Shown piece after piece: positions 1 through 64,000 of a stretch of 64,000 nucleotides of DNA. The notes under the pieces were generated by a model, which ran no database searches, was not told the DNA's origin, and saw only the letters and a program-made list of their open reading frames with translations. The position numbers were made by a program, and so were the translations under genes. Every line of letters begins with the position of its first letter. Within the stretch, counting starts at the first letter, position 1. This DNA is from Verrucomicrobiales bacterium (lineage in GTDB: Bacteria; Verrucomicrobiota; Verrucomicrobiia; Verrucomicrobiales; DEV007). The stretch covers positions 62,001 to 126,000 of the forward strand of contig JARGNI010000006.1 in assembly GCA_029213195.1 (NCBI GenBank), written 5' to 3'.

Positions 1-2054
1 CCCGGCTTCAACCCGGCGATCGGCTGGGGAGCCCCTTCCCCCTCGTAGGAAACCCGGGCACCCTGGAAAATCTCGATCACGTTCTCCGACGCATACCCGA
101 TTCGCTCGTATTTCCCCCAATCCGTTCCCATCCCACTGGCACCGGTGTGACTGATCACCGCCACAGGCTTCCCGTAATTTTCGAGGATGTCCCACAACTC
201 GTAGGGCAGGATCTCACCCACTCCGGGTTTGACCGGGAAAACGGACTGCCAGGGCGAATTCCGATAGTTCGCACGCTTGATGTAGACCACCGGGCCACCA
301 CGATCCGCAAAAACGACGTTCCGATGTCCCCACGGCCACCGCTGCTCCCGCTCGTAGACATACATCGTGTTGAATCTCCCTGGACTGTGGAGAGCGTCAT
401 GCATTCGCTGATTGTGCCACCATTCGTAGGGATCGTATTTCTTGGCAATGTCCGTATGATCCGAAGTCCCCAGGTAATCGATCTTCGCAAGATCGTAGGC
501 ATAGCGGAAGTGATCGACGATACAGCCATCGAAACCGGTTCGGCAGTTGGAGATATCGGTGTGGCGATGAAAATCCCCCCAGAAGAGACCATACGATTTC
601 CCGGAGACTTCCCACTCATGCCGCTCGTAGGCAGGCCGCTCCGGAGTCGATTGGGACTTGGCAAAAACGGGCTCTCGGGTCGGCTTCTCCACAGGAGGTT
701 TCGCCGGATCCGCTTTGGCAGCAGAGGCCAGGGTTGCGAGAAACACTCCAGACTCGAGATGGGTCTTGTTGACTCGTTCGTCTGATGGCCAGCAGACCTG
801 GATGTCCCCTTCTTTGCCTGAAGGAGAAAGAAATACCAATTTCCGATCCTGACCGAAAGAACTCCGCTCGAGGCGACGACGTGAGCTCCAGGTCTTCGAG
901 TCCTGACGATAGCAGCTCAGGCCAATCCGCCAGATTCCCCCGGTGTAGTAGCGATACGCAACCCAGGGATTGCCGTCGCGTCCCACGCCCACCACGGGAA
1001 CATTGATGGGACTGCCGGCTTCGCCAGCTGGTCCCATGGGAGCCTCGGAGAACTCGCCCGTAGCGATTTCAAATCTCCCGAAGAGAACGGTTTTTCCGGC
1101 ATTGATCCCGGTAGCGTTTCCATGACCTCGAGAATCCAAGCCCCAGCGTGGTTTTCCTCGCTCTGCCGACAGCCAGAATCCCGTCCCATCCGCTGTCGCT
1201 ACGATCGATCCTCGAGCTTCGTAGGCTTCGGAATGACCGATGGGAAACTCCTCGACCTGGCCATCCGTCGAAACCTTGGCGAGATACAAATTGAATTCGT
1301 TCCCTCTCGAACTGTCGTAGAGGACCCAGGCATTTCCCTCGCCATCAAAGGCCAGGTCCGGAGCCCAGTCTCCGCCTTCTTGATCCGCCACGGGGATTTC
1401 CTCGGACCATTCCCCTTTCGCACTTCGGAAACGAGCGAAGACATCTCCTTCCCCCGCACGCAGGGACTGCCAGGCAGCCCAGATTCTCCCTTCCGAATCG
1501 GTCCCGGCATCGACGAACGCTTCGGCGGCATCGGAATCGGCAAGCAGCTCCGTTTCCGTCACGCCACCCTCACGAGTCCAGGAGCAAACCTTCAAATCCA
1601 CGGTATCATCGTCCGTATCGGTTTCGCCCCAGAAGATCCAGACTCGATCCTCATGATCCACTGCCAGGGCAGGGGCATGGAGCACGGCCTCTTCCACGAC
1701 CGTTGCGAGGACCTCGAGAGGCCCTTCTTCGCTCGGAACACCTACGAGGTGCAAAGCATCCGCAGTCCCGTCCCACTCGGTATGCGCGATGACCGTCATC
1801 CCATCTGAGAGAACCACAGCGGCAGGCAAGTCGACCTGGCAGCCCTCTTTCTTGAGCGAGCGAATCGGGCTCGCCAGGGAGATGGGTGCCTCTTTCTCTC
1901 CCACCGGAGGCCTACCTTTTGCCTTTGCCTTTGCGACGACCTTGGGCTTCTCCTCGACTTTTTCTGCGGGTTTCTTCTTCTCCTGGGAGACTCCGGAAAA
2001 GAGCCAGAAACAGGATGCCAGCATCAGGATAGTAAGAAGAGATCGGGTTTTCAT
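1..2054 (-). CDS. Secreted PHP/DUF3604-like protein with N-terminal propeller-like region (3' truncated by window)
   Basis: The frame is open from the ATG at 2054 to the window edge (684 codons seen, no stop), so the C-terminus is missing. The N-terminus is hydrophobic (LLTILMLASC) and may be a signal peptide or a lipobox ending at Cys16; the hydrophobic run continues after the Cys, so this is undecided. A Lys/Glu/Pro-rich linker follows. Residues of about 60-430 hold repeated Asp-rich strands (for example GRIWAAWQS, GNAWVLYDSS) that look like a beta-propeller. From about residue 490 comes a metallo-hydrolase-like core: GDFHRHTD (493-500), SDHTD (531-535) and SHTG (His636), matching the His/Asp motifs of the PHP superfamily as seen in DUF3604 proteins. 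The substrate is unknown. It is divergent from the DUF1080 gene, with 170 bp between them. No Shine-Dalgarno is seen. Confidence 0.7.
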   Translation of the reverse strand, partial: MKTRSLLTILMLASCFWLFSGVSQEKKKPAEKVEEKPKVVAKAKAKGRPPVGEKEAPISLASPIRSLKKEGCQVDLPAAVVLSDGMTVIAHTEWDGTADALHLVGVPSEEGPLEVLATVVEEAVLHAPALAVDHEDRVWIFWGETDTDDDTVDLKVCSWTREGGVTETELLADSDAAEAFVDAGTDSEGRIWAAWQSLRAGEGDVFARFRSAKGEWSEEIPVADQEGGDWAPDLAFDGEGNAWVLYDSSRGNEFNLYLAKVSTDGQVEEFPIGHSEAYEARGSIVATADGTGFWLSAERGKPRWGLDSRGHGNATGINAGKTVLFGRFEIATGEFSEAPMGPAGEAGSPINVPVVGVGRDGNPWVAYRYYTGGIWRIGLSCYRQDSKTWSSRRRLERSSFGQDRKLVFLSPSGKEGDIQVCWPSDERVNKTHLESGVFLATLASAAKADPAKPPVEKPTREPVFAKSQSTPERPAYERHEWEVSGKSYGLFWGDFHRHTDISNCRTGFDGCIVDHFRYAYDLAKIDYLGTSDHTDIAKKYDPYEWWHNQRMHDALHSPGRFNTMYVYEREQRWPWGHRNVVFADRGGPVVYIKRANYRNSPWQSVFPVKPGVGEILPYELWDILENYGKPVAVISHTGASGMGTDWGKYERIGYASENVIEIFQGARVSYEGEGAPQPIAGLKP

Positions 2055-2224
2055 TAAGCGAAGGGTTGGGGACGGCCCGGATGGTATAGAAATTCCCTTT
2101 CCAATTTCCAAGTCAATTCCCCGCCTGATTCACGAACTGGCATCCCCCTTTCGAAGAGGATTTCTTCCCAATGGAGCCGTATTCAGGGAATTGATTTTCC
2201 TCTCTTCCCCCTCATCGTGATGCC

Positions 2225-2998
2225 ATGAAATTCGTGTATTTTCTTCTCAGTCTCCTTTTCCTGCCGCCGCTCCTCGATGCCGCGCCCAACGAACTCACTG
2301 GGGAAGAAAAAGAACAGGGCTTCCAGCTCATCTTCGATGGCACCGGCTTTGATGGCTGGGAGCAGAAGGGCAACTGGGTGATCCAGGAAGACGGATCCAT
2401 GTTCCGGAACGAAAAAGGAGGCTCGATCCGATTCAAAGAGTTTCCGGTTCCCGACGATTTCGAACTCCGCTTCGAATGGAAGGTGGGTGAGAAATCGAAC
2501 AGCGGAATCTATTACCGTCCTACGCAATATGAATACCAGATTCTCGCCAACGGCCAGCATCCGGATGGGAAGAATCCACGAACCTCGGCCGCGTCGCTCT
2601 ACTTTGGAGTCGCCCCGAGCCGCGACGCGACAAAGCCTCCCGGCGAATGGAACACCGGTCGCATCGTCGGAAAAGGCACCGTGATCCAACATTGGCTCAA
2701 TGGGGAGAAAGTCATTTCTTTCGACTACACCGACCCTGCCTACGCCGAGCATGTGGAACTCCTCAAGCTCCGCGGCGGTGACCTGACAAAGCGGGGAGCA
2801 TTTCTCAGCCTGCAGGATCATGGCGATCCGGTCTGGTATCGGACGATCCGAATTCGAGAACTCCAGCCCAATGACGAGATCGATCCCGGTTTCGTCAAGC
2901 CAGCCTCCCTAACCAAGGAACAAGCAGAAGCCGAGAGGAAGAAGCTGGAAGGGATTCTGAAGCGAAGAGCGGCACAAGAGGCCAAGAAAAAGCAATAA
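2225..2998 (+). CDS. DUF1080 (3-keto-disaccharide hydrolase-like) secreted protein
   Basis: A 257-aa protein with an N-terminal signal peptide (hydrophobic FVYFLLSLLFLPPLL, cleavage near the DAAP region). The body is a DUF1080 domain, a concanavalin-like beta-sandwich: FQLIFDGTGFDGWEQKG near the start, then WVIQEDGSM, NSGIYYRP and the late WLNGEKVISFDY are the typical blocks of the family. Some family members hydrolyse 3-keto-glycosides, but the substrate cannot be read from the sequence. The C-terminus is a short charged coiled segment rich in Lys/Glu. The sulfatase starts 65 bp downstream and is probably co-transcribed. In this phylum DUF1080 proteins commonly sit with sulfatases and Gfo/Idh/MocA enzymes in glycan-degradation loci. 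Confidence 0.85.
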   Translation: MKFVYFLLSLLFLPPLLDAAPNELTGEEKEQGFQLIFDGTGFDGWEQKGNWVIQEDGSMFRNEKGGSIRFKEFPVPDDFELRFEWKVGEKSNSGIYYRPTQYEYQILANGQHPDGKNPRTSAASLYFGVAPSRDATKPPGEWNTGRIVGKGTVIQHWLNGEKVISFDYTDPAYAEHVELLKLRGGDLTKRGAFLSLQDHGDPVWYRTIRIRELQPNDEIDPGFVKPASLTKEQAEAERKKLEGILKRRAAQEAKKKQ

Positions 2999-3063
2999 TT
3001 GAACCTTGGAGATCGCGCTCCACACGCTAAACACTAAACCCTGAGCACTTGAAACCTTACCCC

Positions 3064-4671
3064 ATGAAAACCTTTTTCGCCTCCTGCTTTCTCCTTGCCG
3101 CCTTCTGTCTCGGTCAGGCCGCAGACCGCCCCAATGTTCTCTTTCTCTTCGCCGACGACTGGGGGCGCTACGCCTCCGCCTACGCCGAGAGCGATCCGCC
3201 CGGAGGAATCAATGAAGTCGTTCGCACCCCACACTTCGACAAGCTGGCTCAGGACGGAGTGCTTTTTCGAAACGCGCATGTCAGTGCGCCTTCCTGCACC
3301 CCCTGTCGCAGCGCCCTCCTCACAGGACAACATTTCTGGCGAACCGGGACCGCTTCGATCCTGCTCGGAGCAGTCTGGGACGATTCGCTTCCGACCTTCC
3401 CCGATCTGATGCGCGATGCCGGTTACCACATCGGATACACCTACAAGGTTTGGGGACCGGGAACACCGAGTAATTCTCCTTTCACCAGGGAAGAAAGCTA
3501 CGGTTCCGCAGGTGGTAAGTTCAATGGCTTCTCGCAAAACGCGACCAAGGCAATCGCGTCCGGCCAGTCGGTAGAAGCCGCCAAGAAAACCCTTCTCGAC
3601 GAGATCAGAGGAAACTTCCGCAGCTTTCTCAAGGCAAGAGAAGAAGGTGAACCCTTTCTCTATTGGAGCGGCCCGACCAATGTTCATCGGAAGTGGATCA
3701 AGGGAAGCGGAAAGGAACTCTGGGGAATCGATCCCGATGAACTCAAAGGCAAGATGCCTCCCTTTCTTCCCGATGTGCACGAGGTGAGACAGGATCTCGC
3801 GGATTACTTTGGAGAAATCGCAGCCTGGGATGCCGCCATTGGAGCTTTGCTCGAAGAGTTGGAAGAGATAGGAGAAAGGGAAAACACGCTCATCGTCGTC
3901 AGTGGAGATCACGGTGCCCCCGGCTTCCCCTACGGAAAGTGCAATCTCTATGGGTTCGGGACCAATGTTCCGCTTCTCATTGCCGGACCCGGCGTCAAGG
4001 GAGGTCGACTCGTCGAAGATTTCTCTTCGCTCACCGACCTCACTCCCACCTTTCTCGAGAGTGCCAAGATCGACGTTCCGGATGCAGTGACGGGACGGAG
4101 CCTTTGGCCGACACTTTCCTCCGACAAGACTGGCCTGGTCGACAAGGCTCGCACCAAGGTGTTTACCGGCCGCGAACGCCACGTCGACACGGCGAGAGCT
4201 GATTTCACTCCCTACCCGCAGCGTGCCATTCGCACCGCCGATCACGTGCTCATCGTCAACTTCCGACCTGATCGCTGGCCCATGGGCGATCCCTACCTTC
4301 TCGAGCCGGGTGCCGTGCTGGACGTAAATGAACTGGAGAACAACACGCGCCTGACCCTTCCCGACGAAGACGCCGGCCCCACCAAAGCCTGGTTGGTCGG
4401 AGTCCGCGAAACCGAAGACTGGAAGGAGCATTTCAACTGGGTCTACGGCAAACGCCCCATGTATGAACTCTATGACCTGCGCAAGGATCCTTTCGAAACC
4501 ACCAACCTGGCCGACGATCCCGAGTATCGCGAAATCCGAGATTCCCTCGAAAAGGAATTGATGACCGAGCTTCGCGAAACCGGAGATCCTCGCCTGATCG
4601 ACGATGGAAAATTCTACGAAACCTCTCCCATGACCGATCCTGCGCCGTCACGGAGACGGGCAAAGAAGTGA
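3064..4671 (+). CDS. Type I sulfatase, secreted
   Basis: A 535-aa alkaline-phosphatase-superfamily sulfatase. I chose the ATG at 3064 rather than the in-frame TTG at 3049 because it places a clean signal peptide (MKTFFASCFLLAAFCLGQA) at the N-terminus. NVLFLFADDWG gives the first metal-binding Asp pair (31-32). CTPCRSALLTG (78-88) is the sulfatase signature, in which Cys78 would be converted to formylglycine. SGDHG is the second metal site. The C-terminal YELYDLRKDPFETTNLADDP block is the usual one of bacterial sulfatases. It probably removes sulfate from an extracellular glycan in the periplasm; the substrate is not predictable here. It follows the DUF1080 gene on the same strand. Confidence 0.92.
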   Translation: MKTFFASCFLLAAFCLGQAADRPNVLFLFADDWGRYASAYAESDPPGGINEVVRTPHFDKLAQDGVLFRNAHVSAPSCTPCRSALLTGQHFWRTGTASILLGAVWDDSLPTFPDLMRDAGYHIGYTYKVWGPGTPSNSPFTREESYGSAGGKFNGFSQNATKAIASGQSVEAAKKTLLDEIRGNFRSFLKAREEGEPFLYWSGPTNVHRKWIKGSGKELWGIDPDELKGKMPPFLPDVHEVRQDLADYFGEIAAWDAAIGALLEELEEIGERENTLIVVSGDHGAPGFPYGKCNLYGFGTNVPLLIAGPGVKGGRLVEDFSSLTDLTPTFLESAKIDVPDAVTGRSLWPTLSSDKTGLVDKARTKVFTGRERHVDTARADFTPYPQRAIRTADHVLIVNFRPDRWPMGDPYLLEPGAVLDVNELENNTRLTLPDEDAGPTKAWLVGVRETEDWKEHFNWVYGKRPMYELYDLRKDPFETTNLADDPEYREIRDSLEKELMTELRETGDPRLIDDGKFYETSPMTDPAPSRRRAKK

Positions 4672-4706
4672 TTGGGGAGTCAATCTTGCGCTCATTAGCA
4701 GTGGTG

Positions 4707-4720
4707 TGATTGATCAATCA
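4707..4720. promoter_or_regulatory. 14-bp perfect palindrome upstream of the epimerase gene
   Basis: TGATTGATCAATCA is its own reverse complement. It lies 33 bp before the first possible GTG start of the epimerase and 35 bp after the sulfatase stop. It could be an operator or simply a chance palindrome; nothing else supports a function. Confidence 0.3.
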
Positions 4721-4753
4721 TCGCTGACGCCTATTCTTCAATAGCTCAAAACG

Positions 4754-5656
4754 GTGATTACAGTGAAACGCATTCTGATCACCGGCGGTAGAGGAGGAAT
4801 CGGGCGCTCGCTCACCGAGGCACTGGTTTCATCATCAGAGAACCAAGTCATCACTCTAGGGCGAAGGACACCTTCTCCGTCTACCTGTTCGCGCGTGATT
4901 CATTATGAGGGATCTATTCTCGATACCGGGCTCCTCATTGAACTTCTCCTCAATCACAAGATAACTCACTTGATCCACGCTGCTGGAGCGAGGACCTCGG
5001 AATTTGCATTGGATCCTTTGACCGGATTCGAAGCCAACGTTCTTGGCACTGACCAGGTCTTTCGAGCCGCTCTCCAGTGCCCGACACTGGAGCAACTGAT
5101 TCACTTCAGCACAGCAGCAGTTTATGGAGGGCACCAAACCTGCCCTGATGAGTCTGCGCCATTGGCACCGGCGACGCCATATGCCATTAGCAAGGCAGCT
5201 TCAGAAATGGCTGTACAAGGACACGCGGGCAGCGCCTTATTTTCTACCGTCATCCTTCGCCCTGGATTTGTGCTCGGTCCATACTCGCACAGCGCGCTCT
5301 CGACTTTTATCACCAATGCCATCACTGAAGAGAAAGCGGCCCTGTCCTTTCCCGATCGGTTTTTTCTCCACTGGGCACCTGACCTCGCGGCAGCTGTCTG
5401 CGCCCTGTTGAATAACGAGCTATCAGGTTCCTTTGAGGTGCTCCACCCGCCCGGGAAAGCCACCAGTCTCTCGGCCCTTCACGATGTGTTGATCGATTAT
5501 TGCCGGGGACAGGAACACTCACCGGCGATCTCCCTATCGGCTATAGAGGACACCCCATTTCCTGAACGCCTGAATCCATCCAAGTTTACTGATCTCGTTG
5601 GTGCTTCGCACTCTACCGAATGGGGCGAGATCCTTGAAAGACTTTCTACTTCCTGA
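4754..5656 (+). CDS. NAD-dependent epimerase/dehydratase (extended SDR)
   Basis: A 300-aa extended short-chain dehydrogenase/reductase. The N-terminal Rossmann motif is ILITGGRGGIG, LIHAAGA is the typical segment after beta-4, and the catalytic pair is Y-x3-K in PYAISKAASEM, with an upstream FSTAAVYGG supplying the Ser/Thr. RPGFVLGPY is the usual post-catalytic block. It probably acts on a nucleotide-sugar or a related sugar. The start is uncertain: GTG 4754 or GTG 4763 are both possible, and neither has a Shine-Dalgarno. One hand-counted line inside the gene is about 48 % GC, below its neighbours, which hints at a different origin. It is convergent with the DUF1501 gene. Confidence 0.82.
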   Translation: MITVKRILITGGRGGIGRSLTEALVSSSENQVITLGRRTPSPSTCSRVIHYEGSILDTGLLIELLLNHKITHLIHAAGARTSEFALDPLTGFEANVLGTDQVFRAALQCPTLEQLIHFSTAAVYGGHQTCPDESAPLAPATPYAISKAASEMAVQGHAGSALFSTVILRPGFVLGPYSHSALSTFITNAITEEKAALSFPDRFFLHWAPDLAAAVCALLNNELSGSFEVLHPPGKATSLSALHDVLIDYCRGQEHSPAISLSAIEDTPFPERLNPSKFTDLVGASHSTEWGEILERLSTS

Positions 5657-5682
5657 GTCGCTTTTCCAGGTCGGATCGACTC

Positions 5683-7107
5683 TCACGCCAACACCTGCCG
5701 GATCACTTTCCCATGCACATCCGTGAGTCGCTGATCGATGCCATTGTGGTAGTAGGACAGCTTTTCGAAATCGAGGCCGAGGAGATGAAGCACGGTGGCG
5801 TAGTAATCCCAGACTGTCGTGGGCTTATCCTCGGCCCGTCGCCCGAAATCGTCGGTCGCACCATAACTCACGCCTCCTTTGACACCCGCACCCATCATCC
5901 AGAGAGTAAATCCGTCCGGGTTGTGGTCCCGCCCCGCGGTCCCTTGCTGGCGAGTTGGCATGCGCCCAAACTCGCTCGTCCAAAGGACGAGGGTGTCTTC
6001 CAGTAGACCTCGCTGTTTGAGATCCGTAAGCAGGGCCGCCGTTGGCTGATCAAATATCGGGCAATGCCGCTCGTAATCCGCTTTCAGCGTCTTGTGGGCA
6101 TCCCAGTTGAGCAAACCATCAACGCCAGAGGCACGAGAAGAGCAGTAGAGATTCACGTAGCGAACACCCCGCTCCAGCAATCGCCTCGAGAGGAGACAGT
6201 TCCGGGCATAGGCCGCCTTGAGCTCATTCCCAGAGTCGGTGCCATAGAGCTTGTGGACATGCGCCGGCTCACTCGCAAAATCACTCACTTCCGGTGCAGA
6301 CATTTGCATCTTGGCAGCAAGTTCATAAGCCCCGATGCGAGCGCGGAGATCGGTCTCTGCGGCACGTTCGGCGGCGTGGCGCTCATTGAGGAAATTCAGG
6401 AGGTCACGGGTCCCCTGCTCCTTCTTCGCGCTAATTCCCTCCGGCAGCTCGATGTTCCGGATCGGTTGGTGCGCTGCCATGGTGATCGCCTGGTGCTTGG
6501 CCGGGAGAAACCCATTGCTCCAGTTCGCCTTCCCATTGGGCGGCTCGCCCCGGATATCCGGAATCGCGACATAGGTGGGTAGATTATCGGTGAGACTACC
6601 CAACGCGTAGGAAGTCCACGCACCGGCCGAAGGAAACCCCTCGGTGGCATGACCGGTATTCACAAAGACGCAACCGGGACCGTGCGTATTGGTCTTCGAC
6701 TGCATCGCATGAAAAAAGGCGATATCATCAACGTGCTCCGCCATGTTGGGCAGCATCGTCGAAATCATCTTCCCGCTTTGGCCGGCCGGAGCGAAGGGCC
6801 ACGGACTTTTCATGAGCGGCCCGTTCTTGCCCTGGAAGGAAACCATATCCTCTTCCCCCGGGAGAGGCTGGCCGTGCATCTTCTCAAGCACCGGTTTGTG
6901 CTCCCAGAGATCCATGTGAGAGGCCGCGCCCGGACAGAAGATCTGGAGAACGCGCTTCGCCTTGCCGGGAAAGTGCGGCCCGCGAGATGAAGTCGCGACG
7001 GACCCGAATCCCTCGCGAGTCATCAACTGGGTCAGCCCCACACCCATGAGGCCGGTGGTGACATTGCCGAGGAAGCGGCGTCGGGTAGAGTCGTGGAGGG
7101 GATTCAT
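5683..7107 (-). CDS. DUF1501 family Tat-exported protein
   Basis: A 474-aa protein with a twin-arginine signal (STRRRFLGNV, Arg9-Arg10) followed by a Gly-rich hydrophobic stretch. The body matches DUF1501, a sulfatase/phosphatase-fold family very common in planctomycetes and verrucomicrobia: IFCPGAASHMDLWEHKP near the start, then HGPGCVFVNTGH, LWTSEFGRMPTRQ and the late GRDHNPDGFTLWM. Its biochemical role is unknown. Members are almost always encoded next to DUF1549/DUF1553 cytochrome-like proteins, as here: the start codon lies 1 bp after the stop of the 961-aa gene, so the two are surely co-transcribed and probably work together in the periplasm. Confidence 0.9.
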   Translation of the reverse strand: MNPLHDSTRRRFLGNVTTGLMGVGLTQLMTREGFGSVATSSRGPHFPGKAKRVLQIFCPGAASHMDLWEHKPVLEKMHGQPLPGEEDMVSFQGKNGPLMKSPWPFAPAGQSGKMISTMLPNMAEHVDDIAFFHAMQSKTNTHGPGCVFVNTGHATEGFPSAGAWTSYALGSLTDNLPTYVAIPDIRGEPPNGKANWSNGFLPAKHQAITMAAHQPIRNIELPEGISAKKEQGTRDLLNFLNERHAAERAAETDLRARIGAYELAAKMQMSAPEVSDFASEPAHVHKLYGTDSGNELKAAYARNCLLSRRLLERGVRYVNLYCSSRASGVDGLLNWDAHKTLKADYERHCPIFDQPTAALLTDLKQRGLLEDTLVLWTSEFGRMPTRQQGTAGRDHNPDGFTLWMMGAGVKGGVSYGATDDFGRRAEDKPTTVWDYYATVLHLLGLDFEKLSYYHNGIDQRLTDVHGKVIRQVLA

Positions 7108-7108
7108 T

Positions 7109-9994
7109 TCAGTCCAGAAAGATCAGTTCACTGCTGTTCAGAAGCGCCCGAGCGACGGAATCCAATCCGAGTTCTTCCATTGCCGCTTTCACTTTCTCCA
7201 TTTCTTCCGGCTCAGGCTCTCGCTGGTAGAGGAGGCGATAGGCTTCCGTCACCTGCCCCACGGGTTCGTCAGCGGCTTCCAAAATCCTCGCCGCGAGCGC
7301 TTCGGCCATGTCCATCGTGAAGTCGTGATTCATCAGGGTCAACGCCTGCAGAGGCGTCGTCGTCTCGGCACGTTCCGGGGCAGAGAACGTGCAGTCGGGC
7401 TGGTCGAACTCCGTCATCAGATCGACCACCGAAGCCCGGGCATTCTGATGATAAACGGCCCGCCGATAGGTTTCCGGACCATGCTCATCGAGTGGCTCGT
7501 AAGTGCAGACATTGTCCTGCATGAACTTGAACAGTCGAAACCCGGGGCCACCCATCGTCTTGTCGAGTTTCCCTGACACTATCAGAATCGTATCACGAAT
7601 TTCCTCGGCGGAGAGACGCCGGGGCCGGAAGCGCCAAAGGAGGCGGCTGTCGCCATCAACCTTCGCCGCTTCTTCGCGCCAGGTCGATGACTGCTGGTAG
7701 GCTTCCGACGTCATGATCAGCCGGTGCATATCTTTCAACTTCCAGTCATTCTCCCGCAACCGAATCGCGAGGTAGTCGAGCAGCTCCGGATGCGTCGGAC
7801 GCCCGCCCATGTATCCGAAGTCGTTCGGAGTATCGACGATACCGGTGCCAAAGTGGTAATGCCAGAGTCGATTGGCGAGGACACGTAAAGCGAGCGGATT
7901 CTCCGGACTGGCAATCCAATTGGCGAGTTCGAGTCGGCGCTCCGACTCGGGAGCATCGACGGGCAACTTATAGGTCGGGGCTGTTTCGCTGAGCGTCGAG
8001 AGACTCGCCGGCACGACCGAGTCCCCCTTTCGCTTGGGACTACCGCCAATGAAAAGGTGGAATGGTCCCTTTGCATCCTCGGCATTCCGATTCCCGACCC
8101 AGACTTCCGGCAATTTCGGAACCGCAGCTAGCTCGCGATTCACTTGAGCCAATTCCTTCCGGATCACAGCCAGTTCCTCTTGATCCTCAGCAGTGAGACC
8201 TGCGACACGGTATCGCACATTTCGATGCCCATCGCTCACCGGTCTCCGGTCGCGCCCATGAGCAACCTCGCTCCAGGTTTCCCCATCCAACGAAACTTCG
8301 ATACGATATTCGGAGACGAAGACAAACTTCCGATGCTCTGGATTTCGCTCCCCCTTCGCGCTCGAGAAAACGACCTTCTCGATCGGAGTCGGCTTCGCCA
8401 ACTCAATCGTCAAATCTGTCCCCGCGGACATGAATCGAGCACCGGTTTTCCCATCGATCGCATGATGTGCCCCATAAGCACCGGGAAAGTCCTCAATTTT
8501 TCGCGCCGCACCGCTCGCTGTCGCTCCCTCACTCTGCAACGCGACGTTTCTCGCATTCTCACCTACCGACCAGATCTCAAACTCATCGATCCGGAAGCCG
8601 ACTGCGGTGTTGGGATTGTCGTCCCGTCCTTCGCTGATCAACCGAACAAATTTCGCCTCGACCGGCGTAAAGGTTTCCACCGTTCCCTGCCGATCCACGG
8701 TCGGACGCTTCCATTGTGCTTCGAATTCTTTCGCTCGCTCCGCGCTTCGCCGCGTGGCCCTGGCATGAATCGACTTTTCATTCTTTTCCAGTTCGGCCTT
8801 TCTCTTCTCCAGAGGCTTCTTCCTCGCAGCCACCTCTTTCCGCTCCTCCGGCGTCGCAAGCACCCTGGCTCCATGCCGAACCCCCGCGAAAGTGGCATAC
8901 ATCTGGTAGTAGTCCTTTTGCGCGATGGGATCGAACTTGTGGTCGTGACAACGGGCGCAGCTCACCGTCATGCCGAGAAACGCCTGGCTCGTCGCATTGA
9001 TGATTTCATCCAGCGTATTGGCTCGGATCTGGGCGGCCGCATTCACATCCTGGTTTCCCACATCATCATAGGGCCCGGCCACGAGAAAGGCGGATCCCAC
9101 CTCGACATCGGGGTTCCCCGCTCCAAAAACGTCACCGGCAAGGTGCTCGCGAATGAGCTGGTCGAACGGCTTGTCCTCGTTGACCGAATGGATCACGTAG
9201 TCCCGAAACGGCCAGAGGTTATTGATGATGAGATTTCGTTCGAAACCCCGGCTTTCGCCAAAGCGTACCACATCCAGCCAGTGTCGCCCCCACCGTTCTC
9301 CATAGTGAGGAGAGGAAAGGAGGCGTTCGATCAGTTCGTCATAGGCTTTTGGATCCTCGCTGGAGACAAACGCATCGACCTCTTCCGGGGTTGGCGGCAA
9401 GCCAGTCAGGTCGTAGGTGGCCCGGCGAATCAGATCACGTCGATCCGCCGCCGGATTCATCTCCAGTCCTTCCGCTTTGAGCTTCGCCTCAACAAAAGCA
9501 TCAATGGGATGCGTGTCAGGGTCGGAAAGAATCGCGGAAAAGGACTCCTTGTCCGGAAGCTCCTGGTAGGCCCACCATGACTTATCAGCTTTCGAAGCTT
9601 CTCTCAGGACAATCCCCTCGGGCCAATCAGCTCCTCCGTCGATCCACTCCTTCAGGAGCTTTGCCTCGGATTCCGTCAGGGGTTCTCCCTCTTCCGGCAT
9701 GTAGGGCTTCTCCCCCGGCTCTTCCGGAGTCGCGACAAGGTAGAGGTCGCTCGCAAGCGCGTTTCCTGAAATCACCAACTCCGTCTCGGGATCGAGGACG
9801 AACTCGCGGGTCGAGAGGTCGAGCTCGCCTTTTGCCGTGTTCGGATTATGACAACCAAGACACTTCTTCTCCAGGAACGGCTGTATATCCCGGACAAAAT
9901 CTACGGTCTCAGCCTGCACCGAACCGATGGCTACGATTAACCCTGCGCAAAGCGAAGTTTGCTTTCGGTAGCTTGGCCTACTCCATCGATTCAT
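7109..9994 (-). CDS. Planctomycete-type cytochrome c / DUF1549-DUF1553 protein with discoidin-like insert
   Basis: A 961-aa secreted protein. After a signal peptide comes a planctomycete cytochrome c domain with heme motif CLGCH (45-49). The DUF1549 domain follows, containing CARCHDHKFDP, a second CxxCH that is the family hallmark. A Lys/Glu-rich coiled segment and an F5/8 type C (discoidin)-like insert (RDDNPNTAVGFRIDEFEIW ... IEVSLDGETWSEV) lie in the middle, and DUF1553 (ANWIASPENPLALRVLANR, then LSAEEIRD) closes the protein. The function is unproven; the insert suggests binding to a carbohydrate surface. It sits between the sulfatase pair upstream and DUF1501 directly downstream, forming a probable polysaccharide-use operon. 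Confidence 0.9.
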   Translation of the reverse strand: MNRWSRPSYRKQTSLCAGLIVAIGSVQAETVDFVRDIQPFLEKKCLGCHNPNTAKGELDLSTREFVLDPETELVISGNALASDLYLVATPEEPGEKPYMPEEGEPLTESEAKLLKEWIDGGADWPEGIVLREASKADKSWWAYQELPDKESFSAILSDPDTHPIDAFVEAKLKAEGLEMNPAADRRDLIRRATYDLTGLPPTPEEVDAFVSSEDPKAYDELIERLLSSPHYGERWGRHWLDVVRFGESRGFERNLIINNLWPFRDYVIHSVNEDKPFDQLIREHLAGDVFGAGNPDVEVGSAFLVAGPYDDVGNQDVNAAAQIRANTLDEIINATSQAFLGMTVSCARCHDHKFDPIAQKDYYQMYATFAGVRHGARVLATPEERKEVAARKKPLEKRKAELEKNEKSIHARATRRSAERAKEFEAQWKRPTVDRQGTVETFTPVEAKFVRLISEGRDDNPNTAVGFRIDEFEIWSVGENARNVALQSEGATASGAARKIEDFPGAYGAHHAIDGKTGARFMSAGTDLTIELAKPTPIEKVVFSSAKGERNPEHRKFVFVSEYRIEVSLDGETWSEVAHGRDRRPVSDGHRNVRYRVAGLTAEDQEELAVIRKELAQVNRELAAVPKLPEVWVGNRNAEDAKGPFHLFIGGSPKRKGDSVVPASLSTLSETAPTYKLPVDAPESERRLELANWIASPENPLALRVLANRLWHYHFGTGIVDTPNDFGYMGGRPTHPELLDYLAIRLRENDWKLKDMHRLIMTSEAYQQSSTWREEAAKVDGDSRLLWRFRPRRLSAEEIRDTILIVSGKLDKTMGGPGFRLFKFMQDNVCTYEPLDEHGPETYRRAVYHQNARASVVDLMTEFDQPDCTFSAPERAETTTPLQALTLMNHDFTMDMAEALAARILEAADEPVGQVTEAYRLLYQREPEPEEMEKVKAAMEELGLDSVARALLNSSELIFLD

Positions 9995-10084
9995 GAATCC
10001 GGTTTTATCAAACCCTTACCCTTTTGGCAGCCTACGGTTTCCCGCCATCATGGGAGAATCGCCCCCATCCTATCGGCACCAGCC

Positions 10085-11452
10085 CTATTCCACAGGATCG
10101 CCAAAAGCATCGACCACGATCTTCGCATTCTCCGACATCGGCCCCGAAAGATTTTCGTCGATGACGGCCTGAAGCTTCGCCTTCGCAGCTTGCTGCTCAT
10201 CGGAGAGTTTCCCTTCCACGAGATCCTCCTTCAGACCATCTCCGGAGACATCGTAGAGCCGCCCATCGGAGAACAGCTTGTAGTCGTGGTCGAGGGCGAA
10301 AATGTGACGAGTGAAGCGTTCCTTGTCCCAACCGGGCCTCGGGTCATACCAGAAGAAAGCGGATTCGCGAGCGCTGCCGGCTTTGCCGGAAAGCGAGGGG
10401 GCAAAACTGATCCCATCGATGGGCCAGTCGGACGGGATTTCGATCTGAGCCAATTCTGCCAGGGTGGGAAGAAAATCAGACGCATCGATCAAGTCGTCCC
10501 GCACCTGCCCCGGCTCGACCGTTCCCGGCTGATAGGCAATCAGTGGGACGCGAACCCCAGTCTGCAACGGAGAGGCTTTCCCCCCCTGAATGGCCTCCCC
10601 CCGAAATTTCGTTGTCACCTTGGTGTCCGTGCCGTTGTCACTGTAGAAGAGAATCAAGGTATCTTCCGCCAATCCCGCTTTCGCGAGACCGTCCGCCAAC
10701 TGCCCGACGAGCTTGTCCATATAATGAACCATGTCGGGGAAATAGTGGTCGCTCTCATCGAGGCGCTTGGCGGGGTCCGCCCACTCCTCGGAATCCGGGG
10801 TCGGGTTGACGGGCCAATGCGGCAGCGCCATCGCAAAATAAGCAAAGAACGGTTCGTCCCGCTCCCGAGTCATGAAATCGAGGAGAAACTCGACCGAGGT
10901 ATCAGGTCCATACTTCCCTTCCAGGGGGCCGATCAATTCTCCGTTCCGTTCAAAACTTGGATTGCCGTAGCGGGAACCCTTGTCTTCGGTGTTCCACGGA
11001 TGAAAGAGAGACCACTCATCGAATCCGGCGTCTTCGACTTTCATCCCGGTCCCCCGCCGCCGGTCGGCATTCGGGTAGTCGGGGGGATCATAAGACTGCA
11101 GCTGCCACTTCCCGGCGATGGCCGTCTCATACCCGGCGTCCTGCATGAGGTGGCCAAAGGTTCGTTCCTTCGGATCGAGGATCCCGAAGTAGAGCCAGTT
11201 CCGGTGATTGTATTTCCCCGTCATGATCTGCACGCGCGTCGGCGTGCAGAGCGGCTGCGAATAGGCATACGTGTATCGGATCCCTTTCTCCGCAAGCCGA
11301 TCAAGATGGGGCGTTTGATAGGATTCCGAACCATAGCAACTCAGCCCCTCGATGCCGAGATCGTCCGCCATGATGAGAAGAATGTTAGGCTTCTCTTCCG
11401 CAATACCGAAAGAGATGAGAGACAAACCAAGAAGAATCGAGAAAATTTTCAT
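10085..11452 (-). CDS. Type I sulfatase, secreted
   Basis: A 455-aa sulfatase with signal peptide (MKIFSILLGLSLISFGIA). NILLIMADDLG gives the first metal-binding Asp pair, and CTPTRVQIMTG (Cys69) is the formylglycine signature. AGKWQLQ and FYSDNGTDT are the usual later active-site blocks. At the C-terminus it lacks the long extensions of some relatives. The substrate is unknown. The start codon lies 1 bp after the stop of the iduronate-sulfatase-like gene, so the two are translated from one transcript, and the DUF1549/DUF1553 gene follows after 90 bp. Confidence 0.92.
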   Translation of the reverse strand: MKIFSILLGLSLISFGIAEEKPNILLIMADDLGIEGLSCYGSESYQTPHLDRLAEKGIRYTYAYSQPLCTPTRVQIMTGKYNHRNWLYFGILDPKERTFGHLMQDAGYETAIAGKWQLQSYDPPDYPNADRRRGTGMKVEDAGFDEWSLFHPWNTEDKGSRYGNPSFERNGELIGPLEGKYGPDTSVEFLLDFMTRERDEPFFAYFAMALPHWPVNPTPDSEEWADPAKRLDESDHYFPDMVHYMDKLVGQLADGLAKAGLAEDTLILFYSDNGTDTKVTTKFRGEAIQGGKASPLQTGVRVPLIAYQPGTVEPGQVRDDLIDASDFLPTLAELAQIEIPSDWPIDGISFAPSLSGKAGSARESAFFWYDPRPGWDKERFTRHIFALDHDYKLFSDGRLYDVSGDGLKEDLVEGKLSDEQQAAKAKLQAVIDENLSGPMSENAKIVVDAFGDPVE

Positions 11453-11453
11453 A

Positions 11454-12890
11454 CTAATTTCGCTTGTGAGCTTTCAACTGAACAAAGGGTTTGAGTTGGG
11501 CCGAGAGAGTTTTCACCAAGCCCGCCTTGGACTCGTCCGATGCGAGGTTGGTGATTTCCTCGGGATCCTCGTGGTGATCGTAGAGTTCGCGACCTGCCGC
11601 TCCCTCGACCCACTCGGTGTAGCGCCAACGCTCTGTCCGAATCGAGTATCCCCAGGCCGAAGGGTTGTGCCAGATCTGGGTGACGGCAGGCTTCTCCCAT
11701 TCTGCATTCTCCGGATCGACAAGAATCGGACGCAATGAGGCTCCCTCCAGGTTCGACGGAGCCTCCAATCCGCAGAGATCGGCAAGAGTAGGATACAGAT
11801 CGAGCAGTTCGACCGGCTTCTTCGTGACGCCGCCCTCGGTCAGTCCCGGAGCGGCAATAATCAGGGGCATCTGGGCGGAACGCTCGAACGCCTTGCGCTT
11901 GTACCAGAGCCCTTTCTCGCCGAGGAAGTAGCCATGATCCGACCAGAAAACGATGATGGTTTTCTCAAGGAGTCCATTCTCCTCGAGCGCATCCAACAGC
12001 CTGCCGACCTGGGCATCGACGAAGCTATTGCACGCGAAATAGGCCTGCTTGCATCGCCGAGCCTGCTCGATGGTAACATCCTCGAAATAGTAGGGCCAAT
12101 GCTTCGTGTCTCGCTGAATCGCCATCGGCGGAACATCGGCGAGATCTGCCTTCGCTTCCTCCAGATCGGGGATCGTGATCTCTTCCAGGGGGTAGAGATC
12201 GAAATAGCGCTTGGGAGCGACATAGGGACAATGGGGATTGAAGAATCCGGCAGCGAGAAAGAAAGGTTCGTCTTTCTTCTGCTTCATCAACTCGATGATC
12301 TTCGAAGCCACCATCCCATCGGTATGCTCCTCATCCTTGCTGACGGGATCCCACCAGGCCATTGAGATTCCCAGCCCCTTGTTTTGTCGTCCTTTTCCGT
12401 ATCGCGTGATCTTCTCTTCCTGTGTCTTGTCGATTCCCGCGGGATTGAATCGCTCGTCCCAGGTTTCGGGATCGTCGTTGGCATCGGTGCCGATCTGGCT
12501 GGGATTCCCGTAGTGATAGATCTTTCCCGCGCGAGCCGAGTAGTAGCCATTTTGTCGAAAGAGTTGCCCGAGGGTCACCACGTCGGGATTTTTCTCACGC
12601 AACTCGTGCTTGAGGGTATGCATGTCGAGCGTGTCGGGGCGCAGCCCGGTCATGAGGCTGGCGCGACTGGGCCCACAAAGAGGTTGCTGACAATAGGCAC
12701 GATCAAATCTCACCCCCATGCTCGCCAATCTCTCCAGATTGGGCGTCTTGACCTGGGAATGCCCGAAAGCACTCAGGTCATTGTTCATGTCATCCGCAGC
12801 GATGAAGAGGACATTCCACTTCTCCTGCTCCGCATGGGTGACGGAAAAAAGAAGGAACGGCAGAGCAACAAGGAGAAGTCTCAGGAGCAT
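11454..12890 (-). CDS. Iduronate-2-sulfatase-like type I sulfatase
   Basis: A 478-aa sulfatase. I chose the ATG at 12890, which opens a clear signal peptide (MLLRLLLVALPFLLFSVTHA); the frame is open for 48 further codons upstream but these do not look like secreted protein. NVLFIAADDMNNDL and CGPSRASLMTG (Cys72) carry the metal and formylglycine sites. The extended RPDTLDMHTL, ARAGKIYHYG and FFNPHCPYVAPKRYFDLY blocks resemble the iduronate-2-sulfatase branch of the family rather than arylsulfatases. It might desulfate uronic-acid-containing glycans, which is an inference from family resemblance only. It is the first gene of the minus-strand sulfatase/DUF1549/DUF1501 operon. Confidence 0.9.
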   Translation of the reverse strand: MLLRLLLVALPFLLFSVTHAEQEKWNVLFIAADDMNNDLSAFGHSQVKTPNLERLASMGVRFDRAYCQQPLCGPSRASLMTGLRPDTLDMHTLKHELREKNPDVVTLGQLFRQNGYYSARAGKIYHYGNPSQIGTDANDDPETWDERFNPAGIDKTQEEKITRYGKGRQNKGLGISMAWWDPVSKDEEHTDGMVASKIIELMKQKKDEPFFLAAGFFNPHCPYVAPKRYFDLYPLEEITIPDLEEAKADLADVPPMAIQRDTKHWPYYFEDVTIEQARRCKQAYFACNSFVDAQVGRLLDALEENGLLEKTIIVFWSDHGYFLGEKGLWYKRKAFERSAQMPLIIAAPGLTEGGVTKKPVELLDLYPTLADLCGLEAPSNLEGASLRPILVDPENAEWEKPAVTQIWHNPSAWGYSIRTERWRYTEWVEGAAGRELYDHHEDPEEITNLASDESKAGLVKTLSAQLKPFVQLKAHKRN

Positions 12891-12975
12891 ACTCCAGACT
12901 GGCCTTGAATCCCGACGAGAGTCAATGCGGATTCGGTGCCGCGATTCCGCTTTGGCAGGCTCCTTCGCCGGATGC

Positions 12976-13665
12976 CTACCCTGTGACCCAGGCATCGAGG
13001 AGTGCATAGAGATGCTGACGACAGGACTCCCCATGCTCCATGAATCCTCTTCGCATTTCTTCCGGACTGCTCACCCCCGGACCTCCCTGAGCCACCTCTG
13101 CCTGAAATGCGGACAGCATCCCTTCGAGGGAAGTTTCATCGACCTCGAGGTGAAACTGCACCCCCCATTGCCGAGGACCAAACGGCAAGGCTTGCGCCGG
13201 GCAAATGGGGGCCGAAGCCCATACGTCCGAACCCTCCGATGCCACGATTTGCTCGCCATGCCAATGAAACACCATGGCAGTGCCCCTGTCAGCCCCCAGG
13301 AGTTCTCGTCCCTTCGGAAAAACCGATACCGGATACCACCCGATCTCTTTTTCGGGCCCCGAAACAACTTGTCCGCCGGCCGCTATAGCCAGCATCTGCG
13401 CTCCCAGGCAAATCCCCAAGACCGGCATACCCGATTTCCAAGCTTTCTCCACCACTTCCAGGATGGCGGCAACGGACGTGACCTCACTCCGGTCGTGGAC
13501 ACTCATGGGGCCTCCCATGACCAACAAAGCATCATAGCCGGAGAGGGAAATCGTTGCGATGTCGGAGGCTTCCACGATCTCCAAATCTACTCCCCGCTCC
13601 TGCGCCCAGTCGGCTATCCTTGCCGGCCCCTCTTCAGGATGATTCTTCAAACAGAGAATGTTCAT
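12976..13665 (-). CDS. Class I glutamine amidotransferase (GMP-synthase-like domain protein)
   Basis: A 229-aa stand-alone class I glutamine amidotransferase. The catalytic Cys86 lies in VLGICLGAQ, the nucleotide/oxyanion block is MGGPMSV, and the His-x-Glu pair is in GVQFHLEV, so the triad is intact. Stand-alone proteins of this type hydrolyse glutamine or gamma-glutamyl compounds, and some are peptidase-like; the acceptor is unknown. The start ATG overlaps the stop of the upstream 863-aa gene by 4 bp (ATGA), so translation is coupled. The C-terminus ends in a short helical tail of the kind seen in GuaA-like proteins of this size. Confidence 0.88.
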   Translation of the reverse strand: MNILCLKNHPEEGPARIADWAQERGVDLEIVEASDIATISLSGYDALLVMGGPMSVHDRSEVTSVAAILEVVEKAWKSGMPVLGICLGAQMLAIAAGGQVVSGPEKEIGWYPVSVFPKGRELLGADRGTAMVFHWHGEQIVASEGSDVWASAPICPAQALPFGPRQWGVQFHLEVDETSLEGMLSAFQAEVAQGGPGVSSPEEMRRGFMEHGESCRQHLYALLDAWVTG

Positions 13666-16253
13666 GGCTCATCCTGAAAGCGCTTTTCGACTTCTCCCAG
13701 GTAAGAATTGAGGTCCGAGGACAGTTCGATCGGGAGCTCGGACAGCTTGTCGACTTGGGTCTTCGCCTCGTCCTTTCGGCCCACGGCATCGAGGAGGAGC
13801 GCTCTCTCGATCTTCACGACCACTTTCACCACCTCGCTCCGCTCTCTCCACTCGGGAGACGAAGCCATTTCCTCCACCTTTGCCAAACTGGCTTCCGGAT
13901 CCGCAAGATCAGCGATCAATCCCAACCACTCTCGAATCGCAACCCCCTCTCGAGGAGCCTCCCGAGCTGCGGTCTCGGCGACAGCGACCAGGTCCTCTTC
14001 CGTCACCAATTCCCTGCTGAACCCATATCCCAGAACCCCGTTTCGAGTGTATCCGGCATTCACCAGCGGATTGCTGATCAGTCCGAGAAACTGGGCTCGG
14101 CGTTGCTCCTCATCAGGAAACCGATCCTCAGCTGCTTCCTTGCGCCCATTGAGCAACTTTCCGGTCCGCCCCACAAGACCCATCTCGTCATAGAGCATCT
14201 CTCCCAGGAACTCCTGACGCTCCTCAGGAAGGGCAGTCCACCATTCCCGATACAATTCGATTTCGTCACAGAAGAGGTGGGCGATCAGGAGCGTATTCTG
14301 CAGGTTCGAGACATCGGTTCGATACACCCGAACGGGAACGGTTCCCATGACCTGGCGACCAAACGGCAACAGCGATTTCACTTTCTCAAGGTCTCGCTGG
14401 AGAATGAGGTCCTCCAGCCAGAGCTGCGTCATATCGACGACAGCTTCGGCTCCATGCCGTTGGAGATCTCTCGAATTTTCATGTTCCTCGAAAACGATTC
14501 GCCCCCAGGTGAACTGGGCCGGAAACGACTCCCCTTTCGTCAACTGGACCATTGCCTCGTAAAAGTGTTGGTGAGAAAGCCAATAGAGATCGGTCGAGCA
14601 CAACGATTCGGCGTCTTCGAAGTGTTGAAAAAAGTCGGAGGTGGGCTTCTTCAGAATCCCGCTCAGGCTGTCCCCTCCTCTCATCGTTGAAAGAATATCC
14701 TCTGCCACGACCCGGAGCTCCTTGTCGCGGATCGAACTGAACTCCAGCGACTTGGCGGCCGTTGCAATTCGCTGACTCCGAAGCGGAAGAACCGGATCGA
14801 GGCCGAACTCTGGTTCGGGATCCAGCGTCGCAGCCAGAAGCAAACCCGCGTAGTCTCTCCAATCCCCGGCTTTCACGGAATCCAGGAAATCCGGAATCTG
14901 TTCGTGGAGACGCCAAGAGTAGCGGGGCCCCACCAGGTAGTGATCGCTTCGAAACCGAACCTCCGCTGCTTTGCGCCGGAGCAGGCGTTCCGCGCGCTCA
15001 TGAAAACCCGCACCGACAAGACTCACAAACATACCCGGGAAGGCCCCATAGGTTTCGGTGAAACTCTGCAGATGCCAATCCGCTGAATCCCCATCCTTGA
15101 GACGACAGGCAATCTCCATCATTCCGATCACCGTCAGGCGCGAGGGATCGAGGGCGAGTCCCTTGCTCTTGGACTCGCCATTGAATCGATTTCGATGGCG
15201 CCAACCTTTCTCCAACTCTTCCGCGACTGCCTTCCAGTCCTCGGTCTCTTTCTCGACACGGAGAAAGGCCCAGAGACATCTCGACATCCCGATCGAGCTG
15301 AAGGCAATGTCTTCTTGGAAAGTCTCTCCGCTGACTCGCCCGATCGCCAATCGGACATCGGTCCCCAAACGCTCTGGCATCGTCGCGGAAACCCGTGCCG
15401 CGAAGCCCTGTCTCCAGGCATGACTGAGAGCCTCATCCTCCAGGATCGCGATCAACTCCTTCTCCAATCTCACGACTTCCTTGGGAGGAAGGCTCCCAGG
15501 GCCGGAGGTGGCGCGCTCCTCTCGCCGATGCAACCGACACCCGAAGTCGACCCACCGAGCCAACTCCTCGTCTCCCTCGCGCTCCTCGGAAAGTACTTCC
15601 GCTGCCCACATTGCCATTTGCCGCTCCTGTTCCGGGCGGAGATAACTCGGAAAATGAGAAAGGGTCGGGAGAAGAAAAATCATCGTTCCCTCGCCACAAA
15701 CCGAGCGGAGTCTCGTGGAAACCCTGTCCATCGCTTGGGCCACATCATAGTTTCCACCCGAAGCCTGGAAGATTCGGAAGAGATCTCGATTGTTGTGATG
15801 CAGGAAACCTCCACCCGTCGGGAACACCGCCCCTTCATCCGCTCGAAAGACCCGGGAGTAGATCCCGATACCCCGGATACCCGGCACCGTCTTGTTGTAT
15901 CGATTGAGAATTTCGGCGAGCACAGACCACCCGTTCCACATCGACCGAAACCAACCCTCGCCTTCTCTCTGCTCGAAGCGGATCAGCTTTTCGGTGTGCA
16001 AAACGAGCGGAGCGATTTTCTCCCGATCCTTCTCCCAGGCCTGGTCGAGAAGAGTAAAGAAATAGGGCTCCAGCTCCCTCTGTTCCAAGTCGAGATCGAG
16101 GAGCCTCTCGGCATCCAGATAATTGGCGACTTTTTCCTCCCAATCGACATCGCCGCTGAAAGACTGCGCGCTTCCGACCTCGAGAAAGGCGCCCGTCAGG
16201 GCCATCAAGAGAATGCAGACCCTGCCTCGATCGATCCACTTTCGTCGTCGCAT
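13662..16253 (-). CDS. Large secreted hypothetical protein
   Basis: An 863-aa protein with an N-terminal signal-anchor or signal peptide (VCILLMALTGAFLEVGSAQ). I recognise no domain. The sequence is helix-rich, with many charged Glu/Arg/Leu segments and no obvious catalytic motif, and may be a solenoid of degenerate alpha-helical repeats. Its stop overlaps the start of the amidotransferase gene by 4 bp, which is the only contextual clue. Upstream is a 315-bp divergent region shared with the hydrolase gene. It is a clade-specific secreted orphan as far as I can tell. Confidence 0.75.
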   Translation of the reverse strand: MRRRKWIDRGRVCILLMALTGAFLEVGSAQSFSGDVDWEEKVANYLDAERLLDLDLEQRELEPYFFTLLDQAWEKDREKIAPLVLHTEKLIRFEQREGEGWFRSMWNGWSVLAEILNRYNKTVPGIRGIGIYSRVFRADEGAVFPTGGGFLHHNNRDLFRIFQASGGNYDVAQAMDRVSTRLRSVCGEGTMIFLLPTLSHFPSYLRPEQERQMAMWAAEVLSEEREGDEELARWVDFGCRLHRREERATSGPGSLPPKEVVRLEKELIAILEDEALSHAWRQGFAARVSATMPERLGTDVRLAIGRVSGETFQEDIAFSSIGMSRCLWAFLRVEKETEDWKAVAEELEKGWRHRNRFNGESKSKGLALDPSRLTVIGMMEIACRLKDGDSADWHLQSFTETYGAFPGMFVSLVGAGFHERAERLLRRKAAEVRFRSDHYLVGPRYSWRLHEQIPDFLDSVKAGDWRDYAGLLLAATLDPEPEFGLDPVLPLRSQRIATAAKSLEFSSIRDKELRVVAEDILSTMRGGDSLSGILKKPTSDFFQHFEDAESLCSTDLYWLSHQHFYEAMVQLTKGESFPAQFTWGRIVFEEHENSRDLQRHGAEAVVDMTQLWLEDLILQRDLEKVKSLLPFGRQVMGTVPVRVYRTDVSNLQNTLLIAHLFCDEIELYREWWTALPEERQEFLGEMLYDEMGLVGRTGKLLNGRKEAAEDRFPDEEQRRAQFLGLISNPLVNAGYTRNGVLGYGFSRELVTEEDLVAVAETAAREAPREGVAIREWLGLIADLADPEASLAKVEEMASSPEWRERSEVVKVVVKIERALLLDAVGRKDEAKTQVDKLSELPIELSSDLNSYLGEVEKRFQDEP

Positions 16254-16568
16254 GCCTAGTGGACGTTTGAGAGCGAAATTCGACAGAGCTTTTTCTGCAT
16301 CATTCCTCTCCTCGATTCACGATTTCGACTGGAAAAGGAAGGGAAGATACGAGTTCCTCGAGATCGTAGTGGGTCAGAGCTCCGTGCAAGACATCAAGTA
16401 GGTGTTTTGCCAGGATTCCCCCCCCGCGAGATACATAAACAAGACGAGAACACATTTCCACATGCGTCTACGGTAAGAAGAAACGAACTCTGCGAACAAT
16501 CCCAAAGGTCCCGCGAAAAAACAGCCTCCCGCCTTGTCGAACTTTCCAAGAACTCCTACGAATGCAGT
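16254..16568. other. Intergenic region between divergent genes
   Basis: 315 bp between the start of the 863-aa gene (minus) and the start of the hydrolase gene (plus). It should hold both promoters. I see no RNA gene, no strong hairpin and no convincing small ORF. A run of eight C residues lies near 16422. Confidence 0.5.
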
Positions 16569-17630
16569 ATGACCTGCTCGCCTCTCTTTTCTCGTCATGG
16601 CCTGATCGGCGTCTGGCTCTCTCTCAACGCTCTCGCTGTTTCCTTCGCTTCCGAGCCCGTCCGGGGCTACCCACCGGAGATCATCGAAGTCCGCTATCCC
16701 GTCAAGGCGGACAAAAGTGAGCAGCCAGCGCTCTTCTGGAAACCTGCCAACTCCGACACCCCTCGTCCGCTTCTCGTCGCTCTTCACACCTGGTCGGGAG
16801 ACTATCGCCAGGCCGGAGGAGAAGCGGTCTACGCCCAATGGTGTCTCCAAAACGACTGGATCTTTCTGCATCCTAATTTTCGCGGCCCGAATCGGACCCC
16901 CGAGGCCATGGGTTCCGACCTGATGATCGCTGATATCCGGGCTGCCGTGGAGTGGGCCAAGACCCAAGCCAACGTCGACGAAACGAGGATCTACGCGATC
17001 GGCGTCTCGGGAGGAGGCCATGCCACGCAACTGGTCGCAGGCCGCATGCCGGAAATCTGGGCGGGAATTTCCTCGTGGTGTGGCATCTCCGATATCGCTG
17101 CCTGGCACAAGGAGACCTTGGAAGCGGGACGCGAAAAATACACGAAAGACATCGAAGCCGCCCTCGGCGGAAACCCGAACACCGACGACGTGCTCGCCGA
17201 GAAAGCTCTTCTGCGTTCGCCCGTTCACTGGCTCGCTGCCGCAGCGGAAGTCCCCCTGGATCTCAATCACGGAATCAACGACGGCCGGACCGGGAGCGTG
17301 CCGTTCACCCATTCTCTGCAGGCATGGAATTCCATCGTACCTGTCTCGGAGCGGTTCTCTGAAGGATGGATTGCAGAGTTTTACGAAACCCAGATTGCCC
17401 CTTCCGGTGCGAAACCTGACGCGGATGAATGGTATGGAAAAAAGCCCCCCGTCTTCCGAAAGGTTCACGAAAACACCCGGATTACGATCTTCGACGGAGG
17501 ACACGAAATCATCCACCTGGCCGCACTCAACTGGCTTGCCGGTCAGAAGAAAGGACAACCCGTCGACTGGAACCCTCCGAAAACTGCGGATTTGAAAACT
17601 TCCGATGGCGACTCCGAAAGCGGGAAGTAA
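16569..17630 (+). CDS. Secreted alpha/beta hydrolase (prolyl oligopeptidase/esterase type)
   Basis: A 353-aa alpha/beta hydrolase. I chose the ATG at 16569 because it begins the signal peptide (hydrophobic stretch LIGVWLSLNALAVSFA); an upstream in-frame GTG/ATG region has no coding character. LLVALHTWSGDY is the oxyanion-hole strand, GVSGGGH puts the nucleophile at Ser147, and GGHEIIH near the C-terminus supplies the catalytic His. Family members are esterases (for example acetyl-xylan or glucuronoyl-type) or peptidases. The secreted location and sulfatase-rich context suggest removal of ester groups from glycans, an inference only. It is convergent with the SbtA gene. Confidence 0.82.
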   Translation: MTCSPLFSRHGLIGVWLSLNALAVSFASEPVRGYPPEIIEVRYPVKADKSEQPALFWKPANSDTPRPLLVALHTWSGDYRQAGGEAVYAQWCLQNDWIFLHPNFRGPNRTPEAMGSDLMIADIRAAVEWAKTQANVDETRIYAIGVSGGGHATQLVAGRMPEIWAGISSWCGISDIAAWHKETLEAGREKYTKDIEAALGGNPNTDDVLAEKALLRSPVHWLAAAAEVPLDLNHGINDGRTGSVPFTHSLQAWNSIVPVSERFSEGWIAEFYETQIAPSGAKPDADEWYGKKPPVFRKVHENTRITIFDGGHEIIHLAALNWLAGQKKGQPVDWNPPKTADLKTSDGDSESGK

Positions 17631-17649
17631 TCCCGGAGCCAAAACGGGC

Positions 17650-17669
17650 CACGTGGACGAAGCCACGTG
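17650..17669. terminator. Hairpin between convergent genes
   Basis: CACGTGG-acgaag-CCACGTG forms a 7-bp perfect stem with a 6-nt loop, 19 bp after the hydrolase stop and 23 bp before the SbtA stop. There is no long T-tract on either strand, so it is a candidate transcription-end hairpin rather than a classical intrinsic terminator. Confidence 0.35.
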
Positions 17670-17692
17670 ATCTGCACTTGGTTCACCACAGA

Positions 17693-18658
17693 CTAGAGAA
17701 AAGCCTCGATCGCCCACCAGTAGGCGGGGATTCCAAAGACAATATTCAGAGGGAAGGTGATCCCCATACTCATCGTGAGGAACTTGGCCGGATTGGCCTC
17801 GGGAAGCGCGTCCTTCAGGATCGCCGGTGCCACGATGTAGGAAGCCGAGGCACAAAGAATGGTGAGAAGAAAGGCATCGCCGTGCTCGAATCCAAAGGCT
17901 TTGCTGATCAGAATCGCGATCACCCCGTTCACGATGGGCGCCACGATCGCGAAGACAACGAGGAGCGGAGGAAACGATTCCAGCTCCTTGAACTTTTTCC
18001 CGACGACCGTTCCCATGTAGAGGAGAAAGAAGACCAGCATCCCGGTGAACATGTCTCCGCCGATGAAGGCGGACAGAGGAGAGTCTTCCGTCCCAAGTGC
18101 CGTCAGGATGTAGCCGATCGCCATGCTCCCCACGAGAACCAGGAGCGTCCCGTCGGTCAGCGATTCCCGAATCACCGTTCGGGTCGATTTCGTGGCGGCT
18201 CCCGCCTTCAAGGAAAGCTGAGCCATCACGACCGCGAAGATGATGGCAGGAGTTTCCATGACGACAAGGGCCACCGTCATGTAGCCCTGGTAGGCCTCTC
18301 CAATCGAGGTCAGGAAGCCGGCCGCAGTGATATAGGTCAAGGTGCTGTTGGAACCGTAGGTCGCCCCGATCCCGCAAGCGTCCGCAGCGCCGAGCTTCTT
18401 CCTCAGGAGAAAGTAGGTGTAGACCGGAACGAGCGCGCTCATGAAGATGATCACCCCGATGATGAGAATCCCGTCGCCAAAGAGACTGGATTCATAAAGG
18501 CTGATGCCTCCCTTGAAGCCTATCGAAAGCATCAGATAGAGGCTGACGAACTTGACGACCGATTCCGGAATCGAGAGGTTCGACTTCAGAAGGATGGCGA
18601 CAAATCCCAGGATGAAAAACAGGATTCCGGGATTCAAGATGGTGGTGAGCATTTCCAT
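17693..18658 (-). CDS. sbtA: SbtA-type sodium-dependent bicarbonate transporter
   Basis: A 321-aa protein with about ten hydrophobic membrane segments. The blocks resemble the cyanobacterial bicarbonate permease SbtA: LMLSIGFKGGISL, VALVVMETPAIIFAVVMA, ESLTDGTLLVLVGSMAIGYI, then IVAPIVNGVIAI and the C-terminal ASYIVAPAILKDALPEANPAKF. The known family takes up bicarbonate with sodium. The long cytosolic loop between the two halves of cyanobacterial SbtA is short here (around residues 165-180), and no SbtB PII-like partner is adjacent. The gene is divergent from a NhaR-like LysR gene, which probably regulates it. The substrate is inferred from family membership. Confidence 0.82.
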   Translation of the reverse strand: MEMLTTILNPGILFFILGFVAILLKSNLSIPESVVKFVSLYLMLSIGFKGGISLYESSLFGDGILIIGVIIFMSALVPVYTYFLLRKKLGAADACGIGATYGSNSTLTYITAAGFLTSIGEAYQGYMTVALVVMETPAIIFAVVMAQLSLKAGAATKSTRTVIRESLTDGTLLVLVGSMAIGYILTALGTEDSPLSAFIGGDMFTGMLVFFLLYMGTVVGKKFKELESFPPLLVVFAIVAPIVNGVIAILISKAFGFEHGDAFLLTILCASASYIVAPAILKDALPEANPAKFLTMSMGITFPLNIVFGIPAYWWAIEAFL

Positions 18659-18738
18659 GATTGAGGATGGGGTGGTGATTTCACGAAACCGGCGTTTCCG
18701 GCGACGTGACCAACCTGTCTCGACAAACCATTCTTTCT

Positions 18739-18778
18739 ATTATATCTTTCCGTAACTTTCGTTCTGATTTTCCGAACG
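18739..18778 (-). promoter_or_regulatory. Candidate sbtA promoter -10 and LysR operator
   Basis: On the minus strand a perfect TATAAT (-10) lies at 18739-18744, upstream of sbtA. An inverted repeat CGTTC-N9-GAACG occupies 18760-18778 and contains the LysR-type T-N11-A core (T18763, A18775). It sits where the sbtA -35 would be and 9 bp before the LysR start codon, so it could serve autorepression and sbtA control together. No consensus -35 is visible. Confidence 0.45.
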
Positions 18779-18787
18779 ATTAATACA

Positions 18788-19684
18788 ATGCTCAACTATC
18801 ACCATCTTCGCTACTTCCGAGCCATCGCCAAGGAAGGCAGCCTCACCAAGGCAGCTGCCCATCTCGGAGTTTCTCAATCCTCCCTGAGCGTCCAGCTTCG
18901 CCAGCTGGAAGAGCACTTCGGTCAGCCCCTGTTTTCTCGCGAGAGCAAATCCCTGGTCCTGACCGAAGCGGGGAGGATCGCCCTGGACTACGCGGACCTC
19001 ATTTTCCAATCCGGCGAAGAGTTGGTCAGTGTCCTCCAGAATCGACCGACTGCCCGGAGGAGGGTTCTCCGGATCGGATCGGTCGCGACCCTGTCCCGAA
19101 ACTTCCAGATCTCCTGTCTCCAACCCTTCATCGGACGGAGCGATGTCGAGTTGGTCCTGCGCTCAGGCAGCCTTCGTGACCTGCTTGGTCAGCTTCAAGC
19201 TCACACGCTCGACCTCGTCCTCTCCAATCTCCCGGTGCGCCGGGATGCCGAAACCGAATGGCACAGCCATCTTCTCGAGGAGCAGGAAGTCGCACTGATC
19301 GGGCCAAAACGTCGAGGGCGAAAAAAGTTCGTCTTTCCCGACGACCTCGAAGATACGCCCCTCGTTCTGCCCTCTCTCGACAGCAACCTGCGCGTCGCCT
19401 TCGACCTCCTTCTCGAGCAACACGGAATCCGACCTCGTATCGCCGCCGAGATCGACGACATGGCGATGCTGCGCCTCCTCGCGAGGGACGGCGCCGGTCT
19501 TGCCCTCGTGCCCCCCGTGGTCGTGGCAGGGGAACTGAAACGTGGTCAGCTCGTCGAATACCATCGCTTTTCCGAAATTCGGGAGAGTTTCTACGCCATC
19601 TCACCATCTCGACAGTTCCCCAACCCTCTCGTCGCGGAATTGATCAAAAAAGCGTCCACCCATCTCTCGGATAAAAGCTCGTAG
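18788..19684 (+). CDS. LysR-family regulator (NhaR-like)
   Basis: A 298-aa LysR-type regulator. The N-terminal winged helix-turn-helix (NYHHLRYFRAIAKEGSLTKA, then HLGVSQSSLSVQLRQLEE) starts with the N-Y-x-H-L pattern of the NhaR branch. The C-terminal substrate-binding domain runs from about residue 92. It is divergent from sbtA and has a T-N11-A inverted repeat just upstream, so it probably controls sbtA and itself in response to a sodium- or bicarbonate-linked signal. A broken copy of part of this gene lies 4 kb downstream, on the far side of the peptide-modification island, with 123 bp identical. Confidence 0.9.
   Translation: MLNYHHLRYFRAIAKEGSLTKAAAHLGVSQSSLSVQLRQLEEHFGQPLFSRESKSLVLTEAGRIALDYADLIFQSGEELVSVLQNRPTARRRVLRIGSVATLSRNFQISCLQPFIGRSDVELVLRSGSLRDLLGQLQAHTLDLVLSNLPVRRDAETEWHSHLLEEQEVALIGPKRRGRKKFVFPDDLEDTPLVLPSLDSNLRVAFDLLLEQHGIRPRIAAEIDDMAMLRLLARDGAGLALVPPVVVAGELKRGQLVEYHRFSEIRESFYAISPSRQFPNPLVAELIKKASTHLSDKSS
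19477..19599. repeat. 123-bp perfect direct repeat, copy 1 (inside intact LysR gene)
   Basis: Identical base for base to 23488-23610 (offset 4011). It begins at CCTCGCGAGGGAC and ends at TTTCTACGCCAT. After a few substitutions a further block of about 30 identical bases follows. The pair brackets the low-GC island. Confidence 0.9.
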
Positions 19685-19717
19685 CCTGCCCTTCCTCCCT
19701 CACCTTCCGGTTCGATC

Positions 19718-21865
19718 CTAATTCGTGGATGAACTCGCAATCAGGCGAATCTTGGAAGAAAGGTATCTACGCCACCCAATGGTTCGCGCATATTCGATCC
19801 GTGTTTTCATTCCAGAGGGGCTCAGCTCCTCGGCTAGCACTTCGAGCCACTCTCGAACATTGTCGGCAAGAAGAAGATCATGAGGAAGCTTCTGCATGAG
19901 GAACCCTCCTTGACGATGATCCAACAGGGTAAAGACACGATTCCTTGCATACCCGAGCAGCCTTGATTGTCTTCTCCCTTCTGGAAAATACCCTCGCAAA
20001 TCCTCCGGAAATGCGAGATTCAAATCGTCCATCGCAATTTGCAAGGGAATCCAAAATCCCCTGGAGAGCGACATCTGCCCGACCCACCGAAGCAGCGTAT
20101 CGATGTCCAGCCCATGATCGCTGGCAGCGCCGAGGAGGTAACGGAACGCCCAGAAAGTCTTCAGACCGTGAGTATATCCTTCGTGTACCAAATGCACTGA
20201 GATATGAAGGATATTAGCCTCGGGAGAAAGAATCCGAAGCGCCTGCCACCCCTTGACGCGCTGTGAGGAAGCCAGCATTTCATTTTCTGGTAAGCTCCAC
20301 CTCCTACCCATGATCGAAGTGTGAATTTCAACCGTCACACCACTCCGCCGAAGCCCTGGAAGATGCAATGAATTCCCTGCTACCCCTACCTCTTCGAATC
20401 CGGCCTCCCGAAGAGTGTCCCAGATCAAGGTGGCTTTTTCTGGAATGACATAGAGATCGATATCTCCAGGTGTCTTACAGACAACGCGCTCGTCATCTGC
20501 TAGGCAGAGAATCATCAAGGCTGATCCCTTGAGCAGAACCCCCTCGACGTTACATTGCAAAAGAATGGCGTCCATTTTTCGAAGCACTTTTTCGACTTCG
20601 ATCAGTTTGACACTCTCAAGTCGAACCGAAGCTTCAATATCTGCCTGAAAAAAACGAGGAGCGGAATCCTTCACGATCTCGTCCTGACAAAACGGCATCA
20701 GAGCTCTCGCCAATCCATTCGCACGGATGAGCCGGGAAAGCCGATTCCAGTCCAGGTCCTGCCTTCTCACAAGATTCTCTCTCTCTTGAGTCGATGCCAG
20801 GAGAACCCCGGGGATTGCCTCCTCAAGCATCACTTTCGTGATTCCCGATCGATTTACATAAGTCTTGTTAAACTCACTTCGGTTTCGCTTCTGCTGAATC
20901 AACCGGCGCATGGATACTCTCCGAGCGACTTCCTCGGGACGGTTCAGGATATCGCGAAGAGTGGAAACCGACTCGGCATCGGAAGTAAGGTGAAGACAAA
21001 GATCACAGAGTCCGGTAAAATTCGTCTCATCGGAAGTCGTTTCACCACCCTTCTCTCGATCGATGAGGCGCTTAAGGTAGAGCGGCCCCTGGACACGAAT
21101 TGCCTCGAGGATGTCATCGTTCGCATGCCGATCCAAGAGATCTTCCATTGAGGAATCAGCCATCGATCCAACAATGAGCGGAGAAGATGTTTTTGAAAAG
21201 TAACTGGGACCATTACATGCCATCAAACGCCCATCATCTGAAATCGTAGCTCGCTCGCACGCATTACAAAATCCTTCTAGGTTTCTTCGGAACGTATCGG
21301 TATCAAACTTCAAGGCTCGTCCCACCCGCTGAACGTCATAAATCCTCAGTTCCACCGAATGAAATGACTCCAGACGATGAACAATGCCTGTAAGACCTTC
21401 ATCACCTCTCAGTCGAGTCACATTCACCTGAAACGTAAAAGCTTCGCCTTGAGCCGCCCTGGCAATGTGTTCGATCCGTTCAATCGGCAAGAATTTTTCG
21501 TGAAAAGGATCGTAGCTGATCGTCAGTTGCTTCATCCCGGCTGAGAGAAGGCGCCGTAACTTCCGCCGAGCTACAGGAAACGTTTCGCCCCACGATCCAT
21601 TTGAGGTAACGGAGGCTGTCACACCCTTGGCCGAAGCATTTGCCAGAAGCCTCAGCAGGAGATCCTCACGAAGGAGAGGCTCCCCGCCAGTAAATTGGAT
21701 GGCGCGAACCCCGGATCGAATCGATTCTTCCACATACCGTTCTAACTCCCCATCCGACGGCTGGTCTTTGAGGGAGGGCGAACTCGCTACGCTGCAGTGC
21801 GAACAAGAGATATTGCACCTTCTCGTGAGCATGATAGCGACTTGCGATCGAGATGTTAAGATCAC
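19718..21865 (-). CDS. Radical SAM/SPASM-like enzyme fused to a nucleotidyltransferase domain
   Basis: A 715-aa two-domain protein. The radical SAM core has CNISCSHC (Cys17, 21, 24) and FTGGEPLL (58-65). Further Cys pairs at 200/203, 217 and 287/290 (FCNAC, LMACNG, CDLCLHL) look like a SPASM-type auxiliary iron-sulfur region. From about residue 430 comes a nucleotidyltransferase of the NTP_transf_5 type: VLLKGSALM (444-452) and PGDIDLYV (466-473) supply the Lys-Gly and Asp-x-Asp metal-binding motifs. SPASM radical SAM enzymes modify ribosomal peptides, and NTases add a nucleotide to a protein or small molecule. Fused, they could install and cap a modification on the small peptide encoded upstream. 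The start overlaps the kinase-like gene by 4 bp. Hand-counted lines are 40-42 % GC, well below the flanks. Confidence 0.85.
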   Translation of the reverse strand: MILTSRSQVAIMLTRRCNISCSHCSVASSPSLKDQPSDGELERYVEESIRSGVRAIQFTGGEPLLREDLLLRLLANASAKGVTASVTSNGSWGETFPVARRKLRRLLSAGMKQLTISYDPFHEKFLPIERIEHIARAAQGEAFTFQVNVTRLRGDEGLTGIVHRLESFHSVELRIYDVQRVGRALKFDTDTFRRNLEGFCNACERATISDDGRLMACNGPSYFSKTSSPLIVGSMADSSMEDLLDRHANDDILEAIRVQGPLYLKRLIDREKGGETTSDETNFTGLCDLCLHLTSDAESVSTLRDILNRPEEVARRVSMRRLIQQKRNRSEFNKTYVNRSGITKVMLEEAIPGVLLASTQERENLVRRQDLDWNRLSRLIRANGLARALMPFCQDEIVKDSAPRFFQADIEASVRLESVKLIEVEKVLRKMDAILLQCNVEGVLLKGSALMILCLADDERVVCKTPGDIDLYVIPEKATLIWDTLREAGFEEVGVAGNSLHLPGLRRSGVTVEIHTSIMGRRWSLPENEMLASSQRVKGWQALRILSPEANILHISVHLVHEGYTHGLKTFWAFRYLLGAASDHGLDIDTLLRWVGQMSLSRGFWIPLQIAMDDLNLAFPEDLRGYFPEGRRQSRLLGYARNRVFTLLDHRQGGFLMQKLPHDLLLADNVREWLEVLAEELSPSGMKTRIEYARTIGWRRYLSSKIRLIASSSTN

Positions 21866-22776
21866 TCATCCTGCTTCAGGCTGACTTCACTAGCGATTTC
21901 CGCCAATCGATCCCGCATCAGCGAGATCTCACTCCGATCTATTCGAAAGACAGGGGTGCTCCCAAGGTGGGATCCCCACCAGACAATCTGTTCATGGATC
22001 GTTTCGTATTCTCTTCGTGTCGTACACTGCAACAGATCGCGAGCCGCGGTTGCCAGGTTCAGTCGCTCTATGCTGAGACAACTTCGAACTTTTCCTGACA
22101 AAATCACAATTCCTAGAACACTGAGGTTTCGACTTGGCATCGGTTCTCGGAGCGAATCAGGGTAGAACAAATGCCGAGTCACGCTGCCACTATTCTCTCC
22201 ACGCACCGAGCCGAACTGGACCATCGAAATTTTCCTGCGCGTTGACTCATGGATCAAATCCAGGCAATCAGGCCTGAGTGAGACACGCCGCGGTATCGGA
22301 ACGGATTTCAGCATCCCACCCTCTCCAATTTTGAGAAGGCATCGGTCATCCGATAGGAGATCCCAACCATTCTCCCACAACGAGACCCCAAGGGTTGACT
22401 TGCCTGATCTACTCCGCCCCAAAAGGAGCAGCACTCCCTTGCTACTCGATGCCACCAGCGCTCCGTGCACTGCCACGACTTCAGGGGCACTCTGCCTCAT
22501 CGCCTCACCACAAACATACTGCTCAATCTGAGCAAGAATTGCGTTGGGATCCCGGTGCTGAATTTCTGCTTCCCACTGCCCCTGAAAACCAAGTATCCAA
22601 GTATGCGACTCTTCTTCGGATGGCCTTAGCGACAGGTGCTCTGAAAAAGCTCCGTGGTCATCACTCTGGCGAGGAACGTTAGCGATCAAGTGTTTCCAGC
22701 CATCTTCGACGACCGAATGTTCAGACTCCAGGCAAAATCGCCGATCAAGAATTGGCAGTAACTTCAGTTTCGACAT
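21862..22776 (-). CDS. HPr-kinase-like P-loop protein
   Basis: A 304-aa protein with the C-terminal fold of HPr kinase/phosphorylase. GRSRSGKST (120-128) is the Walker A loop, followed after 14 residues by SDDRCLL (Asp143-144), the motif seen in HprK-like kinases; VHGALVASSSKGVLLLLG is the preceding strand. It is much shorter than carbon-control HprK and there is no HPr gene nearby, so a role in phosphotransfer control is unlikely. HprK homologues occur in lasso-peptide and in PqqD-linked clusters, where at least one (from a Paenibacillus lasso cluster) phosphorylates a peptide Ser. By analogy it may phosphorylate the 46-aa peptide encoded upstream. It is coupled by a 4-bp overlap to the radical SAM gene. 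Confidence 0.8.
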   Translation of the reverse strand: MSKLKLLPILDRRFCLESEHSVVEDGWKHLIANVPRQSDDHGAFSEHLSLRPSEEESHTWILGFQGQWEAEIQHRDPNAILAQIEQYVCGEAMRQSAPEVVAVHGALVASSSKGVLLLLGRSRSGKSTLGVSLWENGWDLLSDDRCLLKIGEGGMLKSVPIPRRVSLRPDCLDLIHESTRRKISMVQFGSVRGENSGSVTRHLFYPDSLREPMPSRNLSVLGIVILSGKVRSCLSIERLNLATAARDLLQCTTRREYETIHEQIVWWGSHLGSTPVFRIDRSEISLMRDRLAEIASEVSLKQDE

Positions 22777-22797
22777 GGAAGCTGCTACCGGAGTGAC

Positions 22798-23070
22798 TTA
22801 ATCCAACCGTTCTACCAACTGGTGGGTCAGGAGTTTACCGAGAAACTGTTCGACATCTTTTTCTACTGTTTCCTGAGAAAGAGAGGGATACCATTGCCTA
22901 AGCAGCCCTTCGAGAGCGGTTGAGTCAAAGTTTCCTTTACCTTCCATCGCCTCCCATAGACGACTGCCCGTGGTGTTCAAAATCACTGACTCAGAACCAT
23001 CGACGAGCGCTACGACCATACGATCTCCCGCTTGCGAACAGATTATGTCAGATCTGATTCCAAATTTCAT
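22798..23070 (-). CDS. PqqD-like peptide recognition protein (RRE)
   Basis: A 90-aa protein of PqqD size and layout: two N-terminal strands (RMVVALVDGSESVILNTTGSRLWEAMEG) and a C-terminal helical half (LEGLLRQWYP, VEKDVEQFLGKLLTHQLVERL). PqqD-like RiPP recognition elements bind the leader of a precursor peptide and hand it to a radical SAM enzyme. I chose the ATG at 23070; the frame stays open to 23190, but that longer form would overlap the small peptide gene and reads as non-coding (Arg/Pro/Trp-rich). It lies 58 bp after the peptide gene and 21 bp before the kinase-like gene. Confidence 0.82.
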   Translation of the reverse strand: MKFGIRSDIICSQAGDRMVVALVDGSESVILNTTGSRLWEAMEGKGNFDSTALEGLLRQWYPSLSQETVEKDVEQFLGKLLTHQLVERLD

Positions 23071-23128
23071 AGGGGCGCGAAGTCGCGCGAGTGCACGGAA
23101 TAGCCGCTGAGGATCAGCACTGAGTTCA

Positions 23129-23269
23129 CTATAATACCACACCCGAGCCCACCGGGGCACCACCGGCGTAAAGCACTTCCTGTACGACATCTTCAGAAGA
23201 GATTACCTCTTCCACGTCGGGAGCGGCATATTCTTCTTCGGCTTGATCTTCATTATGTAGAAAGGACAT
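23129..23269 (-). CDS. Candidate RiPP precursor peptide, 46 aa
   Basis: A 46-codon ORF, ATG at 23269 and TAG at 23129-23131, found by hand-translating the minus strand; it is the first gene of the island. The leader (residues 1-33) has eleven Asp/Glu residues, no Lys or Arg and one His (His5), and contains a helical VEEVISSEDVVQEVL segment. The C-terminal tail is YAGGAPVGSGVVL, with a Gly-Gly after which a leader could be cut. Ser42 is the only Ser in the tail and a natural target for the HprK-like enzyme; Tyr34 is another candidate for radical modification. There is no Cys, and no Asp/Glu in the tail, which argues against lanthipeptide or lasso chemistry. No Shine-Dalgarno is close to the ATG, but GAGGAACGCGAGG ends 14 bp upstream. 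The ORF is short and there is no homology check, so the call rests on position, composition and the partners. Confidence 0.65.
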   Translation of the reverse strand: MSFLHNEDQAEEEYAAPDVEEVISSEDVVQEVLYAGGAPVGSGVVL

Positions 23270-23361
23270 GTGCCAACTTCGCGACCTCGCGTTCCTCCAC
23301 AAGCATTTTTTCCAAAAGATAGGAACTGATCCAGCCTGCTTTTTTGGAATGCTGTCAGCTC

Positions 23362-23704
23362 AATCGAGTAGTTCGGATCGGGTCGGTCGCGACTCTTTCG
23401 AGAAACTTCCAGATTTCCTATCTCCAGCCATTTACTGGAAAGATCAATGTGGAACTTGTCCTGCGATCCGGAAGTCTTCGAGACCGCCCTCGCGAGGGAC
23501 GGCGCCGGTCTTGCCCTCGTGCCCCCCGTGGTCGTGGCAGGGGAACTGAAACGTGGTCAGCTCGTCGAATACCATCGCTTTTCCGAAATTCGGGAGAGTT
23601 TCTACGCCATTTCTCCCTCTCGACAGTTCCCCAACCCTCTCGTCGCGGAACTCATTGAGAAGGCGGCTGAAACTCGCCGAGGAGCCCCAAAGGGTAATCG
23701 ATAA
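23362..23704 (+). pseudogene. Truncated, frameshifted copy of the LysR gene
   Basis: Two pieces of the LysR effector domain lie in different frames. The first (VRIGSVATLSRNFQISYLQP, frame of 23344) matches the intact gene at about 19065-19180 with roughly three-quarters identity by eye. The second (LARDGAGLALVPPVVVAGEL onward, frame of 23447, stop at 23704) matches 19477-19684. The roughly 100 intervening residues and the DNA-binding domain are missing. The first 123 bp of the second piece are identical to the intact gene. It is therefore a remnant of a diverged homologue, part of which is a recent copy or conversion tract. Confidence 0.85.
23488..23610. repeat. 123-bp perfect direct repeat, copy 2 (inside LysR remnant)
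   Basis: Identical to 19477-19599. The copies are 4,011 bp apart, in the same orientation, and bracket the precursor-peptide island. At the upstream edge of this copy the sequence switches from diverged LysR DNA to the identical block, which marks a recombination junction. Confidence 0.9.
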
Positions 23705-23742
23705 AATGAACTCAGGGAGAAACCACAGTCGACCGAACACGT

Positions 23743-24792
23743 CTAGTCGAAGAGAGACGGAGGCCACGGGTAGCTTCCCGGTTTCACGATCCACTCGACA
23801 GGGTCTCCCCCTACCTCCGACTTCAACCCAACGACACCCGGAGCCCACTCTCCCGTGACCCGGAACGGGCCTTCCCCCACCCGATCGATCAGGCTTCGTG
23901 CTGTCGCTCCGCCTTCGAGGCAGACGACAGGAATCGGCAATTGCGAGAGGACGGCTTCACCAATCCTTGCCATTCGATCGAGGACCGACGCTGCATCGAT
24001 CTTCAGATCCTCGGGCACCTCGAGTGCCACTCGATCGGCCCCGGTATAGGCCTCGAGGATTCTGCCAACGCAATCGTCGATATCTCGAGACTGACATCCT
24101 TCGATAACAGGAATCCCAGTTTCCCGAAAAAGCCGATTCCGCTCAGGCCGGATCGCCTGGCTCCCCCCCATCCAGAGCTGTTTCCCGTCGGGAGTTCGAG
24201 CGACCCGTTCTCCTGTCACTCCGCTCCAGACCTCGTAGAATTCTCCGGCTCCAACCGGAAGAACCTCTTCCGTCAGGGTCGCCAACTCCGCCGCGATCTC
24301 TTGCCTCGTTCTCACATCGGGAGTCGCGATTCGTTCCGTAGCTCCAATTCTCTCCCGCACCCTGGAATCGAGGGCCGGATGAAACGGATCGTGGGCAAAT
24401 ACCGTATCGACCAGGAGCACCTCATCGATCCGGTAGATCCCTTCGGCAATGATGCGACCCCGGGAGGGGTTCGCAGAAATCAGGAGGGCCTGTTCTCGTT
24501 TCAGCCCCTGCAACACTCCCTCGATCTCGGCCACCACCGGCCCGCGAAGAACCGAATCGATTTTCTTGTAGACCCGGGTGATTCCCCGGTCGTGAATCGC
24601 CGCTGCGATCCAAGTGACTTGCTCTCGAGCCTCCTCAGGCTTGGCAAGGCGAGTATCAGTATCGATCACGGTCACATCGCATGAGAGCTCATCGGGCAGC
24701 TCGAGACAAAGTGCGACACTGCGATGCCCTCTCCACGCGATCCCGGCGATCTCGGCAGCACCGGTGAAATCATCTGCCAGCACCACCTCCAT
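23743..24792 (-). CDS. dtnK: Four-carbon acid sugar kinase (D-threonate kinase-like)
   Basis: A 349-aa member of the four-carbon acid sugar kinase family (formerly DUF1537). LADDFTGAAEIAG at the N-terminus is the substrate-binding signature, and YKKIDSVLRGPV is the second conserved block. Family enzymes phosphorylate D-threonate, D-erythronate or related acids at O4. At 349 aa it is shorter than the usual 400-430, mainly in the C-terminal nucleotide-binding part, which still has a LEGGATA motif. The gene starts 7 bp after the PdxA-like stop. That pairing with a PdxA2-type dehydrogenase is the known D-threonate catabolic arrangement, so I use the symbol dtnK, although D-erythronate activity is also possible. 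Confidence 0.82.
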   Translation of the reverse strand: MEVVLADDFTGAAEIAGIAWRGHRSVALCLELPDELSCDVTVIDTDTRLAKPEEAREQVTWIAAAIHDRGITRVYKKIDSVLRGPVVAEIEGVLQGLKREQALLISANPSRGRIIAEGIYRIDEVLLVDTVFAHDPFHPALDSRVRERIGATERIATPDVRTRQEIAAELATLTEEVLPVGAGEFYEVWSGVTGERVARTPDGKQLWMGGSQAIRPERNRLFRETGIPVIEGCQSRDIDDCVGRILEAYTGADRVALEVPEDLKIDAASVLDRMARIGEAVLSQLPIPVVCLEGGATARSLIDRVGEGPFRVTGEWAPGVVGLKSEVGGDPVEWIVKPGSYPWPPSLFD

Positions 24793-24799
24793 CCAATTC

Positions 24800-25786
24800 T
24801 CACAGAGACAGGCGAGCTGCCAGCGTCACCGCCTCGATCAGGCTGCTCGGATTTGCTTTCCCCTGCCATGCAATATCCAGTGCCGTCCCATGATCCACCG
24901 AGGTCCGGATGATGGGCAGCCCCAGCGTCGTATTGATCGCCTTGTCGAAGGCGAGCGCCTTGAGCGGAATATGCCCCTGGTCGTGATACATGCAGATGAA
25001 GGCATCAGTTTCTTTGCGACGCCATTCGAGAAAGGCTGTATCCGGAGGAAGAGGACCTTCGATATCTGCCCCCGCCGCGCGAGCTTTTTCGATGGCAGGG
25101 ATGATGATCCGTTCTTCTTCGTTATTCCCGAAAAGCCCGTGTTCTCCCGCATGCGGGTTGAGTCCGCAGACCACGAGCTTGGGTTCCTTCATTCGGATCT
25201 TCCCCATTGCTGCCCGGGTCAGGTCGATGACTTCGAGGATGCGCTCAATCGAAAGCAATTCGGGAACTTCATGATACCCGACATGCACGGTCACAAAACT
25301 GCAGGTGAGAATTTCCGAGGTCAACATCATGCAGGCACGATCTGCCTTCGTTCGCTCCGCAAAGATTTCGGTATGTCCCGGATGTTGAATCCCGGCGCTG
25401 CGAAGCGCCTCTTTGTTGATGGGAGCGGTGGCGACTCCTGAAACGCTGCCATCGAGCGCTCGATCGATCGCCTCGACGATATAATCGTAGCCTGCCTTGC
25501 CCGTGAGGGGGCTGATCTCACCCGGCACAAACTCCTCCATCGGAAGACTGGCGATGTGATATACCGAGGGTGCCTGACAGGACTCCAATTCCGATCGCGA
25601 AATCACGGAAGCGGAAAAGGGTTTGCCAGTCGTTTCGGCGCATTTTCTCAGGACCGCTTCATCCCCGAAGACGATCGGAGTACAAAGTGTAGCGACGTGT
25701 ACATCGGCAAGGAGGTCGAGACACACTTCCGGACCGACTCCGGCAGGATCACCCATCGTGATCGCGATTCTGGGGGGGGATTTCAT
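24800..25786 (-). CDS. pdxA2: PdxA-family 4-phosphate dehydrogenase (PdxA2-like)
   Basis: A 328-aa PdxA-family oxidative decarboxylase. ITMGDPAGVGPEV is the N-terminal signature, GHTEIFAE and YHDQGHIPLKALAFDKAINTTLG hold metal- and phosphate-binding His/Lys residues, and VDHGTALDIAW closes the active site. PdxA itself oxidises 4-phosphohydroxy-L-threonine for vitamin B6. Because the next gene is a four-carbon acid sugar kinase, this one is more likely PdxA2, which oxidises D-threonate 4-phosphate to dihydroxyacetone phosphate and CO2. A role in B6 synthesis cannot be excluded; no other pdx gene is nearby. Confidence 0.85.
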   Translation of the reverse strand: MKSPPRIAITMGDPAGVGPEVCLDLLADVHVATLCTPIVFGDEAVLRKCAETTGKPFSASVISRSELESCQAPSVYHIASLPMEEFVPGEISPLTGKAGYDYIVEAIDRALDGSVSGVATAPINKEALRSAGIQHPGHTEIFAERTKADRACMMLTSEILTCSFVTVHVGYHEVPELLSIERILEVIDLTRAAMGKIRMKEPKLVVCGLNPHAGEHGLFGNNEEERIIIPAIEKARAAGADIEGPLPPDTAFLEWRRKETDAFICMYHDQGHIPLKALAFDKAINTTLGLPIIRTSVDHGTALDIAWQGKANPSSLIEAVTLAARLSL

Positions 25787-25874
25787 TCAGTAAAGAGCGG
25801 GAAGAATCCTCGTATCGAAACCATACCTTGCAATCAATATCCCGGCATGAGGAAATCCCACGCCGCGAAAAGCG

Positions 25875-26783
25875 CTACGAATTCTGCGTTTGGGTCGGAA
25901 CTCCGCCCTGCAGCTCCCGCACAAAGGTTTCAACCGCACGCGTGTCTCCTTCTTTTCTCCAAGCGGCGGAGAACAGGAGCGTGTGCTTCGGCTTCTTCAT
26001 CTTGATGAAGACCACCCCGCCATGTGGCAACTGCTCAAGGTCCGCAGGCGCTATCGCCACGCCCATTCCACCACCGACCAGCCCCAGCAATTCCGAAAGC
26101 CCATTCGCATGGATCGCGACCTCGGGATCGATTCCAGCACGGGAGAAGAGATCCGCCAGGAGCTGCGGACGACTCGGAAAGTGTTTTTCGCTGAGGCTCA
26201 GAAAGACGTCGTTTCCCAGCTCCGAAAGTTCAGCCGATTTTCTGCCCGCGAGTCGGTGGTCATCGGGAACGACGATCGCCATCTCGGTCTTTCGCACCGT
26301 TTCGACCTGGAAATCCTGCCGAATCTCCGCACTGGGATCTCCGATCAGGGCGACATCGATCTCTCCGTTTCGCAATCCGGTTTCCTGCTCGCTGGGTGTC
26401 ATCTCAAAAATCTGCACACAGACATTCGAATAGGTCCGATTGAATCGCCTCATCCCTTCCGCGAGAAATCCAGGCAAGGCCGTGGGAAGAAACCCCACCT
26501 TGATGGAAACGGCCTGGCTCCGTTTCGCGATCGCCGTCATCGCCTCGCTCATGGCGCTGGATTGACGAAGAATCTCCCGAGCATGTGCCAGGGCCGACTC
26601 ACCCGCGGAAGTGAGCCGCAGTCCATTGTGCTCTCGTTCGAACAGGGAAACCCCGAACTCTTCCTCGAGATCCTTGATCTGGCGCGAGACGGCAGGCTGG
26701 GAAACATGCAAGCGCGCCGCAGCACGACTGATGTTCGCCTCCTCGGCTGCCATCACAAAGTAACGAAGATGTCTGAGTTCCAT
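25875..26783 (-). CDS. LysR-family regulator
   Basis: A 302-aa LysR-type regulator. The N-terminal winged helix-turn-helix reads MELRHLRYFVMAAEEANISRAAARLHVSQPAVSRQIKDLEEEFG (helix-turn-helix near residues 18-40), which resembles the CbnR/BenM branch. The effector domain starts near residue 92. It is divergent from the pirin/DoxX/reductase genes with 84 bp between the starts, and that space carries three GGTAT/ATACC half-sites. It probably activates that operon in response to an aromatic, quinone or electrophile signal, which is an inference from family and layout. Confidence 0.9.
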   Translation of the reverse strand: MELRHLRYFVMAAEEANISRAAARLHVSQPAVSRQIKDLEEEFGVSLFEREHNGLRLTSAGESALAHAREILRQSSAMSEAMTAIAKRSQAVSIKVGFLPTALPGFLAEGMRRFNRTYSNVCVQIFEMTPSEQETGLRNGEIDVALIGDPSAEIRQDFQVETVRKTEMAIVVPDDHRLAGRKSAELSELGNDVFLSLSEKHFPSRPQLLADLFSRAGIDPEVAIHANGLSELLGLVGGGMGVAIAPADLEQLPHGGVVFIKMKKPKHTLLFSAAWRKEGDTRAVETFVRELQGGVPTQTQNS

Positions 26784-26794
26784 GGATTCCGCAG

Positions 26795-26833
26795 GGTATA
26801 ACTAAAACGCATACCTGCCCAAAAACAAGGTAT
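26795..26833. promoter_or_regulatory. LysR binding sites: three spaced half-sites
   Basis: Half-sites GGTAT (26795-26799), ATACC (26811-26815) and GGTAT (26829-26833) alternate in orientation. The right-hand pair extends to ATACCT-N11-AGGTAT, a perfect T-N11-A dyad (26811-26833), and the left-hand pair is also 11 bp apart. This is the arrangement expected for a LysR recognition plus activation site between a regulator and its divergent target operon. Confidence 0.65.
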
Positions 26834-26867
26834 TGGTCGATTCCCTCGATTCCGAGCAGTGTTTGCC

Positions 26868-27593
26868 ATGACAACGAAAACCACACCCCAAATCACGAAA
26901 CGTCCTGCTGAGGAAAGAGGCCAAGCCAACCACGGATGGTTGCAGGCACGATTCACATTCTCCTTCTCCGGCTATTTCGATCCGGATCACATGGGCTTTC
27001 GCTCTCTTCGGGTGATGAACAACGACACGATCCAACCCGGAGGTAGATTTGGTACCCACCCTCATTCCGACATGGAGATCTTCACCTACGTGATCGAAGG
27101 CCAGCTCGAACATAAGGACAGCATGGGGAACGGGGCGATCATCGAGCCCGGAAACCTGCAATACATGAGTGCCGCCAGCGGGGTTCAGCACAGTGAGTTC
27201 AATCCATCGAAGACAGAGAAAACTCACCTTTACCAGATCTGGCTACATCCTCGGGAAAACGGAGGCGAACCTCGCTACGCCGAGAAACCGCTCGCCGACA
27301 TCGCTGCCGAGAACGATCTCACTCTGCTCTACTCGGGCGATGGACGGGATGGCTCGACCGAAATCCGAAAGGATGCCGAAATCTTTTTCGGAAAAACCGA
27401 CGCCGGAAAAGAAGTGTCCATCCCCGCTTCCGAATCCATGCCCCACTCCTGGATCCAGGTCATCTCGGGAAGTCTCTCCGTTCTCGGGGAAACACTCGAA
27501 ACCGCCGACGGTCTCGCGATCGAGAACGCTCCCGATGCGATCTCCATCGAAGCCTCGGAAGACAGCCAGTTCCTCGTCTTCCGCCTCGCCTAA
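26868..27593 (+). CDS. Pirin-family protein
   Basis: A 241-aa two-domain cupin of the pirin family. The N-terminal cupin has the metal ligands in RFGTHPHSDMEIFTYVIEG (two His and a Glu) and SGVQHSEFNP. Some pirins are quercetin dioxygenases and others act as regulators; the activity here is unknown. I chose the ATG at 26868 over the in-frame GTG at 26859 because it keeps the TTKTTPQ start and leaves the operator clear. It is the first gene of a probable operon with DoxX and an FMN reductase, divergent from the LysR gene. Confidence 0.9.
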   Translation: MTTKTTPQITKRPAEERGQANHGWLQARFTFSFSGYFDPDHMGFRSLRVMNNDTIQPGGRFGTHPHSDMEIFTYVIEGQLEHKDSMGNGAIIEPGNLQYMSAASGVQHSEFNPSKTEKTHLYQIWLHPRENGGEPRYAEKPLADIAAENDLTLLYSGDGRDGSTEIRKDAEIFFGKTDAGKEVSIPASESMPHSWIQVISGSLSVLGETLETADGLAIENAPDAISIEASEDSQFLVFRLA

Positions 27594-27640
27594 CATTCCC
27601 AACTAAACACTAAACATTAAAAACCAAACACTTCGCCACG

Positions 27641-28024
27641 ATGCAAAACAAACTCGCACTCATCGCCGGAGGCCTTCTCGGCCTGGTATTCGTCGTCTTC
27701 GGACTCAACTTCTTCCTGAAGTTCATCCCCATCCCCTCTCCTCCCGCTGACTCGGCTGCCGCCGCTTTCATGGGTGCGATGTTCACCACGGGATTTCTCA
27801 CCCTGGTCAAGATCCTGGAGATTGTCGGGGGAGTTCTCGTAGCGATTCCCAAGACAAGAAACTTCGGGCTCCTCATCCTTGGACCCATTGTCGTGAACAT
27901 CCTCTTCTTCAATATCCTGATCGCTCCGGGAGGATGGACCCAACCACCGGTCATTCTCGTAACCGTGCTGGCTGCCTTTCTGCTCTGGACGGCACGAGAG
28001 AAATTCCTGCATCTCCTCAACTAA
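27641..28024 (+). CDS. DoxX-like membrane protein
   Basis: A 127-aa protein with four hydrophobic helices (LIAGGLLGLVFVVFGLNFF, GFLTLVKILEIVGGVLVAI, GLLILGPIVVNILFFNILI, ILVTVLAAFLLW), the DoxX/DoxD layout. The VKILEIVGG block is typical of the family, whose members are linked to thiol or quinone redox functions. The start follows a short leader containing CTAAACACTAAAC, which also occurs upstream of the sulfatase at 3064. The pirin stop is 47 bp before it and the reductase start is 21 bp after it, so the three genes are probably one operon. Confidence 0.82.
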   Translation: MQNKLALIAGGLLGLVFVVFGLNFFLKFIPIPSPPADSAAAAFMGAMFTTGFLTLVKILEIVGGVLVAIPKTRNFGLLILGPIVVNILFFNILIAPGGWTQPPVILVTVLAAFLLWTAREKFLHLLN

Positions 28025-28045
28025 CCCGCTACTGTATCAACCATC

Positions 28046-28567
28046 ATGAAAATTCTCGCCTTTGGTGCTTCGACCAGCTCGACCTCGATCAACCGGCAGC
28101 TCGCCAACTTTGCCGCCGCGCAAATCGATGGGGCCGAAGTGACCGATCTCGACCTCCGTCAGTTCGACCTTCCGATCTACAGCTCGGATGAGGAAGAACA
28201 GAACGGGATCCCGCAAGCGGCCCACGATTTCAAAGCGCTCATCGACAGTCACGACGGAATCGTCCTTTCCATGGCCGAACACAACGGATCGTACTCTGCC
28301 GCCTTCAAGAATCTCTACGACTGGACCTCTCGTATCGACGTCCAGGTCTGGGGTGGAAAGCCCATGCTCTTGCTCGCGACTTCTCCCGGAGGCCGAGGCG
28401 GAGCCACCGTTCTCGCCGCCGCCGAAGCCACCTTCCCCAGGATGGGGGCCGAGTTGAAGGGCACTTTCAGCCTGCCTTCTTTCTACGATAACTTCGCGGA
28501 AGGGAACATCTCCGACCCCGAATTGTCGAACCAGTTGCAGCAGGCGGTGAGCGCCTTCACCGCGTAG
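28046..28567 (+). CDS. NADPH-dependent FMN reductase
   Basis: A 173-aa flavodoxin-fold reductase. MKILAFGASTSSTSINRQLA is the phosphate-binding loop, EHNGSYSAAFKNLYDW is the typical NAD(P)H:FMN/quinone reductase block, and ATSPGGRGG follows the third strand. Such enzymes reduce quinones, azo dyes or chromate. Together with pirin and DoxX under a LysR regulator this suggests a response to quinones or other electrophiles. A strong intrinsic terminator follows 30 bp after the stop. Confidence 0.9.
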   Translation: MKILAFGASTSSTSINRQLANFAAAQIDGAEVTDLDLRQFDLPIYSSDEEEQNGIPQAAHDFKALIDSHDGIVLSMAEHNGSYSAAFKNLYDWTSRIDVQVWGGKPMLLLATSPGGRGGATVLAAAEATFPRMGAELKGTFSLPSFYDNFAEGNISDPELSNQLQQAVSAFTA

Positions 28568-28596
28568 CCGACTTCACTCTCCCTGTCGAAAAAGAG

Positions 28597-28629
28597 AACC
28601 CCACTTCCGTAACCGGAGGTGGGGTTTTT
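28597..28629 (+). terminator. Intrinsic terminator of the pirin/DoxX/reductase operon
   Basis: ACCCCACTTCCG-taa-CGGAGGTGGGGT makes a 12-bp stem with one G-T pair and is followed by TTTTT. It lies 30 bp after the FMN-reductase stop. Confidence 0.88.
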
Positions 28630-28699
28630 GGGGCATTGGTGGTTGCGCAGGGTGTAGCGCCATTCCCAGCCAATCCAACTACTGTATCGGCATCACACG

Positions 28700-28765
28700 T
28701 CAGGGCCGCCACTTTACCAAGTGGCGCTACGCCGTCGAATCGTAGCGGCGTTGGGAACAACGCCG
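28700..28765. repeat. Two tandem extragenic hairpins
   Basis: GCCACTT-TACC-AAGTGGC (28708-28725) and CGGCGTTG-GGAA-CAACGCCG (28746-28765) are perfect hairpins. The surrounding GTAGCGCC/GGCGCTAC and GTAGCGGCG words repeat in both orientations between 28650 and 28765. This resembles REP-type extragenic palindromes. It lies between the terminator and the next convergent gene. Confidence 0.5.
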
Positions 28766-28795
28766 AACGGCGAGGGCTTCCGCTGCAAACATCGC

Positions 28796-30658
28796 CTACT
28801 CCTCCAGATCTCCCACGATCTTCTTGAGAAGATTGCCGACGTATCCGCTCGCACGAGGAGTGTCCGTGCCCGGTTTCGTGGGCAACTTCTTGATCTGGTC
28901 GAGGTATGGCAGGGCGAGATCATCGACATAGTCGATCGCGTTGTTCGCGAGAATCGCCTCGAAAGTGTTTCCCGTGCCCTGGTTGGCATGACTGAGGAGA
29001 ACCTCGACCGCCTTCGTTCGTCCGGACTCCGGACCAAAACGCGCCAGTGCTTCTGCCGCAACGATAGCAACACTCGCACTCTCATCATCGAGCGCTGCGA
29101 CCAGTTCGTCATGCCCAGCTTCCACGCCCGCTTTCTCCTGGATGAGGAGACCGGTGGCACCCCAATAGCGAGCAGCCAGGTTCTCACTTTCCAGGAGATC
29201 GACGATGGCAGGAATGTCATCCGCCTTCTGCGACGTGGCCAACTGCGCGGCGGCAAAGACGGTGTCGAAATCATACATTTCCGGATCCTGCCCCATCTCG
29301 TAGGGAGTCACTCCCGCGGCCTTGCTGCGAGCATGAATCTCCGCTTCGGGAAGGAACCCGATATCGCGGATCTCTTTCTCCCAGTCGATGTGCGCGGCGC
29401 GCATCTGCTTCAGGACTTCTTGGTGCTCCGGCGAATCGGCAAGGTTGTTGACCTCGTCAGGATCGGTCTGCAAATCGTAGAGCTCTTCGGTGGGCTTCTT
29501 CTTCCAGAAGTGAGACTGCGCTTCGTTCAGTTCTCCGGCGTGAAACATATCATGCCAGACCCGGGTCGTCGGGGTCTGGAACATGTATTGGATATACTGT
29601 CCGTAGATGCGGTGCGGCATGTAGTGCCGCAGGTAAACATAGCGAGGACCCATCACGGTGCGGACGAGGTCGTAGCGCTCATCCATCCGCCCCCGGAAAC
29701 CGAAGCTGTAGTCGGAACCCTCGGTTTCGAATTTTCCGGCAAAGGCATCGCCATCCATCCACTCCTTCGGCTCGATTCCCACCAGGCTGAGCATGGTGGG
29801 GGCGAGATCGATAAATCCGACCATGCGATCGCTGGTGCCTCCGACTTCGTATTCGTCGGGAGCGAGATCTTTCCACTTCTCCGGAACGTGCACGATCAAG
29901 GGAACATGCAGCCCGGAGTTGTAGGGCCAGCGCTTGTTGCGAGGCATACCGGAACCGTGATCCCCCCAGTAGAAGACAATCGTGTCGTCGGCCAGCCCGG
30001 CTTCTTCGAGTTCCGCCAACGCGGCTCCGACTTCCGCATCCATCTGGGTGATGCGGTCATAGTACTGCGCCCAGTCCTTGCGCACCTCGGGAGTATCGGG
30101 ATGATAGGCCGGAATCGGAGCCTTTGCCGGATCGTGGATCCGGAGATCGTCGCCCATCTCATTCCGGATCTTCGACTCGTGGGAGATCGTGAAATTGAAC
30201 ACCGCAAAGAACGGCTGACCCTCTTTCCGATTTTCCCAATGGCCTTTGCGACCACTTTCGTCCCAGACATCATCTCCCTTCTTCAGGTTGTAGTCTTCCT
30301 TGGAATTGTTGGTCGTGTAGTAGCCGAGTTCGCGCAGGTAAGCCGGGAACATCTTGATCTCCTCGGGGAGCGGCACAAAGGAACGCATATGCTCAGCACC
30401 CGTGGCCGGAGGGAAAACACCCGAAATAATCGTCGTCCGCGCAGGGGCACAGACCGGAGCACTGGAACTCGCCCGCGTGTAGCGAAGCCCGCGAGCAGCA
30501 AGCGCGTCGATGTTCGGCGAGACCGCATACTCGTCACCGTAGCAACCGAGGTGCGGCCCGTTGTCTTCGGAACTGACCCAGAGAATATTGGGCAACTCCC
30601 GAGCCGAGAGAAACGTCGTGATCGACGTAATGAGCAGGATAAGCAGGGTGTTTTTCAT
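28796..30658 (-). CDS. N-sulfoglucosamine-sulfohydrolase-like sulfatase with C-terminal HEAT-like repeats
   Basis: A 620-aa secreted sulfatase. I chose the ATG at 30658, which opens a signal peptide (MKNTLLILLITSITTFLSA), over the upstream start at 30715. CAPARTTIISG (Cys70) is the formylglycine signature, ILWVSSEDNGPHLGCYG the first metal site and YWGDHGSGM the second. The overall spacing resembles the heparan N-sulfatase (SGSH) branch. The last 120 residues are short alpha-helical repeats (IPAIVDLLESENLAARYWGA, ELVAALDDESASVAIVAAEA) of HEAT type, which may bind a partner. The substrate is inferred, not shown. It is convergent with the hairpin repeat region and lies 98 bp after the sulfatase at 32199. 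Confidence 0.88.
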   Translation of the reverse strand: MKNTLLILLITSITTFLSARELPNILWVSSEDNGPHLGCYGDEYAVSPNIDALAARGLRYTRASSSAPVCAPARTTIISGVFPPATGAEHMRSFVPLPEEIKMFPAYLRELGYYTTNNSKEDYNLKKGDDVWDESGRKGHWENRKEGQPFFAVFNFTISHESKIRNEMGDDLRIHDPAKAPIPAYHPDTPEVRKDWAQYYDRITQMDAEVGAALAELEEAGLADDTIVFYWGDHGSGMPRNKRWPYNSGLHVPLIVHVPEKWKDLAPDEYEVGGTSDRMVGFIDLAPTMLSLVGIEPKEWMDGDAFAGKFETEGSDYSFGFRGRMDERYDLVRTVMGPRYVYLRHYMPHRIYGQYIQYMFQTPTTRVWHDMFHAGELNEAQSHFWKKKPTEELYDLQTDPDEVNNLADSPEHQEVLKQMRAAHIDWEKEIRDIGFLPEAEIHARSKAAGVTPYEMGQDPEMYDFDTVFAAAQLATSQKADDIPAIVDLLESENLAARYWGATGLLIQEKAGVEAGHDELVAALDDESASVAIVAAEALARFGPESGRTKAVEVLLSHANQGTGNTFEAILANNAIDYVDDLALPYLDQIKKLPTKPGTDTPRASGYVGNLLKKIVGDLEE

Positions 30659-30756
30659 GAAAGAATATGAATCATCGTCCCTGATTGAATGACTTCCGTT
30701 CAAAGGTGAATTCAACAGGGTTAGATGGATGACTCAACAGAGTTGGGTTCGGAAAT

Positions 30757-32199
30757 TCAGGGTTGGTAGTCGGGATTGAGACGGGGAATGCGAGCCTCGG
30801 TATCCCTGAGGATCTGGACCAATTCTTTATCCATCTCCTGAACGAGCTCGGGCTTGGACTCCGCAAGGTTCGTGGCTTCGGAGATATCGTTCTTGAGATC
30901 GTAGAGCTCGTAGATTCCCTCCCAGAACTTGATCAGCTTGTAATCGCCTTTCCGCAAAATCGAATAGGGGCCCGGAGCGTGGCGGTAGTGGGGGAAATGC
31001 CAGACCAACTCCTCCCGATCGACTTTCTGCTTTCCGCCGGAAGTCATGTGAGCCGCGAGAGAGAGACCATCAATTTCCCGGTCCTGAGGACCTTCGATCC
31101 CAGCGAGCTCAAGAAAGGTCGGAAAGATATCCACGGAGGTGACAGGCGTATCGGACACGACACCTGCCGGGATTTCTCCGGGAGAACGAATCAGGAAAGG
31201 AACCCGGATTCCTCCTTCGTAGGCATAGCCTTTGCCACTGCGAAGGGGAGCATTGTCGGTCGGATTCGCATTGCGATCGAGCCCCCCGTTGTCACTGGTG
31301 AAAAGGATCACGGTGCGATCATCGATGCCGTGTTTCTCGAGAGCAGCGAGCAGCTTCCCGGTGGACTCGTCGATCGACTCGACCATGGCGGCATACTTGG
31401 CGTTTTTCTGCGTTTTTCCCGGTGTGCTCTCATACTGGGCCGCAACTTCGGGAATCGCCTGGATAGGCGTGTGCACGGCGTAGTGAGAAAGCTGGATGAA
31501 GAAGGGTTTGTCCTTCCAGGCTTCGATCAACTCCTCGGCTTCGTCCGCTTCCCGACGGGTCAGGTATTCCCCAGGATTGCGCCCGGGAAGATTGTAGATG
31601 CCTTCCTGCAAGGTCTTGTGACGTCCCTTGGGCTGGTTGAAAGGGTCAAAATAGGAGGGCGGCTGTCCGTAGTCACAACCACCCTTGTTGACTTTGAATC
31701 CCTGGGCTTCGGGAAACCAATCGGGATCGCCGAGATGCCACTTGCCGATGTAGGCCGTCTCGTAGCCTTCGCCCTGGAGGACTTCGGCAAGAGTGATTTC
31801 CGAGTGCTCCATCCAGTATGGATTGGGAGGACAGAGAAGCTTGCGGTTCTTTCCTCCCACCCATTCGGTCGGGTTTTGTTCGGGCGTTCCCTTCCCCCCG
31901 CGCTGGAAGCGAGACCGAATCCAATCCGTCACCCCGAGGCGATGCGGATGACGACCCGTCTGCACCGCAGCACGAGTCGGGGAACAGACCGCACAGGCTG
32001 CGTAGCCATTGGTGAATCGCATCCCCTCCTCGGCGAGACGATCGATATGAGGCGTCCGATAGAAGTCACTCCCCTGGCAGGAGAGATCCATCCATCCCAT
32101 GTCGTCGACAAAGATGAGGATGAAGTTCAACGGTTTCTCCTCGGCGCGAGCCGAAAAAATGCATCCCAGGAGGGTGAGAGTGAGCAGAGCTTTTTTCAT
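30757..32199 (-). CDS. Type I sulfatase, secreted
   Basis: A 480-aa sulfatase. I chose the ATG at 32199, which starts the signal peptide MKKALLTLTLLGCIFSARA; the frame runs open to 32622, but that part overlaps the Gfo/Idh/MocA gene and is its shadow. FVDDMGWMDLSCQG is the first metal site, CSPTRAAVQTG (Cys72) the formylglycine signature, and YIGKWHLG and FTSDNGGLD the later active-site blocks. The C-terminal YELYDLKNDISEATNLAES block is intact. It lies 8 bp after the Gfo/Idh/MocA stop, so the two are probably one operon that removes sulfate and oxidises sugars from the same polymer. Confidence 0.93.
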   Translation of the reverse strand: MKKALLTLTLLGCIFSARAEEKPLNFILIFVDDMGWMDLSCQGSDFYRTPHIDRLAEEGMRFTNGYAACAVCSPTRAAVQTGRHPHRLGVTDWIRSRFQRGGKGTPEQNPTEWVGGKNRKLLCPPNPYWMEHSEITLAEVLQGEGYETAYIGKWHLGDPDWFPEAQGFKVNKGGCDYGQPPSYFDPFNQPKGRHKTLQEGIYNLPGRNPGEYLTRREADEAEELIEAWKDKPFFIQLSHYAVHTPIQAIPEVAAQYESTPGKTQKNAKYAAMVESIDESTGKLLAALEKHGIDDRTVILFTSDNGGLDRNANPTDNAPLRSGKGYAYEGGIRVPFLIRSPGEIPAGVVSDTPVTSVDIFPTFLELAGIEGPQDREIDGLSLAAHMTSGGKQKVDREELVWHFPHYRHAPGPYSILRKGDYKLIKFWEGIYELYDLKNDISEATNLAESKPELVQEMDKELVQILRDTEARIPRLNPDYQP

Positions 32200-32207
32200 A
32201 AATTGGT

Positions 32208-33554
32208 TCAGGCAGTCGGGTATTCCCAGGGGGCACGGTAGTCGCGTGTGATCAAGGCGTGAGCTTCGGGATCTTCGAGGATGGCTTCCTTTTCTCCATC
32301 CCACTCGATGGTCCTGCCGACCTTCCAGCTGATCATTCCGAGCAGACTCATGTTCGTGGCGAGATGTCCGATCTCGACATCGGCGACCGGGGTGCGACCC
32401 GTCTCGATACACTCGATGAAATCGCGCCAGAGCGGAGGGACGTTGTGGCCATCCTTCTCGTTGTCGAACTGCGGGTCTTCGTGAACCACCTGATCCCCTT
32501 TCGCAGGATAGAAAGTCCATCCGTCCCGCCATCCCATGTGGAAGGTACCCTTGGTGCCGTAGAAGTAACATCCCACCCTCGACTTCTCGGCAGCATTCCC
32601 GGCAAAGCGACGGTGCTCCCAAACCGCGGTGAACTTGTCGAACTCGTAGGTCGCGACCTGGTGATCGGGTGCGTCGGTGGTTTGAGCTTCATCCGTGAGG
32701 ACAACTGGCCCCTTGATGGGACGCCCACCAGTGCAGGAAATTTTCTTCGGGTGCTTCTCATCCGACCACCAGAGAATCTGGTCAAGCCAGTGGACGCCCC
32801 AGTCCCCCAGAGTGCCGTTGGCAAAATCGAGAAAATTACGAAATCCTCCGGGGTGGATCCGCTTGTTGAAGGGTCGCATCGGTGCGGGTCCACAATAGAG
32901 ATCCCAGTTCAGGTTCTTGGGCACTTCTTCATTGGGAGTCGGTTGCTCGGCTCCGCCCCCCCCATGAGCAAAGGCCCGGATCATGCCGATGTCTCCTGCT
33001 CCGCCGTCCTTGAGAAACTTCATCCCACTGACATGGTGAGGTCCGATGCGGCGATGCATCCCGACCTGCACGACGCGATCCGCAGCGCGAGCGGCCTCGA
33101 CCATGGCGCGGCTTTCTCCGATCGTGTGTCCGGTCGGCTTTTCGACGAAGACATGGGCTCCTGCCTCGATACAGGCAATCCCCTGGAGGGCGTGCCAGTG
33201 ATCCGGGGTCGAAATGATCGCGATCTCGATGTCCTCCTTCTCCAACATCTCGCGGTAGTCTTCATACATGTTGGGAAATTTCCCAGTGAGACCGTCGACC
33301 TCGTCGGCCGAAACCTCGAGTTCGTCCGCATCGACATCGCAGAGCGCGACGACATCGCATTGGCCATCCTCGATCGCGACACGCAGGATGTTCATCCCCC
33401 ACCACCCCGACCCGATCAGGGCGGTCCGATATTTCTTTCCGGATTTGGGCTGGGCCTGGATCCATGGAGCTGAGGCAGCTCCCGCCCACGCGGCGGTCGC
33501 GGAGGCAGTCGTTAGAAATCGGCGTCGGTCAAAGGGGGAAGAATCAATCGGCAT
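32208..33554 (-). CDS. Tat-exported Gfo/Idh/MocA family oxidoreductase
   Basis: A 448-aa oxidoreductase with a twin-arginine signal (DRRRFLTT, Arg10-Arg11) followed by an Ala-rich hydrophobic stretch. ALIGSGWWGMN is the NAD-binding loop and the conserved EKPTGHT holds the catalytic Lys. The C-terminal alpha/beta domain is of normal length (WDLYCGPAP, GDWGVHWLDQ). Family members oxidise sugars or glycosides with a tightly bound NAD. It is the first gene of an operon with two sulfatases, as is common in this phylum. The exact substrate is unknown. Confidence 0.92.
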   Translation of the reverse strand: MPIDSSPFDRRRFLTTASATAAWAGAASAPWIQAQPKSGKKYRTALIGSGWWGMNILRVAIEDGQCDVVALCDVDADELEVSADEVDGLTGKFPNMYEDYREMLEKEDIEIAIISTPDHWHALQGIACIEAGAHVFVEKPTGHTIGESRAMVEAARAADRVVQVGMHRRIGPHHVSGMKFLKDGGAGDIGMIRAFAHGGGGAEQPTPNEEVPKNLNWDLYCGPAPMRPFNKRIHPGGFRNFLDFANGTLGDWGVHWLDQILWWSDEKHPKKISCTGGRPIKGPVVLTDEAQTTDAPDHQVATYEFDKFTAVWEHRRFAGNAAEKSRVGCYFYGTKGTFHMGWRDGWTFYPAKGDQVVHEDPQFDNEKDGHNVPPLWRDFIECIETGRTPVADVEIGHLATNMSLLGMISWKVGRTIEWDGEKEAILEDPEAHALITRDYRAPWEYPTA

Positions 33555-33729
33555 TTTCGATGGCTGGGTTCTCGGGATTCAAAAGGTTGCACGAGGGTCG
33601 CCAAGCCGCGACCTACGTGATTCCGATGATGAAGTTCAGAAACTCCGATGCCAAGCCCCACGATCAAGATTTTCGCGAAAGTAGACCGATTTGACATTGC
33701 TTGATCACGAGGCCAAACATTCCTCATCC

Positions 33730-34218
33730 ATGCCCGCTCCCACTCGTCTCCTTTTCGTCTGTCTTGGCAACATCTGCCGGTCTCCTTCCGGGGAGAATGT
33801 GATGCGTCACCTCGTCACCGACGCGGACTTGGAGAGCGAGTTCGAGATCGATTCTGCCGGCACAGCAGGTTGGCACATTGGAAAAAGTCCCGACTCTCGA
33901 ATGACCCGGGCCGCCGAGAATCGCGGAATCTGCATGAAAGGAGCCGCACGACAAGTCGAACCGGAAGATTTCGCCCGCTTCGACTGGATCTTCGCGATGG
34001 ACGACAGCAACTACGAGGATCTTCTCGAAGTCCGCGAGGCATGCCCCAATCCCACAGCCCGCCTCATCCGGTTCTGCGAACTCTGCGAAGAGCACGAAGA
34101 AAAGGAAGTGCCCGATCCCTACTACGGGGGCCCCGAGGGATTCGAGAAAGTCCTCGATCTTCTTGAGGATGGATGCGCCGCCTTCCTGCAGCGGTGGGAG
34201 AAAAAGGATCTGCCATGA
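33730..34218 (+). CDS. Low-molecular-weight protein tyrosine phosphatase family protein
   Basis: A 162-aa LMW-PTP. FVCLGNICRSPSGE contains the C-x5-R P-loop (Cys11, Arg17), and the DPYYGG motif near residue 130 supplies the general-acid Asp. Known members are tyrosine phosphatases, arsenate reductases or, in the case of human LMW-PTP-A, protein-ribulosamine 5-phosphatase. The gene overlaps the fructosamine-kinase-like gene by 4 bp, so the deglycation role is the best fit. I chose the ATG at 33730 because it begins directly with the P-loop strand; an earlier in-frame ATG at 33691 adds 13 non-conserved residues. Confidence 0.9.
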   Translation: MPAPTRLLFVCLGNICRSPSGENVMRHLVTDADLESEFEIDSAGTAGWHIGKSPDSRMTRAAENRGICMKGAARQVEPEDFARFDWIFAMDDSNYEDLLEVREACPNPTARLIRFCELCEEHEEKEVPDPYYGGPEGFEKVLDLLEDGCAAFLQRWEKKDLP

Positions 34219-35090
34219 TCTCGCCGGAACTCGTCTCGGAAATCGAATCCCGATCCGGGATCCGGCTCCTTCCCGAAACGAGCGCGGTCGCCTCGGGTGG
34301 ATGCATTCACCTGTCCTGTCTCATCCATGGCGAGGATGGATCCCTCTTTTTCTTGAAGCAGAATGACCGGGCCCGGATCGATCTCTTCGATGCGGAGGCG
34401 ACTGGGCTGCGCCTTCTCCAGGAGAGCCGAACCATTCGGGTCCCGCGCCCCATTCTCCAGGGGAGCTGTGGAGATCGCTCGTTTCTCCTTCTCGAAGGAC
34501 TTCATCTCGTCACCGACTCCTCCGATACCGCTTCCGAAAATCTTGCGACCGCTCTCTCTCGGTTGCACGGCACGAAGGCTCCGGATGAGCTGTTTGGTTT
34601 GAACTCGGACAATTTCATCGGTGCCACCCCCCAGCCAAATTCTCCAACCCCATCCTGGGCAGACTTCTTCACCGAGCATCGTCTCGAGCACCAGTTCCAA
34701 CTGGCCGCTGGGCTGGGAAGAACCTTTCCCAACCAGAATGCCTTACTCCAGCGAGTCCACGATCATCTCACGACCCTGGAGATTCAGCCCTCCCTCGTGC
34801 ACGGCGACCTTTGGGGTGGAAATGCTAGCTTTCTCAAGGACTCCGTCCCTGTAGTTTTCGATCCCGCGGCCCACTTTGCCGATCCCGAGACCGACCTCGC
34901 CTTTACTCATCTGTTCGGAGGATTCACGCCTCGATTCTATGAAGTCTATCGTGAACGTCATCCCGCTCCCGAACCGGAGCGCGAGACGATCTACAATCTC
35001 TATCACATCCTCAATCATTTCGTCCTCTTCGGGGGAGGCTATGCAAGCCAGGCGGAAAATATGATCGCGAAACTGCTGCGCCAGCTGTGA
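34215..35090 (+). CDS. Fructosamine/ribulosamine 3-kinase-like protein
   Basis: A 291-aa kinase of the fructosamine kinase family. FLKQND is the nucleotide-binding Lys, LEGLHL the hinge block, LVHGDLWGGNASF the catalytic loop (HGDLW), and VVFDPAAHFADPETDLAF the metal-binding DPA motif, all in the order seen in FN3K-type enzymes. Family enzymes phosphorylate ribulosamines or fructosamines on glycated proteins so that the sugar falls off. The start overlaps the phosphatase stop by 4 bp (ATGA), giving a coupled kinase and phosphatase pair. Confidence 0.9.
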   Translation: MISPELVSEIESRSGIRLLPETSAVASGGCIHLSCLIHGEDGSLFFLKQNDRARIDLFDAEATGLRLLQESRTIRVPRPILQGSCGDRSFLLLEGLHLVTDSSDTASENLATALSRLHGTKAPDELFGLNSDNFIGATPQPNSPTPSWADFFTEHRLEHQFQLAAGLGRTFPNQNALLQRVHDHLTTLEIQPSLVHGDLWGGNASFLKDSVPVVFDPAAHFADPETDLAFTHLFGGFTPRFYEVYRERHPAPEPERETIYNLYHILNHFVLFGGGYASQAENMIAKLLRQL

Positions 35091-35102
35091 GCTGGGCACA
35101 AA

Positions 35103-35134
35103 AAACCCGCCGACGCTTTGGCGAAGGCGGGTTT
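35103..35134. terminator. Bidirectional intrinsic terminator
   Basis: AAACCCGCC and GGCGGGTTT are separated by 14 nt that hold a small inner hairpin (CGC-TTTG-GCG). On the minus strand it is followed by TTTTTT, so it is a strong terminator for the EF-hand gene; on the plus strand the T-tract is weaker (TTTCGAATTTGTTT) for the kinase gene. It lies between their converging stops. Confidence 0.82.
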
Positions 35135-35159
35135 CGAATTTGTTTCCGATCAGAAAGGC

Positions 35160-35570
35160 TTACTCAGCGTCTTTCTTCTCCTTTTTCTCAGGCTTGCCCT
35201 TGCCTTCCGGCTTGCCCTTTCCTTTGCCATCGGGACGAGGTCCTTTGCCTTTTCCACCCTTGGGAGGAGCGGCGAGTTCCTTCTTGTCGAGTTCCCCGTC
35301 TCCGTTCGTGTCACGAGCCGCGAATATCTTGTCGAGGGCACCCTCTTTGTCCTTGAAACGCTCGGCCATAGGACCAGAAGCGAACTCTTCTTTCGAAATC
35401 GTGCCGCTCTTGTCCTTGTCGAGCTTCTTGAGCATCATTTCGGCACGCTTGGCGGGATCGCCTTTTCCTTTGCCCTTGCCTTCCGGCTTCTTGTCATCCG
35501 CCTGAGCGATACCAAGAGAGAGACCTGCGACCAGGGCAGTCGCGACAACGAGGAGATTCTTTTTGTTCAT
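35160..35570 (-). CDS. Secreted EF-hand protein
   Basis: A 136-aa protein with a signal peptide (LLVVATALVAGLSLGIAQA). It has two EF-hand loops, DKDKSGTISKEE and DTNGDGELDKKE, each with the Asp/Asn/Gly pattern for calcium. A KPEGKGKGKG-type low-complexity Lys/Gly/Pro tail occurs both before the first loop and at the C-terminus. The role is likely calcium-dependent and extracytoplasmic, but its partner is unknown. It ends at a strong terminator. No Shine-Dalgarno precedes the start. HtpG lies 83 bp upstream on the same strand. Confidence 0.9.
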   Translation of the reverse strand: MNKKNLLVVATALVAGLSLGIAQADDKKPEGKGKGKGDPAKRAEMMLKKLDKDKSGTISKEEFASGPMAERFKDKEGALDKIFAARDTNGDGELDKKELAAPPKGGKGKGPRPDGKGKGKPEGKGKPEKKEKKDAE

Positions 35571-35653
35571 GTAGGTAATTTTTGGGTGTTTTGGACCGAC
35601 GGAATGTCGGTGACCTACAGGGTAAACTCTCCGAGTGCCGAAAAGTTGCAGAA

Positions 35654-37525
35654 CTAATCTTCTTTTTTCATCGCCTCTTCCATGAGCTGGAAACTGCGAT
35701 CGACGAGACCGGTCTGGTTCTCCAGCAAACCGGCGCTGAGCATCGCACTGTCGAAGAGCTGTCCGGCCACCAGTTTTGCCAACTCGGGATTCGACTCCTG
35801 GGTTTCCGACAACTTGTGGATCAGGGGGTGTCGGGAGTTGATCTCCACTTCCACCTTGATCGGGGGAAGAGGTTCATCCGGATTCATCGCCGCCATCATC
35901 TGCCGCATCTGGGGAGCCATTCCGTGCTCGGGAGTGAGGACCGCCACGGGGCTGTTCACGAGACGCTTGCCAGCCTCCACTTTCTCGACTTCTTCGCCCA
36001 GTTCCTCGCTGAGGAATTCGCAGAGACCTTTCAATGCGTCCTCGTCGAGCGGCTCTCCTTCATGTTGGGCCGACTCGTCTTCCTCCAGCTCAAGACCAGA
36101 AGAAGAGGCGGAGACGAGTGTCTTCCCATCGAATTCCTTCAGATGCTGAAGCAGGTACTCGTCGATCGAATCGAAGAAATAAATCACTTCCAGCCCACGT
36201 GACTTCAAAGCCTCGAGGTAGGGGCCCGACTCGATCGAAGCGCGATCGGAACCGATAAGATAGTAGATCTTCTCCTGCCCTTCCTTGGCCCGGGTGAGGT
36301 AGTCCTCGAAAGAGGTCTGCTCTCCCTTCTCTGTCAGGGAACTCTCGAAGCGAAGTAGCTTCGACAATCCCTCGCGGTGATCGAAGTCGATGACGACCCC
36401 CTCCTTGAGGAAGCGGCCAAATTTCGCGTAGAATTCCTTATACTTGTCGGCATCGCCTTTCGCCTCTCCGTCGAGGAACTTGAGAAAACGCTTCGTGACG
36501 ACTCGATTGAGTTTCCTCACGAGACTGCTGTCCTGCATCGACTCCCGCGAAATGTTCAATGGGATATCGGCACTGTCGATGACCCCACGAAGAAAGCGGA
36601 GCCACTCGGGGAGGAGTCCTTCCGGCTTGTCATCGATGAGGACATTCTTGCAGTAGAGGGACACCCCCGGTTCCATCTGTCCCATTCCAAAGAGTTCCGT
36701 ATTCTCCGTCGGAACGAAGAGAAGTGCGTTCAGCTCCAGCGGCATGTCGGCACTGAAGTGCATGCGGTAGCGTGGCTCGTCGAAAGCCTTGGCGGAGAAC
36801 TTGTAGAATTCGTTGTATTCCTCGTCAGACACATCGGACTTCTTCTTTCTCCAGATTGCTTCGATCGTGTTGACTCGATCTTCCCCGATGAGGATGGGGA
36901 AGGAAACGAAACTCGAGTAGTTTTCGAGGATCTGCTTGATCTTCGCAGGATCAGCAAACTCGGCACAATCCTCGCGGAGATGTAGGACGATCTGCGATCC
37001 GCGATCCACCTCCTCTTCGGCGTCCTCGATTTCGTAGCCCGTCTTTCCATCACTGGTCCAGACGAGACTTTCGCCTTCGGGCTGCCAACTGCGGGTCGAG
37101 ACCGTCACCTTGTCGGCGACCATGAAAGCGGAATAGAATCCCACTCCAAACTGACCGATCAACGCGCTCTCTTTCTGCGCGGATTCCTCGAGGGCTTTGA
37201 CGAAGGCTTTGGATCCCGAGTGGGCGATCGTTCCGAGGTTCTCGTGAAGCTCTTCGCGAGTCATTCCGAGACCATGATCCGCGATCGTGATCGTCTTGTT
37301 TTCCTCATCGACGGAGATTGAAATCTCGAGGTCGAGATCCGGCTGATGAATCTCTCCTTCGGTCAGCTCGGTATGTCGGAGCTTTTCTGAAGCATCGGAG
37401 GCGTTGGAAACCAACTCGCGGACAAAGATCTCTTTATCCGTATAGAGCGAGTTGATGACGATATCGAGAACCTGGCTGACTTCCGCCTGGAACTCCCGCT
37501 TTTCTGGTGTGGTGGATGTAGACAT
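35654..37525 (-). CDS. htpG: Molecular chaperone HtpG (Hsp90)
   Basis: A 623-aa Hsp90. The N-terminal ATPase has NSLYTDKEIFVRELVSNASDA, IADHGLGMT and GQFGVGFYSAFMVADKV; the middle and C-terminal regions are of normal length for bacterial HtpG. I chose the ATG at 37525, which begins MSTSTTPEKREF; an in-frame start at 37591 only adds an unconserved stretch. The gene follows two SPFH genes with an 81-bp gap and may have its own promoter. It should assist folding in the cytoplasm, particularly under heat stress. Confidence 0.96.
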   Translation of the reverse strand: MSTSTTPEKREFQAEVSQVLDIVINSLYTDKEIFVRELVSNASDASEKLRHTELTEGEIHQPDLDLEISISVDEENKTITIADHGLGMTREELHENLGTIAHSGSKAFVKALEESAQKESALIGQFGVGFYSAFMVADKVTVSTRSWQPEGESLVWTSDGKTGYEIEDAEEEVDRGSQIVLHLREDCAEFADPAKIKQILENYSSFVSFPILIGEDRVNTIEAIWRKKKSDVSDEEYNEFYKFSAKAFDEPRYRMHFSADMPLELNALLFVPTENTELFGMGQMEPGVSLYCKNVLIDDKPEGLLPEWLRFLRGVIDSADIPLNISRESMQDSSLVRKLNRVVTKRFLKFLDGEAKGDADKYKEFYAKFGRFLKEGVVIDFDHREGLSKLLRFESSLTEKGEQTSFEDYLTRAKEGQEKIYYLIGSDRASIESGPYLEALKSRGLEVIYFFDSIDEYLLQHLKEFDGKTLVSASSSGLELEEDESAQHEGEPLDEDALKGLCEFLSEELGEEVEKVEAGKRLVNSPVAVLTPEHGMAPQMRQMMAAMNPDEPLPPIKVEVEINSRHPLIHKLSETQESNPELAKLVAGQLFDSAMLSAGLLENQTGLVDRSFQLMEEAMKKED

Positions 37526-37606
37526 TTGAAGGTTGGGTTCTACCGCAAGGTTTGCAGGCGGGAAAAGTGCGAGCCCCTGAGCAAATGTCAAGGCCGATCC
37601 GGCGAC

Positions 37607-38530
37607 CTACCGCTGGATCGGCGGCGGATGCGAACCACCTTCTTTTTCCGCTTCGAGAGCGGTAAGCAGATCCGATCCGGCACCCGAAGCGGGAAGGAGG
37701 ATGATCTCTCCGTTTCCGCTCAGAATTTCCTGAGTCTCAAGGACGTTGAAGAGGGCATCGACCACCTCCGAATCTTCTCCAATCGTGCGAAGGGCTTCGC
37801 CGACCAAGCGAGGTCTCACGGCATGCGCCTTGGCAAACTCGATGGAGGCCTCCCGCTCGGCTCGCGACTTGATGATGTCGACCTGGTTGTCGCCCGCCTG
37901 GCGAATCGCCGAGGTGACCTGGCGGAGACGGTTGACCACTTTCTGCTCGATCTGGTGAATCATCATTTCATCTCGGAAATGCACTTTCCGGATGTAGACC
38001 GACCCCAATGAATAGCCCCAGCTCTCCGACTTGGGAGACACCTCAGCTCTCACCTCGCGGCTCATGTGGTGACGGTTCTGCATCATGTCGTCGAGGGGCA
38101 TGTTACTGAGACTCCGCACAGTCGTGTTCGTCACATTGGCCTGAAGCGATCCCTGGGGATCGGTATTCTCGAAAAGGTAGGCCACGGGATCACTGATCCG
38201 CATCTCGTACCAGACTCCAATTCCCACGGGAGTTCCTTCCTCGGAATTGACGGCGCGACTCCGAAGGTAACGCTGATCGAGTCGCATATCGAGCGTATAG
38301 ACTTTTCCAAAAAATGGCACGAGCAATACCTTCAACCCAATCTTGAATGGCGTAACGTGGAGACCAGATTCCTCGATCACTCCGATGACTTTTCCAAAGA
38401 GGACAAAGACCTTGCACCGGCACTCATCCACGGTGGTGAACCAGCAGAGGTATTTCACGATCCCTGTCAGGATGGGGACTCCGATGAGGAGAACGACAAA
38501 AGTAGCAGCTGCAGCAATGGCGATGTTCAT
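37607..38530 (-). CDS. SPFH/band 7 domain membrane protein
   Basis: A 307-aa protein with one N-terminal membrane helix (IAIAAAATFVVLLIGVPILTGIV), then a band-7/SPFH domain (TTVDECRCKVFVLFGKVIGV, TPVGIGVWYEMRISDPVAYLF) and a helical C-terminus with a typical EREASIEFAKAHAVRP coiled region. SPFH proteins form oligomeric membrane scaffolds. Its start overlaps the next SPFH gene by 4 bp, so the two probably form a heteromeric complex like HflK/HflC, but no FtsH gene is nearby. Confidence 0.88.
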   Translation of the reverse strand: MNIAIAAAATFVVLLIGVPILTGIVKYLCWFTTVDECRCKVFVLFGKVIGVIEESGLHVTPFKIGLKVLLVPFFGKVYTLDMRLDQRYLRSRAVNSEEGTPVGIGVWYEMRISDPVAYLFENTDPQGSLQANVTNTTVRSLSNMPLDDMMQNRHHMSREVRAEVSPKSESWGYSLGSVYIRKVHFRDEMMIHQIEQKVVNRLRQVTSAIRQAGDNQVDIIKSRAEREASIEFAKAHAVRPRLVGEALRTIGEDSEVVDALFNVLETQEILSGNGEIILLPASGAGSDLLTALEAEKEGGSHPPPIQR

Positions 38531-39558
38531 GAAGCAGAGGGGTTGGAGTCGGGACGCGCTGTGCTGAGAACCCGACGGGCCCGTCGGAACAGCTGTAGAT
38601 TGACGTTGCGCAGATAGGAACCCAGGGCCGATGACCCACCGTTCTCCTTGAGTCCTCTCAGCTCGCTGGCGACCCGCTCGAGAGGCTCGACTTCGGCCTG
38701 CACACGCATGGTCTGGATCTCGACGGCACGCTTCGATTGCTCGATTTTCTGATCGGCCTCGGCCTGGGCGAGGCTGATATCCGCGGAAACCTCGTTGTGA
38801 GCCGTATTGATCGCGGCCAGGGCCGACTCAATCTCTTCGGGCGGGTCGATCCCGGTGATGAGAGAGGCATCCAATTCGATCCCGTATCTCGCGGTCGAAC
38901 TGAGACACTCGGTATCCATCTGCTCGTTCAGCGCATTCAAGTTCTTCCGGAGGTCATTGATCGAAATGCCTTCGAGAGGAGGAGCATCAGTATCGACGAG
39001 AACCTCATCGAGATCTCCGAGAGGCAGGGTCGACTCCTGGGGTGCCGTGAAATTGGCGATTCGCTCCCGAAGGATGGAAACGAAATATCCCATGATGTGG
39101 GCCTCGGGGTTCTTCACCCCGAAGAGATATCCATAGAGGTTCTTCTCCGAAACTTTGTAGCGAAGTTGTCCAGTGACCCCGATGTTGAGCTGATCCTTGG
39201 TCACGGCCTCGAGAATGGTGCCTTCCTGATTCAGGTGAGGATCCTCCGGATCATAAGCAATGCTGGCCGTTTCAATCGCGACGCTGACCTTGTGGACCTT
39301 CTGCCAGGGCATCTTGATATAGGGGCCGCCAGGATGGATCACCCTGACTTGGGGATAATTGTAACGCGCTCGATGCTCCTCGCTGAGATGCTCGGCCATC
39401 GGCTGGTCGAGAGTCGATTTCCCCTTGAGTTGTTGCACCCGCCCGAAGGTGGTGAGCACCGCTCTCTCGTTCTGCTCAACCGTGAAAAACCCAGTGAGTA
39501 CACATCGAATGAGGAACCACACCAACGCACCGATCACGATTCCAATAACCCAGTCCAT
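38527..39558 (-). CDS. SPFH/band 7 domain membrane protein
   Basis: A 343-aa SPFH protein. I chose the ATG at 39558 because it opens directly with the membrane helix (MDWVIGIVIGALVWFLIRCVL); the earlier start at 39594 is unsupported. FTVEQNERAVLTTFGRV is the beginning of the band-7 domain and the C-terminal half has a coiled-coil (SADISLAQAEADQKIEQSKRA, which includes the AEA motif of flotillin-like proteins). It overlaps the 307-aa SPFH gene by 4 bp. Together they probably form a membrane ring or scaffold at the inner membrane. Confidence 0.9.
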   Translation of the reverse strand: MDWVIGIVIGALVWFLIRCVLTGFFTVEQNERAVLTTFGRVQQLKGKSTLDQPMAEHLSEEHRARYNYPQVRVIHPGGPYIKMPWQKVHKVSVAIETASIAYDPEDPHLNQEGTILEAVTKDQLNIGVTGQLRYKVSEKNLYGYLFGVKNPEAHIMGYFVSILRERIANFTAPQESTLPLGDLDEVLVDTDAPPLEGISINDLRKNLNALNEQMDTECLSSTARYGIELDASLITGIDPPEEIESALAAINTAHNEVSADISLAQAEADQKIEQSKRAVEIQTMRVQAEVEPLERVASELRGLKENGGSSALGSYLRNVNLQLFRRARRVLSTARPDSNPSAS

Positions 39559-39623
39559 GCGGGCAAGCCTGAGGCCACGCTGCGGGGATGCCAAGCAATT
39601 TTTGCGTCACGCGCGATAGGGAA

Positions 39624-42281
39624 TTACTCCCCTTCTTGCCCCCCTTGCCGAAACCGGTCGAGTAGACGGGGGCGGGGCTTCTCCGGTGGAGCGGTACGGG
39701 GATCGACTCCCCCGATTTCACGGTTTGTGTCTCCTGGCCCGACCTCTCTTGGTCCAGCCGCAGACCCTTCCCTCTCTCCGAACAATCCTTTTCCGATCGC
39801 CTTCAAACCCTGGACCGGGACATTCGTGATTTCAGTAATCATCTGGGCGGGAAGCTTGCCGAGATTGGATATATGCTTCGACTTCCAGACTGGCTCCTCG
39901 ATCGTGCCCGTGCAGGAAAAGGTGAGGAGTTCACTGACAGGAGTCAGGATCGCCCTGCTCAGTCCGCCACGAGTATTTACCACGGCCTCGAGATCAACTT
40001 CCTGGGAGACGAGGGAAACCGAACCGGCGCTGCGAACTTCGAAAGAATCGGCAAGCGCGACGAGATCTTGGGATTTCAAAACACCGTTCTCGATCCGAAT
40101 CGTTGCCGTCGCCTCTCTTACAATATTCGGGCCGAGATCTGCAGATCCCGAATTCGCCTTGGAGATCGCTTTCGAGAGTGGGCCGAGAACGGGAATCGCG
40201 AAGAGATTCCCGTTCGAAATGCGAGCGACGGAGTTTCCTTGAAAGGTGGCGGGATCGGATGCATTCCCAGACAAGGCCAGCGTCCCTCCGATCTGCCCAC
40301 GAATCGTTTCACTGTTTCGGTAGGTCTTCGTAATGGCTTCCAGCGGGATATTCTCAACCTCCAACCGGGCGACAAAGAGACGGGACGACGAACGAACATT
40401 CCGAGCGTCGTAGTCGAGTGAAAGACTCCCGCCAAAAGTATTGGCTCGAAAACCGGTGAGATGGACGCGGCTTTTCTCGACCTTGATCTTCCCGCGGCAA
40501 TTCGTCAATTCCAGGGTCTTACCAAGAAAGTCATAACGCGCTTTCCCGGAACTCTCGAAACTCATGAGGAGATCCGTGCGCCTCGGATCCTCACCAACCT
40601 CCTGCTGTCTCCTCGCATCGAGGACTCCTTCGAGAAAAATCGTCGGTGGTTTATCAAACCGGTAGGGAGCGAGTCGAGTCGCCAACTGCGGGCTGAACGC
40701 CCGGGCTCCCTGCTGGATATCGACGGTGGAAACCACCCCTTTGACGTCCCAGAGCTTATCTCCGATATCGTGGCGTGCCACCTCGGCAAGGATCTTCCCC
40801 TCCTCTCTCACGAGTGAAATATCGCGAAACCACTGCGTTCCCTCCTGGCTCTCGAACTGGGACTCCATCTCGAGAAACTCCACGCCATTGAGCTTGAAGT
40901 TCCGAAGATCGATGACCCCTCGGTTCTCCCAAGTTTTCAGGTCCCAATCATTGCCACGTCCGGCAGCGGCAAGGTAGACGGTCGATTCTTCGGAAAATCT
41001 CCAGGAATCAAGAAACTTGCGTCCCTGGTCGTCAAAGAACGGTCGAAAGACATGGGGGTCGAGCTTGATCTCGGTTTGATACTGGATGGACTCTGTTCCG
41101 AGCCCCGGTTCGTGCTTCAGGTTGAGGAAGGCGACTCCGCTCTTGTGATCGAGACGGAGGTTTCGGATATAAAATTTTTCCTCCTCAAGACTGAATCCCA
41201 GATCGATACCGGAAAAAACACGTCCTCGGGTGACGAAACGATCCGACTGAAATTCCCCGATTAATTTCCCGGGAAAACCCGCCCCCCCGGCTCCGGGAAT
41301 CCAATGACCGTCCAGCTTCACGCTCGGAGGGTCGAAGAATACGACTTCCTGCAACCGTGGATCAGCCCAGAAATAACCGGCCAAGCTGGTGAGATCGAGG
41401 GTCGATTCGCCGGAAAAGTCCACTCGATTTTCCTGCACCTTCCACATCCCCGCGAAACTGGCATCGCCTCTCGCATCCTTCAGGATCAACCTCTCCACAT
41501 CCGCCTCCCGAGACTGGCCATCGTAGCGAAACACTCCTTCCAATTCGGCTATCTCGTAGGTGTGTCCCTTCTTTCGAAATCGCCCCGCTTCGATCCGGAC
41601 GGTGGCATCCGTCGTGGACAACTGCTGCAGATCCCCCCGAAACTCCATTGATACGACCGGAGGGGCACCGAGAAACTCGATCTCTCGCAGCGTCTCGATC
41701 ACCCCGAGAAAGCGATTCCTGCGTTCCGTCCACAGAGCCTCCTCGTCCTCTACTTCCACATCCGTGTCAGATTCGTTATTTTCCGACTTCAAGAGAGACC
41801 CCTTGAGCAGGATCTGAAACCCCTCGACTTCGGCGGAGGCCGAGACCACCTCGATCATGCTTTCCGTCACGATGACTCGTCCAGAAAGGTTCACGACCTG
41901 CAATCTTGCTCCCGCAGGATTGGTGGGATCAAGAGGAAGAGAAAGGCGCGCCTTCTCGACATCGAGCGTATTGACCGAAACTTCCTTGCTCAGAATCCGG
42001 CTGAGATCGACATCGAGATAGACGTCGTCGAGAGTGCCCAGCGCGATGCGGCGCTTCTCCGTTTCAAAGAAGGTCACATCCTCCGCGACCAGACCCCGAA
42101 ACGCTCCCAGGGTGATCTTCCCGATCTCGACGTGCCAGCCCCGTTCCGCAAACTCTCGTTCGATCGCGTCGCGCCAACTTTTCGTGAACCCCTGCTTTCG
42201 CGCATACACCCCTGCCCAGACGAGCAAGCAGGTCGCCACAAGGCAGGTAATCACGAATAGGCGACGGATCCAACGCATCAT
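39624..42281 (-). CDS. AsmA-like inner-membrane/periplasmic protein
   Basis: An 885-aa protein with an N-terminal membrane anchor (LFVITCLVATCLLVWAGVYA) followed by a long beta-rich periplasmic region. The C-terminal AsmA-like part (RGQIGGTLALSGNASDPATF, ISNGNLFAIPVLGPLSKAI, ENGVLKSQDLVALADSFEVR, SQEVDLEAVVNTRGG) is characteristic of the AsmA superfamily, which includes proteins that carry lipids between membranes. Acidic residues cluster around 185-195 (SDTDVEVEDEE). It lies 65 bp before the SPFH gene and may share a promoter with it. No specific function is assigned. Confidence 0.82.
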   Translation of the reverse strand: MMRWIRRLFVITCLVATCLLVWAGVYARKQGFTKSWRDAIEREFAERGWHVEIGKITLGAFRGLVAEDVTFFETEKRRIALGTLDDVYLDVDLSRILSKEVSVNTLDVEKARLSLPLDPTNPAGARLQVVNLSGRVIVTESMIEVVSASAEVEGFQILLKGSLLKSENNESDTDVEVEDEEALWTERRNRFLGVIETLREIEFLGAPPVVSMEFRGDLQQLSTTDATVRIEAGRFRKKGHTYEIAELEGVFRYDGQSREADVERLILKDARGDASFAGMWKVQENRVDFSGESTLDLTSLAGYFWADPRLQEVVFFDPPSVKLDGHWIPGAGGAGFPGKLIGEFQSDRFVTRGRVFSGIDLGFSLEEEKFYIRNLRLDHKSGVAFLNLKHEPGLGTESIQYQTEIKLDPHVFRPFFDDQGRKFLDSWRFSEESTVYLAAAGRGNDWDLKTWENRGVIDLRNFKLNGVEFLEMESQFESQEGTQWFRDISLVREEGKILAEVARHDIGDKLWDVKGVVSTVDIQQGARAFSPQLATRLAPYRFDKPPTIFLEGVLDARRQQEVGEDPRRTDLLMSFESSGKARYDFLGKTLELTNCRGKIKVEKSRVHLTGFRANTFGGSLSLDYDARNVRSSSRLFVARLEVENIPLEAITKTYRNSETIRGQIGGTLALSGNASDPATFQGNSVARISNGNLFAIPVLGPLSKAISKANSGSADLGPNIVREATATIRIENGVLKSQDLVALADSFEVRSAGSVSLVSQEVDLEAVVNTRGGLSRAILTPVSELLTFSCTGTIEEPVWKSKHISNLGKLPAQMITEITNVPVQGLKAIGKGLFGEREGSAAGPREVGPGDTNREIGGVDPRTAPPEKPRPRLLDRFRQGGQEGE

Positions 42282-42469
42282 CAGTCTTCAGGAGAATCAG
42301 GAGTCCCTCTCGGAGGGCAAATCGCAACGGTCTCTCAGTATTCCTTCATCTCAACGAAAAAGCGATCAGGAAAGACCGGGAGAAAAACCTCTTTGAAGTG
42401 TTCCGTCCTCTCCTGTAACGATACGCATCGTCAATTCTTTGGCAGAATCTGGCATTCCACCCCGTTTTC

Positions 42470-43021
42470 ATGAGAGTCATTTCCGGCGAAGCAGGGAGCC
42501 TTCCCCTTCGGGTTCCCCGATCGCTCACTCGTCCGACGACCGATCGAGTTCGAGAAGCTGTGTTTTCTTCCCTCGGTGATTTCGTGGTCGACGCAATGGT
42601 TCTCGACCTCTTCGCCGGCTCGGGAGCCCTCGGGATCGAAGCACTGAGCCGCGGCGCGCGCGAGGCCACTTTCGTCGAGGAGAACCGGGAAGCGGTCGAG
42701 GTCATCCGATCCAATCTCGCCGCGACACGTCTCGAGAACGGAATCGTGCGCCAGCAGAAAGTCGCCTCCTTTCTCACCTCCACTCCGTCCTCAGGCTATT
42801 CCCTCCTCTTTGCCGACCCTCCCTATGCGAAGACTCCGGAAGAGCTCACGTCTCTTGAAGAGTTCTTGTCCTTGGAAAGGCTTTCCGATTGCCTCTCGCA
42901 AGACGGGATTTTCGTTCTCGAAAGTTACAGTGGAGTCTCGCTCCCGGAACTCCGACAGTGGAAGATCCTACGAGAGAAAACCTACGGAAATACACGGGTG
43001 AGCTATCTCCAGAGAATCTAA
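42470..43021 (+). CDS. rsmD: 16S rRNA (guanine966-N2)-methyltransferase RsmD
   Basis: A 183-aa methyltransferase. RVISGEAGSLPLRVP at the start and RPTTDRVREAVFSSLG are signatures of RsmD; VLDLFAGSGALGIEALSRGA is the SAM-binding motif and FADPPYAKTP the catalytic DPPY motif. It methylates N2 of G966 in 16S rRNA during small-subunit assembly. The length is typical. It is followed after 11 bp by waaA on the same strand, so the two are probably co-transcribed. Confidence 0.93.
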   Translation: MRVISGEAGSLPLRVPRSLTRPTTDRVREAVFSSLGDFVVDAMVLDLFAGSGALGIEALSRGAREATFVEENREAVEVIRSNLAATRLENGIVRQQKVASFLTSTPSSGYSLLFADPPYAKTPEELTSLEEFLSLERLSDCLSQDGIFVLESYSGVSLPELRQWKILREKTYGNTRVSYLQRI

Positions 43022-43032
43022 CCTGCCCCCCA

Positions 43033-44376
43033 ATGCCGCGTCCCCTGGTCTACCTGATCTACAATCTGCTTCTCCCGATCTTTTTGATCGTGGGATTTCC
43101 TGCGTTCATCCTCAAGGGAATCCGTCGTGGCGGGCTCGCAAGAAACTTCCGTCAACGCCTCGGTCGTTTTCGAGAGGGCGATCTCTTCGAAGAATCCGGA
43201 GACGCCGACGCCTCGATCTGGATCCACGCGGTGAGTGTCGGCGAAGTCTTTCTCGCTCTCAAGGCGATCGAAGCACTCCAGGAAGCGGCCCCGGATCAGA
43301 AACTCCTTCTCAGTGTGACCACGACAACGGGATTTGCGGTCGCGAGGGAACAGGCTTCCCCGACCTTGAAGGTGATCCACAACCCGATCGATCTTCCGTG
43401 GATCACGGCACGAGTCATCCGGAAGATTCAACCGAAAGCCCTCGTCCTCATCGAAGCCGAAGTCTGGCCCAACCTGGTCGCCCAACTGCATCGGAGAAAC
43501 ATCCCCATCATTCTCGCCAATGCCCGGTTGTCCCCAAGATCCGCTCGGCGCTATGCCAGGTTCCGCTCGATCGTGGAACCGATTTTTTCTCAACTGACGG
43601 CGATCTCCGTCCCCTTCGAGTCGGATGTCCCGCGTTGGGAAGCGATCGGGATTTCCCAGGACCGGATCCAAGTCCTCGGCAGTGTGAAATTCGACTCTAC
43701 CGCCCAGGGAGGGAAAGAAAAGCAGAAGGAACTCGAGGAATGGCTTCGTCAATCGGGATGCCCATCCGATGCCCGCATCCTCCTGGCCGGTTCGACCCAC
43801 GATGGAGAAGAAAAGCTCCTCGCTGAAGAATTTCTCGCGCTTCGAGAAGAAATACCAGGGCTCGCCCTCGTCATCGTCCCTCGACACGCGGAACGAGCCG
43901 GGGCCATCGTATCCCAGCTCGACGCTCTTTCTCTCCACACCGTCGTGAAAGTTCCTCTCGCCGGGGAAGCGCGCCCCACGGACGAGTCCTCCGAAAACCC
44001 TCGGGTATGGATCGCGAATACCACCGGGGAACTCCGTTCCTGGTTTTCGCTCGCCGAAGTGGTCATGATCGGGAAAAGCTTCTGCGGTGTGGGAGGACAA
44101 AATCCCGTGGAACCGATTCTCGCAGGAAAACCCGTCATCGTAGGCCCCCACATGGAGAACTTTGCGGATGTCGTCCGGGATCTCAGCGAACGGGAAGGCA
44201 TCCTGCAACTGTCAGGCGAGGCAGAATTGAGAGATGCTCTGCGAACCTTTTTTCTCCATCCCGAACAGGGGGCCACTCTCGCTGAACAAGGGCGGGCGGC
44301 CATGACTCGTCATGAGGGAGCCTCCGCACGGACCGCGGAATTCGTTCTGCACCAGATCGAATCGAAAGAAAGCTGA
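43033..44376 (+). CDS. waaA: 3-deoxy-D-manno-octulosonic acid (Kdo) transferase
   Basis: A 447-aa glycosyltransferase. The N-terminal anchor is LIYNLLLPIFLIVGFPAFIL. IWIHAVSVGEVFLA, LLSVTTTTGFAVA and ALVLIEAEVWPNL are typical of the first Rossmann-like half, and SFCGVGGQNPVEPILAGKPVIVGPH is the donor-binding block. It transfers Kdo to lipid A precursors at the inner membrane, which implies this organism makes lipopolysaccharide. I chose the ATG at 43033 since the longer frame from 42889 overlaps rsmD. Confidence 0.95.
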   Translation: MPRPLVYLIYNLLLPIFLIVGFPAFILKGIRRGGLARNFRQRLGRFREGDLFEESGDADASIWIHAVSVGEVFLALKAIEALQEAAPDQKLLLSVTTTTGFAVAREQASPTLKVIHNPIDLPWITARVIRKIQPKALVLIEAEVWPNLVAQLHRRNIPIILANARLSPRSARRYARFRSIVEPIFSQLTAISVPFESDVPRWEAIGISQDRIQVLGSVKFDSTAQGGKEKQKELEEWLRQSGCPSDARILLAGSTHDGEEKLLAEEFLALREEIPGLALVIVPRHAERAGAIVSQLDALSLHTVVKVPLAGEARPTDESSENPRVWIANTTGELRSWFSLAEVVMIGKSFCGVGGQNPVEPILAGKPVIVGPHMENFADVVRDLSEREGILQLSGEAELRDALRTFFLHPEQGATLAEQGRAAMTRHEGASARTAEFVLHQIESKES

Positions 44377-44462
44377 ATCCCCGACGAAATTTTGGAGATC
44401 CCTTTCCAATCCTGCACTGGACAGATCCCTTTCCCTCCGTCACCCTGTTTCCCCATCGACCC

Positions 44463-45116
44463 ATGCCACCCCTTTCTGAAATCCTCGTGCAGTCCTGGCC
44501 CGTCGTCCTCGCCTTCGTGATTGGAGCGACGCCCTTCGGATTCCTGGCCGGAAAGATGAAAGGCATCGACATCCGGGACCACGGCAGCGGGAACATCGGG
44601 GCGACCAATGTCCTGAGAACCCTCGGCAAGCCCATCGGGATCACCGTCCTTATTCTCGACGTCCTCAAAGGGGCCGTTCCCGTCCTCATCGCAATGCAGG
44701 TCAGCGAGTCTTCTGCCATCCGAATCGCCACGGCCGTCGCCGCGATCCTCGGGCACAACTACACCTTCTGGCTGAAGTTCAAAGGAGGGAAGGGCATCGC
44801 CACCACGGGCGGCGCGCTGTTGCCACTGCTCCCGATTCCCCTGCTCTCCTCCATCCTCTTCTGGATCCTTACGCTGAAGACGACCCGCTATGTCTCCGTC
44901 GCCTCCATCGTTGCCGCAATCACGATCCCGGTCGCCCTTGCGATTCAATCGTTGATCAAGAAATCCTGGGATTTTCCCCTCCTCGGGCTTGCCGTATTCG
45001 TTTGCCTGCTCGCCATCTGGAAACACCGATCCAACATCGCCCGTCTCCGGCGCGGCGAAGAAAACCGATTCGAAAAGAAACCTTCCAAAAACTCCACCCC
45101 CTCCCAATCCACATGA
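44463..45116 (+). CDS. plsY: Glycerol-3-phosphate acyltransferase PlsY
   Basis: A 217-aa inner-membrane protein with about five hydrophobic helices. The three catalytic motifs are all present: GSGNIGATNVLR, GHNYTFWLKFKGGKGIATTGG and HRSNIARLRRGEENRF. It transfers an acyl group from acyl phosphate to glycerol 3-phosphate in phospholipid synthesis. The last four bases overlap the start of gpsA (ATGA), a fitting partner that makes its substrate. Confidence 0.95.
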   Translation: MPPLSEILVQSWPVVLAFVIGATPFGFLAGKMKGIDIRDHGSGNIGATNVLRTLGKPIGITVLILDVLKGAVPVLIAMQVSESSAIRIATAVAAILGHNYTFWLKFKGGKGIATTGGALLPLLPIPLLSSILFWILTLKTTRYVSVASIVAAITIPVALAIQSLIKKSWDFPLLGLAVFVCLLAIWKHRSNIARLRRGEENRFEKKPSKNSTPSQST

Positions 45117-46114
45117 TCACCAAAGCCGCCGTTCTCGGGGCAGGCAGTTGGGGCACCGCCCTTTCGATCGCCCTCGCCGACCGTCAACTCGATGTCGTTC
45201 TTTACGGGAATGAACCCGAAATCGCCGATGAGATCACCCACCAGCATCGAAACTCGAAATACCTCGGTGATATCGAGCTTCCCGCCAATATTCGGGGCTC
45301 TCTCTCGATCGAAGAAGCGGCCCAACAGCCCCTCATCCTTCTCGTCGTTCCTTCGCAAGTCGCTCGTCTCGTGCTCGGTCAGCTCGCTAAAACCGGAATT
45401 TCGTCCGACACGATTCTCGTCAGCTGCACCAAAGGAATCGATCCCGACCACGGCAGCCTCATGCATGAGCTGATCGAAGAACTTTTCCCCGACAACCCGA
45501 CCGCCGTCCTTTCGGGCCCCAGCCATGCGGAAGAAGTGGCCAAGAGAATGGCCACCCTCGCCACGATCGGCTCCAAGGATCCCGAGGTTTCTGCCACTGT
45601 TCAGGAAGTATTCACCCTGCCCTGGTTCCGGACCTACACGAGCGATGATGTCGTTGGCATCGAAGTCGGCGGCGTCGTGAAAAACGTTTTCGCCATTGCC
45701 GCAGGTGCCATCGACGGTCTCGGCCTCGGCGACAATGCCAAGGCAGCCATGGTCACTCGCGGCCTTGCCGAGATGACCCGCCTGGGAACGGCACTGGGTG
45801 GCAAGGAATCCACTTTCCGTGGTCTCAGTGGGATGGGTGACCTCATCGTCACCTGCTACAGCGAGCACAGTCGCAACAACCGCGTCGGCCAGATGCTCGG
45901 AAGGGGGAAGACTCTCGAAGAGACCATCGCAGCGATGAACCAGGTCGCCGAGGGAGTGCCCAATGCAAAGAACGCCTATGAGCTGGCTCGCAAACTCAAT
46001 GTGCGAACACCATTGATCGATCAAGCCTACGCCGTTCTCCACGAGAACAAACCGACCGGAGAAGCTCTGCGGGAATTGCTCGAGCGAGATCCCCGTTCAG
46101 AGATGGACGACTGA
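45113..46114 (+). CDS. gpsA: NAD(P)-dependent glycerol-3-phosphate dehydrogenase
   Basis: A 333-aa enzyme. AVLGAGSWGTALSIALA is the nucleotide-binding loop, LSGPSHAEEVAKRM is conserved, and VVKNVFAIAAGAIDGLGLGDNAKAA contains the catalytic Lys, followed by GLSGMGDLIVTCYS and SRNNRVGQMLGRG near the C-terminus. It reduces dihydroxyacetone phosphate to glycerol 3-phosphate for lipid synthesis. I chose the ATG at 45113, which overlaps the plsY stop by 4 bp, over the longer frame from 45002. Confidence 0.96.
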   Translation: MITKAAVLGAGSWGTALSIALADRQLDVVLYGNEPEIADEITHQHRNSKYLGDIELPANIRGSLSIEEAAQQPLILLVVPSQVARLVLGQLAKTGISSDTILVSCTKGIDPDHGSLMHELIEELFPDNPTAVLSGPSHAEEVAKRMATLATIGSKDPEVSATVQEVFTLPWFRTYTSDDVVGIEVGGVVKNVFAIAAGAIDGLGLGDNAKAAMVTRGLAEMTRLGTALGGKESTFRGLSGMGDLIVTCYSEHSRNNRVGQMLGRGKTLEETIAAMNQVAEGVPNAKNAYELARKLNVRTPLIDQAYAVLHENKPTGEALRELLERDPRSEMDD

Positions 46115-46144
46115 TTCTCTCCTTCGATTCGTCCCCCTGCTCTC

Positions 46145-46867
46145 ATGTTTCGCTTGTCCGTTGCCCTGCTGGTGTTCCTCTTTTTTGGAACGCAGAGCCA
46201 GGGGTGGGAACTGGATTCAGGCCAGAAGATCCGTGGGAAAGCGGTCTCCTTCGACTACGCAGCCAAGAGCCTCGGAATCGAAGACGCCGTGACCGGCAAA
46301 GTCAGTCAGATCCCTGCCGAGAACCTTTCCCTGCGGAGTCGTCAATTCCTCCTTTTCTCGCGTATTTTTCATGAGAGCTATCCCAGTGACGATGGCTGGC
46401 CCGAAGAAAAATACTATCTTCTCCGCCTCGCCATCTTCTCTCCGATGGCAGCTCTACTCATTGGCTTCTGGGTTGGCGGAATGCTCATTGCCAAGAAATT
46501 CAATCCCGTCCGAGCCATCCTCGGCTTTTTCGGCGGCTGGATGATTGGGGGGATCTTCATCTTCTTCTATCTCTTTTTCGCCGGGAGATTTGGCGGAGGA
46601 ATGGGAACGGTCCTCTTTGGAGCCTTTCTCGGAACCGTATTTCTCTCGCTCTTCATCTCCGTGGTCTATCTTTGCAACGTGTGGAAAGCCCTCCTGATTT
46701 TCCTGTTCCAGATCCTTGCCGCAGCCTTTCTCTCGATCGTGGGCCTCGCCCTCGTCGAGGTCTTTGTCCCGCTCGAAACGAGGGAAGCCTTCTGGAGCGA
46801 GCACGTCTTCGAACCCGTAGGACTGGTCAATCCTCCTCCGTCTCCGTTTCAAACCGGGACTCCATGA
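46145..46867 (+). CDS. Secreted/membrane hypothetical protein
   Basis: A 240-aa protein with a signal peptide (LSVALLVFLFFGTQSQG), a small soluble part (residues about 20-85: WELDSGQKIRGKAVSFDY ... SQIPAENLSLRSRQFLL, resembling an SLA1-homology-like fold) and four hydrophobic helices (SPMAALLIGFWVGGML, ILGFFGGWMIGGIFIFFYLFF, TVLFGAFLGTVFLSLFISVVYL, LLIFLFQILAAAFLSIVGLAL). Function unknown. The 3' end overlaps the tail of the WbuC-like gene on the other strand by 41 bp. Confidence 0.75.
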   Translation: MFRLSVALLVFLFFGTQSQGWELDSGQKIRGKAVSFDYAAKSLGIEDAVTGKVSQIPAENLSLRSRQFLLFSRIFHESYPSDDGWPEEKYYLLRLAIFSPMAALLIGFWVGGMLIAKKFNPVRAILGFFGGWMIGGIFIFFYLFFAGRFGGGMGTVLFGAFLGTVFLSLFISVVYLCNVWKALLIFLFQILAAAFLSIVGLALVEVFVPLETREAFWSEHVFEPVGLVNPPPSPFQTGTP

Positions 46868-47339
46868 ATCGAAGATAGCGGCGCGCCTCGGAATCCTCTT
46901 CTGCGGGCGCCCACTCCGCGAAGGTCTTGTCGTCACTCGTGTAGGGGCCTCTCTTGAATTCCCCAATCACCGTGTCCGGAGCTAGGACGACCACGGAATG
47001 CCAGATGCCAGGGACCAGGTCGATAAGCCCCCCAGGCCCCAGGCGATGGGTCGCCATCACCTCTCCCTCGGAACTGAACTGAAGGAATCCCAGAGCTCCG
47101 CGAAACACGACCATGGTCTCCGAAGCGGAATCCCGAGGGTGGAGATGAGGTTGCAGATAGGTGCCGGGCTGCATGAAATTGATCATCCGCTGGACAAGGT
47201 CCTCCTGCCGCCGGTGGATGGGAAGCAGCATGCGAAGGCGGGGACTTTGACGGGACGCTTCGAGACCTTCCGCTATCATTTGATCGCTGAGTTCAAAAAC
47301 AGATCCCGACGCATTCTCCAAGGCCAATTTCATTCCCAT
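46827..47339 (-). CDS. WbuC-family cupin protein
   Basis: A 170-aa cupin. QPHLHPRDSASETMVVFRGALGF supplies the two His and Glu ligands, and GIWHSVVVL the last His. The layout matches WbuC, a cupin often found in O-antigen loci, though no other sugar-biosynthesis genes lie here. I chose the ATG at 47339, which has GAGGA 6 bp upstream (one of the few Shine-Dalgarno sites in this window), over the frame opening at 47492. The tail overlaps the membrane-protein gene by 41 bp. Confidence 0.82.
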   Translation of the reverse strand: MGMKLALENASGSVFELSDQMIAEGLEASRQSPRLRMLLPIHRRQEDLVQRMINFMQPGTYLQPHLHPRDSASETMVVFRGALGFLQFSSEGEVMATHRLGPGGLIDLVPGIWHSVVVLAPDTVIGEFKRGPYTSDDKTFAEWAPAEEDSEARRYLRFMESRFETETEED

Positions 47340-47440
47340 TCCCAGTCCTCGCCCGTCGATCGAATCCCGGCAATCAAAAGTTCTCAACGCGAGTAATTGA
47401 GAAAGCTTGATCAAGCCGGGAAGAACTCGTTTACTAGGGT

Positions 47441-48046
47441 ATGGACACCACTTCACCGCCACCCGTTTCGTCACCCCCTCCCACTCCCGCACAATCCAAG
47501 GGAGGTGTCTGGAAAAAAGTCATCGGGATCATCTCGATCATTTTTGGTTCCCTCGCCCTCCTCCAGAGCGCGACGGCCCCTTTCATGATCCCCTTCACTC
47601 GGAAGACGATGGAGCCTTCCGTGACCGACGATGCCGGGATGGAGAAACTCGATGCCTACATGGAAAAGATGACTTCGCTCAGCATGATGAGTGCGGTCAT
47701 CCTCGGGACACTCGCTTTGCTCCTGCTCATCGGCGGAATTCTCCTGCTCAAGCAGAAGAAAATCGCCCCCACCTTGCTCATGGTCTGGGCGGCGTTGAAA
47801 ATGGTCGCGGGTGGATTCCTCAACTACAAGAATTACCTCCTGATGCAGGATCAGTTCGCGATTCTTTCCCCTACCGCCGGAGTGGAGGGTCTTGGCGCTG
47901 CCGAAGCAGAAGCGATCAGCAACATCACCTCGATCTCGGCGATGATTGGCTTGATCGTTGGAACGCTCTGGCTCATGGCTTTCCCCATCTTCCTCCTGAT
48001 CTGGTTCAACCGCAGGAAGATCAAGGAAGAGATTCAGGGCTGGTAA
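47441..48046 (+). CDS. Membrane hypothetical protein
   Basis: A 201-aa protein. A Pro/Ser-rich cytoplasmic N-terminus (SPPPVSSPPPTPAQSKG) is followed by four predicted helices: VIGIISIIFGSLALLQSA, SAVILGTLALLLLIGGILLL, PTLLMVWAALKMVAGGFL and AMIGLIVGTLWLMAFPIFLLI. No domain is recognised. A stable hairpin follows its stop. The gene starts 102 bp from the WbuC-like start on the other strand, so the promoters are divergent. Confidence 0.75.
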   Translation: MDTTSPPPVSSPPPTPAQSKGGVWKKVIGIISIIFGSLALLQSATAPFMIPFTRKTMEPSVTDDAGMEKLDAYMEKMTSLSMMSAVILGTLALLLLIGGILLLKQKKIAPTLLMVWAALKMVAGGFLNYKNYLLMQDQFAILSPTAGVEGLGAAEAEAISNITSISAMIGLIVGTLWLMAFPIFLLIWFNRRKIKEEIQGW

Positions 48047-48066
48047 GCAGCCGGTGACTCTATCAA

Positions 48067-48099
48067 GGGCAGGAAGTGCGATTTCGCTCTTTCCTGCCC
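48067..48099. terminator. Long hairpin between convergent genes
   Basis: GGGCAGGAA (48067-48075) pairs with TTCCTGCCC (48091-48099), with an inner GCGA-TT-TCGC stem. It begins 21 bp after the stop of the membrane protein. There is no T-tract, so it may act as a transcript end or stability hairpin. Confidence 0.45.
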
Positions 48100-48229
48100 G
48101 GAGAAACCTCAAACTCTGGGGCGGAGAGGCACCTCGGATCGCGGGAAGAGACTCCACAGAAGAGCACGGAATTCCGGCCGGAGAAACCGCTAGAGGAGAA
48201 AAAAGAACTTCGCCGACTCAGGGCTTCGT

Positions 48230-49291
48230 CTACTCCTCGTCTTTCTTCATCTCGGGCTCAGCTGGCGCATCCGCCTTTGCGGCCTCGGCACCGTCAGCTG
48301 CGGGAGCTTCCCCCTCGGCACCCTCTTCCTTCGGAGCCGCCTGAAGAATGGGGTCGACGGCCGGACGCTGGGCAAAAGGCTGGATGTTCTCCGGAAGCTC
48401 CGAAGCATCGAACCGCTTACTGAAGAGGTAAGCCAGCGCCTGCACCTGGGACTGCACCGGGCTTCCCTCCTTCTCGAAAGAAGGGTCCTCCGCATGGAGA
48501 TTCAGAGCCGAAAGCATCGCAGACTTGGCGAGACGGTTGTCGTTGCCGTAAGCGAGAGTGAAGGCCCGATAGTAATCATCGAGAGCGACCGTCTTATTCC
48601 CCTTGGACTTCATGACGTGGGCCCGGAGATAGGCGATCTGGGCGAGCTCGGAACTGGGGAGGTTCTTGTAACTCGGACTGCTGAGAAGCTTGGCTTCTCC
48701 AACGACAGCTTCCTGGAAAATCCCGAGTGCGGTCTCGAGTTCGTCGAATTTCTCCGCTCCGAAAAGCGCCCAGAGTTTGAGGAACTCGTAACTGCGCTGA
48801 TACCGCTCACCAAGAAGCTTCTCAATCAACGGAGCCTGGGGAAGGTCCATCGCCGAAGCCAGCGCACTGTAGTTTCCGGCACGACGCAGACTTTCGGCCC
48901 CGTAAAAGAAAGCCTCCAGCGCAAAATTGTCCGGCACATTGATGATGATCTCATAATTGCGGGCGACATTCCCGAAAGCACGAGCGGCCTCCTCATATTC
49001 CTCCGCCGAGAAAAGGGCTCTAGGTTCTCCGAGAACTTCCACTCGCTCCTCGAATCGGATCGCTTTCTCCAGCCCTTCCCCTCGGATCTTATCATAGGTG
49101 ATGGGCTGACCCTGGCCGCCTGGGGCCGTAGAAAAAAGGATTCCCTGGGCATTGGATCTCTTGATGTAGCCCTGGGGATTTCCTCCCTGGACCAGGCCAA
49201 TCGTTACAGGAGTCTCGACGACCTGTGCCTGCAGGAGAGATAAAGAACCCGCGAGGAAGGTTCCAAGAAAACAAAATGAGAGAGTCTTCAT
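48230..49291 (-). CDS. Secreted alpha-helical/TPR-like protein
   Basis: A 353-aa protein with signal peptide (LSFCFLGTFLAGSLSLLQA). After a short beta-rich domain (VTIGLVQGGNPQGYIKRSNA) it carries TPR-like helices (FSAEEYEEAARAFGNVARNYE, ALEAFFYGAESLRRAGNYSA, AQIAYLRAHVMKSKGNKTVA). The C-terminus is a low-complexity Ala/Glu/Lys tail (EEGAEGEAPAADGAEAA). It is the last gene of the ExbB-ExbD operon, 27 bp after the 1047-aa gene. It may act as a periplasmic partner or scaffold; no enzymatic motif is seen. Confidence 0.8.
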   Translation of the reverse strand: MKTLSFCFLGTFLAGSLSLLQAQVVETPVTIGLVQGGNPQGYIKRSNAQGILFSTAPGGQGQPITYDKIRGEGLEKAIRFEERVEVLGEPRALFSAEEYEEAARAFGNVARNYEIIINVPDNFALEAFFYGAESLRRAGNYSALASAMDLPQAPLIEKLLGERYQRSYEFLKLWALFGAEKFDELETALGIFQEAVVGEAKLLSSPSYKNLPSSELAQIAYLRAHVMKSKGNKTVALDDYYRAFTLAYGNDNRLAKSAMLSALNLHAEDPSFEKEGSPVQSQVQALAYLFSKRFDASELPENIQPFAQRPAVDPILQAAPKEEGAEGEAPAADGAEAAKADAPAEPEMKKDEE

Positions 49292-49318
49292 AACAAACGT
49301 TTCGATAAAAGAGGAAAA

Positions 49319-52300
49319 TTAGGCTTCCGGAGCAATTCCAAGATCGAAGAGGACTTTCTGTTCCTCTTCGGGAGTGATGGCCAGGTCGACCTTCATGTCT
49401 TCGACCTGACGACGGAGGCGGCGAAGAGCACCGGAGGGCGCTTCCTCATCGGTCCATTTCTGCCACTGGTAGATGAACTTCCGGGTGAGGGAGTAGAGAG
49501 CCAGCTCACGCTTTCTCTTCTCGGCCTGCTCTTCGGGAGTCGCCACGGGCATTTTCTCGAAGTCCTCGATGCTGTTGGGAATGTATTTCTCCCACGCCTG
49601 GGTGACCATGTCCGGAAAAGCTCCATAGGTCGAAACCACCGCGAGGTAGGCCTGGTTTGCCTCGGCAGGCTGATCCATTTCATCCAGCACATTGCCCATC
49701 AGGAAAAGAGCCTCGGCGCGTTTCTGACGCTCTCCCTTGAACATGGACTTCGCCTTGTTGATCACATCCAGCTCAGCGAGAGCTGATCTCCAATCCTTCT
49801 GCTCCATGTAGAGCTTGGCCAGATTGAGATGAGCATCGGGCACCAGCTCTGCGTCCTTGTATTTGTCGATGATACGACGAAAGCGCTCGCGAGCCGCCTG
49901 TACTTTCCCAGGATCAGCAGCACGCATCTCGATCATCCCGAGTTCCATCTCGGCAAGCCCTTTGAACTGATCCGCCTCGGGATTGGTCCGCGCAAGGAGC
50001 TCCTCGAAATAAGGCACTCCGCGGAAGGGGTTGTCGGTTCCTGCAAAATAACGACCGATCTCGCGCAAGGCGAACTCGGAAAGATTCCGCTTCTCGAAAA
50101 GGCGAAGGGATTCGAAGACGTTCTCGATCTTGGCCTCGGCTGCGGCAAACTCGGGAGAATCTTTCTCCATTTTCTTCTGAGCTTCCTGCAGAACGATGAC
50201 CTGCTGAATCTTCAGCCAGGTCAGGAGAGCCTGATTTTCAGGATCGAGGCCCGGGAAATCCTCCAGGGTCGCAACGGTCTGATCCACGCCACGAATTCGG
50301 GCGGAGGCATCGGCATACGACCCGATCGCCTGCCGCAAAAGGGTCAAGTCCTGCTCTTCCGGTGGCTGATTTCCCAGAAAGAGGATCATCTTCTCGACCT
50401 GCGTGAGCGCCTCTTCCCCGCGGTCGGCAGCCTCGAGGTATTCGAGAGAAAACACCGAAATCTGGGGCTCCCAGGGGGTTCCGGCATAATCGGGGAAAAA
50501 GGTATCGTAGAGCTCGATTCCCTTCTCGGGCTGCTCCTGCTCGAAGTACTGATCAGCCGCTTTCCAGATTCCTTCGGCAGCCACTACCTTGTGGTAATCC
50601 CCCCGATCGGAGTCACTGGTCTGGGCCGACTTGGCCGCTTCATATGCTGCGAGGTAGGACTCGATGGACTTCTTTTCCCACTCTTCCTTTTGCGCTTCCT
50701 GGGCATCATCGCTCCCCAGGTTGCCGGCCTGGACGATGTAGGCATCCCCCGCCACATTCAGAGTTCGCCCCAGTTGAACGGACTCCGGCCGAGCTTCGAC
50801 GAGTCGGTCCGTGGCCGCAATCGCCGCCGGATAATCCTCGAGATTGAATCGGGCGATCGCGAGATCGGCGAGTGCGTTGTCGAGGAATCGCTCGGACTCG
50901 GGATGAGCCTTGAGGAAGTCTTCATACTGCTCGGCAGATTCTCTCATCTTCCCGAGGATCAGGGAGTTGCTCGCGCGGTGAAACATCACGATCTCGCGAT
51001 TGCCCCCTTCGGGGTAAGACTTCACGTATTCGTCGAAAGGCGCTTCCGCTTCCTCGTGACGCTGCGTGGAGTAGAGTGCGAGTGGATAGAGTGAATCGGC
51101 CAACTCACGCTGTTCGTCTCCTGCCTCGTAACGTTCACGCACACGGTTCGAGATATCGATGACCTGGTCGAATTCGCGCGAGGTGAAGAGCGACTGCAAC
51201 ATGAAGGTCGAGACGTTGTTCCGAAGCTTGTGATCCTCGGGCATCTCGCTCATGAATTTCTCCCCGAAATATTGAGCTGCCGAGTAGTCTCCCAACTGCG
51301 AGGAAAGACGAGCCGCCTCGTGAAGGATCTCCGCACGCAATTCCTGCGGCGCTTCCGGCTCCTGCTCGGCGAGATTCCAGTAGATGACGCGGCTTGCCCG
51401 GCGATTGCCCAGCTTCTCGTAGCAGTTCGACATCAGGCGCAGGGTTTCTGCATCAGGATGGATCGGGGCTTTCTCATACTCCGCAATTCGATCGATCAAC
51501 TGCTGGTACTGGGAGGGGATCCCGGAGCCAACCGGAAGTCGGGCGAGACCCAGATTGATATCCTGCTTCACATCTTCCAGCGTCGGGGCAAAGGCAAAAT
51601 AGCGAAGCGCGACCGAGTAGAGCCCTGCCTTGGTCGATTCGAGCCCCAGCTTCCGAAGTCGATCGACAAAGCCGAAGCGAAACTGATCCAGGGGGGAAAG
51701 CTTGATCGAGTCGGCATTCAGGTCGAGAAAGGCATGCGCCCTCTCGGAAACTTTCTCGAGAGCCGCCGTATCGGAACCGGCTCCGTTGGCCTGCTCGACC
51801 AACGCCAATCCGAGCTCGAGCATCCCCTGGACAAGAAACTGAGGGCTGATGTTGCGAGTTTCCCGGTTGTCGAACAACTCCTGGATGTTTGCAATCCCTT
51901 CGTCAACGCGACCCAACTTCATCAGGGACGCCCCATATCTCAGTTTGTAGCTCGCGTAGACCTGCTGGAGTTCATCAGGATTGGGGTTCGAAGCGAGATA
52001 TTCGTCGTAAAGACGAATCGCTTCGCCATGATTCCCAAGCTGCGCCTCACAGAAACCGAGTTGAAACTTGGCGAGGTCCTTCCGCGGATTCTGAGAATTG
52101 ATCGGAGATTCCACCTTCTTGGCAATATCGTCGGCATCGACACAAGTCTGGAAAGCTTCCTTGGCATCGGCCCATCTTTGCTGGGGGAGAAGGGTGAGAC
52201 CGTAGTCGAAAAAGAATCCACCGGCCTGGGCTCCGTAGTCTTCGAAGAGAGTCTCTTTCCCTCCGGAGAGATCGAACAAGCGTTCGAAGGTCTTGGAAGC

Positions 52301-52462
52301 CTCTGCCGGGTTCCCGTTCATGTTGAACTCCACCGCTTTGCGATAGAGCGCCTCGACACTGACGTCCTCCTCCTCGTCCTGGGCATTCCCCGAGGGAGCG
52401 CCGATCAGCATTCCCACCGAGGCGGCGAACAAAAAGCTACGATAGATCCAATTCTTCTTCAT
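49319..52462 (-). CDS. Large secreted TPR protein
   Basis: A 1047-aa protein with signal peptide (FLFAASVGMLIGAPSGNAQ) and an acidic QDEEEDVS start to the mature chain. Many tetratricopeptide repeats run through the whole length (for example EALYRKAVEFNMNGNPAEASK, FQLGFCEAQLGNHGEAIRLY, AHLNLAKLYMEQKDWRSALA). The TPR array suggests a large periplasmic binding scaffold. It lies between the ExbD genes and the 353-aa TPR-like gene, so it is likely driven by or attached to the ExbB-ExbD proton channel. Confidence 0.85.
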   Translation of the reverse strand: MKKNWIYRSFLFAASVGMLIGAPSGNAQDEEEDVSVEALYRKAVEFNMNGNPAEASKTFERLFDLSGGKETLFEDYGAQAGGFFFDYGLTLLPQQRWADAKEAFQTCVDADDIAKKVESPINSQNPRKDLAKFQLGFCEAQLGNHGEAIRLYDEYLASNPNPDELQQVYASYKLRYGASLMKLGRVDEGIANIQELFDNRETRNISPQFLVQGMLELGLALVEQANGAGSDTAALEKVSERAHAFLDLNADSIKLSPLDQFRFGFVDRLRKLGLESTKAGLYSVALRYFAFAPTLEDVKQDINLGLARLPVGSGIPSQYQQLIDRIAEYEKAPIHPDAETLRLMSNCYEKLGNRRASRVIYWNLAEQEPEAPQELRAEILHEAARLSSQLGDYSAAQYFGEKFMSEMPEDHKLRNNVSTFMLQSLFTSREFDQVIDISNRVRERYEAGDEQRELADSLYPLALYSTQRHEEAEAPFDEYVKSYPEGGNREIVMFHRASNSLILGKMRESAEQYEDFLKAHPESERFLDNALADLAIARFNLEDYPAAIAATDRLVEARPESVQLGRTLNVAGDAYIVQAGNLGSDDAQEAQKEEWEKKSIESYLAAYEAAKSAQTSDSDRGDYHKVVAAEGIWKAADQYFEQEQPEKGIELYDTFFPDYAGTPWEPQISVFSLEYLEAADRGEEALTQVEKMILFLGNQPPEEQDLTLLRQAIGSYADASARIRGVDQTVATLEDFPGLDPENQALLTWLKIQQVIVLQEAQKKMEKDSPEFAAAEAKIENVFESLRLFEKRNLSEFALREIGRYFAGTDNPFRGVPYFEELLARTNPEADQFKGLAEMELGMIEMRAADPGKVQAARERFRRIIDKYKDAELVPDAHLNLAKLYMEQKDWRSALAELDVINKAKSMFKGERQKRAEALFLMGNVLDEMDQPAEANQAYLAVVSTYGAFPDMVTQAWEKYIPNSIEDFEKMPVATPEEQAEKRKRELALYSLTRKFIYQWQKWTDEEAPSGALRRLRRQVEDMKVDLAITPEEEQKVLFDLGIAPEA

Positions 52463-52483
52463 TCTGTCTTCAAATTCCTGGTT

Positions 52484-52942
52484 TCACTCCCTCTCGAAAT
52501 CGGCGAGGGAGATTTTCGTGATGCCCAATCCGGCGAGGCAATTCATCACATCCATGAATCGCTGTCCTGACACGGCATCATCGACGTGGACTTCCACACG
52601 GACATTTTCGTCCTTGTTCTGGAGTTGGGCGGCCTCCTGATAGATTCGCAAGCGATCCTCCAATACGGAGAGCGTTCTCGAGTCGGTATTGGTCTCGAGA
52701 ACTTCCGAAAGCAGGGAGACGACTCCCGCCGAATCGATTTCGATGATCGCGGGATCAAAGTCGAAGGTAGATCCCGGCTCGGAATATTTCCCCGGCATGG
52801 TCAACCCGATATCTCCTTCGCGAGGATCCAGGGTGGAAGTAATCAAAAAGTAAATCAGCAGGAGAAAGCTGACATCGATCAAGGATGAGATGTCGAGTCC
52901 GGGCGAATCGTCACGAGTTCGAGGGGCGTTTTTCTTGATCAT
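52484..52942 (-). CDS. ExbD/TolR family protein (third copy)
   Basis: A 152-aa ExbD. The single membrane helix ISSLIDVSFLLLIYFLITSTL carries the conserved Asp (Leu-Ile-Asp) for proton flow, followed by a periplasmic domain. The DPREGDIGLTMPG stretch is almost the same as in the second copy, so the two arose by tandem duplication. It is the third of three ExbD genes after one ExbB gene and precedes the TPR gene by 21 bp. Confidence 0.93.
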   Translation of the reverse strand: MIKKNAPRTRDDSPGLDISSLIDVSFLLLIYFLITSTLDPREGDIGLTMPGKYSEPGSTFDFDPAIIEIDSAGVVSLLSEVLETNTDSRTLSVLEDRLRIYQEAAQLQNKDENVRVEVHVDDAVSGQRFMDVMNCLAGLGITKISLADFERE

Positions 52943-52980
52943 TTCTGTTCCGCAGGTTGCGAATTCAGACGACGCCCTGA

Positions 52981-53433
52981 CTACTCTTCCTGAAAGCCGG
53001 TAATCGTCACGTTACGAATATTGACATCGGGGTCTGCCAAAGCGTTCAAGACGTCGATGAATCGTTGCCCTTTGGCCGCATCATCCGCGGCGATGATGAC
53101 CATCGGCTTCGAATCGGTCAATCGGGCACTCTCGGCGTAGGTCTTCAGGCGATCGAGGAGCAGAGGAACGGCACGTTCCTCGGCATTGGTGTCGAGCACT
53201 TCTTCGTTCAAAACGATATGACCGGAACTGTTGACCTCGACCGTCATCTGGTCGATCTCCACCTCGGAGGGAGCACTGGACTGGCTCGTCGGCATGGTCA
53301 TCCCCAGGTCGGCCTCTTTCGGGTCGAGCGTGGAAGTGACGAGGAAGTAGATCAGGAGAAGAAAGCTGACGTCAATCAACGACGACATATCCAATGCCGG
53401 ATCTTCTTCCTTGGGTGCTTTTCTGCGCGCCAT
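52981..53433 (-). CDS. ExbD/TolR family protein (second copy)
   Basis: A 150-aa ExbD. MSSLIDVSFLLLIYFLVTSTL is the membrane helix with the conserved Asp. DPKEADLGMTMP follows. The periplasmic domain ends with VNIRNVTITGF. It is closer to the third copy than to the first. It lies between the other two ExbD genes with short gaps (18 and 38 bp). Confidence 0.93.
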   Translation of the reverse strand: MARRKAPKEEDPALDMSSLIDVSFLLLIYFLVTSTLDPKEADLGMTMPTSQSSAPSEVEIDQMTVEVNSSGHIVLNEEVLDTNAEERAVPLLLDRLKTYAESARLTDSKPMVIIAADDAAKGQRFIDVLNALADPDVNIRNVTITGFQEE

Positions 53434-53451
53434 TTCTTATCGAATCAAAAA

Positions 53452-53904
53452 TTATCTTTCGACGACGTAACTGCCGAAGATCACATCGTAGACCCCGGCC
53501 TCGCCAGCCGCCTGGACGACCTTCTTGATGATGCGGGTATCGACCGCCTTGTCGGCACGAAGGTTGAGTCGGGTGTCGATCCCCGACTCGTTGTTCCGCT
53601 GCACGGCCTGGTCGACGTAATCGGTGATCGCCTCGCTCGTGGGCAGCTCCATCTCGTCCTGTCCCCAGATCGACCCGTCGTCGAGGACGTTGACGACGAC
53701 ACGACCCGTGGCGTTCTTCGCCACGATCGCATTCTCGGCCGTCGGCGGTTTCACCCGCTTGTCGATCTGGACGATGATGAGGTGAGAGCTGACCATGAAG
53801 AAAATCAGAAGCAGGAAGACCAGGTCGATCATCGAGGACATGTCCATCGTCAGCTCCTCGCTGTCGGCGCTCTCGATCGCTGCTTTCAGTTTTTCCGAAG
53901 CCAT
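53452..53904 (-). CDS. ExbD/TolR family protein (first copy)
   Basis: A 150-aa ExbD. The N-terminal ESADSEELTMDMSSMIDL leads into the membrane helix SMIDLVFLLLIFFMVSSHLII with the Asp. The helix and the following segment (QIDKRVKPPTAENA) differ from copies two and three, so this one may be the true partner of ExbB and the others specialised. It lies 36 bp after the ExbB stop and 18 bp before the second copy. Confidence 0.93.
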   Translation of the reverse strand: MASEKLKAAIESADSEELTMDMSSMIDLVFLLLIFFMVSSHLIIVQIDKRVKPPTAENAIVAKNATGRVVVNVLDDGSIWGQDEMELPTSEAITDYVDQAVQRNNESGIDTRLNLRADKAVDTRIIKKVVQAAGEAGVYDVIFGSYVVER

Positions 53905-53940
53905 ACGTTCTCTCCTCTATTCTTTAACGGATGAGATGAA

Positions 53941-54747
53941 TTATCCTTCGGAAATTCCTTCCGGAACTTTCGCGAGCTGTTGATCGGCATTCACCGCAGC
54001 AACTGCGTAGTCGAGCCCCTCGATGGTGGCCTCCTGTGCCTCGCCAACGAGCTTGTTGAATCGATTCTTGAAAATGTAGAAGCAGAAGATACTCGGAATC
54101 GCAACGACGAGACCACCCGCGGTGGTCATCAGTGCGAGGGAGATGTTTCCAGCGAGCTGGCTCGGATCGGCACCTCCACTGAGTCCCATGGTGTCGAACG
54201 CCAGGATCATACCGGCAACCGTTCCAAACAGTCCGATCATCGGAGCGGCCTGGGCAATGACACTGAAGTAACCGATCCAGGACATGTAGCGGGAATTCTC
54301 GCGAATCGAGAAATCTGCGATCGCATCCTCGACCTTGGTGCGCCCGAGAGTTTCCGGATCGGTCGCATCGACCAGCGGATAGGCAGTTGCGGCAAGGCGT
54401 CCGAGGTAGGAAGGATCCTGCGCAGCAGCATCAATCGAACTGCGAACTCGCACCTCCGACATGTTTGCGAGGATGACGTCTTTCAGCTCGGGTGGGGAAA
54501 ACTTTTTCTTCGAAAGCTGAAGAGCATTGAAGACCGCAAGGGTGATCATCAGGATCGAAAGAATACCGATCGGCGCCATGAAGATGCCGGCATCGATAAT
54601 CTTATCCATCAGCGTCTTGGTTTCTTCAGCGCTGGCATCAGCAGCTTCCTGCGCCATCAGATCGGGAGCGAGAAAAGCGAAAAAGGCGATTACACCGAAG
54701 GCGATCAGGACTCGCTGGGATCGGAGGAAGGAAATCGTTTGTGACAT
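53941..54747 (-). CDS. MotA/TolQ/ExbB proton channel protein
   Basis: A 268-aa ExbB-family protein. I chose the ATG at 54747 (MSQTISFLRSQ); the open frame to 54807 has no support. The first helix is VLIAFGVIAFFAFLAPDLMA, followed by three further helices (FMAPIGILSILMITLAVFNAL, AAPMIGLFGTVAGMILAFDTM, LMTTAGGLVVAIPSIFCFYIF), with the conserved GLFGTV and TTAGGLVVAIP blocks. Together with ExbD it forms the proton channel that energises outer-membrane or periplasmic work. It is the first gene of the operon. Confidence 0.94.
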   Translation of the reverse strand: MSQTISFLRSQRVLIAFGVIAFFAFLAPDLMAQEAADASAEETKTLMDKIIDAGIFMAPIGILSILMITLAVFNALQLSKKKFSPPELKDVILANMSEVRVRSSIDAAAQDPSYLGRLAATAYPLVDATDPETLGRTKVEDAIADFSIRENSRYMSWIGYFSVIAQAAPMIGLFGTVAGMILAFDTMGLSGGADPSQLAGNISLALMTTAGGLVVAIPSIFCFYIFKNRFNKLVGEAQEATIEGLDYAVAAVNADQQLAKVPEGISEG

Positions 54748-54790
54748 GGACTTGTTTTTGTTTTGCTTTGGTAAAGTGGCAGGGGTTGTT

Positions 54791-54808
54791 CTTGGGATAT
54801 TTCCCAAG
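54791..54808. promoter_or_regulatory. Hairpin upstream of exbB
   Basis: CTTGGGA-TATT-TCCCAAG is a perfect 7-bp stem, 44 bp upstream of the exbB start and 32 bp downstream of the ABC stop (all minus strand). No T-tract follows it. It could be a 5' leader structure or an operator. Confidence 0.35.
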
Positions 54809-54839
54809 GCCTGTAAAGGAAAAAAGGACGATTCTTAAA

Positions 54840-55610
54840 TTATTTTAAATCTTCTGAGTCTGCCTCGATCGGTGGGTCTGCCTCCGCCGATTCCGTGAGT
54901 TCGAGAAAGACTTCTTCCAGGGTCTGTTGGTCGGCTCCCTTTGCTCCGCTCATGACCTCCTCGACCGACCCGAGAGCGATCAAACGGCCATGGTTGATGA
55001 TCCCGACACGATCCGCCAATTCCTGCGCTACATTGAGAAGATGGGTCGACAAAAAGACCGTCACGCCCGCTTCACTTCGAGCCTTCAGCTCTTCCTTGAC
55101 GACTCGGGCATTCTTGGGGTCGAGACCGACCATCGGCTCATCGATAATGATGACCTCGGGATCATGCAGGAGCGCCGAGGCGATCGCCAACCGCTGCCGG
55201 GTTCCATGACTGAGATTCTCGATCCGCTGCTTGGCATAGGGGATGAGAGAGAACTGCTCCATCAGCTCCGGTGTCTTGCTGCGGGCTTTCCCCGATTCCA
55301 CCTCGAAGAGTTCAGCGATGAAGGCCATGAACTCGAGCGGCGTCAGCTTGTCGTAGAACTCGGCCACATCTGGGATGTAGCCGATCCGACGCTTCGCCTC
55401 GAGGGGATCTTTCTGAATATCGAATCCACAAATCTCAGCACAGCCCCCCGTGGGAGCCATGAGTCCGGTAAGCAGCTTGATCGTTGTCGTTTTCCCGGCG
55501 GCATTGGGTCCGAGAAAGGCAAAAAACTCGCCCTTCCCAATCTCCAGGTTGAGATCATCCAGCGCCTGGAGATCTCCATAGCGCATCGAAAGCTGTCGAA
55601 TGGAAATCAT
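54840..55610 (-). CDS. ABC transporter ATP-binding protein
   Basis: A 256-aa ABC ATPase. GPNAAGKTTT is Walker A, LSHGTRQRLAIASALLHDPEVIIIDEP gives the signature and Walker B, and STHLLNVAQE is the switch His region. The subfamily (with GFDIQKDPLEAKRRIGYIPD) is that of multidrug or Na+/lipid-type exporters with separate permeases. No permease gene is adjacent, and the coupled upstream gene (4-bp overlap) encodes a membrane-anchored protein of unknown type, so its partner is encoded elsewhere or is that protein. Confidence 0.9.
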   Translation of the reverse strand: MISIRQLSMRYGDLQALDDLNLEIGKGEFFAFLGPNAAGKTTTIKLLTGLMAPTGGCAEICGFDIQKDPLEAKRRIGYIPDVAEFYDKLTPLEFMAFIAELFEVESGKARSKTPELMEQFSLIPYAKQRIENLSHGTRQRLAIASALLHDPEVIIIDEPMVGLDPKNARVVKEELKARSEAGVTVFLSTHLLNVAQELADRVGIINHGRLIALGSVEEVMSGAKGADQQTLEEVFLELTESAEADPPIEADSEDLK

Positions 55611-56398
55611 GAATCTTGCTTGGGCTTCTGGTAGGCATCGAGGGGGACGAGGATCTCGGAGATGGCCTCCATTCCGAAATCGGATTCGATCCGCAACGGC
55701 TCTCCTGCCTCACTGAGATACACCCGGAGCGCGCCCTCGGCTTCGGGCCGTTGAAAGGTGAGCAGATAGGCACGGAGATCGCGACCTCCGAACGAGAAAG
55801 TCCCCATCCGCGCTTCAGTGGAAAGAGCCAGGTCCCCCGCAGTGAGCTGATTGACTCCGAGAATGGATGCCATGGGGAGAAGTTGCAGAGGCATCACCCC
55901 GCCCTCGAGAGCTCCCTCGTAGGAAAACATCTCCACCTGGTTCGAGAGTGCTCGAGCCGAGATCTGCATCGGTTCCCCTGACATCTTGAGATGGGCCGTG
56001 AGTTGCCTCCCTGGAACTCGCACCGAGAAGTCGCCCTGGTGCAACTCCATTTCCTCCGTGAAGTCGATAACGCCCCGCCAGAAAAGATCGACGGAGCGTT
56101 CCCCGTCCCCTTGGAGAAAACTCTCCAGCATTCCCGATACAGAGAGGGACTTGGTGAACTCGGCGGTGTCGGGATCGATCCCGGAACCTCCGGAGATGGA
56201 AACCTGCCCTCGACGAGTCCCGGACTCCAGGAGGGTCATATTCGTCGTTTCGTTCCAGTTGAAAAAGACCTCGTAGACTTCACGAGGATCGATCTCCACC
56301 ATGCGCGACTCGGGGGGAGCATAGATGACAGAGAGCAGCCATCCCATCGAGGCAACCCACAAGAGGACAATCGAAACGGTAAGAAATCGGAGGAGCAT
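55607..56398 (-). CDS. Membrane-anchored hypothetical protein
   Basis: A 263-aa protein with an N-terminal membrane helix (FLTVSIVLLWVASMGWLLSVIYA) and a beta-rich soluble region outside the cytoplasm (for example FNWNETTNMTLLESGTRRGQVS, GDLALSTEARMGTFSFGG). It has no motif I recognise. Its stop overlaps the ABC ATPase start by 4 bp, so the two are translated together and may form an unusual export or lipoprotein-release unit. It could instead be a lipid-binding accessory. Confidence 0.7.
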   Translation of the reverse strand: MLLRFLTVSIVLLWVASMGWLLSVIYAPPESRMVEIDPREVYEVFFNWNETTNMTLLESGTRRGQVSISGGSGIDPDTAEFTKSLSVSGMLESFLQGDGERSVDLFWRGVIDFTEEMELHQGDFSVRVPGRQLTAHLKMSGEPMQISARALSNQVEMFSYEGALEGGVMPLQLLPMASILGVNQLTAGDLALSTEARMGTFSFGGRDLRAYLLTFQRPEAEGALRVYLSEAGEPLRIESDFGMEAISEILVPLDAYQKPKQDS

Positions 56399-56508
56399 GA
56401 AGGACTGCGCGGCGAGAGGCGCTTTTCAGTTTTATCGGGATCCGAAGATGACTTCAAGAACCTTGTCGGGGAATCCAGCCCCCTGACCAAACTGCCACCT
56501 CGCTTCCG

Positions 56509-58068
56509 CTAGTCGAGCTCGTCGCCAAAGTCGTCTTCCTCTCCGAAGAGCCCTTCCTCAGCCAGGTCGACAACGGCCTGGATCAACCCGGGGATGTCAC
56601 TTGTTTTCGCCTCGGCATCGGGATCGTAGGAATTCTCGGCCAGGGCCGCCGAGGTGATGGGGCCTATACTCGCGATCGCAGTCTCATCCGGAATCGAAAG
56701 CCCGAGGTCGAGAAACCCTTCGACGGTGGAGGCACTGGTGAAGGTGATAAAATCAGCCCCTTCTTCCCGAAATCGTTGCACTGCTCCTGTCGGGTCATCC
56801 GTTTCGGGAACCGTCTGGTAGGCAATCGCCTCGTCGAGGATCACCCCGGCGTCATTGAGCTCCTTCGCGAGAATATCGCGGGCGCCTTTCGCACGGACCC
56901 AGAGCATCGTGGTATTCTCGATCGATCCGACTTCGGTCTTGAAGGCTTCCGCCAATTCCTCGGCGACATGCTTTTCGGGCATCAGGTCCGTCGCCATGTG
57001 ATACTCGGCCAGCTTGGCTGAAGTCCCGGGACCGACCGCAGCGATGCGCGCGCCCCCAATCGAGCGAGCATCCGAGCGGATCTTGTAAAAGGCATCGAAG
57101 AAATACTCGACCGCATTTGGACTCGTGAATATGAGCCAGTCGTAGGTGTGGACATCGGCCACGCACCCGGCAAATTCCTTGAGCTCCTCTCCTTCGGATC
57201 GGCTGATGCGAATCGTCGGCATCTCCAGCACATCGGCACCGAGCAGGCGAAGTTCCTTGCTCATTCGGCTGGCCTGCTTTTGGGTCCGAGTGACCACGAC
57301 ACGCTTTCCAAAGAGCGGGCGAGTTTCAAACCAGTTCAAGGTCTCGCGACAATTCACAACCGTTCCAAAGACGGCTACGGCAGGGGCTTTGAACTCCTGC
57401 TCCTTCGCGATCTGAGCGATCGTGCTCAAGGTCCCGGTGATGGTTCGGTGCTGACCGGTCGTCGCCCACCGCACCAGAGCAACGGGTAGATCCGCATCCC
57501 CGCCCGCATCGATGATGGACTGGGTGATGATGGGAAGCCGTTCGACGCCCATCAGCATGACCTTCGTGCCAGGCGCGTTGGCGATTTGTTCGTAGTCGAT
57601 CGATGACTCGGCTTTCTCGGGATTCTCATGCCCCGTAAAGATGGTGAGCTGCGAGCAATGATCGCGATGCGTCACCGGAATCCCCGCGTAGGCCGGACCC
57701 GCGATCGATGAGCTGATCCCGGGAACGAACTCGAACTTGATCCCTGCTTCCTTGAGTTCCTCCGCTTCCTCGCCTCCGCGTCCGAAAATCAGGGGATCGC
57801 CCCCTTTGAGCCGGGTCACGATCTTCCCTTCCCTGGCTTTCTCCACGAGCAACTCGTTGATCCCCCCCTGGGGAATCGCATGGTTCTTGGCCTTCTTCCC
57901 GGCGTAGATCAACTCCGCCTCGGGCTTGGCCCACTTCAGAAACTCATCGTTCGAGAGGTAGTCATACACGACGACATCGGCCGCCTCGATGCACTCTTTC
58001 CCACGCAGAGTCATCAGTCCCGGATCACCCGGTCCCGCTCCTACCAAATAACAGATTCCCTCGCTCAT
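56509..58068 (-). CDS. cobA-hemD: Uroporphyrinogen-III C-methyltransferase / uroporphyrinogen-III synthase fusion
   Basis: A 519-aa fusion. Residues 1-245 are a SUMT-type methyltransferase: YLVGAGPGDPGLMTLRG, RLKGGDPLIFGRGGEEAEEL and PGISSSIAGPAYAGIPVTHRD. The rest is a HemD uroporphyrinogen-III synthase (VVVTRTQKQASRMSKELR, WLIFTSPNAVEYFFDA, DFITFTSASTVEGFL). It makes uroporphyrinogen III and can methylate it to precorrin-2 for siroheme or cobalamin. It overlaps hemC by 4 bp. The C-terminus is acidic (EEDDFGDELD). Confidence 0.95.
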   Translation of the reverse strand: MSEGICYLVGAGPGDPGLMTLRGKECIEAADVVVYDYLSNDEFLKWAKPEAELIYAGKKAKNHAIPQGGINELLVEKAREGKIVTRLKGGDPLIFGRGGEEAEELKEAGIKFEFVPGISSSIAGPAYAGIPVTHRDHCSQLTIFTGHENPEKAESSIDYEQIANAPGTKVMLMGVERLPIITQSIIDAGGDADLPVALVRWATTGQHRTITGTLSTIAQIAKEQEFKAPAVAVFGTVVNCRETLNWFETRPLFGKRVVVTRTQKQASRMSKELRLLGADVLEMPTIRISRSEGEELKEFAGCVADVHTYDWLIFTSPNAVEYFFDAFYKIRSDARSIGGARIAAVGPGTSAKLAEYHMATDLMPEKHVAEELAEAFKTEVGSIENTTMLWVRAKGARDILAKELNDAGVILDEAIAYQTVPETDDPTGAVQRFREEGADFITFTSASTVEGFLDLGLSIPDETAIASIGPITSAALAENSYDPDAEAKTSDIPGLIQAVVDLAEEGLFGEEDDFGDELD

Positions 58069-59033
58069 GATTTTCCTTTTTCGTATCCCTCGAGGAGGGC
58101 GTCGACCAACTCTTCGACGGCATCGACCGGTGCTTGGGCCACTTTTTCATGCGGCTCCGAATCCGGTGTCGTCTCTTCAAAAACCCGCACCGACATCGCC
58201 ATGGTCTTCCCCTCATCCTCAAGCCAGGTGTAGGCCCCGACAGGGGTCTGGCAACCGGCCTGCAGTCGCGCGAGAAAAGCACGCTCGGCGCGGACTCGCT
58301 GAAAGGTGGGCTCATCATTGATCGTCGCGAGAGCCTCGCGAGCCCGATCGTTGTCGCTGCGGATCTCCATCGCGACAGCACCCTGTCCCGCCGCCGGGAG
58401 GAAGGAATCTTCCGGCAACTCGATCGCATGCACCCAGGTGCCTTCGAAATCAAAACCGGGAGACGATGGATCGTAAATACCCAATCGCTCGATCCCGGCA
58501 CGGGCGAGGAGAATCGCGTTCCAAGCGGGGTTCTCGATCATTTTCCGGATTCGGGTGGGGACATTTCCCCGTATGTCGTCGACGAGGACTCCGGGATACA
58601 GCCAGCGCAATTGTCGTGCCCGGCGCACCGAGCTGGTCGCGACCGTGGCCTGGCTCAACCCTGTCAGGTCGGTGACCCAACCCTGTTCGGTCGTGAGGAG
58701 AACATCGGGAATCGCAGCACGAGGGAGCGTCGCGCAAATCTCGAAGCCATCGCCCAGTTCGGTCGGAACGTCCTTGAGGCTGTGCACCGCAAAATCGATC
58801 TCTCCTCGGATCAACGCTTCTTCGAGCTCCTTGGTGAAAATGCCCTTGTCGACCACGGGATTGTCTCCCTGGCTGAATTCACTGAGCTTCAGATCAGGTC
58901 GCTTGTCCCCAATGGTGCGGACGATCTCGATGCGTACGTCGACTCCCTGCTTTTGCAGGGCGGCTTCGGTCATGCGAGCCTGGGTCAGGGCGAGATCGCT
59001 TCCGCGAGTCCCGAGAATGAGAGGTTGGGTCAT
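58065..59033 (-). CDS. hemC: Hydroxymethylbilane synthase (porphobilinogen deaminase)
   Basis: A 322-aa enzyme. LGTRGSDLALTQA at the start, FAVHSLKDVPT in the middle, and the Cys261 in RLQAGCQTPVGAY, which anchors the dipyrromethane cofactor, are all present. It joins four porphobilinogens to hydroxymethylbilane. It overlaps hemA and cobA-hemD by 4 bp each, so the cluster is a coupled translation unit. Confidence 0.97.
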   Translation of the reverse strand: MTQPLILGTRGSDLALTQARMTEAALQKQGVDVRIEIVRTIGDKRPDLKLSEFSQGDNPVVDKGIFTKELEEALIRGEIDFAVHSLKDVPTELGDGFEICATLPRAAIPDVLLTTEQGWVTDLTGLSQATVATSSVRRARQLRWLYPGVLVDDIRGNVPTRIRKMIENPAWNAILLARAGIERLGIYDPSSPGFDFEGTWVHAIELPEDSFLPAAGQGAVAMEIRSDNDRAREALATINDEPTFQRVRAERAFLARLQAGCQTPVGAYTWLEDEGKTMAMSVRVFEETTPDSEPHEKVAQAPVDAVEELVDALLEGYEKGKS

Positions 59034-60136
59034 GAATCTGGAAGAGGATCACCGGTGGAGGACTCCTGCGACGAGGAGGAATCGGAAGATGGAAAATCAG
59101 GGGAGCGTCGAGGTTTCGGAGGCCCATCGACCAACGCCTCGATTCCTTTCTCCTCGAGAAATTTTCCGATGACTCCGCGGCAGATCTCGATCTGCTCCTT
59201 CCTTCGCTCGACGCCCGCGGCAGCGATCCTGGTGAGCTGATCGATGTTGTAGAGGTAGACGTTGTCGAGATCGTTGACGTCATCTTCGATATCCCGAGGC
59301 ACCGCGATATCGATGAGGAAAAGAGAATGGCCTCGTCGCGAGGAGATCACTTTCTCGACCATCTCCTTGTGCACGACGGTGTGAGGAGCCGCGGTCGAGG
59401 AGATCACGATATCGACCTGATCGAGACAATTGGACCAGTCGTCGAAATGGACGGCCCGGCCCGAGAGCTCCTCGGCGAGTTCGACCGCCTTGTCGTAGCT
59501 GCGATTCGATACGATGATGCTGCTTGCGCCACGGGATTGCAGACTCTGTGCCGTCGTTCGGCTCATTTCCCCCGCCCCGATGATCATGACTCGGCATCCA
59601 TCGAGGCGACCAAATATTTTCTCGGCCAGATCCACCGCCGCGGAACCGACCGAAGTCGATCCCTGCTGGATCTTCGTGCTCGACCGAACCAGTTTCCCCA
59701 CGGTGAAGGACTGCTGGAACAGCTTGTTCATTCTCCGCGAAGTCGCCCCGGAGGTCTGCGCGGTCGCATAGGCCTTCTTGATCTGTCCGAAAATCTCGGT
59801 TTCACCGAGGACCATCGAGTCGAGACCACTGGCCACTTCGAAAAGGTGATGGGCGGCTTCTTCGGAAGCTTTCCGATAAAACTCCACCTCGCCGGGTTCG
59901 ACCGAAAAATGATCGATGAGGTAGTCGATGAGCTGATCGAGTGCCGACTCCGGTTCCTCTGCCGCCCCGTAGATCTCGACTCGGTTGCAGGTCGAGAGGA
60001 CAACGGCCTCGCGAACCGTCCCCAAATCGCGAATCTCCTCGAGATGCTGTGGGATGGCCTTTTCGGCAAAAGCCAACCGCTCCCGGATTTCGACCGGGGC
60101 TGTTTTGTGATTGACGCCGAGACAGAAGATAGACAC
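59030..60136 (-). CDS. hemA: Glutamyl-tRNA reductase
   Basis: A 368-aa HemA. LGVNHKTAPVEIRERLAF at the start, the active-site Cys50 in VVLSTCNRVEIYG and GETEIFGQIKKAY are conserved, followed by the NADPH-binding MIIGAGEMSRTTA. It reduces glutamyl-tRNA to glutamate-1-semialdehyde, the first committed step of heme synthesis by the C5 route. It is somewhat shorter than the E. coli enzyme at the C-terminal dimerisation part, which ends in a Ser/Asp-rich tail. Confidence 0.96.
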   Translation of the reverse strand: MSIFCLGVNHKTAPVEIRERLAFAEKAIPQHLEEIRDLGTVREAVVLSTCNRVEIYGAAEEPESALDQLIDYLIDHFSVEPGEVEFYRKASEEAAHHLFEVASGLDSMVLGETEIFGQIKKAYATAQTSGATSRRMNKLFQQSFTVGKLVRSSTKIQQGSTSVGSAAVDLAEKIFGRLDGCRVMIIGAGEMSRTTAQSLQSRGASSIIVSNRSYDKAVELAEELSGRAVHFDDWSNCLDQVDIVISSTAAPHTVVHKEMVEKVISSRRGHSLFLIDIAVPRDIEDDVNDLDNVYLYNIDQLTRIAAAGVERRKEQIEICRGVIGKFLEEKGIEALVDGPPKPRRSPDFPSSDSSSSQESSTGDPLPDS

Positions 60137-60166
60137 CGCTTTGCGAGGGTTGGAATCAGAAAAAGA

Positions 60167-60937
60167 TCAGAGAGCCGAGAGCGTAACGAGCGCAAATCCG
60201 AACGCTACGATCGAAGCCACCGAGAGGGGCTTGGGAGAGAGATGACGCCCAAAATTTACGGCCAGCAGGATCGTGTAGACCAGCCAGACCGCTCCCGAAG
60301 CGAGGAGATGGACCAGATCCGGTGCCTTTTCCATAAAGAAGGCCGCCACGATCCCGATCGTCAGCATGGCCGTTCCAATGATGAGAAGACGCTGGATCGC
60401 ATCGGTCAGGTAGCGAATCGGAGGAAGGGAATAGAAAAGCTGACCTGGTTCATGACTCTTGAGCTGACGATCCTGGACGAGATACATGATCCCCGCGATT
60501 CCCGCGAGTCCGAACGCGCCGTAGGCCAGCAGGGACATCGCAGCGTGCAACTCGAGCCATGGGTCGAGGGTCGCCGGAGGCCGCGGTCCCGGATCGTTCA
60601 TTGACAGCGAAATGATCGCGATGACCTGGAAGGCGAAGACCAATGGCATACTGAAAACACCGAGCAGCGACAACCGAAACGCCTTTCCAAGTGCGAGGTA
60701 AAGAATGACGACGCTCCAGCAGATGAAAACCAGGACCTCGGCCCCGTTCGTGATCGGGCATCGCCCATGGAGCTCCCCCCGCTCTTTCAGGAAAAGGCTT
60801 TGCAGGATGAGTCCCGCAATCGCAAGCCAGAGGTTCAACCTCACCGCACCCTGGCGTCCCGAACGCAACGAAACCACCGCGAGGATGAATCCTGCGAGGA
60901 AAATCAGGGTGGAAATGATGAGGTAAAGGTCGTCCAT
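60167..60937 (-). CDS. hemX: HemX/CcsA-like cytochrome c assembly family protein
   Basis: A 256-aa membrane protein with about eight hydrophobic helices. LHGRCPITNGAEVLVFICW and LDPWLELHAAMSLLAYGAFGLAGIAGIMYL resemble the conserved core of the HemX/ResC/CcsA family, with His residues that may bind heme. It lies directly before hemA (30 bp gap), the position of hemX-like genes in Bacillus-type heme operons, though here it precedes hemA. A role in heme-level control or cytochrome c maturation is inferred from position and fold; I use hemX only as the nearest name. Confidence 0.75.
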   Translation of the reverse strand: MDDLYLIISTLIFLAGFILAVVSLRSGRQGAVRLNLWLAIAGLILQSLFLKERGELHGRCPITNGAEVLVFICWSVVILYLALGKAFRLSLLGVFSMPLVFAFQVIAIISLSMNDPGPRPPATLDPWLELHAAMSLLAYGAFGLAGIAGIMYLVQDRQLKSHEPGQLFYSLPPIRYLTDAIQRLLIIGTAMLTIGIVAAFFMEKAPDLVHLLASGAVWLVYTILLAVNFGRHLSPKPLSVASIVAFGFALVTLSAL

Positions 60938-61094
60938 GAATTTCTACATCTGTGCCGTTCCAGTGTAGAGAGAGTTACGAGCGGGGCGCGAAAGGTAGCG
61001 TTTCGACTCGGCTTTGCAAGGAGTTGCCGAACCGGAAAAAAGACGCGCTTTGGCGGTTGTTTTCCCCGACACGACCCGTTATTCTCCGCCCATT

Positions 61095-63026
61095 ATGTAT
61101 AAAATCCCTCTGTTCCTTGCCCTTTTCGGGAGCCTGATTGGCCTTTCCTCCCTCTCTGCCGCGCCTGCCCTGCCTTTTGGAGAAGACTATCCCATGCTGG
61201 AAAAAGCTTCATCCGGCGAGTGGTGGAAAGCAGCAACCAACCAGATCGCCCCCGCCAACGCCAAGGGAGGGAAAAAACGCCCACCCAAGCGACTCATCAA
61301 TCTCAATGTCCCCCGCGAGGACGTCATCGCCTTCGCCCTCTACACCCAGGATCGGGGAGTGCTCAAGATGAGCGCGCAGCTCTACCCGCTCTTCGACGAC
61401 GAAGCCATGGAGGTCATCCTCGAGTTCAAAGAAGGTGACGACTGGAAAGAAGCCGCTCGGGAGGAAGTGCAGTTCCCCGGTTGGAGTGCTCATTTCCGGA
61501 TCGAAGGCTGGGATGGCTCGAAAGACGTCGCCTATCGACTTCGCCATGGTGAGGAAGCCACCTACGAGGGGCTGATCCGCAAGGACCCCATCGATCAGGA
61601 CGAAATCGTCGTCGGCAGCCTTTCCTGTGATTCCAGCCGCACCAAGGGCGACCGTCCTTTCATCCGGAAAAACCTACTCGAGATCGATCCCGATATCCTC
61701 TTCTTCGCGGGCGACCAGACCTATCACCACACCGAGCACACCGCAGGGTGGATCGAATGGGGTCTTCGCTATCGCGAGCTGACCAGGAATCGCCCGACCG
61801 TGACGATTCCCGACGATCACGATATCGGCCAGGCGAACCTTTGGGGCGAGAGTGGAAAAATCGCGAAGACTCCTGCCGGCCCTGCTGGCGGATATTTCTA
61901 TCACCCGGAATATGTGAACATGGTTCAGCGTCAGCAGACCTGGCACCTTCCCGACGCCTACGATCCCAAGCCGATCGATCGAGGGATTTCCGTTTATTTC
62001 ACCAGTCTCCGTGTCGGTGGAATCGATTTCGCGATTCTCGAAGATCGGAAGTTCAAGACGGGACCCGAGGGAAAGATTCCGAAGATGGGCCCGCGTCCCG
62101 ACCACATCAATGATCCGTCCTACGACCGAAGTGCGGTCGATCTTCCCGGACTCGTTCTCCTTGGGGACCGTCAACTCAAGTTCCTCGATGAGTGGGGCCA
62201 GGACTGGACCGGAGCTGAGATGAAGGCTGTTCTTTCCCAGACCGCGTTCTGCGGAGCGGTCCATATGCATGGCGGCCGCGAAAACCGATTGCTCGCTGAT
62301 CTCGATAGCAACGCGTGGCCCCAGACCGGACGCAACAAGGCACTCCGTGCGATCCGCCGGGCCTGGGCGACTCATCTCTGTGGAGACCAGCACCTCGCCG
62401 TTACCGTGCAACATGGGATCGATGCCCATCGCGACGGTCCCTTTGCCTTCACCAATCCTGCGATCGTGAATACCATCTACGGACGCTGGTGGCATCCCGA
62501 AAACGAGAAAGCAGGACCCAATCCAGTTCCGAACAGTCCCCTTCCCTGGACGGGAGACTTCGAAGACGGACTCGGAAATAAGATCACCATGCTCGCGTAT
62601 GCCAACCCCGAGGATCGGACTGATGAGAAGAAGCGCTCCGATGGCTTCGGCGTCGCCCGCTACAACAAGAAAGATCGCACCATCACTTTCGAGTGCTGGG
62701 ATCGCTACGCCGATGTTTCCTCAGGAGAAGGGCAATTCCCCGGTTGGCCGATCACGGTCAAGATGGAGGAAAACGACGGTCGCGAAAAGACCCATTCTCT
62801 CCCCACCCTTCAGTTCTCGAAGCCCAACCCGGTCGTCCAGGTCATTCACGACGAGAGTGGAGAGATTCTCTACACGATTCGCGTGAAGGGAGATTCCTTC
62901 CAGCCCGCCGTCTACGCCGGCGGCACCTACACGGTGAAGACGGGAGCCGATAAGCCGGAGACCGTTGTCCTCGACAAGATCGAGGCCAGTGAAGGGAAGA
63001 CAGACAAGACGCACGAAGTCGAGTAA
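61095..63026 (+). CDS. PhoD-like phosphatase, secreted
   Basis: A 643-aa PhoD-like protein. I chose the ATG at 61095, which starts a signal peptide (YKIPLFLALFGSLIGLSSLSA). The metal-binding motifs include LSCDSSRT, FFAGDQTYHH, IPDDHDIGQANLWG and the C-terminal LCGDQHLAVTVQHG, as in the PhoD family of calcium- and iron-dependent phosphodiesterases. A C-terminal beta-rich domain (about residue 560 onward: ITVKMEEN, VQVIHDESGEILYTIRVKG) is attached. The substrate is a phosphodiester or phosphomonoester outside the cell. The gene is divergent from hemX with 157 bp between the starts. Confidence 0.85.
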   Translation: MYKIPLFLALFGSLIGLSSLSAAPALPFGEDYPMLEKASSGEWWKAATNQIAPANAKGGKKRPPKRLINLNVPREDVIAFALYTQDRGVLKMSAQLYPLFDDEAMEVILEFKEGDDWKEAAREEVQFPGWSAHFRIEGWDGSKDVAYRLRHGEEATYEGLIRKDPIDQDEIVVGSLSCDSSRTKGDRPFIRKNLLEIDPDILFFAGDQTYHHTEHTAGWIEWGLRYRELTRNRPTVTIPDDHDIGQANLWGESGKIAKTPAGPAGGYFYHPEYVNMVQRQQTWHLPDAYDPKPIDRGISVYFTSLRVGGIDFAILEDRKFKTGPEGKIPKMGPRPDHINDPSYDRSAVDLPGLVLLGDRQLKFLDEWGQDWTGAEMKAVLSQTAFCGAVHMHGGRENRLLADLDSNAWPQTGRNKALRAIRRAWATHLCGDQHLAVTVQHGIDAHRDGPFAFTNPAIVNTIYGRWWHPENEKAGPNPVPNSPLPWTGDFEDGLGNKITMLAYANPEDRTDEKKRSDGFGVARYNKKDRTITFECWDRYADVSSGEGQFPGWPITVKMEENDGREKTHSLPTLQFSKPNPVVQVIHDESGEILYTIRVKGDSFQPAVYAGGTYTVKTGADKPETVVLDKIEASEGKTDKTHEVE

Positions 63027-63052
63027 TCGAGAGCAACGAAAGACGGAGCAAG

Positions 63053-63082
63053 GCGCGGTTTTTTCTAAGGATTGAACCGCGC
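63053..63082. repeat. Inverted repeat after the PhoD-like gene
   Basis: GCGCGGTT (63053-63060) and AACCGCGC (63075-63082) pair with a 14-nt loop, and CCGCGCGCGG (63077-63086) is itself a palindrome. The repeat follows the PhoD-like stop by 26 bp and precedes the next start by 15 bp. It may be a weak transcription end or an operator. Confidence 0.4.
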
Positions 63083-63097
63083 GCGGTTCTCTTGGGT

Positions 63098-63541
63098 ATG
63101 ACTCTCTCGAGATATGCTGCTGGAGCTTCTTTCGCTCTTCTTCTGCTCACTTTTCCTGAATTCATCGAGGCGGCCATCGCTCCCCTCAGCCCAGAGGAGA
63201 AGCAAGAGAGGTCCAGCCATATCGTAACTGGAAAAGTTCTGGAGATCACTTCCTCGGTGGGAAAATCGAAGGTGGAAAAGTCCTTCGGAATTCATCGGGA
63301 CAGGAAATACAAAATCACGGTTCTCGTCGAAACGGTGGAGAAAGGAACCGGGGTCACGAAAGGCGACAAGATCCTCGTCCTCGCCTGGCAGCCGTCGATG
63401 CGAGTCCCGCCATTGCCGGGACCGCAGGGTCATGAAGGCATTCCGAAGGAGGGAGATCGGCTGACCCTTTTCCTCAAGAAACTCGAGAAGCAGGGAGCCT
63501 TTGCACCGCTGCTTCCGAACGGAATCGAAACCAGGGAATAA
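63098..63541 (+). CDS. Small secreted hypothetical protein
   Basis: A 147-aa protein with a signal peptide (AAGASFALLLLTFPEFIEA). The mature part (SSHIVTGKVLEI ... KYKITVLVETVEKGTGVTKGDKILVLAWQ) is predicted beta-rich, and GDRLTLFLKK precedes the C-terminus. No family is recognised with certainty. I chose the ATG at 63098; the frame opens at a TTG at 63092. A short hairpin (TCTTCCC-N9-GGGAAGA, 63554-63576) lies between its stop and the convergent gene. Confidence 0.72.
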   Translation: MTLSRYAAGASFALLLLTFPEFIEAAIAPLSPEEKQERSSHIVTGKVLEITSSVGKSKVEKSFGIHRDRKYKITVLVETVEKGTGVTKGDKILVLAWQPSMRVPPLPGPQGHEGIPKEGDRLTLFLKKLEKQGAFAPLLPNGIETRE

Positions 63542-63619
63542 CCTCTTTTCATTTCTTCCCCCCCGAAACGGGAAGAGTGGGAAGCCATTTCCTATCGAGA
63601 AGGAATTCGCTGCGCCGGA

Positions 63620-64000
63620 TCAAGCCCAGTCCTGCCAGGTATTCCACGTGCGATAACCGACGCTCGCGAAACAGAGCAAAGCGGTGAGGATGCAAATGAT
63701 GGGACCGAGTTTTGGGCTCTTGATGATCGAAGGAAAAAATCCGGTGACTGTTGTGACGCTGCAGAAACCGAGGGCGGTTCCGATGAAAACGACACCAGTC
63801 GCGGTCAGCGCATGGGCCAGTCCATTCAGACCGAGTGCGCCTCCGACCATGGCGTAGCCGATCGTGTCCGGGCCGGGAATGAATCCGATGGCCGCTCCAG
63901 CAAGAAACGGGCGCTTGAAGTCGAGTATCTTTTTCTTCGTGCCGTCTTCGTCCTGATGGCAATGGAAGGCTTCGAAGACGAGGAAGATTCCGAGGATTGC
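63620..64000 (-). CDS. Membrane protein, NicO/RcnA-like (5' truncated by window)
   Basis: The frame is open from the right window edge to the TGA/TAA stop at 63620, so the N-terminus is outside. The visible 126 residues include FLAGAAIGFIPGPDTIGYAMV, a loop and helix like those of nickel/cobalt exporters of the NicO/RcnA or UreH type, LTATGVVFIGTALGFCSVTTVTGFF and the last helix IICILTALLCFASVGY. A His/Cys-bearing loop (FHCHQDEDGTKKK) may bind metal. The family assignment is tentative. Confidence 0.5.
   Translation of the reverse strand, partial: AILGIFLVFEAFHCHQDEDGTKKKILDFKRPFLAGAAIGFIPGPDTIGYAMVGGALGLNGLAHALTATGVVFIGTALGFCSVTTVTGFFPSIIKSPKLGPIICILTALLCFASVGYRTWNTWQDWA

Follow-up and report, generated by a model that had tools for sequence, protein, structure and literature searches.

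A candidate RiPP cassette of Verrucomicrobiales combining lasso-type tailoring genes with an EpeE-like radical SAM-nucleotidyltransferase fusion

Layout and surroundings of the cassette

The DNA analyzed here, the window, is the whole 64,000-nucleotide stretch of a Verrucomicrobiales bacterium (DEV007; assembly GCA_029213195.1, contig JARGNI010000006.1, positions 62,001 to 126,000 of the forward strand), and cassette coordinates are counted from its first letter. Four genes run in a row on the minus strand from 23269 to 19718 and encode a precursor peptide, a PqqD-like protein, an HprK-like kinase, and a protein in which a radical SAM (rSAM) enzyme is fused to an NTP_transf_5 nucleotidyltransferase. 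An earlier note on this DNA had placed the four open reading frames (ORFs) at these coordinates and on this strand, and the 4-bp overlap that it described for the last two genes, kinase and fusion, lies at 21862 to 21865. The features are as follows.

19718..21865, minus strand: rSAM-nucleotidyltransferase fusion, 715 aa, GTG start; this fusion recurs in loci L017 and L094
20039..20758, minus strand: NTP_transf_5 domain of the fusion, residues 370-609 (PF14907, 1.8e-18)
20876..21865, minus strand: EpeE/YydG-type rSAM domain, about residues 1-330, with the cluster motif C17-C21-C24
21862..22776, minus strand: HprK-like peptide kinase, 304 aa, H104-K126-D143-D144 (HprK_rel_A 4.5e-12, below cut-off)
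22798..23070, minus strand: PqqD-like RiPP recognition element, 90 aa, start uncertain (PF05402, 1.7e-9)
23129..23269, minus strand: precursor peptide gene, 46 aa, MSFLHNEDQAEEEYAAPDVEEVISSEDVVQEVLYAGGAPVGSGVVL; L017 and L094 carry homologues in the equivalent position
23132..23179, minus strand: predicted core, residues 31-46, EVLYAGGAPVGSGVVL; boundary taken from lasso spacing
23213..23230, minus strand: leader recognition motif YAAPDV, residues 14-19, of the lasso type YxxPx[L/I/V]
23374..23650, no strand assigned: remnant copy of the LysR gene at 18788-19684, on the cassette's far side (163 bp at 98%, 112 bp at 78%)

The identical four genes in identical order were found in two further genomes, G410 and G534 (loci L017 and L094), making only three fusion cassettes found in total, one of them on a 4.8-kb contig (L094). 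The earlier note had proposed looking for this gene order elsewhere, and had made its reading depend on conservation of the short upstream ORF and on the PqqD-like protein being no unrelated small protein; the ORF is kept in all three loci, and the protein matches Pfam PqqD at 1.7e-9.

Two of the six nearest neighbors encode LysR regulators; the others encode PdxA, a bicarbonate transporter family protein, a hydrolase resembling prolyl-oligopeptidases/esterases, and a kinase-like protein with a sugar-binding domain. No protease or exporter was recognized adjoining the window cassette among these six or, by eye, among the farther ORFs. The LysR remnant may have been left by an insertion or duplication; no empty site was found, as the sugar-binding-domain gene stood beside LysR in none of four same-genus LysR loci. 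A promoter and terminator scan yielded no excess over shuffles, no tRNA was found in the window, and there was no sign of phage origin, with no match in phages and no relative in a viral contig scan.

The four proteins and their relatives

The precursor is acidic and conserved across the three cassettes in a leader motif, YxAPx[V/I], in which Y14, A16, and P17 are kept, and in a tail, ExxYAG...PxG[S/T]. If the core begins at E31, YAAPDV occupies positions -17 to -12, which is the lasso leader spacing given in PMC10368454, and the Tyr-to-Glu spacing equals the lasso -17 spacing in all three peptides. E31, Y34, A35, G36, P39, and G41 of the core are invariant (3/3). The joint leader-and-tail pattern, which was written after the three peptides had been seen, occurred only in the three cassettes across 1.24 Mb of (redundant) DNA searched, its 14 matches representing 3 distinct peptides in overlapping loci, and it did not occur in any of 200 mononucleotide-shuffled windows. 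Because of this confinement, and with conservation in three of three cassettes, a chance origin of the short ORF was rejected.

The PqqD-like assignment of the earlier note was borne out by the Pfam match (PF05402), which lies above cut-off. The protein may start at 23070 (90 aa) or at 23190 (130 aa), the latter start overlapping the peptide gene. Its best NCBIfam match is lasso_PqqD_Bac (8e-5; 22.7 bits against a cut-off of 80), and all NCBIfam matches of the window proteins lie under the curated cut-offs. The HprK-like kinase has the P-loop GRSRSGKST and the residues D143 and D144 given in the earlier note, as well as H104 and K126, and the His-Lys-Asp-Asp set is invariant in 9/9 kinases compared. 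The Pfam Hpr_kinase_C match is subthreshold (1.3e-4; 22.0 bits versus 33.3), a search of PDB sequences returned nothing for the kinase, and a structure model of low confidence matches PEPCK and HprK structures. S42, the sole Ser/Thr of the predicted core, is followed by four residues, a departure from the C-terminal Ser rule of paeninodin-type kinases.

Both halves of the fusion reach Pfam cut-offs (Radical_SAM, 3.3e-15; NTP_transf_5, 1.8e-18), which supports the earlier description of a radical SAM/SPASM-like enzyme plus nucleotidyltransferase except for the SPASM label, the nearest families being EpeE/YydG. TIGR04078 (EpeE/YydG) covers the rSAM domain at full length (1.4e-29, positions 3-305 of 309) with an equivalog score of 103.6 bits, short of the cut-off of 300, and EpeE structures match the rSAM sequence at 3.6e-14. 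The CxxxCxxC cysteines C17, C21, and C24 are invariant in 6/6 aligned enzymes, together with C200, C217, C287, and C290, which are likely auxiliary-cluster ligands. Cys223 of EpeE, for which PMC8326336 proposes a role as H donor, is replaced by Asn (N218) in all three fusions, versus Cys in 9/9 non-fused relatives of family f5. The loss extends beyond the fusions, since G481, a relative in an unrelated context, reads GCIGP. All three fusions carry an extra cysteine, Cys203, which could take over as H donor. In the nucleotidyltransferase domain, K446, D468-I469-D470, and E513 are invariant in the three fusions. Confidence in the structure models was low (mean pLDDT, 61.1 and 57.8). In the fold search, 9/9 matches at E<=1e-3 were EpeE (TM-scores of 0.46 to 0.49 to target, rmsd near 14); there was no match at this level to another fold, and the nucleotidyltransferase half is therefore without structural support. 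The three fusions group together in the tree with support of 98/99, the only grouping used from a tree with long branches and an unsure root.

All 12 loci with an rSAM of at least 232 bits, scored against the rSAM profile built in this analysis, carry HprK-like, PqqD, and NTP_transf_5 genes; these loci fall into three lineages, the fusion group with 3 loci and two genera with 5 and 4, and several of them supplied profile seeds. None of the 21 loci with an rSAM of 63 to 186 bits carries any of the three genes at E<=1e-3. These negatives were picked by an rSAM score of at least 63 bits, leaving out weaker rSAM loci; five come from the same class, and some lie on short contigs (L137, 3.1 kb; L144, 4.5 kb; L114, 5.3 kb). 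The NTP_transf_5 seeds included none from the four lasso-cluster genomes, which nevertheless match 4/4, in Pfam too. Two further loci were observed: L058, left out of the comparison and itself a seed, has an NTP_transf_5 gene and a very weak kinase match (0.0036) in the vicinity of a distant rSAM (31.9 bits), and in L019, of the same genus, the kinase, PqqD, and NTP_transf_5 genes are present but an rSAM is lacking.

A genome-contig scan with a single protein found no relatives. The second scan gave 53 loci with one full-length relative, L024, whose domain scores and peptide are those of G410; the scan did not pick up G534, in which the stretches covered by the patterns have different letters. 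Sampled genomes matched in 2 of 236 cases in the phylum of L027 and in 9 of 232 in that of L025, with stand-alone EpeE-like enzymes and no fusion in either.

Comparison with lasso and other named systems

The window cassette and the B1/K/N genes of lasso systems (paeninodin PadeK, pseudomycoidin PsmK/PsmN, and the bsf cluster) have in common a PqqD-like B1, an HprK-like kinase, and an NTP_transf_5-type protein, and the window contains the whole module, with a PqqD-like recognition element, a His-Lys-Asp-Asp kinase, and NTP_transf_5. The leader motif YxxPx[hydrophobic] is likewise shared at equal spacing. PsmK/PsmN phospho-glycosylate a lasso peptide (PMC9266682, PMC8498205), and phosphorylation by BsfK is accelerated by BsfB1 (PMC10368454). 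The kinase/nucleotidyltransferase analogy is stronger than the earlier note had stated, because this pair has been described experimentally in lasso peptides (PMC9266682, PMC8498205). In an annotated Antarctobacter lasso cluster, PqqD and B2 are accompanied by a protein that belongs to PF14907 itself and by one with a weak resemblance to Hpr_kinase_C, whereas PsmN is likened to the window's NTP_transf_5 by type only. Nucleotidyltransferase fusions also occur in lasso systems, but to B2 (PMC8498205; L095 here), whereas the window's is fused to an rSAM.

In contrast to lasso B1/K/N systems, the window cassette has no B2, cyclase, Thr(-2), or ring acid. The lasso B2 leader protease (NF033537) was found in none of the three fusion genomes (86-95% complete) and was found in control G493. 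No asparagine-synthase-like cyclase or B2 was found in the 64-kb window, L017, or L094 (4.8 kb), and these were found in control L095. Thr(-2) and an acidic residue at core positions 7-9 are absent in 3/3 fusion precursors, versus both in 4/4 related lasso precursors. Therefore, the fusion cassettes appear to make no lassos. An ordinary lasso cluster with B2 and the cyclase supplied from elsewhere in the genome would also account for the B1, K, and N genes and for the lasso-like leader motif, but we rejected this explanation as extremely improbable on B2, on the cyclase (in the window, L017, and L094), and on these precursor features. In four genomes from a second genus of this class, lasso clusters (B2, a cyclase-like protein, and canonical precursors) are accompanied by a close relative of the window's rSAM. 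These related clusters suggest lasso peptides edited by an rSAM enzyme; we noticed no report of such peptides in the open-licence literature, surveyed mostly by title, which is weak evidence of absence.

The rSAM domain is similar throughout to that of the epipeptide system (YydF/EpeX, EpeE/YydG), including the RS-cluster motif and the four likely auxiliary-cluster cysteines. Unlike that system, the window has Asn at the H-donor position, a fused nucleotidyltransferase, a PqqD leader binder, and a kinase, and no resemblance of its precursor to YydF/EpeX was noted. SynChlorMet (ScmC, ScmD, ScmE, and ScmF; TIGR04248-04251) is a cataloged, uncharacterized cassette of rSAM, PqqD-like, and HprK-like proteins. 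It has this set in common with the window, but an EpeE-type fusion and a lasso-type leader are not named there. The window fusion scores 27.5 against the ScmE cut-off of 400, ScmF is absent among the best 25 of 57 families, and the kinase and PqqD gave no NCBIfam match to ScmC or ScmD; membership was rejected, since the NCBIfam cut-offs were not reached. Membership in HPr-rel-A, a system that the earlier note had brought up, did not hold up either (TIGR04352, 45.7 bits versus 200; TIGR04353, 15.4 versus 35). That system shares an HprK-related kinase and a PqqD-like partner, and the rSAM fusion and precursor lie outside its named families.

Proposed pathway and alternatives

On balance, gene content, homology, and conservation point to a RiPP cassette that would use the lasso tailoring module (PqqD/B1, K, and N) on a linear precursor, the module's partner being an EpeE-type rSAM rather than the lasso protease and cyclase. 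Judging from motif and family, PqqD would bind the YxAPx[V/I] leader and present the core. By analogy with PadeK, ThcoK, and BsfK, the kinase would phosphorylate the PxG[S/T] hydroxyl, here Ser42, and the NTP_transf_5 domain may then place a hexose or nucleotide on that phosphate, as PsmN suggests. In the invariant ExxYAG block, the fused rSAM domain would abstract an H atom; stereochemistry would be altered if Cys203 replaces the missing donor, and a cross-link or other oxidative change would result if it does not. The earlier claim of a system that modifies, phosphorylates, and possibly nucleotidylates a ribosomal peptide thus withstood its own tests (ORF, gene order, and PqqD), while its chemistry is drawn by analogy.

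A less likely variant keeps the same cassette and has the rSAM make an oxidative cross-link (e.g., Glu31 to Tyr34) or other oxidation rather than an epimerization. It is favored by the invariance of E31 and Y34 in all three precursors and by the Asn at the EpeE Cys223 position, and PQQ biosynthesis, also PqqD-dependent, joins a Glu and a Tyr. However, the nearest relative with a solved structure is EpeE, an epimerase, Cys203 could serve as H donor, and loss of the donor Cys is not specific to the fusions. The PqqD, rSAM, and short precursor with conserved Glu and Tyr, and the lack of a recognized exporter adjoining the cassette, would also suit a peptide that gives rise to a small redox cofactor or signal, in the manner of PQQ or mycofactocin, and not to a decorated product. 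We regard this as improbable, since a peptide kinase and a nucleotidyltransferase are not known as parts of those pathways, and a typical dehydrogenase is absent among the six nearest neighbors, though PdxA, an oxidoreductase of vitamin B6 synthesis, is nearby. It is very unlikely that a protein or metabolite is the substrate of the enzymes, as in a regulatory HPr-rel-A-like system, with the short ORF a bystander: HprK_rel_A and PqqD_rel_X are among the NCBIfam matches, but both fall below cut-off, and the ORF is kept in sequence and position in 3/3 loci and stands out in the motif control.

The cassette possibly represents a new RiPP class. With a likelihood of somewhat less than even, such a class arose from lasso clusters by gain of an EpeE-type rSAM and loss of the protease and cyclase, with rSAM-edited lasso peptides as an intermediate. 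It would yield linear peptides carrying a radical edit in ExxYAG and a capped phospho-Ser/Thr in PxG[S/T], made partly by an rSAM-nucleotidyltransferase with two active sites. Two RiPP families thought to be separate would thereby become linked, the fusions would offer a natural test of the reaction of an EpeE-like enzyme after loss of its H-donor Cys, and the poorly understood kinase/NTP_transf_5 pair would be placed on a linear, easily assayed substrate.

The four-gene cassette and its conservation

The earlier note had described four minus-strand genes, the last two overlapping by 4 bp, and this arrangement was borne out. The features of the cassette and its flank are as follows.

23269-23129, minus strand: precursor peptide gene, 46 aa
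23070-22798, minus strand: PqqD-like gene (Pfam PqqD, 1.7e-9, above cut-off)
22776-21862, minus strand: HprK-like kinase gene (Hpr_kinase_C, 1.3e-4, below the Pfam cut-off)
21865-19718, minus strand: radical SAM (rSAM)-nucleotidyltransferase fusion gene, 715 aa (Pfam Radical_SAM, 3.3e-15, and NTP_transf_5, PF14907, 1.8e-18, each above cut-off)
23374-23650: decayed partial copy of the adjacent LysR gene, across the cassette from that gene, compared with 19070-19639 (163 bp at 98%, 112 bp at 78%)

In NCBIfam, the top match of the 715-aa protein was the YydG radical SAM peptide epimerase family (TIGR04078, 1.4e-29), spanning profile positions 3 to 305 of 309 with a score of 103.6 bits (cut-off 300). 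The kinase matched HprK_rel_A (4.5e-12, 45.7 bits, cut-off 200) and the PqqD protein matched lasso_PqqD_Bac (8e-5, 22.7 bits, cut-off 80). The 46-aa peptide had no match in NCBIfam or Pfam.

A precursor, PqqD, kinase, and 728-aa fusion were found in the same gene order as in the window in a genome of the same genus (G410), and all four genes were present on a 4.8-kb contig of a genome from the same class but a different family (G534). The two fusions are 41% and 36% identical, respectively, to that of the window. The short open reading frame that the earlier note took for a hidden precursor is thus conserved, with the same gene order, in both homologous loci. The three precursors have in common Y-x-A-P, then E-x-x-Y-A-G, and then P-x-G-[S/T]. 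This joint pattern, composed after the three peptides were known, matched only the three cassette peptides in 1.24 Mb of partly redundant DNA and had no match in 200 mononucleotide-shuffled windows. The cassette is very probably a RiPP system, producing a ribosomal peptide with later modification. The fusion was detected in 2/74 genomes of the family, 1/213 of the order of G534, and 2/386 of the order of the window, where a third match was a stand-alone enzyme; these three samples share members. No fusion was found in samples of 236 and 232 genomes, each representing the phylum of another locus, or in viral contigs or phages.

Comparison with lasso peptide tailoring

The open-licence literature found on rSAM enzymes with an HprK-type kinase, PqqD, and a nucleotidyltransferase consisted of lasso papers and a Paenibacillus genome-mining paper. 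The available sections of a further genome-mining paper mention HPr kinase in lasso clusters and do not show this four-function set. HPr and nucleotidyltransferase are absent from the accessible text of a paper on RiPP recognition elements, and HPr-rel-A, SynChlorMet, and PF14907 are named in no open-licence paper found. According to the available parts of two reviews (PMC9266682 and PMC8498205), PadeK and ThcoK use a His-Lys-Asp-Asp set to phosphorylate a Ser at the C-terminus, and PsmN transfers hexoses, or possibly nucleotides first, onto the phosphorylated Ser; the same parts of PMC8498205 describe several cases in which the lasso nucleotidyltransferase is fused to the leader protease B2. 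Excerpts of the bsf study (PMC10368454) place the YxxPxL motif of the lasso leader at -17 to -12 and report that BsfK targets core Ser3, with phosphorylation accelerated by BsfB1. Phosphorylation by BsfK persisted despite Ala changes in the leader motif, and the role of the motif in the kinase step proposed here is therefore uncertain. Rumen lasso clusters often contain PqqD together with an HPr kinase and a nucleotidyltransferase that is uncharacterised, as stated in the accessible portion of PMC7533575.

Residues H104, K126, D143, and D144 were invariant in all nine kinases compared, and a low-confidence structure model of the kinase matched PEPCK and HprK structures. An annotated Antarctobacter lasso cluster contains PF14907 (2.7e-33), an Hpr_kinase_C-like match (6.3e-4, below cut-off), PqqD, and B2. 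When Tyr14 is placed at -17, an invariant Glu starts the predicted core in all three precursors, giving EVLYAGGAPVGSGVVL in the window. The conserved Ser is the sole Ser/Thr in two of the three cores, and the G534 core has four. In contrast to lasso precursors, the fusion cores have neither Thr(-2) nor an acid at positions 7-9 (3/3). B2 was absent from the three fusion genomes, whereas the control genome (G493) was positive, and neither B2 nor a cyclase was found within the window or the cassette loci of G410 and G534.

On the basis of the lasso-tailoring parallels and the conservation, we propose a scheme in which PqqD would hold the leader, the HprK-like kinase would phosphorylate the hydroxyl of PxG[S/T], the NTP_transf_5 domain of the fusion would add a sugar or nucleotide to this phosphate as a cap, and the rSAM domain would edit the ExxYAG block. 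We somewhat favour phosphorylation at the Ser/Thr of PxG[S/T] and give capping by the NTP_transf_5 domain about an even chance. The rSAM outcome may be either epimerisation or oxidative cross-linking.

The radical SAM domain

A PDB sequence search with the fusion ranked the epipeptide epimerase EpeE (YydG) first (entries 8ai1-8ai6, 3.6e-14). The full-length fusion was also modelled from a three-row alignment, with low confidence (pLDDT 61.1). All nine structures that this model matched at E<=1e-3 are EpeE chains, and they superpose on it poorly, with an rmsd of about 14 and TM-scores of 0.46-0.49 to the target. EpeE removes the C-alpha hydrogen, and Cys223 is proposed to give one back, according to the available part of PMC8326336. 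In the alignment, in which the C223A mutant chain marks the place, the Cys223 position is Asn218 in the window fusion. FCNAC...ACNGPSYF is present in all three fusions, and ACCGPS is present in all nine non-fused relatives of family f5. Among more distant rSAM relatives, the site reads CC in three and GCIGP in one (G481), and for six more the pattern either failed to resolve the site or gave another reading; because G481 reads GCIGP, loss of the Cys also extends beyond the fusions. C200, C217, C287, and C290, invariant in all six aligned enzymes, are likely to be auxiliary-cluster ligands. Since these four are taken as ligands, C203, found in the fusions and absent from the nine f5 enzymes, would be an extra cysteine. 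It may substitute as hydrogen donor, or else the reaction may be altered.

Another two-gene module was seen in L100-L102, where a ~170-240-aa protein with [FI]NxF..DD...LPxGA directly precedes an EpeE-like rSAM gene; two of its proteins tested against NCBIfam gave no confident family, and L021-L023 have a similar layout by eye. A stand-alone EpeE-like enzyme (L114, genome G1029) adjoins a 79-aa open reading frame, a possible precursor of a different type.

Genomic context and unfused relatives

The six nearest neighbours of the cassette are a prolyl-oligopeptidase/esterase-like hydrolase (opposite strand, 2 kb off), a bicarbonate-transporter family protein, two LysR regulators, a sugar-binding-domain protein, and PdxA. 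None of the six is an obvious partner for leader removal or export; farther open reading frames were viewed by eye. The LysR remnant is possibly an insertion footprint. In G410, the cassette is on one contig and the homologous LysR-transporter pair on another, where no cassette is present within the 12 kb examined. This context and the remnant suit cassette gain by insertion; an empty insertion site was absent from the four LysR loci compared. In another genome of the genus (G415, L019), HprK-like, PqqD-like, and NTP_transf_5 genes are grouped without an rSAM gene.

The rSAM-domain profile matched 15/384 genomes of the class. With profiles built in this analysis, all four functions were present in 12/12 loci with rSAM matches of at least 232 bits, although these represent three lineages and several supplied profile seeds. 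None of kinase, PqqD, and nucleotidyltransferase was found in any of the 21 loci at 63-186 bits, five of the same class and some on short contigs. A weaker locus not included in these numbers, L058, combines NTP_transf_5 and a marginal match to the kinase with a distant rSAM nearby.

Two genera of family f5, g20 and g47, have unfused rSAM. In g20 (five genomes), rSAM is grouped with a kinase, PqqD, and a separate NTP_transf_5 gene (413 aa, Pfam 1.9e-40 in G042). These clusters (L009-L012, L103) also encode two LE[S/A]RxLFAA-motif proteins (5/5) and a conserved ~63-aa protein (4/5), each a candidate substrate; the kinase reading frame is broken in L010 and L012. In g47 (four genomes, L095-L098), rSAM sits within a lasso cluster, the additional EpeE-like gene lying between kinase and precursor. 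These clusters also contain PqqD, a kinase, NTP_transf_5 by Pfam (4/4; fused to B2 in G510, locus L095), B2 (Transglut_core3 4/4; NF033537 above cut-off in 2/2 tested), and a protein resembling lasso cyclase (4/4; NF033535, 454-463 bits, cut-off 525). Their precursors have Thr(-2) and Asp8 (4/4), and the single one tested matched the lasso leader NF033521 (27.6, cut-off 19). The unfused relatives likely indicate the origin of the fusion cassette.
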